A stretch of 40,428 nucleotides of DNA, taken from the IMG/VR virus record IMGVR_UViG_3300042924_002680, positions 1 through 40,428 of that record; one strand, written 5' to 3'. Numbering within the stretch: position 1 is the stretch's first letter; each line of letters opens with the position of its first letter. A program made the position numbers and the translations under genes. Origin of the DNA: a virus. The notes beneath the pieces are model-generated. The model did no database searches and had not been told where the DNA came from. It was given only the letters and a program-made list of their open reading frames with translations. Shown here one piece after another: positions 1 through 40,428 of this stretch.

Positions 1-13
1 TGCGCGAACAACC
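1..13. repeat. 13-bp terminal direct repeat, left copy
   Basis: The first 13 bases (tgcgcgaacaacc) are identical to the last 13 bases of the window. This is the size expected of a cohesive-end (cos) overhang, and the terminase is of the lambda gpA family that makes such ends. The repeat could also be an assembly overlap of a circular contig, but 13 bases is shorter than usual assembly k-mers. Confidence 0.7.
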
Positions 14-43
14 CTCGAAAAATCGACTGACAAGGACCCACGA

Positions 44-733
44 TCATCGCGCGGACGAGAGAGCCTTCGCGAGGCTGGTCTCGAAGTGCCTCATGAAGGT
101 CTTTTCGACGGCCTCGGTGCCGACGCGGTCGATGGGGAAGCGCGGGCGATAGCGGGCCGCACGATCGGTCACGACGAAGTAGGGGAACAGCTGCTCACGG
201 CTGCGGCGATAGATACCAGCAGGTCGGCCACCGCCCTTGGGTGTGCCGACGAAGAAGCCACCGCGTTGGTTGCCGCTTAGGCCCTTCTGGATGCGCTTGA
301 TGGTGGCCAGGCTTACGTTGCCGCTTGAGTCCAGCGTGACGAGGCTGGTGGGCGCCAGCTGCGCGTTCGTGGGGATGCGGCCGGTGCCGACTACCTCGGA
401 GAGGAACTTCCTCTCGAAGCCCTTCTGCCGACGCGCACCACCGTCGATGCCATAGCGCAGGTAGCGGGCCCGGTCTTTGCCCTTGCCAGCTTCAGCAAAG
501 ACGATCGCCTCCAGGTTCTGCTTGGTGCTGCGTTGCACGAAGAACGCGTTCTGAGTGAAGCGGGTGGGTGCGTTGAAGTAGCGGGTGGTGGAGGAGTTGA
601 TGGCAGTGCGTGCGTCGAAGGCTGATGCGTTGAGCGCAACTGACACGGCGAATGGCAGCTGACGCTCCATGCCCTGCACCCAACGGGTAGCCAAGGGCAG
701 GGTGCTCTGGATGTCGAGGGTGACGGTTGCCAT
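44..733 (-). CDS. Minor tail protein Z-like (tail completion) protein
   Basis: A protein of about 229 aa from the ATG at 733 (MATVTLDIQ); an ATG at 769 would add 12 residues. It is basic, with a Gly/Arg-rich middle (GNQRGGFF, GGGRPAGIYRR). Its C-terminal pattern of a 'RYRPRFPIDRVG' stretch followed by an amphipathic helix resembles lambda gpZ, where 'NRYPIDVV' is followed by a long helix. gpZ-type proteins help finish the tail end that joins the head. In lambda this gene sits between the head-completion and tail-terminator genes. Here it lies at the far end of the genome, downstream of the primase and next to the terminal repeat. The assignment is by motif resemblance only. Confidence 0.5.
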   Translation of the reverse strand: MATVTLDIQSTLPLATRWVQGMERQLPFAVSVALNASAFDARTAINSSTTRYFNAPTRFTQNAFFVQRSTKQNLEAIVFAEAGKGKDRARYLRYGIDGGARRQKGFERKFLSEVVGTGRIPTNAQLAPTSLVTLDSSGNVSLATIKRIQKGLSGNQRGGFFVGTPKGGGRPAGIYRRSREQLFPYFVVTDRAARYRPRFPIDRVGTEAVEKTFMRHFETSLAKALSSAR

Positions 734-769
734 GGGCCCAGCGTAGGGGGCGACCAGGCGAAAGCCCAT

Positions 770-950
770 CGAAAAGGCGTGAACCGGGCGTTCCTACATG
801 TCTACCTGTGCACACCTTCCCTTAGGAGTTAGGAAAACCCCCTATCCCCCCCCTTCTCCTCTTTATTCTATTACTCTTTTTAAGAGGTAGGTTAGGTAGG
901 AACATAGGGAAACGGGTTGGGGGGCAAGGGGTTTCAGCGTTCCTACCCGT
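770..950. repeat. Intergenic region with repeated GTTCCTAC motifs
   Basis: The only long non-coding stretch in the replication block. The 10-mer gcgttcctac occurs at 788-797 and again at 937-946, and the inverted form gtaggaac is at 896-903. Tandem 'ggtaggttaggtagg' lies at 886-900. An AT-rich patch (about 861-882, including ctttattctattactc) stands out in GC-rich surroundings, and a small inverted repeat ctctt-ttt-aagag covers 874-886. The second direct copy overlaps the stop codon of the primase gene. Repeats beside an AT-rich patch near replication genes could be an origin or a regulatory region; this is inference. Confidence 0.4.
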
Positions 951-3048
951 TGTCAGAAGGTAGGTACACCCAGGCGATCCGCCCATCGACCCGCCTCCGC
1001 TCCCGTGCATACCCCAGGTCCTTGAGGATGGCGGCCACCTGCATCTGATCACTCCTCGTCTGCCGCTCGACGGGCTTGCAGATCGCCTCGGTGAGCAGCA
1101 CGGTGGTGGTCACCGCGGTGTGCTGGTTGATGGGGCTGGCCAGCCACGCCTCGATGGGCGCCTTCCATGGCGACTCGACCAGGTAGCCAGCGTTCTCATC
1201 CGCCACCTTCTGCTCCAGGTCAGCCGAGAGGATGTTGGTCTCGCCAGCCCGGTAGGCGTGGACGGCAGCGGACCAGATGGCATCGCGCTCCAGCAGCAGG
1301 TTGGGCACGTCAATGGGCCTTGTGAGGGTGCATGTGACGGGGATGCACCAGAAGCGGCGGTTGCCGGTGTCATCAGCCAGGAAGCCGCTGTCGCGGTTGG
1401 TGGAGCCGACGATGATGCAGCGGCGTGGGAAGGCTTCAGTGGCCTTGCCGTAGGGCACGCGGAATAGGTCAGTGGATTGCGAGAGGAACGCCTTGATCTG
1501 ACCGGCGTGCTTCTTGGAGGTGATGTGATCCAGCTCGGCCCACTCCATCACCCAGGAGCGGTGCAGGACCATCAGGTCGTCCTTGGAGCTGATGTCCCGG
1601 AGCGCATCGGAGAAGAACGGCCCACCGAGCGCAGACCAGAACGATGACTTGCGGGCGCCCTGGTCACCCATGAGGACACAGGCGTGGTCGTGCTTGCAGC
1701 CAGGCTCGAACACACGGCGCACGGCGGCGATCAGCGTGCGCTTGAGCATGTGGTCGTAGAGCGTCGGTTCAGCGATGGAGGCATCACTGGGCCGGAGGTA
1801 GGTGGATGCGAGCCGGTCGATGTAGGTGGGCGTGACGGTGGCGGCAACGTGCTCCAGGTAGAGCTGCACGGGGTCGTAAGGGTTCTCGCGCGCCACTTGA
1901 ACGAGGCAGTCCAGGGCCAGCTCCTTGGAGACTTTGTAACCCTCCTCCGCCAGCTGCAGGTAGAAGCGTTCGACGCCTTCGGCTACTTCGCCCAGGATCT
2001 CGATCTGCTGAGTGAAGACGTTGTAGCGAAAGCGGGGTTCGCGGGTTTTCTTATCGGGCTGACGGAGCAGGGTGAGCAGCTCCTGCGCTTCCACCTTCTG
2101 CGGCTTGGTGATGGCAGCGGTGGTGTCGTCATCGGCGGCGGCTGCCACGGTGGTGGAGCGTGGCGCGAGCGATGAGCGTTGCGGGCGCCAGCCATCGGCC
2201 TTGGCCATGGAGCCGAGTGCAGCGATGGAGTAGCCGGCACCGGCGGTGAAGGATCGCCATTTACGGGCGCATTCACCGCGTTGGAACTTGCCGGAGACAG
2301 ACGACCAGGCTTCCCAGTCTTCAAGGAGTGCATCGTCACCGACGGAATGGAGGGCCATACCAACGGCTAACCAGTCGTCGTAATCGTTGGCGCGTGCGGG
2401 CGAGAGAGCATCGAGATAGATGCGGGCCCATTCGGTTTCGGAGCGATCGGACTGCCGCGGCCTGGGTGGTGGCAGGAGCGGCTGGGGTTCGGGTGGCTCC
2501 TGGGGCAGCATCTGCTCGATCAGGGCCAGGGGCGCTTCAGCGAGGGGCAGGTCACCAGGTGCACGGCCTTTAAGCCAGCGGTATGCGCCGGTGGTCGGGT
2601 GTGCGCCGGCTACGACCGATTGGCAGCCAGCCCAGCGCAACTCCAGCTGCTCGGGTTTGCCTTCCTCATCGAACTTGCCGGTCTTGAACTTCCGGGTGCG
2701 GATGTCGGCCCAGAACTGTTCAGGGACGCGGTAGATGATCTGGAGGCGGCCATCACGGCCGGAGGTAACGGCCCAGGATTTGGGAAGGGTGCGCAGCGGT
2801 GTGCCGAGCTTGTCGAGGATCTCGCCGGCGGAGATGCCATCGTGGTCAACGAACAGCAGGCCACCGGATTGCGGGCCAGCGATGACACCAATGGCAACGG
2901 CCCGGCCAGCTTCGATCTCAGCGGTGAGCTGCTCACGGGTGAGCGGATTCTTCTGCCATTCGGGCTGATAGGGGCGTTTGCCATGGCCTACGGCGACAAA
3001 GCCCCAGTCATCAGGCAGAGCCTGGAGCTGTTGGATCAGGGAGAGCAT
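943..3048 (-). CDS. Primase-polymerase / VirE-type helicase fusion
   Basis: A 701-aa protein from the ATG at 3048 that primes and unwinds phage DNA during replication. Residues about 1-185 look like a bifunctional primase-polymerase domain, with the acidic motif LLFVDHDGIS near residue 70. Around 205-290 is a PriCT-2-like segment (WLAVGMALHSVG, ECARKWRSF). From about 385 to the end is a VirE/phage P-loop ATPase domain with a Walker A-like stretch MGDQGARKSSFW and the downstream motif IIVGSTNRDSGFL. The start overlaps the stop of the upstream VRR-NUC gene by one base (TGATG), so the two are probably co-translated. The GxxGxxKS loop deviates slightly from the textbook form but is typical of the VirE family. 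Confidence 0.85.
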   Translation of the reverse strand: MLSLIQQLQALPDDWGFVAVGHGKRPYQPEWQKNPLTREQLTAEIEAGRAVAIGVIAGPQSGGLLFVDHDGISAGEILDKLGTPLRTLPKSWAVTSGRDGRLQIIYRVPEQFWADIRTRKFKTGKFDEEGKPEQLELRWAGCQSVVAGAHPTTGAYRWLKGRAPGDLPLAEAPLALIEQMLPQEPPEPQPLLPPPRPRQSDRSETEWARIYLDALSPARANDYDDWLAVGMALHSVGDDALLEDWEAWSSVSGKFQRGECARKWRSFTAGAGYSIAALGSMAKADGWRPQRSSLAPRSTTVAAAADDDTTAAITKPQKVEAQELLTLLRQPDKKTREPRFRYNVFTQQIEILGEVAEGVERFYLQLAEEGYKVSKELALDCLVQVARENPYDPVQLYLEHVAATVTPTYIDRLASTYLRPSDASIAEPTLYDHMLKRTLIAAVRRVFEPGCKHDHACVLMGDQGARKSSFWSALGGPFFSDALRDISSKDDLMVLHRSWVMEWAELDHITSKKHAGQIKAFLSQSTDLFRVPYGKATEAFPRRCIIVGSTNRDSGFLADDTGNRRFWCIPVTCTLTRPIDVPNLLLERDAIWSAAVHAYRAGETNILSADLEQKVADENAGYLVESPWKAPIEAWLASPINQHTAVTTTVLLTEAICKPVERQTRSDQMQVAAILKDLGYARERRRVDGRIAWVYLPSDNG

Positions 3049-3455
3049 CAAGAAGGATCCGGTGAGCGTGGAAAGGATGACGGGTCTGGCGCAGCGGCAC
3101 CGTCAATCGAGGTAATTGTGAAAGCATCGGCAACTGAGCGAGCCACGCCGGCGATGCCACCAGCGCCGCGAACAGCACCGAGCCAGTTCTGCTGAGCGGG
3201 CGTGAGGCGGCCTGTTGGGGTCTTGACCTCGATGGAGGTGAAGACAGCCAGGCGCTGGCCGACCATGTCGGGTGTGATTACCAGCGTGCGCCAGCCGATG
3301 AGGTCAGCGGAACCACGGGCGAGGCCGAACTGAACGGGCCGGCCGGTGCGTGTATCAGGGAGTTGACCGACCTGGTTACGGAACAGGCGGAGGTCAGTTG
3401 AGAGGCCCAGTGCGAGGCGGATGCGTTGCTGAAGATCGGTTTCAGCGTTGGCCAT
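3048..3455 (-). CDS. VRR-NUC domain nuclease
   Basis: A 135-aa protein from the ATG at 3455 (MANAETDLQQRIRLALG). The start overlaps the helicase stop by 14 bases. VRR-NUC proteins are small PD-(D/E)XK nucleases, often found with SNF2/DEAD helicases in phages, where they act on branched or unpaired DNA. Visible core: GSADLIGW, then FTSIEVKTPTGRLTPAQQNW, giving the D...E-x-K catalytic pattern and the QxxW helix. It lies between the helicase and primase genes, which supports a role in replication or recombination. The open frame extends further upstream, but that part lies inside the helicase gene. Confidence 0.85.
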   Translation of the reverse strand: MANAETDLQQRIRLALGLSTDLRLFRNQVGQLPDTRTGRPVQFGLARGSADLIGWRTLVITPDMVGQRLAVFTSIEVKTPTGRLTPAQQNWLGAVRGAGGIAGVARSVADAFTITSIDGAAAPDPSSFPRSPDPS

Positions 3456-4833
3456 GCCGCGCCTCACGAGCTGCGGCCACACGGTAGGCCCAGCCTGGTG
3501 AATAGCCACGCTCACGGGCGATGGCGAGCAGCTGAGGGAGGGTGCGTGCTGCAGCGCGTTGGCGGCGTTCCTGGGCACGCAGTTCAGCGTTGACGCGCTT
3601 GAGCTCCTGCAGCTCGCCGTCTACCTGGCGCATTGGCCGCTTGGGTTCGGGTGCGCATAATGCACCGCAGCAGGGGCAAATCGGTGCGGGCTTGAACGCG
3701 GCGAAGCAGTCTGGGCAGGTGCGCACTGATGGGGCCGGCTGGCCAGCGCCGCGGCCTGCGCGCAGCCGATCATCGAGCGACCAGTCACGGGGGTCGTCGG
3801 GGAAACCGTGCCGGTGAACGTTGCCGACATGATCGAGCACCACTGCTGCCTGCTTGCCTGGTGCAGGGCGCAGCACCCGGCCGACCTGCTGGAGGTAGAG
3901 CCCGAGAGATTGCGTGGGCCGCAGGAGGATGGCGCAGCCAGCGGCCGGGACATCAAAACCTTCGGAGACAACATCGACGGTCACCAGCACCTGCAGTTGG
4001 CCGGTGGCGAACGACTGGACCACACGATCGCGCTGCACTGGATCCGTCGTGCCCAGCAGCGTGGCTGCGTGGATCCCTGCATCCCTGAATGATTCGCAAA
4101 CGTGCTCAGCGTGGGCAGCAGAACAGCAGAAAGCGATTGCGCGTTGATCACCAGCAAAACGGCGGAAATGCGCGATGGCATCACCGGTGACAGTGGGCCG
4201 ATCCATGGCTGCAGCTGCATCATCCACAGCGAAGTCACCGGCCCGCCGCTTGATGGCTGACAAGTCCACCTGCAATGGTGGCGCGTAAATGCGCGCGGGT
4301 GTCAGGTAACCGTGCGTAACCAGGTCCGCGACAGACGGGCCGATGACAAGGCGGTCAAAGACTGCTGATAGGCCGCGGCCATCCAACCGGATCGGCGTTG
4401 CGGTGACTCCGAGGCGAAGTGCGTCCGGCCAGTGGTCGAGCACACGCGACCACGAGCCAGCTGTTGCGTGGTGCGCTTCATCAATGACGATCAGATCAGG
4501 GGAGGTGGCCATGGTGGCCAGCCTGCGGGAGAGCGTTTGCACCGACGCGACTTGGATTGATGCATTTGCAGCACTGAAGCCCGCGGCGATGATGCCGTGG
4601 TCAACGCCGGCCAGCGCGAGCTTGGCAGCTGTCTGCGCGATCAGTTCACGCCGGTGAACCAGCACAAGGCCGGTGCGGCCACGGCTGGCGAGCGAGCGGA
4701 GGATCTCGGCCATGACGACGGTCTTGCCGCCTCCGGTGGGGAGCACCAGCAGTGGAGCGCGCGCACCTGAGCGGTAGGTGAGGCGAAGATCGTGGACCGC
4801 GCGGGACTGATAGGAGCGCAGCGTGAGCGTCAT
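3442..4833 (-). CDS. DEAH-box superfamily 2 helicase
   Basis: A 463-aa protein from the ATG at 4833 (MTLTLRSYQSRAV). It has all the main SF2 motifs: Q-like LRSYQ, Walker A PTGGGKT, motif Ia LVHRREL, Walker B VIDEAHH, motif III GVTATP, motif V VTVDVVSEGFDVP and motif VI QQVGRVLRP. After the helicase core there is a zinc-ribbon-like cluster (CPDCFAAFKPAPICPCCGALC). The C-terminus is a helical tail (LQELKRVNAELRAQERR). Such phage helicases resemble the type III restriction/UvsW-like group and probably remodel replication or recombination forks. A TTG at 4893 could add 20 residues, but the ATG looks better. First gene of the minus-strand replication block, opposite the recombination genes. Confidence 0.88.
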   Translation of the reverse strand: MTLTLRSYQSRAVHDLRLTYRSGARAPLLVLPTGGGKTVVMAEILRSLASRGRTGLVLVHRRELIAQTAAKLALAGVDHGIIAAGFSAANASIQVASVQTLSRRLATMATSPDLIVIDEAHHATAGSWSRVLDHWPDALRLGVTATPIRLDGRGLSAVFDRLVIGPSVADLVTHGYLTPARIYAPPLQVDLSAIKRRAGDFAVDDAAAAMDRPTVTGDAIAHFRRFAGDQRAIAFCCSAAHAEHVCESFRDAGIHAATLLGTTDPVQRDRVVQSFATGQLQVLVTVDVVSEGFDVPAAGCAILLRPTQSLGLYLQQVGRVLRPAPGKQAAVVLDHVGNVHRHGFPDDPRDWSLDDRLRAGRGAGQPAPSVRTCPDCFAAFKPAPICPCCGALCAPEPKRPMRQVDGELQELKRVNAELRAQERRQRAAARTLPQLLAIARERGYSPGWAYRVAAAREARHGQR

Positions 4834-4885
4834 GGGGCTGGACCTGCAACTGGACGAGTGGTATCCGAGTCGCAGGGGCAAATCA

Positions 4886-4905
4886 TAAGTCAAAACAAAG
4901 ACTTA
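4886..4905. promoter_or_regulatory. 20-bp inverted repeat in the divergent spacer
   Basis: Arms taagtc and gactta are perfect over 6 bp and are separated by an AT-rich 8-base centre (aaaacaaa). The repeat sits in the 94-bp spacer (4834-4927) between the divergent helicase and exonuclease genes, 22 bases before the exonuclease start. It is a good candidate operator or two-sided promoter element. On the minus strand TTGACT overlaps the repeat and could be a -35 box, but no convincing -10 follows at 17 bp. Confidence 0.4.
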
Positions 4906-4927
4906 GCGGGAAATAGGGAGAGTTTTG

Positions 4928-5827
4928 ATGACGTTTGCAGAAGATGCGGTAAAATGCTGGACGCCTGACGAACAGGAGTATTTGGACAACGCCGACTACC
5001 ACCGCCACCACGCGGTGAGTAAAAGCCACCTCGACCTGGTGGCACGCAGCCCGAAGCATTACTGGGCGCGCTACCTCGACCCCAACCGGGTCGATCCGGA
5101 GCCCACGCCAGCGATGCTGATGGGCACCGCCCTGCACACCCATGTGCTGGAACTGGACCAGTGGGACGCCCGCTATGTGATGGCACCGGAAGGCATCGAC
5201 CGGCGCACCAAGCAGGGTAAAGCTGAATGGGAAGCCTTCAGCGTGGCCGCCACCGGTCGCACCGTGATCAGCAAGGCCGATGCCGACACCGTGATGCGGA
5301 TGGCGCGCTCGGTGTTCGAGCACCCGGCGGCAGCGATGCTGCTGGGGTTGGCCGGCAAGGCTGAGACCACCTGGATGTGGACCGATGAGGCTAGCGGCCT
5401 GGAGTGCAAGTGCCGGCCGGATTGGCTGACCGATGACCACCGGCTGATCGTGGATCTCAAGACCACGGAGGATGCCAGCCCCAAGGGCTTCCAGAAGTCC
5501 GTGGCAGCCTGGCGGTACCACGTTCAAAGCAGCTGGTATCTCGACGGCATCGAGCGCGCCAGCGGCACCAGGCCGGATCAGTTCATCTTCATCGTGGTGG
5601 AGAAGAAGCCGCCCTATGCGGTGGCTGTCTACGCCGCTGATGCAGACATGATTGCTGCCGGCGCCACCCAGGCGCGGCTGGACCTCGACACCTTGGCGAT
5701 CTGCAAGGCCGCTGATGCGTGGCCGGGGTACAGCGATCAGATCGAGACCATCAGCCTGCCGCCGTGGATGCGGCCGCGGCCTGATGGCACCACACCTCAC
5801 ATTCCACCCGAAATCGAGACCTTCTGA
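4928..5827 (+). CDS. RecE/RecB-like PD-(D/E)XK exonuclease
   Basis: A 299-aa protein from the ATG at 4928 (gggag eleven bases upstream); a TTG directly before it is less likely. It matches the phage PDDEXK-like family (the RecE C-terminal / DUF3799 type). N-terminal SKSHLDLVARSPKHYW and GTALHTHVLE carry the conserved helix and His. The catalytic core is ECKCRPDWLTDDHRLIVDLKTT (D near residue 165, D-L-K near 178), followed by the helix WRYHVQSSWYLDG. Its role is to resect dsDNA ends so that the neighbouring RecT can anneal the strand. The C-terminus is HIPPEIETF, an acidic-aliphatic-Phe ending that recurs in the next genes. RecT starts one base after its stop. Confidence 0.88.
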   Translation: MTFAEDAVKCWTPDEQEYLDNADYHRHHAVSKSHLDLVARSPKHYWARYLDPNRVDPEPTPAMLMGTALHTHVLELDQWDARYVMAPEGIDRRTKQGKAEWEAFSVAATGRTVISKADADTVMRMARSVFEHPAAAMLLGLAGKAETTWMWTDEASGLECKCRPDWLTDDHRLIVDLKTTEDASPKGFQKSVAAWRYHVQSSWYLDGIERASGTRPDQFIFIVVEKKPPYAVAVYAADADMIAAGATQARLDLDTLAICKAADAWPGYSDQIETISLPPWMRPRPDGTTPHIPPEIETF

Positions 5828-5828
5828 C

Positions 5829-6524
5829 ATGACCGAGAGCACAGCACTCACGACCACCAGCCCAGGCGGCTCGGTGTTCAGCGGCATCCAGGCGTTCGAG
5901 GATGCCCAGCGCATTGCCAAGGCGCTCGCCAGCAGCACGCTGATCCCGCCGCAGTTCCAGGGGCAGAACGGGTTTGCCAACTGCCTGGTGGCGCTGGAGA
6001 TCGCCAACCGGATGCGGATGAGCCCGTTCCAGGTGATGCAGAACCTGCACATCATCCACGGGCGGCCCAGTTGGAGCAGCCAGTTCATCATCGGCCTGAT
6101 CAACGGCTGCGGGCGCTTCAGCCCGCTGCGCTACGAGATCACCGGCGCCGGCGACAGCATGGCCTGCTACTGCGAGGCGACGGAGCTGGCGAGCGGCAAG
6201 GACCTAAAGGGTCCGACCGTGAGCATGGCGATGGCCAAGAAAGAAGGATGGGCCACCAAGAGCGGCAGCAAGTGGCAGACGATGCCCGAGCTGATGATCC
6301 GATACCGGGCCGCGGCCTTCTGGGGGCGTCTTTACATCCCCGAGCTGCTGGTGGGCATCCAGACGCAAGAGGAGGTGCTGGACGTGGAGCCGGTAACGAT
6401 TAGCGAGACACCGGCCGCGAGCGTGCAGGACCTGAACGAGAAGATTACGAAGCAGAAGCCGGCTGCTCAACCGGCCAAACAAGAACTAGTGGAGGAGGTA
6501 GTGCTTGATGACGAAATCTTCTGA
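5829..6524 (+). CDS. recT: RecT-family single-strand annealing protein
   Basis: A 231-aa protein starting at ATG 5829, one base after the exonuclease stop. RecT proteins coat ssDNA and pair complementary strands, working with a RecE-type exonuclease. Seen here: FANCLVALEIANRMRMSPFQVMQN, then HIIHGRPSWSSQFIIGLIN, SMAMAKKEGW and the RecT signature MPELMIRYRAAAFWGR near residue 155. The last 30 residues are a flexible Lys/Gln then Glu/Asp-rich tail ending in VVLDDEIF, much like the C-terminal tip of bacterial SSB (DDDIPF). The paired exonuclease and the SSB-like gene two positions downstream suggest a complete annealing module. Confidence 0.88.
   Translation: MTESTALTTTSPGGSVFSGIQAFEDAQRIAKALASSTLIPPQFQGQNGFANCLVALEIANRMRMSPFQVMQNLHIIHGRPSWSSQFIIGLINGCGRFSPLRYEITGAGDSMACYCEATELASGKDLKGPTVSMAMAKKEGWATKSGSKWQTMPELMIRYRAAAFWGRLYIPELLVGIQTQEEVLDVEPVTISETPAASVQDLNEKITKQKPAAQPAKQELVEEVVLDDEIF
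6491..6498 (+). promoter_or_regulatory. Strong ribosome binding site inside the recT 3' end
   Basis: ggaggagg, an extended Shine-Dalgarno sequence, ends 9 bases before ATG 6508. It fixes the start of the overlapping HTH gene while lying within the coding sequence for the recT acidic tail. Confidence 0.6.
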
Positions 6525-6735
6525 GGCTGGTTATCTCCAGCCGCGTGAGCTTGCTGAGCGTTGGCGCGGTGTCGTCACGCTGAGCACGCTCGACAACTGG
6601 CGCAGCCAGAACCGTGGTCCCCGGTTTGTAAAGATCGGCGGCCGCGTCCTTTATCCCGTTGCAGAGGTTGAAGCCTACGAGCTTCGAAACCTGCGCGGGA
6701 TGCCCAACACACCTCCTAACCAACCGAGACCATGA
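6508..6735 (+). CDS. Small helix-turn-helix (excisionase/MerR-like) DNA-binding protein
   Basis: A 75-aa protein starting at ATG 6508 (a TTG three bases earlier is possible), inside the 3' end of recT and preceded by ggaggagg. It has the layout of the HTH_17/excisionase group: YLQPRELAERWRGVVTLSTLDNWRSQNRGP is the winged-helix recognition part, followed by FVKIGGRVLYPVAEVEAYE, the usual wing and last helix. No integrase was found, so its job is more likely transcription control or an accessory role in DNA transactions than excision. It overlaps the next gene by 4 bases (ATGA). Confidence 0.75.
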   Translation: MTKSSEAGYLQPRELAERWRGVVTLSTLDNWRSQNRGPRFVKIGGRVLYPVAEVEAYELRNLRGMPNTPPNQPRP

Positions 6736-7040
6736 GCTTCAAGCTAAACCTGAGCATTTTCAAGAGCACCAAGCCGGAGTCGAAAATCGACTTCTCGGGG
6801 ATGATGAACATCAAGGTGGAGGAGCTTGATGCGCTCTGCCGCTTTGTGATCAGTCAGACCCCGGACCAGTACGGCAGCGTTCAGGTGCCGATCACTGGTT
6901 GGAAGAAGACCAGCAAGAGCGGCCTGGCCTATGTGAGTGCCGTGGCACAGCCACCGCGTGACTACATCGACCAGGCAGTGCATAATTTAGCTGCCGCTAC
7001 CGGCGGTGCTGTCTCTGAGTTGGAAGACGACGTCTTCTGA
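6732..7040 (+). CDS. SSB-like small protein with acidic C-terminal tip
   Basis: A 102-aa protein that I do not recognise as a named family. It starts at ATG 6732 in an ATGA overlap with the HTH gene. The N-terminal part is basic with short beta-like stretches (FKLNLSIFKST, VQVPITGWKKTSKSGLAYVSAVAQPP). The C-terminus is a small helix then VSELEDDVF, an acidic ending with a terminal Phe like bacterial SSB and T7 gp2.5. The recombination operon position and the ending suggest an ssDNA-binding protein or an SSB mimic that recruits partners. This is inference; the OB fold is not visible by eye. Confidence 0.5.
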   Translation: MSFKLNLSIFKSTKPESKIDFSGMMNIKVEELDALCRFVISQTPDQYGSVQVPITGWKKTSKSGLAYVSAVAQPPRDYIDQAVHNLAAATGGAVSELEDDVF

Positions 7041-7049
7041 CAACAAAAA

Positions 7050-7071
7050 GGGGGCAGCTGACACTGCCCCC
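7050..7071 (+). terminator. GC-rich hairpin after the recombination genes
   Basis: Perfect 8-bp stem gggggcag/ctgccccc with a 6-base loop (ctgaca), ten bases after the stop of the SSB-like gene. No U-run follows, so it may be a partial terminator or an mRNA-stabilising hairpin rather than a full Rho-independent terminator. The next gene starts at 7099. Confidence 0.55.
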
Positions 7072-7098
7072 CAACACTCCACTGAACCAACTTAAGCC

Positions 7099-7929
7099 AT
7101 GAGGACCCAGACCGTTCTCGTCACGCCTGCGATGGCGCGCGAGATGCTCCAGAAGAACCCACGCAACCGCAGCTTACGCCGCAGCAACGTCCGCTATTTG
7201 GCCACCGAGCTGAGATCGGGCCGTTGGCGCCTGACCCACCAGGGCGTTGCCGTCGCCACCGATGGCACGCTGCTCGATGGCCAGCACCGGCTGAGCGCCA
7301 TCATCGAAGCCGACACCTCGGCGCTGATCAACGTCAGCTACGACTGTGACCCTGAGCTGTTCACGGTGATCGACACCGGTTCAGCACGCACCAGCGCTGA
7401 TGTGCTGCGCACTGCTGGAGCGGTCAACCGGCAGGAAGCCACGACAGCCGCCACCTGCAAGCTGGTGCACTTGTACCGGCGGGCGCCCAACTACACCTGG
7501 ACCGGTGAGGTGTCGCGCATTTCGTCAGCTGTTGTGCTGGCCGAACACCAGCGAAATCCTGAGCTGTATCACTGGGCTGTGCGGTTGGCCCAGCGTGCGC
7601 GCAATGAGTTCCTCGCACTCCGCCTGAAGTCTGCGACCGCTGCATTCGCATTCATTGCAGCCGAGGATGGCCGCGCCATCGGGCTGCAGCAGGACGACAT
7701 TGAGGAGTTCGTGATGAGCGTGGCGAGCGGCGCCAACTTGGCGAAGGGTGATCCACGGATGACGTTCCGCCAGCAGCTGATCAACGGCTGGACGCCTTCA
7801 AGCGGCGCTCGCAGCTCGCAGCTGTGGCTGGCCTGCTGGCTTCGGCTGTTTAACCAGCGCTGGAGCGGCACGCAGCTCAAGGTGTTTAAGACGCCAGCAG
7901 TGATGCCGATGCCCAAGCTGATGCTTTGA
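7099..7929 (+). CDS. ParB-fold 'DGQHR' family protein
   Basis: A 276-aa protein starting at ATG 7099. Residues about 5-75 carry the ParB/DGQHR-like signature: NVRYLATELRSGRW, then GTLLDGQHRLSAIIEAD, then VIDTGSARTSADVL. The rest is helical (FRQQLINGW, LKSATAAFAFIAAEDG). Such proteins are frequent in phages of many hosts. The ParB fold binds nucleotides or DNA, and some members have nuclease or NTPase activity, but the role in phages is unknown. A second ParB-fold protein is encoded at 39720-40352. The gene ends two bases before the stop of a convergent small gene. Confidence 0.7.
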   Translation: MRTQTVLVTPAMAREMLQKNPRNRSLRRSNVRYLATELRSGRWRLTHQGVAVATDGTLLDGQHRLSAIIEADTSALINVSYDCDPELFTVIDTGSARTSADVLRTAGAVNRQEATTAATCKLVHLYRRAPNYTWTGEVSRISSAVVLAEHQRNPELYHWAVRLAQRARNEFLALRLKSATAAFAFIAAEDGRAIGLQQDDIEEFVMSVASGANLAKGDPRMTFRQQLINGWTPSSGARSSQLWLACWLRLFNQRWSGTQLKVFKTPAVMPMPKLML

Positions 7930-7930
7930 G

Positions 7931-8128
7931 TTACATCAGCTCCAGCTCCAGGCGGGCGATCTCATTGACCGCTGCCTGGAGCATCTCCTGCTGGTGGTAA
8001 CACTGCTTGAGGAGCTTGGCAGCTAGCGGGCCGAGATCAGGGTGCCGCTGGATGTCACGGCATTGTTTCTCGATGAGGAACTGTTTTTCAGGCGGTATTT
8101 CGACCGCCATCCATTGACCGAAATCCAT
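7931..8128 (-). CDS. Small conserved-looking protein, unknown function
   Basis: A 65-aa protein from the ATG at 8128 (MDFGQWMAVEIPPEKQF), encoded against the surrounding plus-strand genes. It is helical and polar: FLIEKQCRDIQRHPDLG, then LLKQCYHQQEMLQAAVNEIARLELELM, probably two or three helices. Similar short proteins with this MDFGQWM-type start seem familiar from cyanophages, but I cannot name a function. It is convergent with the DGQHR gene and divergent from the zinc-ribbon gene. A hairpin-forming palindrome lies in the 21-bp gap between the divergent starts. Confidence 0.6.
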   Translation of the reverse strand: MDFGQWMAVEIPPEKQFLIEKQCRDIQRHPDLGPLAAKLLKQCYHQQEMLQAAVNEIARLELELM

Positions 8129-8133
8129 TGTTC

Positions 8134-8150
8134 TGGGGCGGACAGCCCCA
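8134..8150. promoter_or_regulatory. Palindrome between divergent small genes
   Basis: tggggc-ggaca-gcccca: perfect 6-bp arms with a 5-base loop, filling nearly all of the 21-bp gap between the divergent starts at 8128 and 8150. It could be an operator or a 5' mRNA hairpin for either gene. Confidence 0.35.
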
Positions 8151-8404
8151 TGATGCCCATGCAATGTCCGAAGTGCAGTTACGACATTCACCGAATCCGC
8201 CAGGTGAACAGCCTGGATCCTGAGCGGATTGTGCGCCAGCGTGAGTGCACGGAATGCGGCCATCGCTGGTTCACGGTGGAGCTGCAGGTGACGCCCTATG
8301 CGCTGTATTGGCAGCGGGTTGGGCATGGTACGAGCGGCAAGCCCCAGGTGCGTGAGGACGCGGTGGTGAAGCTGGCGGTGGACCTGGGCGTTGAGAAAAG
8401 TTAA
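8150..8404 (+). CDS. NrdR-like zinc-ribbon protein
   Basis: An 84-aa protein from ATG 8150; a start at 8159 would give MQCPKC directly. It has a CPKC...CTECGHRWFTVE zinc ribbon closely like the N-terminal domain of the regulator NrdR (CPxC...R.R.C..C..RF.T.E). It lacks the ATP-cone that follows in full NrdR. The remainder (TPYALYWQRVG, DAVVKLAVDLGVEKS) is short. Phage zinc-ribbon proteins of this kind may bind DNA or RNA polymerase as regulators; ribonucleotide reductase control is only suggested by the resemblance. The duplicated regulatory element begins about 15 bases after its stop. Confidence 0.65.
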   Translation: MMPMQCPKCSYDIHRIRQVNSLDPERIVRQRECTECGHRWFTVELQVTPYALYWQRVGHGTSGKPQVREDAVVKLAVDLGVEKS

Positions 8405-8418
8405 CGCCCTCATTGCCG

Positions 8419-8455
8419 GCACCGCCGGTGGTGCTGCATACTTAGCTCACCGGGG
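8419..8455 (+). promoter_or_regulatory. Duplicated regulatory element, copy 1
   Basis: The 16-base inverted repeat gcaccgccggtggtgc is followed by tgc, then atacttag, one variable base, and tcaccgggg. The same series occurs at 12088-12121. Both copies are 5' of a small plus-strand gene by about 40 or fewer bases. CATACT inside the element resembles a sigma-70 -10 box. In this copy ttgccg lies 18 bp upstream of it and could act as a -35. The palindrome would then sit in the promoter spacer, as an operator does. Confidence 0.5.
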
Positions 8456-8494
8456 CCGAGCGCCCCACCCGGCAGCCCAGAGGCTGCATGCAGC

Positions 8495-8740
8495 ATGAGC
8501 GTCATCAAGGAGCTGACCATCGTTGGCCGCTTGGTTGAAATCCAGGGCACCGCTGCGGTCGTCACCTTCAAGATGGGCGACATGCCTACCGGCGTTATCC
8601 GCGCCGAAGGTCTCAAGAAAATCGAGACCACTGAAAACGGCGCGATGGTCGGCCTGATCCTGCGCAATGCTCGGCTCGACGAGCTGGGCATCTGGGTCGG
8701 TACTGCCACCAACCTTCACCGCCTCGGCGCGCCGGCCTGA
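8495..8740 (+). CDS. Small early protein, unknown function
   Basis: An 81-aa protein starting at ATG 8495 (MSVIKELTIVGRLVEIQ), first gene after copy 1 of the duplicated regulatory element. It is predicted to be mostly beta (LTIVGRLVEIQGTAAVVTFKMG, GAMVGLILRNARLDELGIWVGTA, read as separate strands). This would suit a small barrel, but I do not recognise a family. A hairpin begins right at the stop codon and the next gene starts 33 bases later. Confidence 0.65.
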   Translation: MSVIKELTIVGRLVEIQGTAAVVTFKMGDMPTGVIRAEGLKKIETTENGAMVGLILRNARLDELGIWVGTATNLHRLGAPA

Positions 8741-8754
8741 GCCCTCCGGGGCTC
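8739..8754 (+). terminator. Short hairpin at the stop codon
   Basis: gagccc-tccg-gggctc: 6-bp stem with a 4-base loop, starting within the TGA at 8738-8740. No U-run follows. It may set transcript ratios or protect the 3' end of the promoter-proximal gene. Confidence 0.4.
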
Positions 8755-8773
8755 TCCACCTACCTTCACCACC

Positions 8774-9091
8774 ATGACTTCACCCTCCGACGCCCACGCC
8801 GCCTTTGAGCGGCGCCACGCCCAGATGCGCCAGAACGCTGGCGACTGGCTCCTCAAGAACCGCAACGCCCTTCAGCTCTGCCAGTCCGTGCTGATCGACA
8901 AGTGGTACAGCACGTTTGACGAGATCCATGAGCAGGAGAACCACAGCGACGAACTCTGTGCGTTCCTCTCTGAGATCGAAGACGCTGTTGACCTCCTCGG
9001 CAGCGTCGTTGCCGATCTCCGCCAGCAGCGGTTCTGGCCTGAGCCGGAACAGACCCTCAAGCCCGCCAACGACACCGAGGTGACCCAGTGA
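8774..9091 (+). CDS. Small helical protein, unknown function
   Basis: A 105-aa protein from ATG 8774. It looks entirely helical, with heptad-like patterns (AFERRHAQMRQNAGDWLLK, LCAFLSEIEDAVDLLGSVV). No family is recognised. Its stop overlaps the GTG start of the next gene (GTGA), the first link in a chain of overlapping small genes running to 11548. Confidence 0.65.
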   Translation: MTSPSDAHAAFERRHAQMRQNAGDWLLKNRNALQLCQSVLIDKWYSTFDEIHEQENHSDELCAFLSEIEDAVDLLGSVVADLRQQRFWPEPEQTLKPANDTEVTQ

Positions 9092-9216
9092 TCAACCGCA
9101 TCAACAACGCCATCTGCTTCCTGGTCGTCGCGGCTGTGTTCGCCATGATCGGCCTCGAAGCTGGCAACCAGTTCGGCATGACTCACAGCGGCACTCAGCT
9201 GGAGGTGCGCCGGTGA
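9088..9216 (+). CDS. Very small predicted membrane protein
   Basis: A 42-aa protein with GTG start at 9088, overlapping the previous stop. One hydrophobic stretch near the N-terminus (AICFLVVAAVFAMIGLEAG) would form a single membrane helix, followed by a short polar tail. ggaggtg before its own stop serves the next gene. Support is the coupling on both sides and the membrane segment; function is unknown. Confidence 0.55.
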   Translation: MINRINNAICFLVVAAVFAMIGLEAGNQFGMTHSGTQLEVRR

Positions 9217-9389
9217 CCACTCCACGCCGCTTCTACTTCACGATCAAGTCCGCAAACGTTTGTGAATGCGTGTTGGCCCACAGCCTGACGGAGGCCAAAC
9301 TGATCGCCGCCGATCACTGGCTTCCTTGGTGGAACGAACTGGAATGGCTGAATCCCGAGTCCACCTCTGACCCGAACGTCCATGCCTGA
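9213..9389 (+). CDS. Small protein, unknown function
   Basis: A 58-aa protein with GTG start at 9213, overlapping the previous stop by 4 bases and preceded by ggaggtg. Sequence features: RRFYFTIKSANVCE, then LTEAKLIAADHWLPWWNELEWL, rich in Trp. The segment resembles small DUF-type proteins that place a beta strand before one helix, but no family can be named. Confidence 0.5.
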   Translation: MTTPRRFYFTIKSANVCECVLAHSLTEAKLIAADHWLPWWNELEWLNPESTSDPNVHA

Positions 9390-9621
9390 TCTACCAGCCG
9401 GTTCAATGCTGCCCTGGCAGTGGGCAGAGGATGGGCCAACCAGCCAACACGGCGACGGCATCAGCCGGCCCAACCCCAAGGCCCGCACCAAGATGTACCG
9501 CGTGATGGTCTACCCCCGCGGTGCCCGGCCGATGATGTGGACCACTTACGCCGAGAACGTCAAAGCAGCGATTCGCTACGCCCAGAACCGCTGGCCCGGT
9601 GCTGAGGTGGAGGTGGCATGA
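9382..9621 (+). CDS. Small protein, unknown function
   Basis: A 79-aa protein from ATG 9382, overlapping the previous gene by 8 bases. The second half (MYRVMVYPRGARPMMWTTYAENVKAAIRYAQNRWPGAEVEV) has a beta-helix-beta layout like the preceding protein, with the helix carrying AENVKAAIRYAQNRW. The two neighbours may be distant relatives that arose by duplication. It overlaps the next gene by 4 bases; ggtggaggtgg lies just before the next start. Confidence 0.55.
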   Translation: MPDLPAGSMLPWQWAEDGPTSQHGDGISRPNPKARTKMYRVMVYPRGARPMMWTTYAENVKAAIRYAQNRWPGAEVEVA

Positions 9622-9815
9622 ACGACATTCGCGCCAGAATCGCCCAGCTGATCACCGACAGCGGCACCTACCGCCAGGGGCAGCAAGACGAGCGCCGCCG
9701 CCTGGGCCAGTTGATCGACATTCGCATCGACCAGCTGCGTGGCACCTGCGGCATCCGTAACCGCGAACAGCTCTGCGCTGAGCTGCTCAATATCCGCCAG
9801 CAACTGAACCAGTGA
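9618..9815 (+). CDS. Small helical protein, unknown function
   Basis: A 65-aa protein, ATG 9618 in an ATGA overlap. It is helical and Arg/Gln-rich (RARIAQLITDSGTYRQGQQDERRRLGQ then LLNIRQQLNQ), with two Cys. It could form a short coiled coil. No family is recognised. Confidence 0.55.
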   Translation: MNDIRARIAQLITDSGTYRQGQQDERRRLGQLIDIRIDQLRGTCGIRNREQLCAELLNIRQQLNQ

Positions 9816-10078
9816 AAGCCACCTTTCTCGACGATCAGCGCCACGAAATGATGGAGGCCCTCTACCGGGCTAGTGGCCGCTCCTGCGGCACCTACACCGG
9901 CCTGTGGGAGGAGTTCTGCCGCGACATTGCCGCGAACTTTCGGGACACCTATTACCCAGATTTGTTCGCCCGCGTGGTCAAGGCCATGGACGCCACCGAA
10001 TCGGTGATGACCGAGAAACAAGCGCAGCAGGCCATTGAGGTTTGCCGCCAGCAGTTGCTGGGGGACAAATGGTCATAG
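9812..10078 (+). CDS. Small protein, unknown function
   Basis: An 88-aa protein, GTG start at 9812 in a 4-base overlap. It is helical, with aromatic and acidic residues (MMEALYRASGRSCGTYTGLWEEF, YYPDLFARVVKAMDA). No family is recognised. It overlaps the next gene by 10 bases. Confidence 0.55.
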   Translation: MKATFLDDQRHEMMEALYRASGRSCGTYTGLWEEFCRDIAANFRDTYYPDLFARVVKAMDATESVMTEKQAQQAIEVCRQQLLGDKWS

Positions 10079-10308
10079 CCGCCAGAATCCGTAACCGGAC
10101 GCTCAACATCCGCGTGACGGACGAGGAAATAGCTATGGCCAGGAAGATCGGCAACGGCAACGCCAGCCATGGCTACCGCTTGGCTATCCGCTGGATGGCC
10201 GATCGTTCCATCAGCGGCATCCCGCTCAGCACCATGTTGCGAGCAGCTGCTGAGATGGCTGCCGACCTTGAACGCACACCTAAGAGAGGAGCACCATCCC
10301 GTGTCTGA
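10069..10308 (+). CDS. Ribbon-helix-helix-like small DNA-binding protein
   Basis: A 79-aa protein starting at ATG 10069. The N-terminus RNRTLNIRVTDEEIAMARKIG followed by NASHGYRLAIRWMAD fits a ribbon-helix-helix regulator: a short basic strand, helix A, a Gly/Asn turn, then helix B. The C-terminal helix (STMLRAAAEMAADLER) could aid oligomerisation. It is the best candidate repressor in the early region, for example for the palindromes at 8419 and 12088. The fold call is from pattern only. Confidence 0.5.
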   Translation: MVIAARIRNRTLNIRVTDEEIAMARKIGNGNASHGYRLAIRWMADRSISGIPLSTMLRAAAEMAADLERTPKRGAPSRV

Positions 10309-10543
10309 CCTGATCAACCATCCCCCGCACTATCAAGCCGGCACCGTCGAGGCCATCGACTTTATCGAGTCGGTGATCACCGATGCGCCCCACATGACCT
10401 TGGCCTACCTGCAAGGCCAGGCGCTCAAATACATGATCCGCATGTGGCTCAAGGGCAACGCGCTCGAAGATGCCCGCAAGGCGGAGTGGTATCTGAACCG
10501 ACTTATCGCCAAACTGGAGCAATGTTTTACCTCCCAGGACTGA
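10301..10543 (+). CDS. DUF3310 family protein
   Basis: An 80-aa protein, GTG start at 10301 with gagagga upstream. It matches the DUF3310 pattern common in phages: INHPPHYQAGTVEAIDFIESV, then LAYLQGQALKYMIRMWLKG and DARKAEWYLNRLI. The family includes T7 gp1.7-like proteins linked to nucleotide (dTMP) kinase activity, but short stand-alone members like this have no firm role. Together with the dCTP deaminase at 13113 it may belong to nucleotide metabolism. Confidence 0.8.
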   Translation: MSDLINHPPHYQAGTVEAIDFIESVITDAPHMTLAYLQGQALKYMIRMWLKGNALEDARKAEWYLNRLIAKLEQCFTSQD

Positions 10544-10752
10544 CACTGATCGAGCGGCTGGCGCTGCGGATCTTGTGCCGCAGCCCGCGCACCAGCTTGG
10601 TGGTGGTGAAGGAGCGGAACTTCCCCGCGGTATTCGTCGCCGCTGATCCGAGCGATGCCACGGCAGGCTTTGTCACCGATGGCCAGCCAGAGCCGGCGTC
10701 GATGCAGCTGGAGCGGATCTACCACCAGCCGAGCTACGGCGAGGAAGAATGA
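10522..10752 (+). CDS. Small protein, unknown function
   Basis: A 76-aa protein from ATG 10522, overlapping the DUF3310 gene by 22 bases. The N-terminus is amphipathic and partly hydrophobic (MFYLPGLTLIERLALRILC); the middle is beta-like (TSLVVVKERNFPAVFVAAD). No family is recognised. Its stop overlaps the ATG of the next gene (ATGA). Confidence 0.55.
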   Translation: MFYLPGLTLIERLALRILCRSPRTSLVVVKERNFPAVFVAADPSDATAGFVTDGQPEPASMQLERIYHQPSYGEEE

Positions 10753-11084
10753 TCAGCCTATACGCCGGCCGACTGTTGCTGGTGTGCAGCCGAGCTGATC
10801 GAACCTGGCACGCACGTGTGGTGCTTGGCCCACGGGCTGAGCACCAGCTGGAGGCTGACACCGGCACGGTGCAGCTCCAGGAGGCGCTGCTGCGGGCGCA
10901 GTCGATCTTCCGGGCCGCGGTGGTGCAGCTGCGGCCAGACAGCAGCCGGATGTGCTGGGATTGCCTGCAGTGGGACATGCGCGTGCAGAGCTGCGCGTTG
11001 AACCTGCCAGAGGCGAAGCGCAGTGGCGGGCGATACGCGCCACGGTGCGAAATGTTCGAGCCGGCGATCCGCTCGGCAAACTGA
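10749..11084 (+). CDS. Cys-rich protein with putative zinc site
   Basis: A 111-aa protein from ATG 10749, with a helical middle part (TVQLQEALLRAQSIFRAAV). The C-terminus has a CWDCLQWD motif followed by two more Cys (QSCALNLPEAK, RCEMFEP), suggesting a four-Cys zinc site. I have an impression of similar small cysteine proteins in cyanophages. No function is known. Confidence 0.6.
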   Translation: MISLYAGRLLLVCSRADRTWHARVVLGPRAEHQLEADTGTVQLQEALLRAQSIFRAAVVQLRPDSSRMCWDCLQWDMRVQSCALNLPEAKRSGGRYAPRCEMFEPAIRSAN

Positions 11085-11103
11085 AGGTGGCCGCCAGGGT
11101 GCC

Positions 11104-11298
11104 GTGTCGAAACGGGAGTGGAGCACGCCTGTTCGGGCCGACTGGTGCCCGCTGATCCACCAGGCGTTGCAGGGCATAGATCGCCACAACATGCTGTGGA
11201 TCAGCTCCGGTGACCGCTGGCACCTCCAGCAAGCGCAGGTGCTGCGCGAGTATGTGAAAGGGCTCAAAACCTGGATCCACCAGCAGGAGGGGCGGTGA
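11104..11298 (+). CDS. Small protein, unknown function
   Basis: A 64-aa protein, GTG start at 11104 (MSKREWSTPVRADWCPL). Sequence features: LIHQALQGIDRHNMLWISS then a helix LQQAQVLREYVKGLKTWIHQ. It resembles small helical cyanophage proteins but cannot be named. It overlaps the next gene by one base. Confidence 0.6.
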   Translation: MSKREWSTPVRADWCPLIHQALQGIDRHNMLWISSGDRWHLQQAQVLREYVKGLKTWIHQQEGR

Positions 11299-11468
11299 TG
11301 TTCGGACCTGAAGTGATCAGTCGCACCGACCGCGATGGCGGCTACATCGAGGTGCTGCTGCCGGTGAAGGGTGAGGTGTATTACCGCAGCTGCGTTGGTG
11401 GGATCTGCCGGTACAGCTCGGACTTGTTCCAGGCTGAGATCTACCTGAACCAGATGCTGCAGCCATGA
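11298..11468 (+). CDS. Small protein, unknown function
   Basis: A 56-aa protein from ATG 11298 (TGATG junction with the gene before it). Predicted beta hairpins (GGYIEVLLPVKGEVYYRSCVG) followed by a short helix (SDLFQAEIYLNQML). Coupled by a 4-base overlap to the tiny downstream gene. Supported by spacing only. Confidence 0.5.
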   Translation: MFGPEVISRTDRDGGYIEVLLPVKGEVYYRSCVGGICRYSSDLFQAEIYLNQMLQP

Positions 11469-11548
11469 AGTATCCCTTGGTCGTGATCTTCGGGCTCACC
11501 TGGTTAGGCGGCATGCTGCTCGCCACCATCTGGATGACGATGTTCTGA
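11465..11548 (+). CDS. Tiny membrane peptide
   Basis: A 27-aa open frame from ATG 11465 (ATGA overlap), almost entirely one hydrophobic helix (VVIFGLTWLGGMLLATIWM). It ends the overlapping small-gene chain and overlaps the 3' end of the convergent HNH gene by 45 bases. It could be a real membrane peptide or a chance open frame. Confidence 0.35.
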   Translation: MKYPLVVIFGLTWLGGMLLATIWMTMF

Positions 11549-11848
11549 ACCGCCGGTGATCCACCTGGCGATGGCCCATTCACCCAGGGCCGACCAGAAC
11601 GGCTGCTGGCGGTACCAGTCCACCCAGGGCTTGTGGCCTTTCTGGCTGTTGCACATCAGGCAACAGCTGACGAGGTTCTCGCGGACGGTCAGGCCGCCAT
11701 GGACTTTGGGCACCACATGATCGAGGGTGGGGCTGCGGCCCAGGCTGTCGCCGCAGTAGGCGCACTGGTAGTTCCAGGCGAGGTGGATCTGATCGCGTGC
11801 GGTCCGGCGGGTGACCAGGCGCGTCTCGTCAATGTGGGTTTGATCCAC
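11504..11848 (-). CDS. HNH endonuclease
   Basis: A 114-aa protein with GTG start at 11848. It has the full HNH fold: zinc pair CAYCG near residue 30, the LDHVVPKVHGG motif with the catalytic His, NLVSCCLMCNSQKG with the second Cys pair and Asn, then the final helix. Stand-alone HNH proteins in phages act as homing-type nucleases or packaging cofactors. The location in the early accessory region, on the minus strand and far from the terminase, favours a free-standing homing or host-DNA nuclease. It is translationally coupled to the gene at 11829 and overlaps the plus-strand tiny gene at its 3' end. Confidence 0.85.
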   Translation of the reverse strand: MDQTHIDETRLVTRRTARDQIHLAWNYQCAYCGDSLGRSPTLDHVVPKVHGGLTVRENLVSCCLMCNSQKGHKPWVDWYRQQPFWSALGEWAIARWITGGSEHRHPDGGEQHAA

Positions 11849-12014
11849 TGAGATCCGGCGGCAGGGGGACGGCGTTCACCTCGATGTCGAGGATGTCGGC
11901 ATCGCTGTGGATGTACTCAGCGATGCGGCTGTAGATGTCAGCCGGCAGGTCGTCGGGGTCTGTGTCGCTACGGACGAAGAGCTTGGCGGAGATTTCAACG
12001 ATGAACGCCCGCAT
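11829..12014 (-). CDS. Small protein upstream of the HNH gene, unknown function
   Basis: A 61-aa protein from ATG 12014, overlapping the HNH start by 20 bases. Predicted beta-helix-beta (AFIVEISAKLFV, DIYSRIAEYIHS, ILDIEVNAVPLPP), acidic. No family is recognised. The tight overlap suggests it travels with the HNH gene as a two-gene insert. Confidence 0.55.
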   Translation of the reverse strand: MRAFIVEISAKLFVRSDTDPDDLPADIYSRIAEYIHSDADILDIEVNAVPLPPDLSGSNPH

Positions 12015-12087
12015 GGGCTGGCCGCCGCTGGGTTCACGGTAGCGACGGCAACCTGAGTTGAGAAATACAACGCCCCATCCCCCGATA

Positions 12088-12121
12088 GCACCGCCGGTGG
12101 TGCATACTTAGTTCACCGGGG
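12088..12121 (+). promoter_or_regulatory. Duplicated regulatory element, copy 2
   Basis: The same gcaccgccggtggtgc palindrome (12088-12103) runs directly into atacttag, t, tcaccgggg. It differs from copy 1 by a missing 3-base tgc and one substitution. It lies in the divergent spacer between the minus-strand HNH pair (start 12014) and the plus-strand gene at 12148. The preceding aacgcccc is also similar in both places. A shared promoter/operator is the simplest reading. Confidence 0.5.
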
Positions 12122-12147
12122 GCGCCGCTCCCACCGCTCTCCGATCC

Positions 12148-12345
12148 ATGACCGTCCTCACCGTCACCCTCCCCAACGGCACCATCGCCAAGCGCCGCAC
12201 CGAGCGCACCTATACCCACGCTGTTTGCTCCGACACCAAGGTGCTCAGCTTTTGCGGTTCCTTCGCCCTGGCCCAGAAGCGCATCGCATCCATCAGCTGC
12301 CCCCGGATCCGGGCGATGCACCAGATCCTGCCGGTCAACGCCTGA
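12148..12345 (+). CDS. Small basic protein, unknown function
   Basis: A 65-aa protein from ATG 12148 (MTVLTVTLPNGTIAKRRTERTY), 27 bases after copy 2 of the regulatory element. It is basic, with three Cys (AVCSDTK, SFCGSF, ISCPRIR). A beta hairpin followed by a helix is plausible. No family is recognised. The spacer after it carries the direct repeats and the G tract. Confidence 0.55.
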   Translation: MTVLTVTLPNGTIAKRRTERTYTHAVCSDTKVLSFCGSFALAQKRIASISCPRIRAMHQILPVNA

Positions 12346-12349
12346 TTAC

Positions 12350-12368
12350 CGCCAGCTCCCCTCGATCC
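12350..12368. repeat. 19-bp direct repeat, copy 1
   Basis: cgccagctcccctcgatcc, identical to 12394-12412. Together they frame a 25-base segment in the 75-bp spacer between two small genes. Confidence 0.75.
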
Positions 12369-12378
12369 GGGGGGGGGG
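12369..12378. repeat. Ten-G homopolymer tract
   Basis: Ten consecutive G directly after copy 1 of the 19-bp repeat and 42 bases before the ATG of the next gene. Such tracts slip easily in replication and in sequencing. Confidence 0.7.
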
Positions 12379-12393
12379 CTCTGCTCGATCCAT

Positions 12394-12412
12394 CGCCAGC
12401 TCCCCTCGATCC
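12394..12412. repeat. 19-bp direct repeat, copy 2
   Basis: Second identical copy, ending 8 bases before the start codon at 12421. The repeat therefore carries the translation initiation region of that gene. Confidence 0.75.
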
Positions 12413-12420
12413 TCTCCACC

Positions 12421-12873
12421 ATGACTTCCTTCCCCACCATCTACCTCGGCCTTCAGGATCTCGCCTACAGCTTCAGCCCCGATGGCAAGCGTTGCCTGGT
12501 CGATCGCTGGCAGGATCTGCTGATGCTCCTCCACGATGAGGAGCTGCCGAACGACTGGCGCTACGAGACCACCTGCGCCATCGCCAACAGCTTGCTGGAG
12601 TGCGCCGAGGAAGCCCCCGACACCACCTGGACCGCCATCGAGTTCCAGGACGTTGCCGGCGATGTAGCCGACCACCTGGCCGATGTCTACAACAGCCGGC
12701 TGCTCAGCTGGGTGGCTGAGGTGCCCAGCCGCGCTGAGTTCACCGACCCCGACCACTGGGCTTTTGACGACAACGCTGACATCATCGAGCGTGTGCGTGC
12801 CCGCCAGTACGAGGTCATCGAGGAGATGGCCTGGCACCTGATCAGCTACCTCGACGAAAACATCACCGAATGA
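12421..12873 (+). CDS. Highly acidic early protein, unknown function
   Basis: A 150-aa protein from ATG 12421. By my count it has 32 Asp/Glu against 9 Lys/Arg, so it is strongly negative. It is mainly helical (DRWQDLLMLLHDEEL, DVAGDVADHLADVYNSRLL, EVIEEMAWHLISYLDENI). No family is recognised. Small, very acidic early proteins of phages are sometimes DNA mimics that block host restriction or nucleoid proteins; this is only a suggestion from composition. It overlaps the next gene by 4 bases (ATGA). Confidence 0.65.
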   Translation: MTSFPTIYLGLQDLAYSFSPDGKRCLVDRWQDLLMLLHDEELPNDWRYETTCAIANSLLECAEEAPDTTWTAIEFQDVAGDVADHLADVYNSRLLSWVAEVPSRAEFTDPDHWAFDDNADIIERVRARQYEVIEEMAWHLISYLDENITE

Positions 12874-13061
12874 CCTACATCTTGCGCATCGGCCCGTGGC
12901 ACGTCGGGCCGTTCACCACACACATCAGCGCCCAGCACTTTGCCGAGACTCACGGGTGCGATGACTACACCCTCATCCCGGTCGATGATCCTGCCGAAGC
13001 TCCTGGCATGATCCGCCGACAACGGATGGCCCCGCTGAAGCATCCGATGGAGCGCAAATAA
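12870..13061 (+). CDS. Small protein, unknown function
   Basis: A 63-aa protein, ATG 12870 in an ATGA overlap. The first half is beta-like (TYILRIGPWHVGPFTTHISAQHFAETHG), the rest basic (IRRQRMAPLKHPMERK). It is the last gene of the plus-strand region, directly followed by the terminator. Confidence 0.55.
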   Translation: MTYILRIGPWHVGPFTTHISAQHFAETHGCDDYTLIPVDDPAEAPGMIRRQRMAPLKHPMERK

Positions 13062-13063
13062 AA

Positions 13064-13091
13064 AGCCCCGGCTGGCTGACAGACCGGGGCT
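13064..13091. terminator. Terminator between early (+) and late (-) regions
   Basis: 8-bp perfect stem agccccgg/ccggggct with a 12-base loop, lying three bases after the plus-strand stop and 22 bases before the end of the minus-strand late operon. An A-run (ataaaaa) precedes the stem, which reads as a U-run on the minus strand. The structure is therefore best suited to end the late minus-strand transcript. It may also stop the plus-strand early transcript. Confidence 0.75.
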
Positions 13092-13112
13092 CGGGCTCTC
13101 CACGGTGGCAGG

Positions 13113-13628
13113 TTAGCCCTTGCTGGCGGTTACGGCGAGATCCGCGTTGTAACGGCCAACTTCGGCATAGCTGCGCTCCGGTAGCCCAGCGGTGCAGATG
13201 AACAGCATCTGGCCGATCTTCATGTTCGGCCACAGCGGCAGCGGGTGCAGGCGCCGCGCGTTCTTCAACTCCAGCGTCAACCGCGAGCCGTACCAGCCGC
13301 AATCAGCAAAGCCGGCGTGGCTGTGCTCATAGCCCTCGCGCGCGCGGCTGGACTTGAGGAAGAACAGCCCGCAGACATGATCGGGCATGCAGAAGATCTC
13401 GCGGGTCTCTGCCAGGCAGAACTCACCGGGCTGCAGCCAGTAGGGGTCCTCGGCGGTGTGGCCCGTGATGCCGACGATCTGCAGCTCAGGGTGCTCGGCC
13501 ACCTCGATCATGATCCGATCACCCAGCGTCAGATCCAGGCTGGCGGGGTTGATCAGATCGGGGTTGAAAGGGTTGACCATCGCGTGCTGCTCGCACAGGC
13601 GACGGATCTCATGGTCAGGAAGGATCAC
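13113..13628 (-). CDS. dcd: dCTP deaminase / dUTPase-fold protein
   Basis: A 171-aa protein starting at ATG 13628. It converts dCTP to dUTP (Dcd), supplying dTTP synthesis, or belongs to the related bifunctional or dUTPase forms. Motifs: PASLDLTLGDRI near residue 28, LAETREIFCMPDHVCGLF, the KSSRAREG nucleotide loop with Ser and Arg, HAGFADCGWYGSRLTLELKN with the catalytic Glu, and the Gln-rich IGQMLFI strand. Length is close to the usual 180-190. It is the last gene of the late operon, ahead of the terminator. Its coupling to lysis genes is unusual for a nucleotide enzyme, but similar placements are known in cyanophages. Confidence 0.85.
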   Translation of the reverse strand: MILPDHEIRRLCEQHAMVNPFNPDLINPASLDLTLGDRIMIEVAEHPELQIVGITGHTAEDPYWLQPGEFCLAETREIFCMPDHVCGLFFLKSSRAREGYEHSHAGFADCGWYGSRLTLELKNARRLHPLPLWPNMKIGQMLFICTAGLPERSYAEVGRYNADLAVTASKG

Positions 13629-13634
13629 GCAGGT

Positions 13635-14717
13635 TCAGTAGTCCCAGCGCACCCTAGGCCCGCCTTTGCGGATGCCTAGATGCACGAAGCCACGCTGGGC
13701 ACCGTACCCGAGGCTGTGCGGCCAGGTCTTGTCGCACCAGTCTTGCACCGCGTGGATGTCGGCGCCGTTGATGAAAAAGTCCACCGCACCGACGCCGATG
13801 CCGTCGTAGAGGTGCTCTGAGCTGCTGGCACCGCCCACCAGTTTGTTGATGACCGTGGGCCGGTATCCGCTTGTGATCACCACCGGCTTGCCGCCGAACT
13901 GCGCGCGGGCCTTCTCCAGGAACTGGGCCAGCTTCAGCGCCGTATCGCACTGGTACTGATGATCAAAGCGCCGCGCCTCCTGGTTCAGCGCAAACTCGCC
14001 GTAGGTGACGTGCGGGGTGATTTTGTGGCTGAAGGGACTCTCGGGCGTGAACATCGCCTCGATGGGTCCGGTGGTCTGCCGTTCACGGCCCCAGAGATCA
14101 CCTTCAGCGATCCGGCGGCGCTTCAGGCCAGCCTCCACGTTGCTGCCAGGGTTCCTGTACAACAGCAGGGCATCAGGCACGCCGGCCCAGTCCTTCTCGC
14201 GCAGGCGCTTGCTGATGGTCTCAAAGCCCTTGGCGCCGTAGAAACCTGAGCCGAGGTTATAGGCGAAGCTGATCAGCGCGCACTTCTGCTGGTCGCTCAT
14301 CTCCACCCAGTACGGCACGGTGGCGCGCAGTTTGTCCTCAATCTTGTCCACCGCCAGCCGCAGGAGCATGTCAGCTTCCACCGCGTTGGTTTGGTCGCCT
14401 TTGCGAACGGGCCGGCCATCGGTATAGCGCGTGGTGCCCCAGCCGATCGTCCAGGGCTCACCACCGCTGAGCGGGTCAGGGTAGGCGGTGAGGTGGCAAC
14501 CCTCGAAGTCCTTGATCAGCTTGAGCGCCGCGGCCAGATCCACCTGCTTGCCGTCCTGGCTCCAGGTGTTGAACCAGGCCCGGTCACGCCGCATGGCAGC
14601 CGCATAGCCATTGAGCGCCAGATCCTGCTCCAGCTGCTCGATGGCTGCAGCCTGGTGCGGCAAGCCCCGATAGAAGCGGAACAGCTGGTCCAGCTTGACC
14701 GGGGCAGGGTTGGCCAT
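13635..14717 (-). CDS. Two-domain endolysin: GH24 muramidase + M15 peptidase
   Basis: A 360-aa protein from ATG 14717 that degrades peptidoglycan at the end of infection. Residues about 60-215 form a T4-lysozyme-type (GH24) domain: LIKDFEGCHLTAYPDPLSG with the catalytic Glu, TIGWGTT, then SFAYNLGSGFY and GLKRRRIAEGDLW. Residues about 235-358 form an M15-type peptidase: VVITSGYRP, ASSSEHLYDGIGVGAVDF with the zinc-binding His and Asp, and FVHLGIRKGG with the last His. No signal peptide is seen, so release would need a holin; a candidate starts at 14868, one base before this gene. Dual-cutting lysins of this order are seen in other cyanophages. Confidence 0.87.
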   Translation of the reverse strand: MANPAPVKLDQLFRFYRGLPHQAAAIEQLEQDLALNGYAAAMRRDRAWFNTWSQDGKQVDLAAALKLIKDFEGCHLTAYPDPLSGGEPWTIGWGTTRYTDGRPVRKGDQTNAVEADMLLRLAVDKIEDKLRATVPYWVEMSDQQKCALISFAYNLGSGFYGAKGFETISKRLREKDWAGVPDALLLYRNPGSNVEAGLKRRRIAEGDLWGRERQTTGPIEAMFTPESPFSHKITPHVTYGEFALNQEARRFDHQYQCDTALKLAQFLEKARAQFGGKPVVITSGYRPTVINKLVGGASSSEHLYDGIGVGAVDFFINGADIHAVQDWCDKTWPHSLGYGAQRGFVHLGIRKGGPRVRWDY

Positions 14718-14718
14718 G

Positions 14719-14868
14719 TCAGCGGCGCTTGGGGAACATCAGCCGGCCGGCCTGCAGCAGCAGCTGGATCCAGCTGTTCGACTTCAGCGGGCTCAGGGCA
14801 ATGATTTCAGAGCCAGCGGCGATGACGATGGCGACGACAGCAGCAGTTTCAGCAGACACAACGTCCAT
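14719..14868 (-). CDS. Small membrane protein, holin candidate
   Basis: A 49-aa protein from ATG 14868, ending one base before the endolysin start. One membrane helix (TAAVVAIVIAAGSEIIAL) is followed by LKSNSWIQLLLQAGRLMFPKRR, an amphipathic helix and a basic end. I recall short SEII...SNSW..LL..LFPK-type proteins from many cyanophages, where they sit near lysis or tail genes. A holin role fits the size, single helix, basic tail and position, but has not been shown. Confidence 0.6.
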   Translation of the reverse strand: MDVVSAETAAVVAIVIAAGSEIIALSPLKSNSWIQLLLQAGRLMFPKRR

Positions 14869-14883
14869 GCAGGTGCTCCTAAA

Positions 14884-15117
14884 TTATGGGCGCATCTCAA
14901 GCGCGCGCACACGCTGGTCCAGCTCTGACAGCTGCGAGCGTGCATCAGTCTTCAGCTCGTCCACTGATTTAGCCATTTGCACGATGGTGGCTTCGATCCG
15001 TGCGGACTGCACCTGCATCGAGATCAGCAGCGCCCCGATGGCGACCATGCCGGCAGCGAGTGCAGCGGGGAGAGAGGCCGCAAACACTCCGGTGATGGTT
15101 TTAGGCTCGTCCGTCAT
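14884..15117 (-). CDS. Membrane-anchored coiled-coil protein, lysis accessory candidate
   Basis: A 77-aa protein from ATG 15117. One membrane helix (GVFAASLPAALAAGMVAIGALLI is its span) is followed by a long soluble helix with heptads (ARIEATIVQMAKSVDEL, LSELDQRVRALEMRP). This is an N-in/C-out layout like some holin-antiholin or spanin-like proteins. It could be the holin itself, with the 49-aa neighbour as partner. It overlaps the upstream 57-aa gene by 17 bases. Confidence 0.6.
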   Translation of the reverse strand: MTDEPKTITGVFAASLPAALAAGMVAIGALLISMQVQSARIEATIVQMAKSVDELKTDARSQLSELDQRVRALEMRP

Positions 15118-15274
15118 CGGGGCGCCCGTGCTCGATCACATGGTAGCGATCGAATGGGTCAGGCATCCCGGCGAGGATGGCAAGAGCACGGCGATAGTAG
15201 TGGTTCTCAGTCTGTCCAACACGCTCTAGGTGGTCGCGGATCTTGCGCCAGTTTTCGAGCGTGTCCCGGTCCAT
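15101..15274 (-). CDS. Small conserved-looking helical protein
   Basis: A 57-aa protein from ATG 15274 (MDRDTLENWRKIRDHLERVG...). Its start shares one base with the stop of the upstream gene (TAATG). It has a helix-turn-helix-like helical pair (LENWRKIRDHLERVG, YYRRALAILAGMPDP). Very similar short 'W..I...LE..G.T...YY.RA..I..G.PDP' proteins seem widespread in cyanophages, always small and unassigned. Its place between fibre and lysis genes gives no clear role. Confidence 0.65.
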   Translation of the reverse strand: MDRDTLENWRKIRDHLERVGQTENHYYRRALAILAGMPDPFDRYHVIEHGRPDDGRA

Positions 15275-15411
15275 TACCGGCCCTGCCCTCTGAGGGGCTT
15301 GCGGCCGCGGCGTCGGGGTCTGGACTGTTGCCCGTAACCCTGGCGCGTGGTCTTCGGTGGCCCCGGCTGATGCTCGATGCGAGCGGTGCCGGTCTTGGAC
15401 TTAACGGCCAT
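15274..15411 (-). CDS. Small basic 'MAVKSKTGTARIEHQPG' protein
   Basis: A 45-aa protein from ATG 15411, starting on the last base of the upstream stop. It begins MAVKSKTGTARIEHQPGPPK and ends RRRGRKPLRGQGR, very basic and probably unstructured. I recall proteins with this same opening and a RGQGR ending in many cyanophage genomes, with no function given. The basic character hints at nucleic-acid or virion interior binding. It is a strong marker for a cyanophage. Confidence 0.72.
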   Translation of the reverse strand: MAVKSKTGTARIEHQPGPPKTTRQGYGQQSRPRRRGRKPLRGQGR

Positions 15412-15872
15412 CAGTCAGCAATAGCGGGCCACACGGGGTAATCAGCGCCCGTAATGTAGGCAGCCAGCGCGTCAGTGTCAGCAGTGGCGGCGATGGCGGT
15501 TGCCTTGGCACCGGCGGCGACGCGGATGTTTTCGCGCCAGGTCTTGATGGCTGGGTCGATGGCGGTGCCGTTATCAGCCTCGCGGATGATGATCCAGTCG
15601 GTGGGGGACAGCAGGCTGTTGGCGGTGGTGCGTGTCTGCGCGGTCCACTGTTCGACGAGTTGGGCGTGATCTTTGGGGATCAGGTGGCCTTCAGCGTCGT
15701 AGCCCCAGTAGAACCTCTCGTCATAGGGCGTGGGGTCGGGCACCTCGGTGATGCCGATGGCTTCCTTCTCCTCAGCGGTGGAGAGGCGCAACCAGTTGGC
15801 TGGGTATTGCGTGCCGTCTGGGGTCTTGAAGGGGGTGTCAACCGCGAGGGGCTGACCGTTGAGCAGGAACAT
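15411..15872 (-). CDS. Tail fibre assembly-like protein
   Basis: A 153-aa protein from ATG 15872. N-terminal half: NGQPLAVDTPFKTPDG, PANWLRLSTAEEKEAIGITEV, then PYDERFYWGYDAEG. C-terminal half: SLLSPTDWIIIREADNGTAIDP and TWRENIRVAAG, the helix pair found in lambda Tfa-like and related tail assembly chaperones. It lies right after the tail fibre gene, where fibre chaperones usually are. Alternatively it is a minor virion component. Forms of this protein are common in marine phages. Confidence 0.65.
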   Translation of the reverse strand: MFLLNGQPLAVDTPFKTPDGTQYPANWLRLSTAEEKEAIGITEVPDPTPYDERFYWGYDAEGHLIPKDHAQLVEQWTAQTRTTANSLLSPTDWIIIREADNGTAIDPAIKTWRENIRVAAGAKATAIAATADTDALAAYITGADYPVWPAIAD

Positions 15873-15909
15873 GGTTTTAGCTCCGGTGTGTAGATGCCCG
15901 TTTCATAGG

Positions 15910-18243
15910 TCAGCGGGCTAAGGAATACTTGAAGGGGGCTTCCGCGAAGGCGGCATAAACGTGTGTTACGCCGTTATCATTGAATCCAGATATGTTATTC
16001 CGGATCTTAAATCCGTTAGACAAGAAATCAATGTCGGTGCTGCCTGTTTGCTCTGCGTTATTTAGGTTCGGAAACAGACGGGCAGTGATCGCATTTGAAG
16101 TCTCGCGGACAGCATCCATTACGTGCCAATTACCGGTAGTAGAGCTGGTCTTTATCAAGATCCACCGTGGCCTAAACCCACAGAACACAAACGGACCGTC
16201 GCTGGACCCGTTGCCCGTGTAGCTGCCGAACTTGCTGAAGCCCGCGACTTCGGACCACAGGTAGGCGACGTAGTTATTGCTGTTTGTATTTGTTTGGGTT
16301 GATGTTCCTACGCTAAACACGCTGGATGTTGGAGCGGTATTGTTCCAAGTAGTTGATGCTGCAGTTGATGCACTGGTGTCGTTTAAATAAAGTCGATTTG
16401 TCCACGCAATAGAATCGTGTCCAACAATCCAGTTATTAGTTCCACTCGTTCTATCTTTTACGATTATCATCTTTGGCGCAACACCAAGCGAGTGGGCGAT
16501 GGTGCGGGCAGTTCCATTCCCCGTATAGGTCACAATGTCAAACCCCGGCGTGGCGCTTTCGTCCCAGCACCAGGCGACGATGCTGTTGCCTGAGCCGTTG
16601 GTGGAGTTCCAGTTTTGAACGGGTCCTAGTGTGAAGCCGTTGGCGTCAAAGGAAACGAGGTCGTTGCCGGCGGATGATGTTGATTCGGCGTCAGTGACGT
16701 TGGAGCTAAGGCCAGCAGCGCGACCGCGCACTGAATCAAACAGGCCGTGGTAGGCAGTGCCTGTGCGGTTTTTGAACCAGATCAGGTCCGGCGAGAAGCC
16801 AAGGCCAGTGATGCTTTGGCTGGCGTTGGTGCCTGAGTACAGCTTCACGTCCATGTAGGCGCTCGGCTTCTTAATCGACGGCTCGGGCAGGTTCTGCGTG
16901 TTCAGCGCCACGAAGCCCGACGGCGGGGTGTAGGCGAAGGGGCGTTGGCCGAAGTTAAATTCGTAGGTGATAGAAGTAGCAATGTTGTCTCTGGCGATCG
17001 GGTAAAGCGGATTACTGTTACTGGCACTAAACGGTCCTTTGGCCAAGGTGCCGTTTTTGTAAAAAGATATTTGACTAGCTGTCCCGTCAAACGCTACGCC
17101 AATAACATCACCGTTTGTGTAAGTAATAGTATCGCTGGACCAATAGTTATAGCTGATGGTCGGCGGAAAACCCTCTGATCCACCATTTGCTATGCCAATC
17201 TGAGCGGCTTGAGAGGCAGCTGTAACGCCAGATGTTGGCGTGACTTCCCAGTACCATTTCTGCCCTGTTGGTATATTTACAGCAAATGTGCCAGCGGCGC
17301 CAGAACCGGTGCCGGCATGGGTTACAAGAGTCAAATTCCCGTTTGATAGCGTCCCAGCGTCTGACGGGGTGACAGGGTTACTTACTGTCAAGGGGTTCAA
17401 AACACAGTAATTCCCCCTGCCGTTGCCGCCATCGGCGTAGGGCGTTGGGGTGTCGATCATGCTGTCGTTGCCGGCGCCAGCGGTGACGCTGAAGTTGTTG
17501 GGCGTCCAGTTGTTGCCGTTGCCGCTGCTGTCCTTGCCCAGCGTGGTGCTGGTGGTGCCGGAGTTGTCCGAGAAGTTGAGGTAGAAGCCGTTGGTGCCGT
17601 AGGTGCCGGTGTAACGCTTGGGCTTCCAGCTGCCGGTGGTGGCGTCGGTCTCGCCAAAGCTGCTGGGGGTTAGGGCTTGGCCGTCGATGAAATGGATCTC
17701 GGTGAGGTAGCCGTCAAGATAGCCAGAGGCCGAAAAACTACCTGTTCCGCTTCCAATGCGGTGGTCGTTTGTATTGTTAATTTCAAGATCGAGATTTTGT
17801 GCCGGGTATGTTGCAGTTGTAAAGACAGTAATTTGAGTCCCGTTGACGTAAATCTTTACCCGGTTAGTGTCTATTGCTTGGGTCGTATCGACAGCCAAGG
17901 TGATGTGATACCACGCAGATGAATCGCGAAATACTTGTGTTGTGCTTAAACGAAACGTATGAGTACCTGTGTAGCGGGCAAACGTTAGACCATCGGTAAC
18001 GTTATCTTGAAACTGCAGATAAGTGATCGTGCCGCCGGAACCTGCAGTGAAGGTTTTGTTTTCGTCTCCAAGTTTTGAGCGTTTTACCCACCCACTCCAG
18101 GTAAATGTGCGCCTATTCCCCGCACTCGCCGGAGTCCTGTTGAGGTACGCCGAATCCGCCGAGTTGAACCGCAGGCTGCGCGAGATCTGGTAGCCCTGCT
18201 GGCCGCCAAGCAGCAGGAGGTTGGCGCTTCCGGGAACTCCCAT
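15910..18243 (-). CDS. Tail fibre / receptor-binding protein with LamG and SPRY-like domains
   Basis: A 777-aa protein. Residues about 18-205 form a LamG/concanavalin-like sandwich (SLRFNSADSAYLNRTP, FTWSGWVKRSKLG, WYHITLAVDTTQ, VKIYVNGTQI, YLTEIHFIDGQ). Residues about 295-440 are SPRY-like (WYWEVTPTSGV, VIGVAFDGTASQISFYKNGTL). From about 465 three repeats of an adhesin-like unit follow (LGFSPDLIWFKNRTG, LGVAPKMIIVKDRTSG, FRPRWILIKTSS), each with a W/Y-rich strand set. It probably sits at the tail tip and binds the host surface. Some parts (around 16300-17300 and 17700-18100) are visibly more AT-rich than flanking genes, suggesting domain exchange. Confidence 0.8.
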   Translation of the reverse strand: MGVPGSANLLLLGGQQGYQISRSLRFNSADSAYLNRTPASAGNRRTFTWSGWVKRSKLGDENKTFTAGSGGTITYLQFQDNVTDGLTFARYTGTHTFRLSTTQVFRDSSAWYHITLAVDTTQAIDTNRVKIYVNGTQITVFTTATYPAQNLDLEINNTNDHRIGSGTGSFSASGYLDGYLTEIHFIDGQALTPSSFGETDATTGSWKPKRYTGTYGTNGFYLNFSDNSGTTSTTLGKDSSGNGNNWTPNNFSVTAGAGNDSMIDTPTPYADGGNGRGNYCVLNPLTVSNPVTPSDAGTLSNGNLTLVTHAGTGSGAAGTFAVNIPTGQKWYWEVTPTSGVTAASQAAQIGIANGGSEGFPPTISYNYWSSDTITYTNGDVIGVAFDGTASQISFYKNGTLAKGPFSASNSNPLYPIARDNIATSITYEFNFGQRPFAYTPPSGFVALNTQNLPEPSIKKPSAYMDVKLYSGTNASQSITGLGFSPDLIWFKNRTGTAYHGLFDSVRGRAAGLSSNVTDAESTSSAGNDLVSFDANGFTLGPVQNWNSTNGSGNSIVAWCWDESATPGFDIVTYTGNGTARTIAHSLGVAPKMIIVKDRTSGTNNWIVGHDSIAWTNRLYLNDTSASTAASTTWNNTAPTSSVFSVGTSTQTNTNSNNYVAYLWSEVAGFSKFGSYTGNGSSDGPFVFCGFRPRWILIKTSSTTGNWHVMDAVRETSNAITARLFPNLNNAEQTGSTDIDFLSNGFKIRNNISGFNDNGVTHVYAAFAEAPFKYSLAR

Positions 18244-18246
18244 AAA

Positions 18247-19023
18247 TCAGCTCAGGTTGGTCAGCAGTTGTGCGTGGATGCTAGTCGTGCTGCGGACCGT
18301 GTACACCAAGCAATCCACGGCTGACAGCGTGCTGGTGACGGTAGGCGCGGTGCCGCCGCTGAAGTCCCAGTAGCTGCCGAACGCCAGCGTCCGCGCGGTG
18401 CTCGCATCTTGCGTGATGAAGATCACACCGCTTTGCCCAGCCGTCAGGTTCGTCGGGTTAGCCAAGGTGACCGTATGACCCAACGTGATGCTGAAATTGT
18501 TGGCCAGTGCAAAGTCCGGCGTCACCGTGCTGGCTGAAGTCAGCGTTGAGATGGTGCCGCGTTGTGCCGCACTGAAGCTCTGCGCCAGGCTAAGCAGCGG
18601 CACGGTGCCGGTGGCATCGGGCAGGGTGATGGTGCGGTCGCTGGTCGGGTTAGTGACCGCCAGCGTGGTTTCGTTGGCATCGGCGCTGCTGCCCTCAAAT
18701 GTCAGTGAGCCGGTTGAACCGATCTCCAAGTTGCCGGTGATCGTGCCACCAGCTAACGCGAGGTAGGTGCTGGCTGCTGTGGTGGTGGTGAGCAGCCCTA
18801 GGTTGGCGGTTGCCAAGGTGCCAACGGTCACCCACGCCGAGTTGGCCGCATTGCGGATCTTGAGGAGGCCCGTCGTCGTATCAGGCCACCACTGATACGC
18901 GAACATCGTGCTGGGCTCGGTAGCCCCGCTGTTGTTGCTGACGATCGCCGCCAGCGCGTTGTTCAAGTCGGTGCGAAATGCCAGCCCCGACTGGTTGGCA
19001 ATGTTGTAGTCGTGTTGGGCCAT
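18247..19023 (-). CDS. Tail fibre protein, cyanophage type
   Basis: A 258-aa protein from ATG 19023. The first 70 residues (MAQHDYNIANQSGLAFRTDL, then MFAYQWWPDTTTGLLKIRNA) form a tail-attachment domain that I recall at the N-terminus of many cyanophage and pelagiphage fibre proteins. The rest is beta-rich with Thr/Ser/Ala repeats (GGTITGNLEIGSTGSLTFEG, SDRTITLPDATGT), typical of fibre shaft and knob. It lies between gpJ and the LamG fibre gene and ends 3 bases before the latter. It is likely an anchor for the larger fibre. Confidence 0.75.
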   Translation of the reverse strand: MAQHDYNIANQSGLAFRTDLNNALAAIVSNNSGATEPSTMFAYQWWPDTTTGLLKIRNAANSAWVTVGTLATANLGLLTTTTAASTYLALAGGTITGNLEIGSTGSLTFEGSSADANETTLAVTNPTSDRTITLPDATGTVPLLSLAQSFSAAQRGTISTLTSASTVTPDFALANNFSITLGHTVTLANPTNLTAGQSGVIFITQDASTARTLAFGSYWDFSGGTAPTVTSTLSAVDCLVYTVRSTTSIHAQLLTNLS

Positions 19024-19026
19024 GCG

Positions 19027-22000
19027 TCAGACCTCCCTGCCGTAGCCGATGGCGGTGTAGGTGAACTGGCGGCTCACGGCGCTGCCGGCACTGTTCCTAA
19101 AGGTTACCTGGAAACCTGTGCGCGTCACGGAAGCGATGGTGAAGTAGTCGCCTGTGGCCATGTTGAAGCCAGTGATACCGACCGATGGTGCCTCGTAGAA
19201 GGCATTTCCAAAGACTACCGAATAAGTGCCAACACCACTGGTGAGAGCCGCAGACTGCTCGATACGCTGCTGCAACTCCATTTCAGCGCCCAGCTCAGTG
19301 ATGATGATGTTCTGGTCCTCGTCGGTGCTGGTGGCAATCGTCTTGAACTGAAAGCCGCGGCCCCGCACGATGGCATTACTGAACTCCCGCCAGCCGCCCC
19401 AGGTCGGCGTGCCGCTGGGGTCGTCCTGAGTGGTGCGGACATAGGTGGCAGCGTTGACGCGATCGCCGCCGGTGCCGTCGATGTAGTCCCAGGTGTCGAT
19501 GTCAGAGGTTTGGTCGTCCCAGAAGTCACCGGGCAGATAAGGGAAGGTGACGAGCCGGCGGCGCAGATTGCAGTCGAACACACCGGGGAAGGCGTAGGTG
19601 GAGCCAAACTCGTACTCACCCGTTGGCAGCACACCGCCCACGCTGTCGATCGAAGCCAGGCCATCCCAGTTGTTATCGGTGGCCATTGCGTCAACGGCCA
19701 CGCCGCTGCTGAGCATGATGCCGTCCAGCCCTCCTACCTCAGCCAGACTGGAGACATAGAACATGTCGGTGTAGTTGCCGTTGAACGGCGGTGTCTCGGT
19801 CTCCTCGGCGTAGGTTTGCACCAGCAGGCGCGGCTGCGGTGTCGGCAAATCGACCACCACGGTGGTATCCGCCAGCGAGCGGCGACCGCCATCGTCCTCG
19901 AACTTGACCAGGTAGGTGCCCTCCAGCAGCGGCACCTGCTTCTGCGTCTGGCTGCCGGCAGCAGCCGCCACGATCTCCTGCGACTCCTCCCAGACGGCGC
20001 CGGTCAGCTCAACGTTGTGGCGGATCAGCACCTTGCCGCCGAGCAGCACGTCTAGCTCAGTACTGCGGTCCCAGCTCAGGATGGCGCTGGCTTCGTCAAT
20101 CGGGATCAGCGATAGGCCCGTCACGCTTTCGGGTGGAGCGGTCTTGCCGAACGCCTGCACCGTCAGCTGGGCCGGTTGCACCGAACGTCGCAGGCCCACG
20201 CTGATGCTGTAGACCTCGACCTGATAGGTGCCGGCAGCGGTGTCGAGGATCTCGTAATCAGGGCGGCGCTGCGTGGTGGACGACCAGTTGCCGTTCTGTG
20301 CACGCCAGCGCACCAGGTAATCGTTGACGCCGACCACCGGCTGCCAGCTGACGATGAGTTTCGACAATGCCCGACCGTTCAGCTCGTAGAGCGCCTCAGT
20401 GGCCTGCAGGTTGCCGGGCGTCTCCGGGATGATGTTGAGGTCGGTGATGTCGCGCTGCTGCAGTTCAGCGCCGCGTTCGACGTAGCTGTATTTGCTGGCG
20501 TTGTAAGCCAGCGCGGTGATCGAATATTTGGCGCCGTCTTCCTCTTGAACCGTCAGCACCCGCCAGGTGGATGTCTCGATCTGGTCGTTCTGCACCACCC
20601 AGACGCTGTTGGTGTTGGGCGCCGTGGTGAAGGCAGACGAGACGTACAGGATCACGCCGACGCGGTTGGTGATGTTGCGCGTCTCCACCGTGCCATCAGG
20701 CAGGATCACGCTCACCGTTGCGTTATCGGTAGGGAGGTCCGTGGCATCATCCACCGTCACGGTTGTGGCTGAAGCCGAAATGATCCGGCCGCCGCGGCGC
20801 ACGCCGGCACGCACCGGATCGCTGATCTCGATGATCTGGCCGGGCCTGACAAGCACGCCTGCGTCGATGCTGGCGGTAAAGCTGACCACCTCTGACTCGT
20901 ACCGTTCGGAGTAGAGCAGCCAGTCACCGATGCGGCTGGCCTGGCCGCGGGAGGTGCAGGCGAACGCCGAGATCTCGGTCTTGATGACGCCGTACTTGGC
21001 GATATTCTCCGAGTCCTCCACCACCTCGTAGGCGATGTCGCGGGTGTCGAGATCGAGGTAGCTGACCACCGCCACGGTGGGGCGCGTTTTGCGGCTGCTG
21101 CCCTGGTAGCTGAAGCCCTCGTCAGAGACGTTGGCCAGGGTGAACAGGTAGCTGGTGTCGGCGGGCTTGTCCTGGCTGATCGTGAGCGCACCAGTGCTCC
21201 AGTACGGCATGGCCCGGAACACCGAGCACATGTCGTTGATCAGCTTGTACGCCTCCTCTGGCGTCTGGATGTTGATGTTGCAGCTGAAGCGCGGCTCCAG
21301 CCCGCCAAAGCCATCGGGCACCAGCTCGCCGCAGTATTGGCTGGCTGAATAGAAGGCCCACTTGTCGAGCTGCGCCGCCTGGATGTGATCACCGAACCCG
21401 TAGCGGGTGGAGGTGAGCAGGTCGAACAGGATCCACGCGGGGTCTGTGGTCCACGCTGCAGCGCCAAAGGTGCCGGACCAGACGCCGCTGTAGGTCAGCC
21501 GGCCGGTGGTGCTGTCCACCGTGGCGTTGTTGGGGATCGCCACCTTGATGCCGCGCACCAGGTAGCTGCGCGCCGGGATGGAGTTGAACTGTTCCGCATC
21601 CACACGCATCGCCACCAACGCGCTGTTGGGGTAGCGCAGCTTGGCGTAGATGATCTCGGTGTAACTGGTCCAGCTAAAGGCGTTGAGCAGCTTGGCGCTG
21701 CTGCTGTCGGCCGTCACGCGCGTGACCTTGATGTCAACCGGGAAGGCGCCGCTCAGGTTGACCAGGTAGTCGCGCTGGTATTGATTAGCCGTGCGGCCGC
21801 TGATCGTGTCGGTGATGACGGTGGTGTAGCCGCCGGAGTTGTACTGCACGGCGATCTGCAGCTGAACGCTCGTGCCCTCGATGTCGCCGGCGTCGGTGAA
21901 CAGTTGAAGCTGCGGCACCGTGATGGTCACGCGCGCAGCATTCACGTTGGTATCGGTGATCGAGCGGACTACCGGCGTGGTTTGCTGCACCGTCACGCCA

Positions 22001-22761
22001 ACAGTCTTCTCATCCTCCACCTCTGAAGCGATGGGGATAAAGGTCTGGTTTTGCGTGCCGTTGCGCGTGTAGACAGTGACGTTCTGGAAGTTGTAGGTGC
22101 CGTCTGCGTTCTGCAGCGGGGTGTTATTGATGAAGATCGACTTGTGGCCATCCTTCAGGCCCTCGATCTCGCCCTCGCTGATCAGGTCAACCAGGTTGGC
22201 GTATTGCGTGCTGTTGAGGTTGTCGGACGCCTCGGTTGGGGTGCGGGTGCTGCCGCCACCTCCACCGCCCTTGCCGCCGTCACCGCCGCCACCACCCGAT
22301 CCGGCGATGCCCAGGCCCAGGCCAGCGTTATGAACGCGGATGCCGCCTGCGATGAAGGTGTGATGACCTTCAACCGTCAGGTTGTAGACGGTGCCGCGGC
22401 TGTGCTCGATGCACTCCACGATGGGCCGCAGGTGGCCGTTCTCATCCACCAGGCAGTCGTCAGCGCCGAGCGTGCCGATCTCAACGAAGGCGTTGAACTG
22501 ATTGAGCACCCAGTGGTTCGGGGTGGCATCGAGCACCGCGCCGCCCCACAGGCGGTAACGCACCACGCGCTCGTTTTCGTGGACGTGAACCTTGAGCACC
22601 GTCGCCTGGTGCAGCTCACCTTGGTCGTCAAAGCTGAGCACCTGATCGCCAGGGTGCAGCGCCTCGATGGCACGCAGCCCGTCAGGCGTGCGCACCAGCG
22701 TGTGCCCCAGAAAGCACCCGCCGCCGCCACCTCCACCACCTGCGCCAGCAAGACGTGCCAT
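19027..22761 (-). CDS. J: Tail tip/host specificity protein J with inserted Hint domain
   Basis: A 1244-aa protein from ATG 22761, whose first base is the last base of the gpI stop (TGATG). It is the central tail tip protein that carries fibres and contacts the receptor. From residue about 170 it follows lambda J: ASDNLNSTQYANLVDLISEG and GLKDGHKSIFINNTPLQNADG. The middle has VRWRAQNGNW and FN3-like domains (WQPVVGVNDYLVRW, ILSWDRSTELDVLL). A 130-residue Hint/intein-like domain lies near the N-terminus between Gly-rich stretches (see separate entry). If the domain splices, the mature protein would be about 1114 aa. Confidence 0.85.
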   Translation of the reverse strand: MARLAGAGGGGGGGGCFLGHTLVRTPDGLRAIEALHPGDQVLSFDDQGELHQATVLKVHVHENERVVRYRLWGGAVLDATPNHWVLNQFNAFVEIGTLGADDCLVDENGHLRPIVECIEHSRGTVYNLTVEGHHTFIAGGIRVHNAGLGLGIAGSGGGGGDGGKGGGGGGSTRTPTEASDNLNSTQYANLVDLISEGEIEGLKDGHKSIFINNTPLQNADGTYNFQNVTVYTRNGTQNQTFIPIASEVEDEKTVGVTVQQTTPVVRSITDTNVNAARVTITVPQLQLFTDAGDIEGTSVQLQIAVQYNSGGYTTVITDTISGRTANQYQRDYLVNLSGAFPVDIKVTRVTADSSSAKLLNAFSWTSYTEIIYAKLRYPNSALVAMRVDAEQFNSIPARSYLVRGIKVAIPNNATVDSTTGRLTYSGVWSGTFGAAAWTTDPAWILFDLLTSTRYGFGDHIQAAQLDKWAFYSASQYCGELVPDGFGGLEPRFSCNINIQTPEEAYKLINDMCSVFRAMPYWSTGALTISQDKPADTSYLFTLANVSDEGFSYQGSSRKTRPTVAVVSYLDLDTRDIAYEVVEDSENIAKYGVIKTEISAFACTSRGQASRIGDWLLYSERYESEVVSFTASIDAGVLVRPGQIIEISDPVRAGVRRGGRIISASATTVTVDDATDLPTDNATVSVILPDGTVETRNITNRVGVILYVSSAFTTAPNTNSVWVVQNDQIETSTWRVLTVQEEDGAKYSITALAYNASKYSYVERGAELQQRDITDLNIIPETPGNLQATEALYELNGRALSKLIVSWQPVVGVNDYLVRWRAQNGNWSSTTQRRPDYEILDTAAGTYQVEVYSISVGLRRSVQPAQLTVQAFGKTAPPESVTGLSLIPIDEASAILSWDRSTELDVLLGGKVLIRHNVELTGAVWEESQEIVAAAAGSQTQKQVPLLEGTYLVKFEDDGGRRSLADTTVVVDLPTPQPRLLVQTYAEETETPPFNGNYTDMFYVSSLAEVGGLDGIMLSSGVAVDAMATDNNWDGLASIDSVGGVLPTGEYEFGSTYAFPGVFDCNLRRRLVTFPYLPGDFWDDQTSDIDTWDYIDGTGGDRVNAATYVRTTQDDPSGTPTWGGWREFSNAIVRGRGFQFKTIATSTDEDQNIIITELGAEMELQQRIEQSAALTSGVGTYSVVFGNAFYEAPSVGITGFNMATGDYFTIASVTRTGFQVTFRNSAGSAVSRQFTYTAIGYGREV
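22327..22716 (-). other. Hint (bacterial intein-like) domain inside J
   Basis: Residues 16-145 of J. Block A is CFLGHTLVRTPDG with the nucleophile Cys16, followed by AIEALHPGDQVLSFD. Block B is ATPNHWVL, with the TxxH signature (Thr80, His83). The C-terminal blocks are VYNLTVEGHHTFIAGG and IRVHN, ending in His144-Asn145. The next residue is Ala146, not the Cys/Ser/Thr of standard inteins, so this matches type A bacterial intein-like (BIL) domains, which cleave or splice with varied +1 residues. No homing endonuclease is inserted. Eight Gly precede it and a Gly-rich stretch follows (GGGGGDGGKGGGGGG). Confidence 0.82.
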
Positions 22762-23348
22762 CAGCCGGTCACCTGCACGGTGTCAACGCCAGCCGAGATC
22801 ACAACAGAGCCCACCAGCGTTTCGCCGTAGACGATCGGCACCGGCACGCCTTGGCGGCTGGTGTTTTGGATGCCGCTGAAGCTGTAGGACTTGCGCGGGT
22901 CTTTCTCGCTGTTCGCTCCGCTGGAGCCCGGCGCATAGACCTGCGGCACTGGCGTGAGCAGCTGCGCCACGCCGCCAAGCACCAAACTGGCGCCCACACC
23001 CACGATCAGGCTGAAAGCCGTGGGACCGGCCCATGCCGCGAACCCAGGAATCAGGAACGCTGCAGCCAGCAGCGCCACGCCACCGATGATGCGGCCCACT
23101 GCACCGGCACCGGCCAGCACCGGGATGATCTTGATCTGCTGCTCGCCAGAAGGGTCGTGCAGCTCCTCGGTGCCCAGGTCGTAGCTGCCAACGGTCACGC
23201 GGTAGTACTGGTCAGCCATGTGCCGCTCCAGCTGCGGGAAGTTGGCCACCAGGAAACGCACGGCCTCAGCAGCGCTGGCCACCTCAGCGCGGAACACGCG
23301 GCGCTTCAGAAACTTCGCAAGCCGCCCATAGACCCGAATCTCGCGCAT
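22761..23348 (-). CDS. I: Tail assembly protein I
   Basis: A 195-aa protein from ATG 23348, matching lambda gpI. The N-terminal part has IRVYGRLAKFLKRRVFRAEV and AVRFLVANFPQLERHMADQYYRV, a ubiquitin-like fold. Two hydrophobic helices (IIGGVALLAAAFLIPGFAA, AFSLIVGVGASLVLGGVAQ) follow. The C-terminus YSFSGIQNTSRQGVPVPIVYGE is the usual signature. gpI acts with gpK, L and J to build the tail tip. It ends on the J start codon. Its gene order (L-K-I-J) is the lambda order. Confidence 0.85.
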   Translation of the reverse strand: MREIRVYGRLAKFLKRRVFRAEVASAAEAVRFLVANFPQLERHMADQYYRVTVGSYDLGTEELHDPSGEQQIKIIPVLAGAGAVGRIIGGVALLAAAFLIPGFAAWAGPTAFSLIVGVGASLVLGGVAQLLTPVPQVYAPGSSGANSEKDPRKSYSFSGIQNTSRQGVPVPIVYGETLVGSVVISAGVDTVQVTG

Positions 23349-23359
23349 CGTGGCCCGCC

Positions 23360-24082
23360 TCAGCCTCCACCCATCGTAGTGAACTCAGGATGCCGCAACC
23401 TGCGGCCCGTGCATTTCTGAAGCCAGCCGCCGTACAGGTCTCTGGAGCTGAGCCGGCCCCTGATGTGATGAAGCACCAGCTGATCACCGATGTAGACGCC
23501 GACGTGGTTGAGGCCCGGCCCGCTAATGCTCATCACCACCCCATCGCCCGGCTCCAGCTGCTCGTCCTCATCCAGCTCGCGGAAGCCTGCATCCTTCCAG
23601 TAGCGGTCAAACAGCGGCTCAGCCTCGAACTGCTCAGGCGTCAGCGGCCGCTCCCAGTCGAGCAGTTGCAGGCCGTGCTCGCCGTACCAGTCACGCACCA
23701 GCGTCCAGCAGTCAGTGACGCCCCAGGCCCACTCGCGGCCTATCAGCGGCGCCTTGTAGCCACTGGGCAGCAGCTTGCTACTCCATGCCTCGGTCTTGGG
23801 GTTGGCGATGTACCAGGGCAGATCAGAGCGCTCGATGGCCACCAGGTCCGGTTCGCTCGGCTGCGGTGGCGTGACCGGGTGGCTGTGGAACACCGCGATG
23901 ATCTCGCCAACATCTTCAGCCGCGGCGTAATCAATGGGATCAAGAATGAACTGATCGGTGCCGGTGGCCAGATTGCGGCAGGGCCAGTAACGCCGGCGGC
24001 CCTTGATGATGACCACCAGCCCGCAGGCTTCGCGGGGGTCTTCCGCCTTGGCGTGCTCCAGTGCTGCTTCGCGCCAGGTCAT
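23360..24082 (-). CDS. K: Tail assembly protein K: JAMM + NlpC/P60 peptidase
   Basis: A 240-aa protein from ATG 24082 (ATGA overlap with gpL). Residues about 1-100 are a JAB1/Mov34 metallopeptidase: Glu in [11 protein letters not shown], then [15 protein letters not shown] with the His-x-His...Ser...Asp zinc motif. Residues about 115-235 are an NlpC/P60 domain: [16 protein letters not shown] with the catalytic Cys, then [19 protein letters not shown] with the catalytic His. Such two-domain proteins cut tail proteins or cell wall at the tail tip during assembly or DNA entry. The domain order and length agree with lambda gpK. Confidence 0.88.
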
Positions 24083-24864
24083 GTGAAGTAGGTGCCGACG
24101 CCGGGATAGGAACCGAACGGCAGCTGGGCGGTGGCGCCAAACCGTGCCTGGCAGCTGCTGAGCCGCTTGCCGCACACATCAGCCGCGAGCGTGGGCACTA
24201 CGTGGTCGTTCTGGTCGAAGTAATTGGTGCCCGTGTAGCTGCACTCGCTGGAGCGGTAGACCCACTGGCAGATGTTGGCGATGCACTGGCGCTTGGGCGC
24301 GCGGATGCCGGCCAGGTCAAACACCGCCGCTAGCTCGAACTCCACAATGTCGCGCGTCTCAACGGTCTTCCGATCGACGTAGTAGACCTCGCGCGGAAAC
24401 TCAGCTGTCGGATCGGGGCTGTAGGGGCTGACGCCACCGGGAAAGTTGGCTGCGTCGAGATACCGGGCCAGCGTGCGGATGCGCGTCACCTTTGCGCCCT
24501 CCAGGCCGTCAGGCAGGCTCAGCAGCAGCGCCGTGATGGTGCCGAGGATGTTGCTGCAGCGGATCTTCGGCCGCGGCAACTGGCCGTTGCCGGTGTACTC
24601 AAAGCCCTCAGCCTCGATCGGAAACCGTTGATAGCTGTTGCTAGCCCACACGAGATCGCCATTGCCGTTGAGGTTGGTACCAGCGTGAAAGCGATAGGTG
24701 TCGGTAGCGCCGTGCTGCGCGCTGTTCAGCTGCAGCTCGAACAGCTCGATGACAGCGCTGGGCGCAACGGCTTGAAGGTCAGAGATTGGATAATCCCAAT
24801 CATCGCCAATGGCGTATCCAACGGCCCAATAACCTGGCTGAACGTAAAGGTCTTGTAGCGCCAT
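24079..24864 (-). CDS. L: Minor tail protein L (Fe-S binding)
   Basis: A 261-aa protein from ATG 24864. The first 150 residues are beta-rich ([36 protein letters not shown]). The C-terminal 60 residues carry the conserved four-Cys site: [21 protein letters not shown] and [15 protein letters not shown]. In lambda gpL this C-terminal domain binds a [4Fe-4S] cluster. It forms part of the tail hub together with gpM, gpI, gpK and gpJ. Overlaps the gpK start by 4 bases. Confidence 0.85.
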
Positions 24865-24878
24865 CTTTTGCTACCTCG

Positions 24879-25367
24879 TCACGCCCATTCAAGTGACACA
24901 GACAAGCCGCGAACAATGGGGTCGGCAACAGCATCACCGCCTTGCATGGCGACGCGGAAGTAGATGTCCGTGCCAACAGCGCCAGTTGGCAGCGTGATCC
25001 AGCCGGTGGCTTTAGTGCCAGTGGAAGCTAACGAGATCACATCGGCGCCGCTGCCGCTACCAATCGTCGTCCAAGACGTGGTGTCTGCGCTGTATTGAAG
25101 AAAAATGATCGGAGTATTGGCGCTTGCGGAAAGGGTTGAAACGAAGCAATTCAGTCGGATGCGGTTAAACCGATTAGTTGTTGTCAGCTCAAACCAGGAA
25201 AAACCGCCGGTGCCGAAATCAGACAGCGCCTGTACCTGGTTGGTGAGCGTGGTTGTGTTCGCAATAAAAACAGTCTGAGACGCATTGTTCAGGTTGGTGA
25301 AGTTTGCATCCACCTCCGCATGCGTCAGGGCGCTCCCCTTGCCAGCGCGGGTAACGATGGTGCTCAT
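24879..25367 (-). CDS. Extra tail tip structural protein
   Basis: A 162-aa protein from ATG 25367 (ATGA overlap with gpM). It starts MSTIVTRAGKGSALTHAEVD and NFTNLN, a motif that I recall at the N-terminus of many marine phage tail fibre or tail tip proteins. The rest is a beta sandwich (FSWFELTTTNRFNRIRLN, PIIFLQYSADTTSWTTIGSG, DIYFRVAMQGGD) like carbohydrate-binding or discoidin domains. In lambda nothing lies between M and L, so this is an accessory insertion that may add a surface-binding domain to the tail tip. Confidence 0.65.
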   Translation of the reverse strand: MSTIVTRAGKGSALTHAEVDANFTNLNNASQTVFIANTTTLTNQVQALSDFGTGGFSWFELTTTNRFNRIRLNCFVSTLSASANTPIIFLQYSADTTSWTTIGSGSGADVISLASTGTKATGWITLPTGAVGTDIYFRVAMQGGDAVADPIVRGLSVSLEWA

Positions 25368-25699
25368 GGCTCAAAAACCTCGCGAAAGGTGACCTGGATC
25401 TGGTTATTGTTGCAGTTGCTGAGCGTTGTCTGCCACTCACTGCAGACGTACTTGCCAGTGGTGCCGCGGGGTGGCGTCCAATCGAACGACTCCACACCGC
25501 CACGGGCCTCCAGGAAGGTCAGGATGTTGTCGCGTTCGGTGTCGGTGCGGTTGGCGAACGTCAGGCTCCACTCCTTCGGGTCCGCGTGCAGGCCAAACGT
25601 GATGCGCTGCTCGTAGCCGTCGCCGGCCTGAAACCGCCGCACGCGCGGCTGGCTGTTTTCGGTGGCCTCGAAGCTGGGGGTGTAAGTGAAAGTTGCCAT
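25364..25699 (-). CDS. M: Minor tail protein M
   Basis: A 111-aa protein from ATG 25699, of the phage minor tail family (lambda gpM, 109 aa). Signature: RVRRFQAGDGYEQRITFGLH, then WSLTFANRTDTERDNILTFLEARGG read as two adjoining parts, SFDWTPPRGTTGKYVCSEW. It caps the tape measure/tube end and links to gpL. It sits 3 bases after the tape measure gene. Confidence 0.85.
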   Translation of the reverse strand: MATFTYTPSFEATENSQPRVRRFQAGDGYEQRITFGLHADPKEWSLTFANRTDTERDNILTFLEARGGVESFDWTPPRGTTGKYVCSEWQTTLSNCNNNQIQVTFREVFEP

Positions 25700-25702
25700 G
25701 GG

Positions 25703-28276
25703 TTAGGTCACCAACAGGCCACCCGGCCGCTTCTGCTTGATCAATTCTGCCTGCACCGCTTGAGCCACAACACGGGCCAGCTGGTTGCCGCGGGTGTCGT
25801 TACCTTCGACGCTGGTGCCGCGTGCATCGACGCTGACGTTGACCGTGGTGCCACCGCCACCAGCTACGCCCAGCTTGCCGTCAGCGCCGCGTTTGAGGGG
25901 GATGATCGCCTCGGGCCCGGCCTCACCCATCAGCCCGAGCCGGCCGGCGCCACCATCGGCAAACGGGAAGATCGTCGGGCGGTTGACGATGCCGCCCATG
26001 GCGAACGCCTGCAGGCCGTTGCGGTCAAAGGCCCCGCCGTTGCCAAAAATCCCACCCTCAAACAGCTTGCCCTTGGGAAGCAGGCCGGCGCCGGTAGGGA
26101 ACTTTGCGCCGATGCCGCCAGCGCCAGGGATCAGGCTCTGGATCGCCTGCAAAATCGGCGCAATGATCAGCAGCCGGGTGACCATTCGAGTCATCTCCTC
26201 AACGACCGACAGCGCAAACTGCCGGAAGCTGAAGGTGCCCGTAGTGGTCAGCGACACGATGGCATCTTCCAGACCCTTGATGCTGCTCTGCGTCAGGCTG
26301 CTGATGCCCTCGCCCAGAGTGCCGATGCTCTCCAGGTAGGAGCTGATGCCATCGCGGAAGCCAGACAGCGCGCCCTTGGTGGTCTCGGTTGCTGAGCCCC
26401 AAAACTGAGTCTTGAAGGCCGCGTCATAGGCAGCATCGCCCAGCTTTTTGTAGGCGTCGGCCAGTTCCTTCTTCTCCTGCACGTCCAGCTTTTGCAGGTC
26501 CACGCTGCGCTTGCGCTGAACGTTGGCCTCCTGCTCCTTGGGCAGCTGCTTGGCCAGCTCTGCATCCACAGCAGCCATCAAAGCCCGACGCTTCTCCGCA
26601 TACTCCAGTTGGATCTTCCTGACGGGATCCAGTTCACGCTCGATTGCCAGCTCAGCCCTGGCCTGTTCCAGCGCACTTTTGGACGCAGCGAGCGCCTCAC
26701 GCTGCTGTTTTGCCTTTTCCGCTGCAGCTTTGGCGCCGCCGCCGCTACTACCACCCAGGGCGCCCAGGTCGGGCGTGAAAGCGCTGAGCCCGCCATCAGC
26801 GCCCAGGTCTGCCTTGCCGGCACGATTGACGGTCGGCTGCGGGCCCATCTGAAACGCGCGCACGCCAACGCCCACCAGGTAGCCGGCCGGGCTTGCGTTG
26901 AGTGCCATCTGGCCGGCCTGGCCCAGCGCCTTGCGGATCGGCTCAGGCAGCGCGTTCCACAACGATGCGATCGCGCGTTGCACCTGGCCAAACACCTGCT
27001 GCGCCGCATTGGCGATGAACCCGAACGGGCCGCTAAAAGCGTTGCCGATGGCCGCAGCTGCGCTGCTGGTGGCGCCCACCAGCGCCTGCCATGCGTTGCT
27101 CACGCCTTGGGCCGCTGCCCTGCCAAGCGCCACCACGTTCTTCATGGCGTTCTGAAAGTCGGTGCTGATGATCGTGCCGACGTTGTTGACCCAGCTTCTG
27201 AAGCCTTCGTTGTTGTCGTAGAGCGCCTTGCCGAGCAGGCCCAGCGCGGTCACACCAGCCAGCACCCAGCCCCAGCCGGGAATCGCCAAAATCGCCAACC
27301 GCAGGCCCTGCAGGCTGCCGGTCAACAAGGGCACCACGCCGCCTGCCAGCGCTGTTTGATAGCGCAGGATCTCCATGCCGTTGGCCAGCGTGGCCACCAG
27401 GCCGATGCCGCCTTTGATAACGCCACTCAGCGGGCCCCACGCCAGGGCCAGCGTGGCGGCCCCCACGGCCGCGGCTTTCAGCGGATCCGGCAGGCTGTTG
27501 AACCCGCTCACCACCACCGTCAGCGCATCGGTGATCTGATCCAGCGCCGGCAGCAGCGCGATGGTCAAATCCATGCCCAGCGCACGCACTTTGCCGCCGA
27601 GCACCGCCAGCTTGTCGGAGTACTCATCCGCCTTCTGGGCAAATGCGGTGGTCATCTTGGTGCTCATCTTGTCGATGGCATCGCCGCCCATGTTGAGCAG
27701 CGGCACCAGCTCCGCACCGGATTTGCCGAACAGCCGCAATGCCAGCGCCGTCTTGGCCGCACCGTCAGGCATCGCCTTGAAGCGGTTAGCCACCTCCAGC
27801 ATCACCCGGTCGGCTGACTTCAGCGAGCCGTCAGCGTTCTTCACGTTGACGCCAAGCGCCTGGAACGTGGCTGCCGACTCCTTGCCGCCGGTGGCTGCGT
27901 CCACCATCGCCTTGTTGAGCTTGACCAGGCCCTTGCTGACGCCCTCCAGGTTGGTGCCGCTCACCGCCGCGGCCTTGTTGAACCGGCTCAGCGCCTCAAC
28001 CGACACGCCCGTGGACTGCGCCAGGTCGTTCATGTTGTCAGCGGCGTCCAGCGTGCCCTTCACGAGGCTCGCAAGGCCCGCCACGCTCAACAGGGGGGCC
28101 AATGCACCCAGCGCCCCGGAGAGGCCCGCAGACGCGCCCGTGAGGCCCCGCATGGCGCCCGTCACGCCCTTGGCCGTGGTCTCCAGCGAATTAAGACCGC
28201 GGTTCAGCGCGACGATCTTGTTCTGCCCGTCAACGTCGGCACGGATCTTCAGCGCGGCGTTCATGTTCATCGCCAT
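25703..28276 (-). CDS. H: Tape measure protein
   Basis: An 857-aa protein from ATG 28276. It sets tail length and is ejected at infection. Composition is Ala/Gly/Leu-rich and mostly helical. Residues about 50-230 hold the TP901-like core (TLDAADNMNDLAQSTGVSVE, LALRLFGKSGAELVPLLN). Hydrophobic segments lie at about 265-345 (GLVATLANGMEIL, LAILAIPGWGWVLAGVTALG). A charged coiled coil is at 520-590. The end (VEEMTRMVTRLLIIAPILQ, MGEAGPEAIIPLKRGADGKL, VNVSVDARG) is the usual tape-measure C-terminus. Using about 1.5 angstrom per residue the tail would be near 130 nm, similar to lambda (853 aa). Confidence 0.9.
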   Translation of the reverse strand: MAMNMNAALKIRADVDGQNKIVALNRGLNSLETTAKGVTGAMRGLTGASAGLSGALGALAPLLSVAGLASLVKGTLDAADNMNDLAQSTGVSVEALSRFNKAAAVSGTNLEGVSKGLVKLNKAMVDAATGGKESAATFQALGVNVKNADGSLKSADRVMLEVANRFKAMPDGAAKTALALRLFGKSGAELVPLLNMGGDAIDKMSTKMTTAFAQKADEYSDKLAVLGGKVRALGMDLTIALLPALDQITDALTVVVSGFNSLPDPLKAAAVGAATLALAWGPLSGVIKGGIGLVATLANGMEILRYQTALAGGVVPLLTGSLQGLRLAILAIPGWGWVLAGVTALGLLGKALYDNNEGFRSWVNNVGTIISTDFQNAMKNVVALGRAAAQGVSNAWQALVGATSSAAAAIGNAFSGPFGFIANAAQQVFGQVQRAIASLWNALPEPIRKALGQAGQMALNASPAGYLVGVGVRAFQMGPQPTVNRAGKADLGADGGLSAFTPDLGALGGSSGGGAKAAAEKAKQQREALAASKSALEQARAELAIERELDPVRKIQLEYAEKRRALMAAVDAELAKQLPKEQEANVQRKRSVDLQKLDVQEKKELADAYKKLGDAAYDAAFKTQFWGSATETTKGALSGFRDGISSYLESIGTLGEGISSLTQSSIKGLEDAIVSLTTTGTFSFRQFALSVVEEMTRMVTRLLIIAPILQAIQSLIPGAGGIGAKFPTGAGLLPKGKLFEGGIFGNGGAFDRNGLQAFAMGGIVNRPTIFPFADGGAGRLGLMGEAGPEAIIPLKRGADGKLGVAGGGGTTVNVSVDARGTSVEGNDTRGNQLARVVAQAVQAELIKQKRPGGLLVT

Positions 28277-28279
28277 GCC

Positions 28280-28608
28280 TCAGCCCTCCTGCCTTGCGAT
28301 GTAGGCCAGCACGGCGCCTTCCATGATCTGCAGATCCTCCAGCAGGGCGCGGTGGTTGGCCTCCTCTGCAATCAGTCTAAGAACCCACGCCACAGCCGTG
28401 TAATCCAGGCCTACCACGCCGCTCATGCCGGTGCGCCATTGCGTCTGCACGCGCAGGAACAGGTCCACCACCGGCCAGTTCTCCTCCCACACCTCAAAGT
28501 CATCCGCAGCGCCAACCGGCTCCGGCAAGCTGACGCCCAGCACCGCGGCGTCATCTTCTGTGTCGTCTTGCTGGCCGCCGCGTGCCCAGTGCTCTGCGGC
28601 CTCAATCA
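28280..28608 (-). CDS. GT: Tail chaperone gpT part (DUF1799), made by -1 frameshift
   Basis: The reading frame has no good start of its own (a GTG at 28543 is internal) but is open back through the slippery site at 28609-28615. Its sequence is LIEAAEHWARGGQQDDTEDD and on to a DUF1799 domain (WEENWPVVDLFLRVQTQWR, GLDYTAVAWVLRLI). Reading gpG to the slippery site, slipping back one base and continuing gives a 223-aa gpGT fusion. In lambda the fusion loads tail tube protein onto the tape measure. Position, directly before the tape measure, is as expected. Confidence 0.85.
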
Positions 28609-28950
28609 GTTTTTTCTCTTCGCTCCCAGTAGCGAGTTGATGTAGCCCTCGACCACCGCAGCGGAAACGCCCGGCACATCCAACAGCTGAGCCTTGGCGG
28701 TCTCGCTGTAGGGAACATCCTTGCCGGCATCGTCGGTGATGCCCTTCCAGCCCGCGAGCACCTCATCGGCCACCTCTAGGTCAGTGGTGGTCTCTGCTCT
28801 GGCGGCCGCGATGATCGCGTTGTTGCGAGCCTGCGGCAGGCGCTTGAACTCGGCGTCGAATGTTTGCCGGTCGAAGCGGCCGCCGTCGATGGGGATCTCG
28901 ACGGTGACCGGCCAGACGTAGGTGTCGGACTGCTTGAGAACAAACGCCAT
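28606..28950 (-). CDS. G: Tail assembly chaperone gpG
   Basis: A 114-aa protein from ATG 28950, between tail tube and tape measure genes. Sequence: PVTVEIPIDGGRFDRQTFDA, LPQARNNAIIAAARAE, then VLAGWKGITDDAGKDVPYSE and the helical end VEGYINSLLGAKRKN. The 'GWKGI.D..G..V.YS' block is the usual tail chaperone signature. The final codons AGA AAA AAC overlap the frameshift site. Most ribosomes stop here; a minority should make gpGT. Confidence 0.85.
   Translation of the reverse strand: MAFVLKQSDTYVWPVTVEIPIDGGRFDRQTFDAEFKRLPQARNNAIIAAARAETTTDLEVADEVLAGWKGITDDAGKDVPYSETAKAQLLDVPGVSAAVVEGYINSLLGAKRKN
28609..28615 (-). promoter_or_regulatory. A AAA AAC programmed -1 frameshift site
   Basis: On the minus strand the heptamer A AAA AAC is in the correct phase (gpG codons AAA AAC), directly before the gpG stop TGA. 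After slipping by -1 the ribosome reads AAA AAA CTG ATT GAG into the gpT frame, which is open to 28280. This is one of the most efficient bacterial slippery sequences. Confidence 0.88.
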
Positions 28951-28966
28951 GCAGGAAGCTCCTTGA

Positions 28967-29902
28967 TCAGGTGAAGGCGAGGCTCAGTTCATCGTTGCCC
29001 GAGCTGGTCGGAATGGCCAGGTAGGGCAGGTTTAGCATCTGGATCCCGTCCTGGTCGGAGTAGGTCGGGCTGCCGATGTCGGACTGAGCGGTGGTGAACG
29101 TCACGATGTTGCCACCCGTAGAACCGTGCTGGAAGCTGATGCTGCCAGTGCTGGAGCCGTTGGCAATCGTGAAGAAGTCCTTGGTGGCGATGCTCGGCGC
29201 CTCGATCACCACGGTGCCGCTGGGGGCGCGGTTGGTGATCAAGACTTCCTTGGTGCAGCCCACCAGCTCGCGGTAGATGGTCTCGTTGGCCAGGTCAAAG
29301 TTCAGCGACTGCAGGCAGCCGCTGTAGCTGAAGATCGAGAAGTTGCTGGTGTTGCCGTTCTTGAAGATCAGCGGCGCAGCCTGGTTGGCGTAGGTGGGGC
29401 TGGGCAGCGACTCGTCGGTCGGTGCGTTGTAGATCCCGGTCATCGTGAAGGTGATGAACGGGATGGTGCCCACCTCGGCGCTGACGCTCCAGGTGCCACG
29501 GCAGCCGGTCACCTTGTGGCGGATGCCGTCGTTGTGGAAGTAAATGGTGCAGCTGCTGAAGCTGGCGCTCACCGGCGCGTAGGTCACGCTGGTGGTGGCC
29601 ACCACGGTCTCGGACAGGCCGCAGGCTTTCAGCACCGGGCCGTAAGCCGGGGCGGTGCCGGCAGTGCCGGAGCCGGCCAGCTCAACCTCAAAGGTCACCT
29701 CAACGCGGGTCTGCGCGAGCAGCTGATCGCTCACGCCCAGGTAAGGGCGGATCAGGTCGCGGCTGACCGTTTCGGCCTGCAGCGGGGTGATCTCCAAGTT
29801 GCGCACCAGGATGGCGTTGGACGAACCCGTGGGGGTGGGATCCGTGCCGTAGGTGGACTCAGTTTTTGCCAGGATTAGGCGTTTGCGGCTCAGGAGCGGC
29901 AT
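28967..29902 (-). CDS. Major tail tube protein
   Basis: A 311-aa protein from ATG 29902. It opens MPLLSRKRLILAKTESTYGT, the common start of lambda-like tail tube proteins (KRLILAKxExTYGTDPxP). Then RVEVTFEVELAGSGTAGTAP and YGPVLKACGL form the tube strand and helix, and ELVGCTKEVLITNRAPSGTV follows in the second half. The C-terminal part (SIATKDFFTIANGSSTGSIS) probably completes the beta sandwich. Length is above lambda gpV (246), so an extra surface domain may be present. The gene for a 58-aa protein overlaps its start by 44 bases. Confidence 0.83.
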   Translation of the reverse strand: MPLLSRKRLILAKTESTYGTDPTPTGSSNAILVRNLEITPLQAETVSRDLIRPYLGVSDQLLAQTRVEVTFEVELAGSGTAGTAPAYGPVLKACGLSETVVATTSVTYAPVSASFSSCTIYFHNDGIRHKVTGCRGTWSVSAEVGTIPFITFTMTGIYNAPTDESLPSPTYANQAAPLIFKNGNTSNFSIFSYSGCLQSLNFDLANETIYRELVGCTKEVLITNRAPSGTVVIEAPSIATKDFFTIANGSSTGSISFQHGSTGGNIVTFTTAQSDIGSPTYSDQDGIQMLNLPYLAIPTSSGNDELSLAFT

Positions 29903-30035
29903 TGCTCGTTACCTCTTGTTGGGGTTCGGAGAAGGTGGCCGGCTCGGTGCGCTCAATGAGCTTGCGTTTGCCGGTTTTGGGATCCAGGAGGTAGGTCCCG
30001 CCCTGGCCTTGATACTCGTCCATCGTAGCCATCAT
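29859..30035 (-). CDS. Small protein overlapping the tail tube gene
   Basis: A 58-aa protein from ATG 30035, in an ATGA overlap with the gpU-like gene; its 3' end overlaps the tail tube start by 44 bases in another frame. Sequence MMATMDEYQGQGGTYLLDPK then TGKRKLIERTEPATFSEPQQ. The pattern 'YQGQGG.Y..D...G.R..IERT' seems familiar from other cyanophages next to the tail genes. It is polar, probably unstructured at the end, and unassigned. Without it there would be a 130-base gap in an otherwise gapless operon. Confidence 0.6.
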   Translation of the reverse strand: MMATMDEYQGQGGTYLLDPKTGKRKLIERTEPATFSEPQQEVTSNAAPEPQTPNPGKN

Positions 30036-30460
30036 CCCGTTGCAAGATTAGTGACGTTGGTGCGGTAGCGGATCAGATAGTCGCAGCTGATCACGCCAGC
30101 TGGCTGATCCGCCTCTACCAGCTCAAAATTTACGCCCTGCGGCTGCACGTCGATGGCGTAGCCGCCCAGCGTTAGGTCCGCCATCAGTTTGCTGTGCAAA
30201 CTTTCCACCGTCGGGTCAGCCAGTTGGTCAGGGATGGCGCCGCGCACGATCACGCTGATGCGCACCGTCAAGCTCCAGTCCAGCGTGGGCAGGCTGGTGT
30301 TCTGCTCAGCCTGGTCCTGCACCGGTTCGATGACGATGGCCGGGCTCTCGCCGCGGCTCATCGGCTCCACCCGGCTGCGGTAGATGCGCGTGCTCACGCC
30401 CGTGGTGCCCGCCAGTGCGGACGCTACAGCAGCCAAGATTGTCTCGCGGCGGGTGGTCAT
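30032..30460 (-). CDS. Tail terminator/completion protein (gpU-like)
   Basis: A 142-aa protein from ATG 30460, of the size and layout of lambda gpU and related minor tail proteins. First helix TTRRETILAAVASALAGTTG, then VSTRIYRSRVEPMSRGESPA, IVIEP, WSLTVRISVIVRG, a long helix PTVESLHSKLMADLTLGG and VEADQPAGVISCDYLIRYRT. gpU-type proteins cap the head-proximal end of the tail tube. Directly precedes the tail tube genes. Confidence 0.75.
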   Translation of the reverse strand: MTTRRETILAAVASALAGTTGVSTRIYRSRVEPMSRGESPAIVIEPVQDQAEQNTSLPTLDWSLTVRISVIVRGAIPDQLADPTVESLHSKLMADLTLGGYAIDVQPQGVNFELVEADQPAGVISCDYLIRYRTNVTNLATG

Positions 30461-30462
30461 GA

Positions 30463-31095
30463 TCAGGCGCTCGCGACTTGAATGACGGTGCAGATAATGC
30501 CGGGGATAGCCGGATGCGTTGCCCCAGAAGGCTCAGCGTGGATGTAGGCCGCCAAATTGGTTGTGGCCCACATCAGCTCCAGATAATCAGAGCCGACCAG
30601 TGGGAGCACATAGTTCACGGTGCCGAGGACGTTGCCATCGATGCCCCCGTGCCGCGAGATCACGCTGAAGCGGCTGTCGGAATCTGGAACGTCACCGCTG
30701 GTGCCGCTGTTGTTCTTCCGCAGCCAGACGTTTATGTCGTGGATTGAACTGTCGCTGTTGCTGAACTGGATCGAAAACGTCAGGCTGTAGATGCCCGGAT
30801 GCGCCACCGTGACCCGGCTGGCCGAAGCAATGGTGATGCCACGGCTATTGGAATCGCCAGAACGTAACAGGATGGCCTGAGGCGTGTTGATGAGAGCTGC
30901 TGTCTGTGATGTCGAATCCCAGAACGATCCCCAGTAGCCGGGGCAACCGTGATACGGCAGGTCATTCCAGAGCTGTCGGCCGTTGCCGATTTTGAGGTTG
31001 CCGGTATCCGTCTCTTGCCCGAACTCGCCAAGCAGAAGGCGCGGGTTCTGCGCCGCCCACCCAACTCTGGTGTTGACCTTTATGGGGCTGCTCAT
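30463..31095 (-). CDS. Virion accessory protein with Mtd-like start and C1q/TNF-like domain
   Basis: A 210-aa protein from ATG 31095. Residues 10-50 (AAQNPRLLLGEFGQETDTG, LKIGNGRQLWNDLPY) match the short N-terminal motif that recurs in Mtd-like and many phage fibre proteins ('GE.G.ETDTG.LKIGDG...W..L.Y'). The rest is a jelly-roll-like sandwich (VTVAHPGIYSLTFSIQFSNS, INVWLRKNNSGTSGD, VLPLVGSDYLELMWATTNL), like C1q/TNF folds. A host-binding or decoration role is likely. It is inserted between head-closure and tail-terminator genes, so it might decorate the neck. Confidence 0.6.
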   Translation of the reverse strand: MSSPIKVNTRVGWAAQNPRLLLGEFGQETDTGNLKIGNGRQLWNDLPYHGCPGYWGSFWDSTSQTAALINTPQAILLRSGDSNSRGITIASASRVTVAHPGIYSLTFSIQFSNSDSSIHDINVWLRKNNSGTSGDVPDSDSRFSVISRHGGIDGNVLGTVNYVLPLVGSDYLELMWATTNLAAYIHAEPSGATHPAIPGIICTVIQVASA

Positions 31096-31370
31096 ACCTT
31101 TTGCAACCCGATCTCTACAAAAGCACCATCGTCAATCAGCCGCGTCTCGCGCACCTGGTAGGCAACCGTCGCCACCGTGACGCTGTCGCCGTACTTGAGC
31201 CCGCCGAAGTCAGCGGCCCGTGCTGTCAGCGTGTAGTCGGTGCTCAGCACCATCTCGCCAGCCAGCACCTGCGTGGGCATGTCCAGAAGGCCCAATGCCG
31301 TAACGGCGCCAGCTGTGCAGCTGACGCCGAAATCGGCAAGGAACTGAGTGAGATCCTCAGTTAGAGCCAT
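31092..31370 (-). CDS. Head-tail joining protein (gpFII-like)
   Basis: A 92-aa protein from ATG 31370. It resembles small head-closure proteins of the lambda gpFII type: an N-terminal helix (LTEDLTQFLADFGVSCT) then a small beta barrel (QVLAGEMVLSTDYTLTARAA, YGDSVTVATVAYQVRETRLI, DGAFVEIGLQKV). It is in the expected place between capsid genes and the tail terminator. It overlaps both neighbours by 1-4 bases. Confidence 0.72.
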   Translation of the reverse strand: MALTEDLTQFLADFGVSCTAGAVTALGLLDMPTQVLAGEMVLSTDYTLTARAADFGGLKYGDSVTVATVAYQVRETRLIDDGAFVEIGLQKV

Positions 31371-31747
31371 CAGCCGTACTTCTTCAGGCCGAAGCCGAAG
31401 CAGGTAACAGCGCTGGAAGCGGTGCCAGTCTCAGCGGTGCAGCTCAGACGAACGTAACGCTTCAGCTCGTCACGGTTGAGGGTTTTCACCTGCTTGGAGG
31501 CAGTGTTGCCGATAGCGGTGAAGCTGCCGCCGGTGGCAGCCGTGAAGGTGCTGTTGTCGTCGGACTCTTCAATGCGGAAGGTCAGATCAGCGCCAGCGCC
31601 AGCAGCAGTGCCGGACAGGATGATCTGAATGTCGCCGTCGTACTCATGCAGATCAACGCCGGTCTGGTTGCCAGTGCCGGTGATGGTCGTAGTAGCCAGG
31701 AGCGTGAAGTGCTCCAGCTTTTCAAGGGTTTGTTGAAAGATCGCCAT
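31370..31747 (-). CDS. Small virion protein, head decoration candidate
   Basis: A 125-aa protein from ATG 31747; a GTG at 31756 would add three residues. It is beta-rich and Thr/Gly-rich (TLLATTTITGTGNQTGVDLH, DGDIQIILSGTAAGAGADLT, FRIEESDDNSTFTAATGG, VKTLNRDELKRYVRLSCTA). It looks like an Ig-like or capsid-decoration sandwich, and the 'D...F.IEESDDN.TFTA' pattern is frequent in phage structural genes. The position after capsid and before head closure fits a decoration protein. A second reading is a head completion factor. Confidence 0.55.
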   Translation of the reverse strand: MAIFQQTLEKLEHFTLLATTTITGTGNQTGVDLHEYDGDIQIILSGTAAGAGADLTFRIEESDDNSTFTAATGGSFTAIGNTASKQVKTLNRDELKRYVRLSCTAETGTASSAVTCFGFGLKKYG

Positions 31748-31752
31748 TGGGG

Positions 31753-31947
31753 TCACCTAGTGCGGGGTTTGCGTTTGGGAGCCACTACCGACTCTGGCTC
31801 AGGCGCGAACTCGGCAGCAATGCTGGCCGCGACCGCCTTGCCGATCCCGATCAGCAGGCGTGCATCGGCCAGACTCGCGTCCACCTTTGCGCCAACCCTT
31901 GCGAGTTGGCCGCCCACCATCGTGGTTCTCAGAATCTCAATCTCCAT
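31753..31947 (-). CDS. Small head-region protein
   Basis: A 64-aa protein from ATG 31947. First part EIEILRTTMVGGQLARVGAK, then ADARLLIGIGKAVAASIAAE and a basic tail (APKRKPRTR). A beta strand pair plus helix with 'DA..LI..GKAV' is typical of small phage head-tail proteins placed after the capsid gene (gpFI-like in position). Function is not known with certainty. Confidence 0.6.
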   Translation of the reverse strand: MEIEILRTTMVGGQLARVGAKVDASLADARLLIGIGKAVAASIAAEFAPEPESVVAPKRKPRTR

Positions 31948-31989
31948 GCTGGTTAAGGGCCGGTGTTACCCGGCCCCGCCTCCATCAGA

Positions 31990-33786
31990 TCAGAGGGTGT
32001 TGTTGCCGCGGCAGAAGCCCTCAGGATGACGGACAGCGAAGTCCACATCCTGCAGAGCCACCACGCGCACGGTGCCGCTGGTGCTGTGGGTGTAAGGATC
32101 CACGGTCAGATCCAGGCCAGACCACATGCCCATGATCAGCTGGCTCCAAACGGCAAAGAAGATGTCGTTGGTAGCCACCTGGTTGGACACCACGGCGTTG
32201 TAGCCGTTGACGGTGCCGCCGGGCTCGAACACATAGGCGCCGGTGTCGGTGCCCTTGTCCTTGGTCTTCAGAGCGCCACGCATGGAGGCGTTCATCAGGT
32301 AGGCCATGGCGCCGATGTCGGCGTTGTCGGCAGCGATCAGGCTCTCCATTTCCACCACCTCGGCGTAGGTCGGGGTGTTGGCGGCGAAGTCCTTGGTGTT
32401 GATGCCGGTGGTCAGCTTGATGCCCAGGGGCTGGTTGCTGTTGCCCAGGCCGTAGAGGCCTACGCGGTCGATCTCCAGAGCCAGCACGGTGGCGAGATCC
32501 TGGCGGATCATCTGCTCCACGTCGATGCTGGACTGCAGCATCAGGCGACGGCTGTAGTCGGTAAAGGCGCCCACGGTCTTGGGCGACATGTTGACCTGAT
32601 CGACGGTCTGGTTGCTCTCAGTAGGAGAGCCAGACTCAGCCACCCAGTAGGCGGTAGCGGCGCCGGTCTGACGGGGGATCGCCACGTTGCCGCTCAGGCC
32701 GGTCAGGCTGGTCACGCCGAGGCCAGCCAAGGCGGAGCGGTTGCGCAGCAGCTCGATGAACGAACCGGGGCGGAAGTCGGTGCCGACCAGATCGCCAGCG
32801 GCAGAGGCAGAGCCCACGGTCAGGTCGCGGCGCAGCACCTCGTTGGGCACCATGATGCCCTGGGCGGTCTTGCCAGCTTTGGCGGCAGCAGCCTCGGAGC
32901 ACTCACGCTCGAAGGCAGCGGCTTCCCACAGCTTGCGATCCTGGGGGTTGGCCAGAGCGTTGATGGCGCGCTGGAAGGAGAACTCGCGCACTTCCTTCTC
33001 AGACATGCCGATGTCGGAAGCCTTCTCGGCCACCGGCTCGACCTTGGCGCCCAGCTTGTCGAGGACAGCGGCACGAGCCTCGTCGAGGCTGCGGCCACCA
33101 TCGATCAGCTGACGGCCCAGCTCGGCCATGCCGTGCTTGTCAGTCAGGGCGGTGATGCCGGAGATGCGGGCGCGCTCAGCTTTGGCAGCCTCAGCAGCCG
33201 CTTCAGCCCGCACCGCCGAGATGTCGGGGGTGTTTTCCATCGGAACCTCAGGTTCTGTTTCGGGGGTTGGTGATGCGGCTGGGGCCGCAGGATCGGCCTC
33301 AAGAGACCGACCCATACCCACAGTGGGGTCTGCAGGTATGCTAACCACGCTGATCTCATAAGGAGCCCAGCTGGTAGCAACGAAGTCGCCGCTACCTCTT
33401 TGCTCCATTTCGTTGATCGCGTAGCCGAAGGAAACGTTCCGCAGAACGCCATCCCTCACGTCAGCCAGCACCTCCTGTGCGAAGGCGTTGCGGCTGAACT
33501 TCACCGTGGCATAGCCACGCTTCTTCTGGCCGTCAATCCAGGCCCGCTCCACCACGCCGATCACCTTGTTCGGGTCGTGGTTGAACAACAGCGGCGCCGA
33601 ATCGTTCAGACGGCTCAGGTCGGCGCTGCGCTCATCGTGCTGCAGCACCTCGTTGCCGAAGTAGCGAGCGACCGGGAACTCGCTGGAAAATGGGAACTCG
33701 ATGCTGCGCTCATCTTCGCTGACCGTGAAGTCAGCAACCTCAGAGCGCTTCAACAGTTGCCCTTCTAGGTCACGCGATAGATCCAT
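31990..33786 (-). CDS. Fused prohead protease - HK97-type major capsid protein
   Basis: A 598-aa protein from ATG 33786 (GTG 33807 would add 7 residues and overlap the portal more). Residues about 1-170 are a U35-type prohead protease: LNDSAPLLFNHDPNKVIGVV with the catalytic His, GVLRNVSFGYAI with the catalytic Ser, WAPYEISVVSIPADPTVG. Residues about 180-300 are a charged helical scaffold (delta) part. From about 310 is the capsid: GIMVPNEVLRRDLTVGSASA, NVAIPRQTGAATAYWVAESG, YSRRLMLQSSIDVEQMIRQDL, VGLYGLGNSNQPLGI. The protease should cut itself and the scaffold away during maturation. An internal ATG at 33240 could make the scaffold-capsid part alone. Confidence 0.88.
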   Translation of the reverse strand: MDLSRDLEGQLLKRSEVADFTVSEDERSIEFPFSSEFPVARYFGNEVLQHDERSADLSRLNDSAPLLFNHDPNKVIGVVERAWIDGQKKRGYATVKFSRNAFAQEVLADVRDGVLRNVSFGYAINEMEQRGSGDFVATSWAPYEISVVSIPADPTVGMGRSLEADPAAPAASPTPETEPEVPMENTPDISAVRAEAAAEAAKAERARISGITALTDKHGMAELGRQLIDGGRSLDEARAAVLDKLGAKVEPVAEKASDIGMSEKEVREFSFQRAINALANPQDRKLWEAAAFERECSEAAAAKAGKTAQGIMVPNEVLRRDLTVGSASAAGDLVGTDFRPGSFIELLRNRSALAGLGVTSLTGLSGNVAIPRQTGAATAYWVAESGSPTESNQTVDQVNMSPKTVGAFTDYSRRLMLQSSIDVEQMIRQDLATVLALEIDRVGLYGLGNSNQPLGIKLTTGINTKDFAANTPTYAEVVEMESLIAADNADIGAMAYLMNASMRGALKTKDKGTDTGAYVFEPGGTVNGYNAVVSNQVATNDIFFAVWSQLIMGMWSGLDLTVDPYTHSTSGTVRVVALQDVDFAVRHPEGFCRGNNTL

Positions 33787-35311
33787 CGGTGTTGTCCGGG
33801 TTATCACTCACATTATCGTTCGCCGGCTGCGGATTACCTGCAGGTGCTGCGTCAGCCCCAGGATCGGTGTCGAACTTCAGGTCGAGCGCCTCAGCGTCGT
33901 CCAGCTCCTGCCGGCGAGCCTGCATCAGCTCCTCGATGTCACCACCTTGCTCCGCCACCACCTCGCTAAGGGTCTTGAAGCCGTTGCGCACCGCTGAGGC
34001 ATACGCCTCAACTTCCTTGGCCGGGTCCACCCAGGCCCAGCCGCGTGGCATCCAACGTACCGCCTTGTAGCGATCAGCCTGGATCTCGTAGTTGGCTAGC
34101 GGCAGCGCACCGCTCAGCACAGCCATGTCCAGCCATACCTCAAACACCCGCTGGTGCAGGTTTTCGATCAGCCAGTTCTGCAGGATCCGCCAGTGATCGC
34201 GGTCTTCCAGCAAACTCAGCCGGCTGCTGCTGTAGTTCGTCTGGCTGAAATCGCGGCTGACGGTCTCGTAGGAGCAGCCGACGCCGGCCGCCATGGCCCG
34301 CAGCATGGCCCGCAGGAACGGCTCGAACTGACCGTCAGGCGCATCCAGCTGCGGCACGCTCACGGATTCGCCGGGGGCCAGGTACTTGAAGACACCAGGC
34401 TCGAACGATGAGACGCGCTCGCCCTGGTACACCTCATCGCCCTGCAGCTCGCCCTCGGGGCTGGTGATAAAGCCCATCAGCGCGCTACTGGCCCGCGCAC
34501 GCACCACCTCGGCTTGCTCATAGCCCTGCAGGTGATGCAGCCGTTGGATGGCACTGGCGAACCATGTAACGCCGCGCGTCTGGCCCGGCCGTTCCGTGCG
34601 GTAGAGGTGGATCACCTCCTCAGCGGGCACGCGCTTGTGGCGCTGCGTGCTGATCTGCTGGTTGCTGAACTGGTAGTCGCCAGGGTGGTAGGCCAGGAAG
34701 TGATAGGCCACCGGGCGGCCCCAGGTGTCCACCTCAACGCCCATGCGGATCTCATTGCCCTGCTGGCTGCGGCCGTTCAGCCCGTCGTCCAGCAGGTCCG
34801 CTTCCAACACCTCCAGCGCCAGCGGCACCGGCGAGCCGCCGAACGACTGCTTCACCACGCGCACAAACACCTCGCCGGACTCAGCGCAGGCGCGGATCAC
34901 CAGGCGTTCGATGTCATGGAACGTGAGCTTGCCGCCGGTATGGCAATAGCGGGCCTTCGTCCACCGCTTCCAAGCCAGCTCGATCTGATCGTTGATCGTT
35001 GCATCAAGGCGGCCGCCGCCACGCTGCATCCGAACCTGGGCCTGGAAGGGGATGCCCTGGCCCACCACGTTGCCCTCAATGGCCCGCAGCGCCTGGCGCG
35101 CGTAGTCGTTATCGCGGCACAGCTGCCGCGCACGGTCGCGCAGCTTCTGCGCTGAGCCGTACACCTCGCTGTCGGCGCTGGTGTTGCCGGTCACCCAGTC
35201 GGCCGTCAGCCGGCTGAACTTGGCGCCCTCGTACATGCGACGCCGCACTGGCTTGGCCTGTTCCGGGGTGCCGCGCTGCAGCCAGCCCAGGATTGCGCTG
35301 CGGACGCCCAT
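33770..35311 (-). CDS. Portal protein (lambda gpB type)
   Basis: A 513-aa protein from ATG 35311. It forms the dodecameric ring through which DNA is packaged. It follows the Phage_portal_2 pattern: N-terminal RRRMYEGAKFSRLTADWVTG, SAQKLRDRARQLCRDNDYAR, AIEGNVVGQGIPFQAQ, then HDIERLVIRACAESGEVFVR, EEVIHLYRTERPGQTRGVTW, and the C-terminal VGCSYETVSRDFSQTNYSSS followed by ENLHQRVFEVWLDMAVLSGA. The start is tied to the gene before it (one-base overlap) and the end overlaps the protease gene. Confidence 0.9.
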   Translation of the reverse strand: MGVRSAILGWLQRGTPEQAKPVRRRMYEGAKFSRLTADWVTGNTSADSEVYGSAQKLRDRARQLCRDNDYARQALRAIEGNVVGQGIPFQAQVRMQRGGGRLDATINDQIELAWKRWTKARYCHTGGKLTFHDIERLVIRACAESGEVFVRVVKQSFGGSPVPLALEVLEADLLDDGLNGRSQQGNEIRMGVEVDTWGRPVAYHFLAYHPGDYQFSNQQISTQRHKRVPAEEVIHLYRTERPGQTRGVTWFASAIQRLHHLQGYEQAEVVRARASSALMGFITSPEGELQGDEVYQGERVSSFEPGVFKYLAPGESVSVPQLDAPDGQFEPFLRAMLRAMAAGVGCSYETVSRDFSQTNYSSSRLSLLEDRDHWRILQNWLIENLHQRVFEVWLDMAVLSGALPLANYEIQADRYKAVRWMPRGWAWVDPAKEVEAYASAVRNGFKTLSEVVAEQGGDIEELMQARRQELDDAEALDLKFDTDPGADAAPAGNPQPANDNVSDNPDNTDGSIA

Positions 35312-35886
35312 CAGAACCTCACGAACAAGTTGTGCGGGTTACCAAGCCCGTTAGCCATCATTGTCGCCGCTTGCTCGCGCTTTACCTCTGACTTGAGCTT
35401 GGCTTCCAGCGTGAGCAGGTCGGCCATCTCCATCTTCTTCAGGCGGCGGCTGCCGATCGTGTACTCAGCAACGGCACCGCCCGAGATCATCGCGCGGATG
35501 GTGGCCTGCACCGCGTCGAGATCCTTCTGGGCCTGGCTGCGGTTATCGACCGCCGCCGGCGTGCCGGTGTAGGCCAGGTTGGCGTCGATCTCGAACTGGC
35601 CGCTGCCCAGCGTGACCGTCTCACCTGCCTTGGTGGCCACCGCCTGCCAGTAGCCGGTGTCATCCGCGTGGAAACCCTCGGTCGTGGCGGCGGTCAGGCT
35701 GAACTCCCAGCCCTGGCCATAGGCCGTGCCCACTGACGTGGCGCCATGGTTGTTGCGGTTGAAGCGGAAGTAGTAGGTCAGCGTCCAGCCAGCTGCGCTG
35801 CTGATCGGATTGCCAAACACATCGGTGCTGGCGTCGTCGCGCCACTTGACCGTGTCGCCTTCTGTTATCCGCGCAGGGAAGTTCAC
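35311..35886 (-). CDS. gpW-like head-tail connector with added beta domain
   Basis: A 191-aa protein from ATG 35886. The N-terminal 110 residues are a beta sandwich (NFPARITEGDTVKWRDDAST, WTLTYYFRFNRNNHG, YWQAVATKAGETVTLGSGQF). The C-terminal 75 residues resemble lambda gpW: AQKDLDAVQATIRAMISGG, VAEYTIGSRRLKKMEMADLL, LEAKLKSEVKREQA. In lambda gpW (68 aa) this part seals the portal after packaging. The gene lies between terminase and portal as in lambda, but is almost three times longer. Fusion of a virion-surface domain to gpW is common in marine phages. Confidence 0.68.
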   Translation of the reverse strand: MNFPARITEGDTVKWRDDASTDVFGNPISSAAGWTLTYYFRFNRNNHGATSVGTAYGQGWEFSLTAATTEGFHADDTGYWQAVATKAGETVTLGSGQFEIDANLAYTGTPAAVDNRSQAQKDLDAVQATIRAMISGGAVAEYTIGSRRLKKMEMADLLTLEAKLKSEVKREQAATMMANGLGNPHNLFVRF

Positions 35887-35890
35887 GGCC

Positions 35891-37762
35891 TCACCAGCTA
35901 TTGACGAATGCCGACGCCGCGGCCTGCCTCGATCTTAGCTGCGGCTTGCGCGCCTCTGCATCGACCTTCTCCAGCTTTCTTTCCAGCTGGTCCCAGATCG
36001 TTCTGCGGTCGTACCGCTGGTACATCAGATTTAGCGCCGCGTAGGCATAGACCAGACAATCCAGCGCCTCGTTACGCCTGTTGGCTGGCAGCACCCATTC
36101 GCGTACCGGGAAGCCGGCCCGGTTGGTGCGGAGCATCTGTTTCTCTGCCGTCAGCTGCTCGAAATACTCCACCGTCGTCTTCATGTGGAAGTGCAAGAAG
36201 CCCGCGCCCGCGTCGTTATGCTTCAGCCGCGCGAACAGCGTGGTCTTCACCGTGTCGGCGCCAACGGGGTAGACCAGCGCACCGTGCTTGAGCACCTTGC
36301 CGCGGTAGTTCACGTCCACCTTGCTGGCCTTGCCGATCGGTGGCTTGCCGCGTTGGCTCTGGCCCTTGATGGCCACCACTCCCTGCCGGCCGCGTTCGCG
36401 CGCGTACTGGTAGACCTCCGCCGTGAAGTGACCACCGGAGTCGATGGCCACCACGTCGGGGCGGAGCTTGTGCCCCAGCGCATGCGGCCATTCCCGCAGC
36501 ACCACCTCGTCCAGCTGCTTCCACAGCTCCGGCCGGGCCGGGTCGCCGTAGATCTCCTGGTGGTCCAGCAGCCAGCCTTCTTCTTCGCGGCCCCAGGCCC
36601 AGACGCTGATCGCCAGGCGGTTGTCCTGCACGTCCACGCCGACCGTCAACGCCAGCGCAGCATCTGGCAGCATCGCCGGCTCGTACTGCTCGCACCGCTC
36701 CAGCAGCGCCTCGGCGCTCACCTTGCTGGCGTAGTCCTCCTCCCAGGTCTCGCCCAGCACGGTGTTGACCCAGGTCTTCAGCCGCGGCGCATCGCCCTTG
36801 CTCCGCAGGAAGTCCTCAACGATCTCCTCCCAGCTCTTCCAACCCAGCGGGCTGTAAAGCGACGACAGGTGGAAACCGGCGGTCTTGCCATCGCCAGGCG
36901 CCGTAGCGCGCCACTCACCAGCCGCCAGAATCTGCGTCTTGTGCGATTCCGGGAACTGCTGCTTGCACGCCTCGCACTCGTACATCACGGTGCTCGGGTC
37001 GTTGTCGGCCCACTTCAGCTGATGCCATTTCAGCCATTGCTTCACGCCGCAGTGAGGGCAAGGCACGAAGAAACGCCGCTGGTCGCTCAGCAGATATTCC
37101 GACTCGATCCGGCTGAAGTCCTTCACCGTCGGCGTCGAGGTCATGAAGATCTTGCGCCGGCTGAAGGTGGTGCTCCGCCGTTCTGCCAGCGTCACCGGGT
37201 CACCTTCACCGTCCACATCGCTCGGGAAGGCATCCACCTCGTCGAGGAAGATGTACCGGCACGGTGTCGAGCGCAGGCCCGTGGCGCTGTTCGCCCCGGT
37301 CAGGATCATGATCCCGCCGGGGTACTCCTTGCTGAACATCGTGTTGCCGGAGTCCCGCGAGCGGGCAGGGGCCACCTTCTCAGCCAGGCACGGTGTCTCG
37401 GTGATCAGCGATTCCAGCCGCTGCTTCGACAGGCGCTTGGCCATGTCCACCGTGGGCTGCACCATCAGCATCGGGCCCGGTGCGTGCGCGATCACATAGC
37501 CGAGCCAGTTGCTGCCAGCTTCCGTCTTGCCCAGCTGCGCGCCGGCCATCAGCACCACCCGTTGCACCGGGCTGGTGGTGCTCAGGCAGTCCATCACGTC
37601 CTTGAGGTAAGGCGTCCTTTCTGTCCGCCACGGGCCCGGCTCTGCGCTTGCCTTGCCGCTCAGCATGCGATGGCCATCGGCCCAGGCGCTAACCGTCAGC
37701 TCAGCCTCAAACCGCAGCGACTCGACGCATACCTCAATCAGCTCATCAATCGCTGAGGCCAC
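35891..37762 (-). CDS. terL: Terminase large subunit (lambda gpA type)
   Basis: A 623-aa protein with GTG start at 37762. It cuts concatemers and drives DNA into proheads. Motifs: Walker A AGAQLGKTE (residues 73-81), Walker B YIFLDEVDAFP (Asp174, Glu175), a zinc-finger pair CPHC...CEAC at about 230-262, and the nuclease part with VGVDVQDNRLAISVWAWG, VVAIDSGGHFTAEVY and NRRNEALDCLVYAYAALN. Length and order match the gpA/GpA-like group, which makes cohesive ends. This fits the 13-bp repeat at the window ends. It overlaps the small subunit gene by 17 bases. Confidence 0.92.
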   Translation of the reverse strand: MASAIDELIEVCVESLRFEAELTVSAWADGHRMLSGKASAEPGPWRTERTPYLKDVMDCLSTTSPVQRVVLMAGAQLGKTEAGSNWLGYVIAHAPGPMLMVQPTVDMAKRLSKQRLESLITETPCLAEKVAPARSRDSGNTMFSKEYPGGIMILTGANSATGLRSTPCRYIFLDEVDAFPSDVDGEGDPVTLAERRSTTFSRRKIFMTSTPTVKDFSRIESEYLLSDQRRFFVPCPHCGVKQWLKWHQLKWADNDPSTVMYECEACKQQFPESHKTQILAAGEWRATAPGDGKTAGFHLSSLYSPLGWKSWEEIVEDFLRSKGDAPRLKTWVNTVLGETWEEDYASKVSAEALLERCEQYEPAMLPDAALALTVGVDVQDNRLAISVWAWGREEEGWLLDHQEIYGDPARPELWKQLDEVVLREWPHALGHKLRPDVVAIDSGGHFTAEVYQYARERGRQGVVAIKGQSQRGKPPIGKASKVDVNYRGKVLKHGALVYPVGADTVKTTLFARLKHNDAGAGFLHFHMKTTVEYFEQLTAEKQMLRTNRAGFPVREWVLPANRRNEALDCLVYAYAALNLMYQRYDRRTIWDQLERKLEKVDAEARKPQLRSRQAAASAFVNSW

Positions 37763-38252
37763 TCAAGCCCTCCAATGCCTGCCCGATTTCTTTCAGGAGC
37801 ATGGCATGGATTACAGCTTGGTCTTTCTCAGCGGCAAGGATCGGCGCCACGCGGTCCGGGATCGTGCGCAGTGCATCGCGCACACCCATGTGCAGCTTGG
37901 CCAGCTTCAGCTTCAGCTCATCCTTATCCACCAGCTTGCCGCTGCGCTGCCGGAACTCCAGCTCGGTCAGGCGTGCGCTGAATGCTTCACGCGCAGCACG
38001 CGACACCGCAAAGCTCGGGATAGCCGCCTCACGCGCCTTGCGTGCCTGCAGCGCTGCGTCGATGTCGGGCCCACCGTTGCGCCCGCCGCGGTCCGGCGCT
38101 GATGCGCCATCCAACTCACGGTCAGCCTGCGCCGGGTCGATCTCGTAGCCGCGGCCCACCTTCTTTGCGCTTGGGATCTTGCCGGCCTTGATCGCATCCG
38201 AGATCGTCATCTTTGAGACGCCTCGGTGCTTGGCATACTCCGAAGCGTTCAT
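37746..38252 (-). CDS. terS: Terminase small subunit (Nu1-like)
   Basis: A 168-aa protein from ATG 38252. Residues 1-45 hold an HTH (NASEYAKHRGVSKMTISDAI, KAGKIPSAKKVGRGYEIDPA), as in lambda Nu1, which recognises the packaging site. A long helical part follows (AREAFSARLTELEFRQRSGK, LKLKLAKLHMGVRDALRTIP) for assembly with the large subunit. The start shares one base with the stop of the 2OG oxygenase gene (TGATG), so the upstream modification genes and packaging genes are one operon. Confidence 0.83.
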   Translation of the reverse strand: MNASEYAKHRGVSKMTISDAIKAGKIPSAKKVGRGYEIDPAQADRELDGASAPDRGGRNGGPDIDAALQARKAREAAIPSFAVSRAAREAFSARLTELEFRQRSGKLVDKDELKLKLAKLHMGVRDALRTIPDRVAPILAAEKDQAVIHAMLLKEIGQALEGLSGLSD

Positions 38253-39025
38253 CACAAGGCGTGGAAGGCGTCCAACGCATACCACACCAGGCTGTTGCGG
38301 TAGCCGCCAGGGTGCGTCGGCACGATGGGCGTGACGCCGTGCATGTTCCGCCACGCTGGGTAGACCAGCAGGGAGTTGTCGGCGCTGTTGAAGGTCACGT
38401 CATAGTCCGGGACATACAGGTTCCCGCCGGTGCTGTTGCGCCGCTTCGTGATGATGCAGTTCACCGCGCCCTTCACATTCAGGTTGTCCTGGTGGATGGC
38501 CGCGGCGATGTTGTAGTTGCTGATGCTGCTGGTGAACAAATCAGCGAAGCGCCACTCCTCCGGCACCCGCGCTTCCACCGCCTGCCGGTGCACCTGGTAC
38601 ACATCCGGGCAGACCTGTTCCACCAAGCCCAGGCATTCGCGGCCCGCCATCGTCATCGCCTTCACGAACGTCCGCGCGCTATCGACCGCATGCACGCTGC
38701 TCTTGGTGGCGTAGCTGCGCCGCATGTGCGGCTTCGGGGGAATGCTGCCAATGATGCAGCTGTACTGGCGCACATCTTTGTCGCCGTCGCCGTGCAGCCC
38801 GCTGCTGCGCCGCATCTCGGACTTCGGCACGCGGGTGCTGTTCAACTCCGCATCCGCCACGTTCACCAGCTTCGCTAGCCGCTCCGGCAGCTTCGCCAGG
38901 TAGAAGCCGATCGGTTTGCCATCCACCACGAACAGGCTGTCCTCAAACAGCGTCGGCGGTCGCTCCAGCGGCTGATCGCCAATCTTCACGCTGTGCTCGA
39001 CCTGCTTCAGCTCGATTGTTTTCAT
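38252..39025 (-). CDS. TET/JBP-like 2OG-Fe(II) dioxygenase
   Basis: A 257-aa protein from ATG 39025 (TGATG junction with the FkbM gene). The C-terminal half has the 2OG-Fe(II) oxygenase core: AIHQDNLNVKGA with the His178-x-Asp180 iron pair, TGGNLYVPDYDVTFNSADN as the central strand, WRNMHGVTPI with the distal His229, and GYRNSLVWYALD with Arg243 for 2-oxoglutarate. The 'GG.L..P.Y......D.L......HGV.P.....R.S.V.Y' pattern is that of the Tet_JBP family, which oxidises methyl groups of 5-methylcytosine or thymine in DNA. A protein or small-molecule hydroxylase is the alternative. The N-terminal half (FEDSLFVVDGKPIGFYLAKL, SCIIGSIPPKPHMRRSYATK) may help substrate choice. Confidence 0.72.
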   Translation of the reverse strand: MKTIELKQVEHSVKIGDQPLERPPTLFEDSLFVVDGKPIGFYLAKLPERLAKLVNVADAELNSTRVPKSEMRRSSGLHGDGDKDVRQYSCIIGSIPPKPHMRRSYATKSSVHAVDSARTFVKAMTMAGRECLGLVEQVCPDVYQVHRQAVEARVPEEWRFADLFTSSISNYNIAAAIHQDNLNVKGAVNCIITKRRNSTGGNLYVPDYDVTFNSADNSLLVYPAWRNMHGVTPIVPTHPGGYRNSLVWYALDAFHAL

Positions 39026-39723
39026 CAGTCTTTCCCGTAGCAGAAGACGTTCGTGCAGGCCGGGAACCACTCCGGCTGCCATTGCACATAGGCCCGGTCG
39101 TGGTAATGCACGCTGCTCCACGCGCACTCGACGCGGTAACTCTCGAGCTGCTTATCGAGCACCGCCCACAGCCGCGTCAGGCTCGGGTCGATGTCGAAGC
39201 TCCACTCGTACATCAGCTTGTCGAACACCACCTCGGTGTGCTCGAGGATCGGCATCTCGGCGCCTTCGATGTCCATCTTGCAGCCGCTGAACCCACGCGC
39301 GGCCTCATCGAACCTGGCGCACGGCACCCTGATGCCCAGCTTGTTCCACTTCTTGACGATGCTGTTCCGCCACACGTTGTTGTTGTTGCCGATGAACAGC
39401 GTCACCTCATCGCGGTCGTCGTGCACCAGCGCCCGCTGCTTCACGTCCGCGCAAAACCCGTTGAGCTTCAGGTTCTTGGCGATCATCTCGCAGTTGTACG
39501 GGTCCGGCTCGTAGGCCACCACGTCAGCGCCCAGGCTGCAGGCCAACAGCGTGAAGGCGCCGACGTTGCCGCCGCAGTCCATCCACCGCTCGCCCGGCAG
39601 GATTCGCATCCCGCGCTGCTGGTACACGCCGCGGCCGATCACCTCCTGAAAGGTCTTCAGGTCGCTGAAGCCTGGCCGGTGCCAGAACTTGATCCCGTTG
39701 ATCTCGCTTTGCTCCAGCTTCAC
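39025..39723 (-). CDS. FkbM-family SAM-dependent methyltransferase
   Basis: A 232-aa protein with GTG start at 39723 (GTGA overlap with the ParB-like gene). It has the Rossmann-like SAM motifs: ERWMDCGGNVGAFTLLACS, VVAYEPDPYNCEMIAKNLKL, and KMDIEGAEMPILEHT, the FkbM-type 'D.EGAE..IL'. FkbM enzymes usually O-methylate sugars or small molecules. In phage clusters with TET/JBP-type oxygenases a methyltransferase could cap a hydroxyl made on DNA. Alternatively it acts on host glycans or capsid sugars. No DNA cytosine methylase motifs (PCQ, ENV) are present. Confidence 0.8.
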   Translation of the reverse strand: MKLEQSEINGIKFWHRPGFSDLKTFQEVIGRGVYQQRGMRILPGERWMDCGGNVGAFTLLACSLGADVVAYEPDPYNCEMIAKNLKLNGFCADVKQRALVHDDRDEVTLFIGNNNNVWRNSIVKKWNKLGIRVPCARFDEAARGFSGCKMDIEGAEMPILEHTEVVFDKLMYEWSFDIDPSLTRLWAVLDKQLESYRVECAWSSVHYHDRAYVQWQPEWFPACTNVFCYGKD

Positions 39724-40352
39724 AGCTTTGCCTTCTCCGCCTTGAGCTTGTCGATCAGCATCATGCCGACGTAGGCGTCCTGCGACCGCCAGAACTTCAC
39801 CAGCTCCTGGGCCTCCTCGTAGTGCTCTGGCTCGAACTCGATCTGGATCGCCTTCTTCACGCCGGCGGCCATCTCGTTGAGCTGCTCGTCCATGTCCTCC
39901 TCGTCCAGCACCGAGTAGTCCGGCATCTCAGCGAAGTCTGGAAGATTCTCGCCCCAGCCCAGCAGCGTCAGGTCGAAGCCGTCGTCATCAAGCGCACTCA
40001 GCTCGGACTTCAGCAGCTCATCGTCCCAGCCACTGGTGAGCGCCAGCTGGTTGTCCGCGATGATGTACGCCCGCCGCTGGCGTTCGCTCAGGTGGTCAAG
40101 CACCACCACCGGCACCTGGCGTAGCTCCAGCTCCTTCGCTGCAGCCAACCGGCCGTGACCGGCCACGATGCCGTCGCCGCTATCGACCAGGATCGGGTTG
40201 GTGAAGCCGAACTCCACAATCGACGCTGCGATGTGGCCGATCTGCTCTTTGCTGTGCGTGCGCGCGTTGCGCTCGTAGGGCTTCAACCGCTCGATGGGCC
40301 AAAGCTCGATGCGCTTGGCCATTGCGATTGTCAGCTGGGGATCGTCGCTCAT
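39720..40352 (-). CDS. ParB-like nuclease-fold protein
   Basis: A 210-aa protein from ATG 40352; ATG 40322 (MAKRIELWPIERLKPYERNA) is possible. Residues about 12-100 are a ParB/Srx-like domain: LKPYERNARTHSKEQIGHIA, ASIVEFGFTNPILVDSGDG, IVAGHGRLAAAKELELRQVP with the GHGR motif, and YIIADNQLALTSGWDDELL. In many phages this domain is fused to a DNA methylase. Here the methylase half is missing and a helical C-terminus is present (IQIEFEPEHYEEAQELVKFW, VGMMLIDKLKAEK). It is the first gene of the late operon, with aggag upstream. Confidence 0.82.
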   Translation of the reverse strand: MSDDPQLTIAMAKRIELWPIERLKPYERNARTHSKEQIGHIAASIVEFGFTNPILVDSGDGIVAGHGRLAAAKELELRQVPVVVLDHLSERQRRAYIIADNQLALTSGWDDELLKSELSALDDDGFDLTLLGWGENLPDFAEMPDYSVLDEEDMDEQLNEMAAGVKKAIQIEFEPEHYEEAQELVKFWRSQDAYVGMMLIDKLKAEKAKL

Positions 40353-40415
40353 GCGCTATTGAGAACTCCTCTCAGTAAGCCGGTCTGACATTTCTGACGC
40401 TAGCGGGAAGCCGCG
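40353..40415 (-). promoter_or_regulatory. Leader of the late operon
   Basis: On the minus strand this 63-base leader carries aggag (40366-40370, complement) 13 bases before the ATG of the ParB-like gene. A small inverted repeat gaga-actcc-tctc surrounds it. No clear sigma-70 promoter is visible, so the promoter may lie across the ends joint, upstream of the gpZ-like gene end. Confidence 0.35.
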
Positions 40416-40428
40416 TGCGCGAACAACC
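40416..40428. repeat. 13-bp terminal direct repeat, right copy
   Basis: Same 13 bases as positions 1-13. After joining, the genome would be 40,415 bases around, with the gpZ-like gene directly downstream and the late operon directly upstream of the joint. Confidence 0.7.

Follow-up and report, generated by a model that had tools for sequence, protein, structure and literature searches.

An A-type-BIL-like Hint domain at the N-terminus of the phage tail tip protein J behaves as a cassette

Protein J, at the tail tip of a lambda-like siphophage, carries close to its N-terminus a Hint domain (residues 16-145) that is best described as an A-type-BIL-like (bacterial intein-like) domain in a new host protein: a phage tail tip, in which it forms an N-terminal pro-domain and undergoes cassette exchange. 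Judged by its conserved residues, the domain probably removes itself from J, cutting mainly at the Asn145-Ala146 bond. Some form of autoprocessing appears likely from the same residues and, if true, would bring autocatalytic protein processing to the lambda-like tail tip. No description of a Hint or BIL domain in a J-type tail tip protein was found in the literature searched, which covered few subscription journals, and the accessible portions of the papers on the lambda tip do not mention autocatalytic processing.

The J gene and its neighbours

The window, meaning the whole 40,428-base virus record analysed here, holds the gene set of a lambda-like siphophage, including terminase, portal, a fused head protease/major head protein, tape measure, minor tail protein, L, K, I, and J. 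J, numbered as 1244 aa on the minus strand, matches phrog_31 'central tail fiber J' (E 1.8e-254) and Pfam FNIII-A_GpJ (E 5.1e-38); these matches and the lambda-like neighbours L, K (JAB + NlpC), and I confirm the host protein as tail tip J, as the first-pass annotation of this DNA had named it (Table 1). The start of gene K is likely the ATG at 24082, as its overlap with gene L suggests. K had also been cast as a second processing enzyme acting at the tip; its JAB and NlpC domains are indeed present, but a tie between K and the Hint domain finds no support here. According to PMC10721106, gpK of lambda was not detected in virions by mass spectrometry.

Elsewhere in the window, a 605-aa protein (31990-33807) matches phrog_617, phrog_4523, and phrog_80, and its gene is a fused protease-capsid gene combining the head maturation protease and major head protein families. 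A 777-aa protein with DUF7483 and SPRY matches (15910-18243), encoded two genes after J, is a possible adhesin or fiber.

Table 1. Features of the J locus, with positions in the window
Feature	Position	Strand	Evidence
J gene, tail tip / central tail fiber protein, 1244 aa	19027..22761	-	phrog_31; FNIII-A_GpJ and Phage-tail_3
N-extein, residues 1-15, MARLAGAGGGGGGGG	22717..22761	-	translation; -1 Gly in 105/105 distinct stretches
15-nt direct repeat GGTGGAGGTGGCGGC, upstream copy in Gly codons	22723..22737	-	
Hint (A-type BIL-like) domain, residues 16-145	22327..22716	-	PT-HINT 1.5e-11; 2lwy 9.2e-11; AF2 model
Cys16 (Hint residue 1, block A nucleophile)	22714..22716	-	170/170 full-length Hint loci
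Block B T-P-N-H, Thr80-His83	22513..22524	-	TPNH 151, TANH 18, TDNH 1 (n=170)
His144-Asn145 (block G)	22327..22332	-	170/170
C-extein junction A-G-L-G-L-G, residues 146-151, cassette-linked	22309..22326	-	+1 to +4 conservation (n=105)
Gly-rich linker with Lys, residues 152-172, of the kind common to Hint-less J proteins	22246..22308	-	translation, alignment
15-nt direct repeat, downstream copy in Gly codons	22252..22266	-	
J body, residues 173-1244, start aligned with lambda J N-terminus	19030..22245	-	lambda J N-terminus from NC_001416
Gene I homologue, tail assembly protein	22761..23348	-	phrog_32
Gene K homologue, JAB + NlpC/P60	23360..24175	-	domain matches
Gene L homologue (Phage_tail_L)	24079..24864	-	Pfam match

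Identity and fold of the domain

The first-pass annotation had described in J a Hint domain of BIL type, its active site complete and its +1 residue non-nucleophilic, and profile, structure, and residue checks agree with it. Its coordinates were exact, J residue 16 beginning at 22716 and residue 145 ending at 22327 on the minus strand, and Cys16, Thr80, His83, His144, Asn145, Ala146, and the Gly-rich stretches on both sides are all found in J. The best Pfam match is PT-HINT (PF07591; E 1.5e-11, 45.1 bits, cut-off 27.7), while Intein_splicing, Hint, and Hint_2 also match with scores under their cut-offs. The NCBIfam profile TIGR01443 (intein C-terminus) reaches 21.1 bits with whole J and 26.1 with the segment alone (cut-off 15.6), and TIGR01445 (intein N-terminus) scores 24.4 on the segment (cut-off 24.5). 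For membership of the HINT superfamily, profiles over their curated cut-offs (PF07591, TIGR01443) and the HINT fold are both present. The closest solved structure by sequence is 2lwy, a BIL domain of Clostridium thermocellum (E 9.2e-11; 3.4e-9 with a profile), which shares the Asn (YNLTV) that occupies the block F position in place of the usual intein Asp.

An initial structure model from 27 close homologues (pLDDT 67.8) was replaced by a second AlphaFold2 model, which used 40 more diverse sequences and included the junction residues. The latter reached pLDDT 88.9 and pTM 0.84, with 125 of 148 residues at 90 or above. The top Foldseek matches are BIL domains, namely 6y75 (1.0e-11, the best E-value) and 2lwy (7.5e-11). 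With VIA-align, the model superposes on the NpuDnaB intein (Z 21.4, rmsd 1.3 over 132 residues), Hedgehog 6tyy (Z 20.4, rmsd 1.4 over 132), BIL2 6tmm (Z 20.2, rmsd 1.9 over 141), and 2lwy (Z 19.9, rmsd 1.6 over 132). Among the top 19 rows, Z values to inteins, BIL domains, and Hedgehog span 19.9-21.4 over 126-141 residues; because they lie so close together, they identify the fold as HINT without separating BIL from intein or Hedgehog, which are told apart by the +1 residue and the His-Asn end.

Downstream of the Hint domain, Pfam and PHROG matches reveal the J body and no toxin domain, for which reason a polymorphic toxin PT-HINT acting in toxin release was rejected. A sterol-recognition region is likewise absent after the domain, where the Gly linker and J body follow. 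A homing endonuclease is absent as well, since the domain measures 130 residues in 170 of 170 full-length loci, which leaves no room for one.

Relatives in viral contigs

Searching related J proteins for the same insertion, as had been proposed, gave a strongly positive result in scans of viral_contigs. When whole J served as the query and the best 80 loci were kept, 36 carried a full Hint domain at the same place, two truncated loci (L004, L040) carried part of it, and 42 lacked it; L039 and L054 begin past the site, leaving 40 clear empty sites. Scanning with the Hint alignment recovered at least 498 stretches encoding a relative, among at least 599 matched, of which the best 80 were kept, and a third scan took the divergent L155 J as its query. 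When 222 of the 227 loci (all but L081-L084 and L158) were searched with a profile, 172 contained the domain, 170 of them at full length. Some contigs were sampled two or three times, so that the set comprises 109 distinct DNA stretches, 105 with complete flanks, and 95 distinct Hint domain sequences, the most different pair being 57.7% identical. The loci are ranked best matches, and their counts are not prevalence figures.

Eight loci showed two profile matches, and a second Hint domain in the same locus was rejected, the second match being a chance stretch with E above 100 each time. Among the 42 Hint-less records, most of them fragments, PT-HINT was found elsewhere in none. The most divergent J-borne Hint domain (L166, 4028-4417) has TDNH in block B and AGLA after His-Asn; scanning with it for further J-borne relatives returned only L166 itself. 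At L012 6004, on the same contig as L135 and L187, the Hint domain is open in frame, with the usual MS.IVGAGGGGG start lying in another frame (RCRHEQDCRRWWWWRG); this frameshift inside the Gly-codon tract may be an assembly error, a true loss, or slippage.

Conservation of the active site and junctions

All 170 full-length Hint domains have Cys1, the terminal His-Asn, Ala at +1, and Gly at -1. An early count of 36 loci used a pattern that required the +1 Ala, and later patterns without that requirement gave the same result. The features that mark A-type BIL domains in sequence, namely Cys (or Ser) at position 1 with TxxH, a His-Asn end, and a non-nucleophilic +1 residue, are thus found, with Cys1 throughout, in 170 of 170 loci, while the Cys, Ser, or Thr expected at +1 of a class 1 intein is Ala in every one; on this ground the canonical intein was rejected.

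Of the domain's positions, 47 do not vary across the 95 distinct sequences. Column entropy averages 0.07 bits over residues 80-95, a value that is partly produced by construction because the search patterns lay in this block B region, and 0.15 for residues 124-145 (blocks F and G), which were part of no search pattern, against 0.46-1.12 in other stretches. The same trend is seen in the 79 of 170 Hint loci that also hold the J-core pattern. Pairwise comparison of 31 distinct Hint DNAs (465 pairs) puts the median dN/dS at 0.13 for Hint and at 0.24 for the J core, as calculated from the 382 and 344 pairs with dS 0.2-1.5; the Hint domain is therefore under purifying selection.

Among the 105 distinct stretches, the +1 Ala is encoded by GCC in 61, GCT in 31, GCA in 11, and GCG in 2. 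Ser, Thr, or Cys occurs at +1 in none of them, although Ser and Thr codons are one base away. Since Ala is constant across four codons with Ser and Thr so near, the missing nucleophile looks like a kept feature and not decay, and the +1 Ala is apparently held by selection; the 105 stretches share descent and are not a tally of independent events. Beyond it, Gly at +2 (105/105), Leu at +3 (105/105), and Gly at +4 (103/105) use 3 to 6 codons each, with drift from +5 on. This AGLG is not present in the listed Hint-less J proteins; it is conserved at the protein level and moves together with the domain. On the other side, Gly-Cys-Phe forms the N junction in 105 of 105, and the N-extein is short and variable outside its Gly run.

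Position in J and movement of the cassette

Lambda J (NC_001416) begins MGKGSSKGHTPREAKDNLKSTQ, which aligns by eye with GGKGGGGGGSTRTPTEASDNLNSTQ of the window J, and the conserved J body starts at about residue 173, past the Hint domain. Because the lambda start aligns beyond it, the domain extends J at the N-terminus as a pro-domain and is preceded by 15 residues. This refines the first-pass description: the domain lies at the extreme N-terminus and not deep inside J. The Gly-rich linkers had been taken to suggest a domain built for movement or release; they give no evidence of this, as the tract is J's own and is shared by Hint-less relatives. The Gly tract looks like the place where a cassette enters and exits. 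This insertion site is variable, and the host protein J is conserved and phage-borne. L161-L164, which belong to the L155-type J lineage, have only part of the Gly tract, the rest being replaced, in L162-L164 by Gln/Val-rich linkers; the Hint domain is present in none of the four.

Comparisons between close relatives demonstrate that Hint plus AGLG behaves as a cassette that is gained, lost, and exchanged. L006, with Hint, and L036, without it, have the same 5' flanks, over the part compared, up to the Gly tract and J cores 94.1% identical over 900 nt. L155 and the window J differ widely in the core (34% identical), yet their Hint domains are 82% identical, and L159 and L160, whose J proteins are 97% (aa) identical to that of L155, lack the domain; as L155 is represented by one contig, a chimeric assembly is conceivable there. 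Exchange is evident in L027 versus L059, where gene I is 96%, the J core 93%, and Hint 81% identical, the drop being centred on the domain; L024 versus L027 displays a similar dip over Hint, and L010 versus L030 the reverse pattern, with 97% identity in Hint and 68% in the first 500 nt of the core. A J-core tree with 129 rows, 89 carrying Hint and 40 not, requires 15 changes of the Hint label, at least five of them forced by well-supported branches; L039 was entered as 'empty' though its site is cut off, so that the count of 15 may be slightly off. Shuffled labels need about 34 changes, and the label is therefore clustered on the tree. The arrangement of the flanks suggests that gain and loss probably proceed through the 15-nt Gly-codon repeats, with no homing endonuclease. 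Hint-less sister phages exist whose J matches that of the Hint-carrying phage at 94% (nt) to 97% (aa) identity, and the domain is therefore not a general requirement for J function.

Predicted mechanism and alternative explanations

In the mechanism considered most probable, the 130-residue domain would fold between two flexible Gly tracts. Asn145 would cyclize with the assistance of His144, cutting the Asn145-Ala146 bond and freeing J with the N-terminus AGLGLGIAGSGGGGG. Block B (Thr80, His83) would drive an independent N-S acyl shift at Gly15-Cys16, generating a thioester that would be hydrolysed or, less often, attacked by the new amino end of J in a BIL-type ligation. Cutting should dominate over splicing because the fixed +1 Ala would block the normal branched intermediate. 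The mature J would then resemble that of Hint-less sister phages, and self-removal would make the cassette tolerable inside an essential protein. The reaction on the N side is probably of importance as well, whether in ligation or in freeing the domain, since the block A Cys and the block B Thr/His are as strictly kept as His-Asn. According to PMC4031507, type A BILs have a His-Asn end, form an N-terminal thioester, and undergo C-terminal cleavage by Asn cyclization; they can ligate their flanks via a free amino group without a +1 nucleophile, with cleavage products dominating. True splicing is reported in the literature for some A-type BILs, and ligation may accordingly be more than a side reaction in J. 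The tight conservation of AGLG, which goes beyond the needs of Asn cyclization, might point to a different reaction, and the domain could also be retained on J in virions.

Splicing as the main outcome, in which the Hint domain is excised and the 15-residue Gly peptide rejoined to give a mature J of MARLAGAGGGGGGGG-AGLGLG..., is unlikely. Cys1 and block B, needless for C-terminal cleavage alone, are as strict as His-Asn, type A BILs can splice without a +1 nucleophile (PMC4031507), and a spliced J would resemble the N-terminus of Hint-less J; against this stand the +1 Ala in 105 of 105 stretches, where Ser or Thr one base off would aid splicing, the dominance of cleavage products in type A BILs described in the same source, and the short N-extein that varies outside its Gly run. 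With the domain as an N-terminal pro-domain, the splicing of J raised in the first-pass annotation would restore only some 15 Gly-rich residues. Acyl transfer, in which a Hedgehog-like Cys16 thioester would pass the Gly-rich peptide of the N-terminus to an amine or alcohol of another tail protein or of the host surface and so create a covalent bond at the tip, is improbable. Gly-Cys-Phe is the Hedgehog junction tripeptide, and its presence at the N junction in 105 of 105 stretches, the fold match to 6tyy (Z 20.4), and the avoidance of a nucleophile at +1 would suit such chemistry; however, His-Asn is invariant yet needless for Hedgehog-type transfer, only about 15 residues would be moved, near-isogenic phages manage without the domain, and an acceptor candidate is lacking. 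Add-on beta domains are common in phage tips, and self-cleavage is a prediction from sequence, but the idea that the domain remains on J as a structural or adhesive element without catalysis merits little credence, given that the catalytic positions and both junctions are conserved while other stretches drift. A canonical class 1 mini-intein, which the similar fold and blocks and the occurrence of empty sites might suggest, is scarcely credible, with +1 Ala in 170 of 170 loci, never Cys, Ser, or Thr, and a site in a variable Gly tract instead of a conserved motif.

Self-removal of the domain by cutting at Asn145-Ala146 thus remains the preferred reading. Because near-isogenic phages lack the domain, a tolerated self-removing mobile cassette is favoured, with a benefit to the phage in assembly, such as holding back J assembly until cleavage, being possible. 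That J maturation is timed to assembly, as first proposed, is a guess, and an essential timing role is disfavoured because the domain comes and goes among near-identical phages. In a more ambitious and decidedly doubtful proposal, a phage lineage would have made a BIL domain into a mobile, endonuclease-free cassette for self-processing of its tail tip protein; selection would keep the +1 Ala and AGLG so as to withhold the thioester from ordinary splicing, and the domain would either remain on J during assembly as a timed cap or use the thioester to join the Gly-rich N-terminal peptide of J to a tip partner.

Comparison with known systems

The J Hint domain resembles the A-type BIL 2lwy in its HINT fold, Cys1, TxxH, His-Asn end, non-nucleophilic +1 residue, and Asn in the YN(L/F) block F, and 2lwy is its best match by sequence and among the best by fold. 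Unlike the usual BIL domains, whose hosts are described in reviews (PMC7765530, PMC5874633) as variable bacterial proteins, it resides at the very N-terminus of a conserved phage tail tip protein, as a cassette between phage alleles. PT-HINT (PF07591) is its best Pfam relative, but a J body and not a toxin follows. The BIL2 domain of Tetrahymena BUBL1 (6y75, 6tmm) includes the best Foldseek E-value, while the BUBL context named in the entry title is absent here. Class 1 mini-inteins (gp41-1 6qaz, NpuDnaB 4o1r, Mtu RecA) are alike in fold (Z 19.9-21.4) and in blocks A, B, F, and G; in contrast to them, the J domain has no +1 nucleophile and lies in a Gly tract near the N-terminus. Hedgehog domains (1at0, 6tyy) are alike in fold (Z 20.0-20.4) and in the Gly-Cys-Phe junction, whereas the J domain ends in His-Asn and continues into the Gly linker and J body with no sterol-recognition region. 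Lambda gpJ shares the gene order L-K-I-J and the J family, but lambda J starts right at the MGKGSSKGHTPREAKDNL segment, without a Hint domain before it.

Distribution and other phage Hint domains

The matches covering most of J come from cyanophages and Rhizobium phages, and the nearest terminases are those of Acidithiobacillus phage AcaML1 (53%) and Synechococcus phages S-CBS3 and S-CBS1 (46-47%). A genome_contigs scan yielded one relative, a 7-kb contig of tail genes from a MAG labelled Cyanobacteria; that the host is a picocyanobacterium is a guess. A cellular donor of the domain was found neither in genome_contigs nor among 200 genomes of that order, where the single positive was the same MAG, and a cellular origin was rejected on this basis. 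Among cultured phages, a similar Hint domain (E up to 0.01) occurs in 28 records, the proteins bearing names such as helicase, hypothetical protein, P-loop NTPase, or 'putative tail protein'; none of the 28, most of which were judged by feature names, is annotated as J. In BFVD, 'Putative gp62' A0A218MKA3, from an uncultured virus (segment of 1016 residues), has a Hint domain 41% identical and may, on that similarity, be a more distant family member.

With hundreds of alleles, near-isogenic phages with and without the domain, and a +1 Ala that seems to be selected, these phages offer a natural series for exploring how Hint domains persist without a homing endonuclease. The chemistry of the domain is approachable with a single expression construct, and it may serve as a small BIL for protein engineering.

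Other phage proteins also contain Hint-like domains. The C-terminal part of a collagen-like 'putative tail protein' in Salmonella phage Sen-NF (L082, 3032-4462) is a Hint domain, its His-Asn followed by only about a dozen residues; this is a second kind of phage structural protein with such a domain, and the match H56 in Alcaligenes phage Afa-NA1 scores similarly. Two Ruminococcus phages of the Heliusvirales (L083, 5482-6780; L084, 5236-6789) encode proteins that have at their centre a PT-HINT-like domain with differing C-terminal ends and that also contain hydrophobic, Gly-rich stretches; they lie a few genes from an FtsK-like gene, a layout resembling that of polymorphic toxins.

Follow-up and report, generated by a model that had tools for sequence, protein, structure and literature searches.

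A ParB–FkbM–TET/JBP gene cassette beside phage terminase genes and its predicted DNA-base modification

Three genes adjoin the terminase genes near the right end of a virus record in IMG/VR (IMGVR_UViG_3300042924_002680). They encode a ParB-like protein, an FkbM-family methyltransferase and a TET/JBP oxygenase. The locus raises the question of whether this phage modifies its own DNA and, if so, on which base and with which final product. The whole stretch of 40,428 nucleotides was analysed and is called the window hereafter. From the letters of the DNA alone, an earlier reading (the sequence-only reading) had proposed that the phage oxidises a base methyl group, in thymine or in 5-methylcytosine (5mC) made by the host, and then O-methylates it. 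From the present analysis, we consider it very probable that the three genes serve to oxidise and afterwards methylate a base of the phage DNA, and moderately probable that the cassette makes 5-methoxymethyl-deoxyuridine, via TET hydroxylation of thymine and then O-methylation by FkbM.

The cassette and its products

The genes of ParB-N, FkbM, TET/JBP and the small and large terminase subunits (TerS and TerL) lie head to tail on the minus strand (Table 1). ParB and FkbM overlap by 4 bases, FkbM and the oxygenase by 1 base, the oxygenase and TerS by 1 base (38252, where the TerS ATG overlaps the oxygenase stop), and TerS and TerL by 17 bases. The oxygenase starts at the ATG abutting the FkbM stop (39025); the GTG at 39127 is only a mechanical ORF start. 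Comparison with the nearest relatives reveals strong purifying selection on all three cassette genes (dN 0.02-0.07, dS 0.23-0.64).

Table 1. Features of the cassette, the adjoining terminase genes and the ends of the window.
Feature	Position	Strand	Details
ParB-like stand-alone N-terminal-domain protein	39720-40352	minus	210 aa; first gene after the genome end
FkbM-family SAM methyltransferase	39025-39723	minus	232 aa, GTG start; predicted O-methyltransferase of a hydroxymethyl base
TET/JBP 2-oxoglutarate/Fe(II) oxygenase	38252-39025	minus	257 aa; HxD 178/180, His229, Arg243
Terminase small subunit (TerS)	37746-38252	minus	168 aa; phrog_57 E=4.1e-27
Terminase large subunit (TerL), lambda gpA type	35891-37762	minus	623 aa; PF05876 + PF20454, E about 1e-96
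13-bp terminal direct repeat, right copy, putative cos cohesive end	40416-40428		TGCGCGAACAACC; 63 bp upstream of the ParB start
13-bp terminal direct repeat, left copy	1-13		TGCGCGAACAACC; identical to the right copy

The window probably represents an entire linear genome, in which ParB comes first. Its record carries an identical 13-bp sequence at either end, and L005, L007 and L008, three independent contigs, share this starting base, located 76 bp before the ParB gene; together, these features resemble cos ends after assembly. Gene absences in the window are therefore informative. IMG/VR lists the record only as "linear".

On the basis of its profile and of the fold of its model, the oxygenase can be firmly assigned to the TET/JBP family. 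In Pfam, it matches Tet_JBP (PF12851) with E=9.5e-8 and 31.9 bits, ca 3 bits below the gathering score of 34.9. Each of the 39 aligned homologues hits Tet_JBP and nothing else, and two relatives exceed the cut-off. Residues H178, D180, H229 and R243 are invariant in these 39 homologues, which come from marine and freshwater phages and from phages of actinobacteria. Of 93 non-redundant homologues, 91 retain the HxD...H...R pattern. Search of the PDB with the single sequence gave nothing meaningful and a profile of the aligned oxygenases was required. With this profile, the only credible solved structures were TET2 (E 0.003) and CMD1 (E 0.025), and the alignment pairs the catalytic residues of the oxygenase with the HRD motif, the distal His and the Arg of TET2. 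The AlphaFold2 model has a pLDDT of 90 and a pTM of 0.88. Its 26 best fold matches in the PDB are all TET2, CcTet, CMD1 or NgTET1; FTO and AlkB rank after them. Membership of a protein- or sugar-hydroxylase family, which had been named as the outcome that would speak against TET/JBP, was checked and did not emerge: the profile and fold searches lead to TET/CMD1 instead and rule out a prolyl- or sugar-hydroxylase. The PHROG name of phrog_6059, "queuine tRNA-ribosyltransferase", is a naming error, as members of this family match Tet_JBP only. We infer that the substrate is DNA, and the predicted activity is very probably oxidation of the 5-methyl group of a pyrimidine.

The FkbM protein exceeds the curated cut-offs of PF05050 (E=3e-9, 37.7 bits versus 22.7) and TIGR01444 (E=5.6e-14, 52.8 bits versus 37.7). 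It shares with this family the SAM-binding core, with a DxGGNxGAF motif that is invariant among aligned homologues, and the KMDIEGxE motif. However, it belongs to a distinct phage subfamily, phrog_28597. FkbM members of known chemistry are mainly alcohol O-methyltransferases and, to our knowledge, they act on hydroxyls of sugars and polyketides, not on DNA bases. The model (pLDDT 92.8) adopts a Rossmann methyltransferase fold and has no close relative among solved structures. The folds nearest to it are those of generic Rossmann methyltransferases, at low TM-scores; this and the substrates known for the family count against O-methylation of a DNA base.

The ParB protein matches ParB_N (PF02195, E=1.7e-7, above the cut-off) and phrog_15396 (E=2.8e-53). 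Its match to the 633-residue ParB-methylase family phrog_498 covers only residues 29-181. We presume, as a guess, that it is a DNA-binding or DNA-targeting partner. On all these points the sequence-only reading holds: the three overlapping genes do adjoin the small terminase gene, the four oxygenase residues are correct in the 257-aa numbering, the SAM motifs of FkbM are clear, and the ParB-like protein is a stand-alone N-terminal domain without the methylase usually fused to it.

An exchangeable gene slot next to TET

Relatives were collected from IMG/VR. A TET scan with strict patterns returned 148 stretches, and a wider scan gave at least 560 relatives among the 600 candidate stretches listed. 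An FkbM-based scan found 185 relatives, of which 80 were kept. No cellular relatives were obtained in a scan of GTDB with strict patterns. The order ParB-FkbM-TET is observed in every contig kept from the FkbM scan (80/80), and the cassette adjoins GpA-type terminases and also unrelated ones; FkbM is thus coupled to TET. The three-gene cassette is far beyond chance. It is also present in cultured phages: the Prochlorococcus siphophages MED4-184 and MED4-117 carry ParB-FkbM-TET directly before their terminase genes, and the Prochlorococcus phage P-HS2 has the same TET and FkbM genes.

The strongest finding of the analysis is that the position between ParB and TET (the slot) can be taken by different genes, and that FkbM has repeatedly entered or left it. 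Where the flank is long enough, nearly every relative has a ParB homologue directly upstream of the slot gene. Counting contigs, redundancy included, the slot of the 148 TET-scan loci contains FkbM (78), a TET-associated glycosyltransferase of the PF20691 kind (TAGT; 39), nothing (11), a P-loop kinase (6), a kinase with a glutamine amidotransferase (GATase) and ADDT (3), or an unassigned GT-B-like protein (3); five loci meet a contig edge. In two others, TAGT is found just upstream of ParB and an NDP-sugar epimerase follows TET. In the last one (L182), FkbM is accompanied by ADDT, a kinase and an oxidoreductase-like protein. FkbM remains the commonest occupant, at 33 of 73, once near-copies (94% identity) are removed. 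The kinases in the slot give weak matches, to general P-loop kinase models only; the curated hmU-kinase family is not matched.

A tree of 93 TETs implies at least 18 changes between FkbM and non-FkbM slots, 16 of them forced by well-supported branches, in what is a quick tree with SH-aLRT support only and with some of the changes being to an empty slot. Protein distances of TET correlate less with those of FkbM (r=0.29) than with those of ParB (r=0.61), a difference to be expected of an FkbM gene that travels as a module. The slot is empty in some close relatives, L009 among them, so that tailoring would be dispensable.

TAGT, hmU kinase and ADDT belong to pathways that use the hydroxymethyl group of a pyrimidine as a handle. 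TAGT occurs in T6-like phages (PMC13390438), and the substrate of 5hmdU DNA kinases is 5hmdU in phage DNA (PMC7653180). Because FkbM takes the place of such tailoring enzymes, it most simply uses the same handle; its predicted and most likely substrate is the hydroxymethyl group made by TET. A methylation step after oxidation had previously been guessed from gene adjacency. It now draws support from the alternation of FkbM with TAGT and kinase/ADDT in the slot and from the linkage described above.

Proposed pathway and target base

In the proposed pathway, the TET/JBP enzyme would hydroxylate the C5-methyl group of thymine in phage DNA, after replication, to give 5-hydroxymethyluracil. FkbM, using SAM, would then O-methylate the hydroxyl group, leaving 5-methoxymethyl-deoxyuridine at some T positions. 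The ParB-domain protein would probably bring the enzymes to the DNA. Modification is likely to occur before or at packaging, since the genes adjoin the genome end and sit in the packaging/structural operon. The likely benefit would be shielding from host nucleases or capping of hydroxymethyluracil. 5hmdU alone resists only 8.3% of the enzymes tested (PMC7653180), and this weak protection provides a reason for further tailoring. Synthesis of hydroxymethyl nucleotides before replication was rejected, as the thymidylate-synthase/hydroxymethylase family is absent from all 42 records.

FkbM may instead methylate another group on the DNA: a carboxyl produced by further oxidation, which would give a methyl ester, an added amine or amino acid, or a sugar added by the host. 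TETs can oxidise further than hydroxymethyl. The gene content of L182 is consistent with FkbM acting there on a later intermediate, which counts against the simple O-methylation model. However, most FkbM cassettes, including that of the window, are found in records without ADDT or TAGT, so that only TET products remain, and the alcohol O-methyltransferase chemistry of known FkbM members also argues against another target. We regard such a target as unlikely. In the window genome, there is neither an ADDT amino acid:DNA transferase (PF18724), nor an hmU DNA kinase (PF18751), nor an N6/N4 methylase. TAGT (PF20691) is absent from the window genome and from every FkbM-carrying record tested, of which there were 15, and decoration by FkbM of a sugar added by a phage TAGT is therefore not favoured.

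Thymine is the likeliest target base of the TET-FkbM pathway, in preference to 5mC, and 5-methoxymethyluracil the likeliest product. With positive controls, no C5-cytosine methylase (PF00145) was found in the window or in 40 of 41 relatives, two cultured phages among them; the exception is the record holding L174. Moreover, TETs of the same family as the window oxygenase occur with ADDT/kinase sets, that is, with tailoring sets of the thymidine type. Both observations argue for thymine, as do the action of the kinases on 5hmdU (PMC7653180) and the hydroxylation of thymine by JBP oxygenases (PMC6449724). The same two steps could start from host-made 5mC and yield 5-methoxymethylcytosine at host methylation sites. 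This would agree with the activity of characterised cellular TETs, which act on 5mC, with TET2, CcTet and CMD1 being the best solved relatives of the oxygenase, and with the methylase in the L174 record. Nevertheless, dense modification would then depend on the host in nearly all carriers, and the TET family is linked to thymidine hypermodification; we hold a 5mC start to be quite unlikely. The sequence-only reading had left the two bases side by side. Oxidation of a base methyl group followed by O-methylation is supported by the TET/JBP placement and by the slot exchange, with thymine favoured.

It is very improbable that FkbM is unrelated cargo, methylating for example a host glycan or the capsid, while TET alone makes hydroxymethyluracil. 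FkbM genes are also found in other phages, away from TET, and ca 7% of the TET-scan loci have an empty slot; yet the close FkbM relatives all lie between ParB and TET, the slot is otherwise occupied by base-tailoring enzymes, and a cargo gene would not keep its position across unrelated terminase types. An equally low probability is given to sparse marking of the DNA close to the cos end, which would steer terminase cutting or packaging rather than shield the whole genome: ParB comes first behind the cos-like end, and is also gene 1 of Tonitrus and of LilMcDreamy, and TerS-TerL follow the cassette directly, but many relatives have it inside contigs, with different terminases and other genes upstream of ParB, and related actinophage systems are interpreted as genome-wide hypermodification (PMC11955845).

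Relation to known systems and carriers of the cassette

In the thymidine hypermodification system of Rhodococcus phage Tonitrus, too, a TET/JBP oxygenase comes after a ParB-domain gene, close to the terminase and to the genome end. The system comprises five genes, among which are those of ParB, a Tet-like protein, an aGPT-PPlase2/ADDT protein and an hmU kinase (PMC11955845). The Tonitrus TET is homologous to the window oxygenase (28.7% identity, E 4e-17). In contrast, kinase and ADDT/aGPT-PPlase are both missing from the window; FkbM is found in their place. ParB-TAGT-TET cassettes (PF20691) have an identical layout and closely related ParB and TET, with TAGT in the position of FkbM. The difference is that of a glycosyltransferase versus a methyltransferase, and the two did not co-occur in any record tested.

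The proposed pathway also resembles the synthesis of base J in kinetoplastids, where JBP oxygenases (JBP1/2) hydroxylate thymine in DNA and the glucosyltransferase JGT then tailors the hydroxyl (PMC6449724). The second step there is glucosylation, whereas methylation is predicted here, in a phage and with a ParB protein. Cytosine carboxymethylation by CmoX is another two-step hypermodification of phage bases, often with a ParBc protein in the operon (PMC12783734). Its chemistry is different and it involves neither TET nor FkbM.

Whether a widespread group of aquatic phages, cultured Prochlorococcus siphophages included, carries an O-methylated hydroxymethyl pyrimidine, most likely 5-methoxymethyl-deoxyuridine made in two steps by an FkbM recruited as a DNA-base methyltransferase, is in our view an even call. 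We know of no earlier report of such a pyrimidine as a natural DNA base. Full-text search of the literature for FkbM in connection with either TET/JBP or DNA modification yielded no paper, and novelty is claimed provisionally: hypermodification by phage TET/JBP enzymes is the known part, FkbM in the tailoring slot the new one.

If the prediction is correct, one more natural DNA base would be added. In phage TET systems, ParB+TET would form a fixed chassis and the tailoring enzyme would be exchangeable, so that the final modification could be predicted from one gene. Unlike the known bulky or charged modifications, a methyl cap would be small and uncharged and would block later glycosylation or phosphorylation. 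A DNA-acting FkbM could also be of use in sequencing, as a tool enzyme to cap hydroxymethyl pyrimidines. The cultured carriers P-HS2, MED4-184 and MED4-117 make the prediction directly testable.

The terminase and/or the tape-measure protein of the window match those of Synechococcus phages S-CBS3, S-CBS1 and S-LBS1, and the terminases of AcaML1 and Wolbachia WO also match. The similarity to Synechococcus siphophages suggests that the host may be a cyanobacterium. The window genome also encodes a dCTP deaminase.

Cassettes between ParB and the oxygenase

The position that FkbM occupies in the window, between ParB and the TET/JBP oxygenase, holds other genes in related phages. Three environmental phages (L168, L193 and L201) carry the order ParB-[kinase, class II glutamine amidotransferase (GATase), amino acid:DNA transferase (ADDT)]-TET, and in a further relative, L182, FkbM occurs with ADDT and a kinase as well as a protein that resembles oxidoreductases. 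In L171, L179 and L184 the slot gene has no Pfam match and is a candidate new tailoring enzyme. The arrangement around the NDP-sugar epimerase of L028 and L029 suggests that their base would possibly bear a non-glucose sugar.

The label "queuine tRNA-ribosyltransferase", widespread on such oxygenases (phrog_6059 and many phage GenBank records), is an annotation error that conceals the TET/JBP family.

Genome ends and other genes of the window

The identical 13-bp termini of the window, together with a common point at which contigs of relatives begin, indicate cohesive ends. The record is therefore probably a complete genome, despite being classed only as linear.

The dCTP deaminase may increase the dUTP/thymidine supply. 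The phrog_5931 gene runs opposite to the transcription of the main operon. The HINT/intein-like domain of the protein J homologue is uncommon for a tail tip protein.

Features of the window and of related loci
Feature	Location	Strand	Remarks
Terminal repeat, 13 bp	window 1-13 and 40416-40428		copies identical
Conserved phage protein, function unknown	window 7099-7929	+	phrog_5931, E 2e-52
dCTP deaminase	window 13113-13628	-	
Tail-tip protein J homologue	window 19027-22761	-	N-terminal HINT/intein-like domain (PT-HINT, E 1.5e-11)
Slot gene, ~294 aa	L171:4045-5004, L179:4120-5004, L184:4120-5004		GT-B glycosyltransferase-like by eye
NDP-sugar epimerase	L028:2397-3335, L029:4286-5224		immediately after TET; TET-associated glycosyltransferase (TAGT) upstream of ParB
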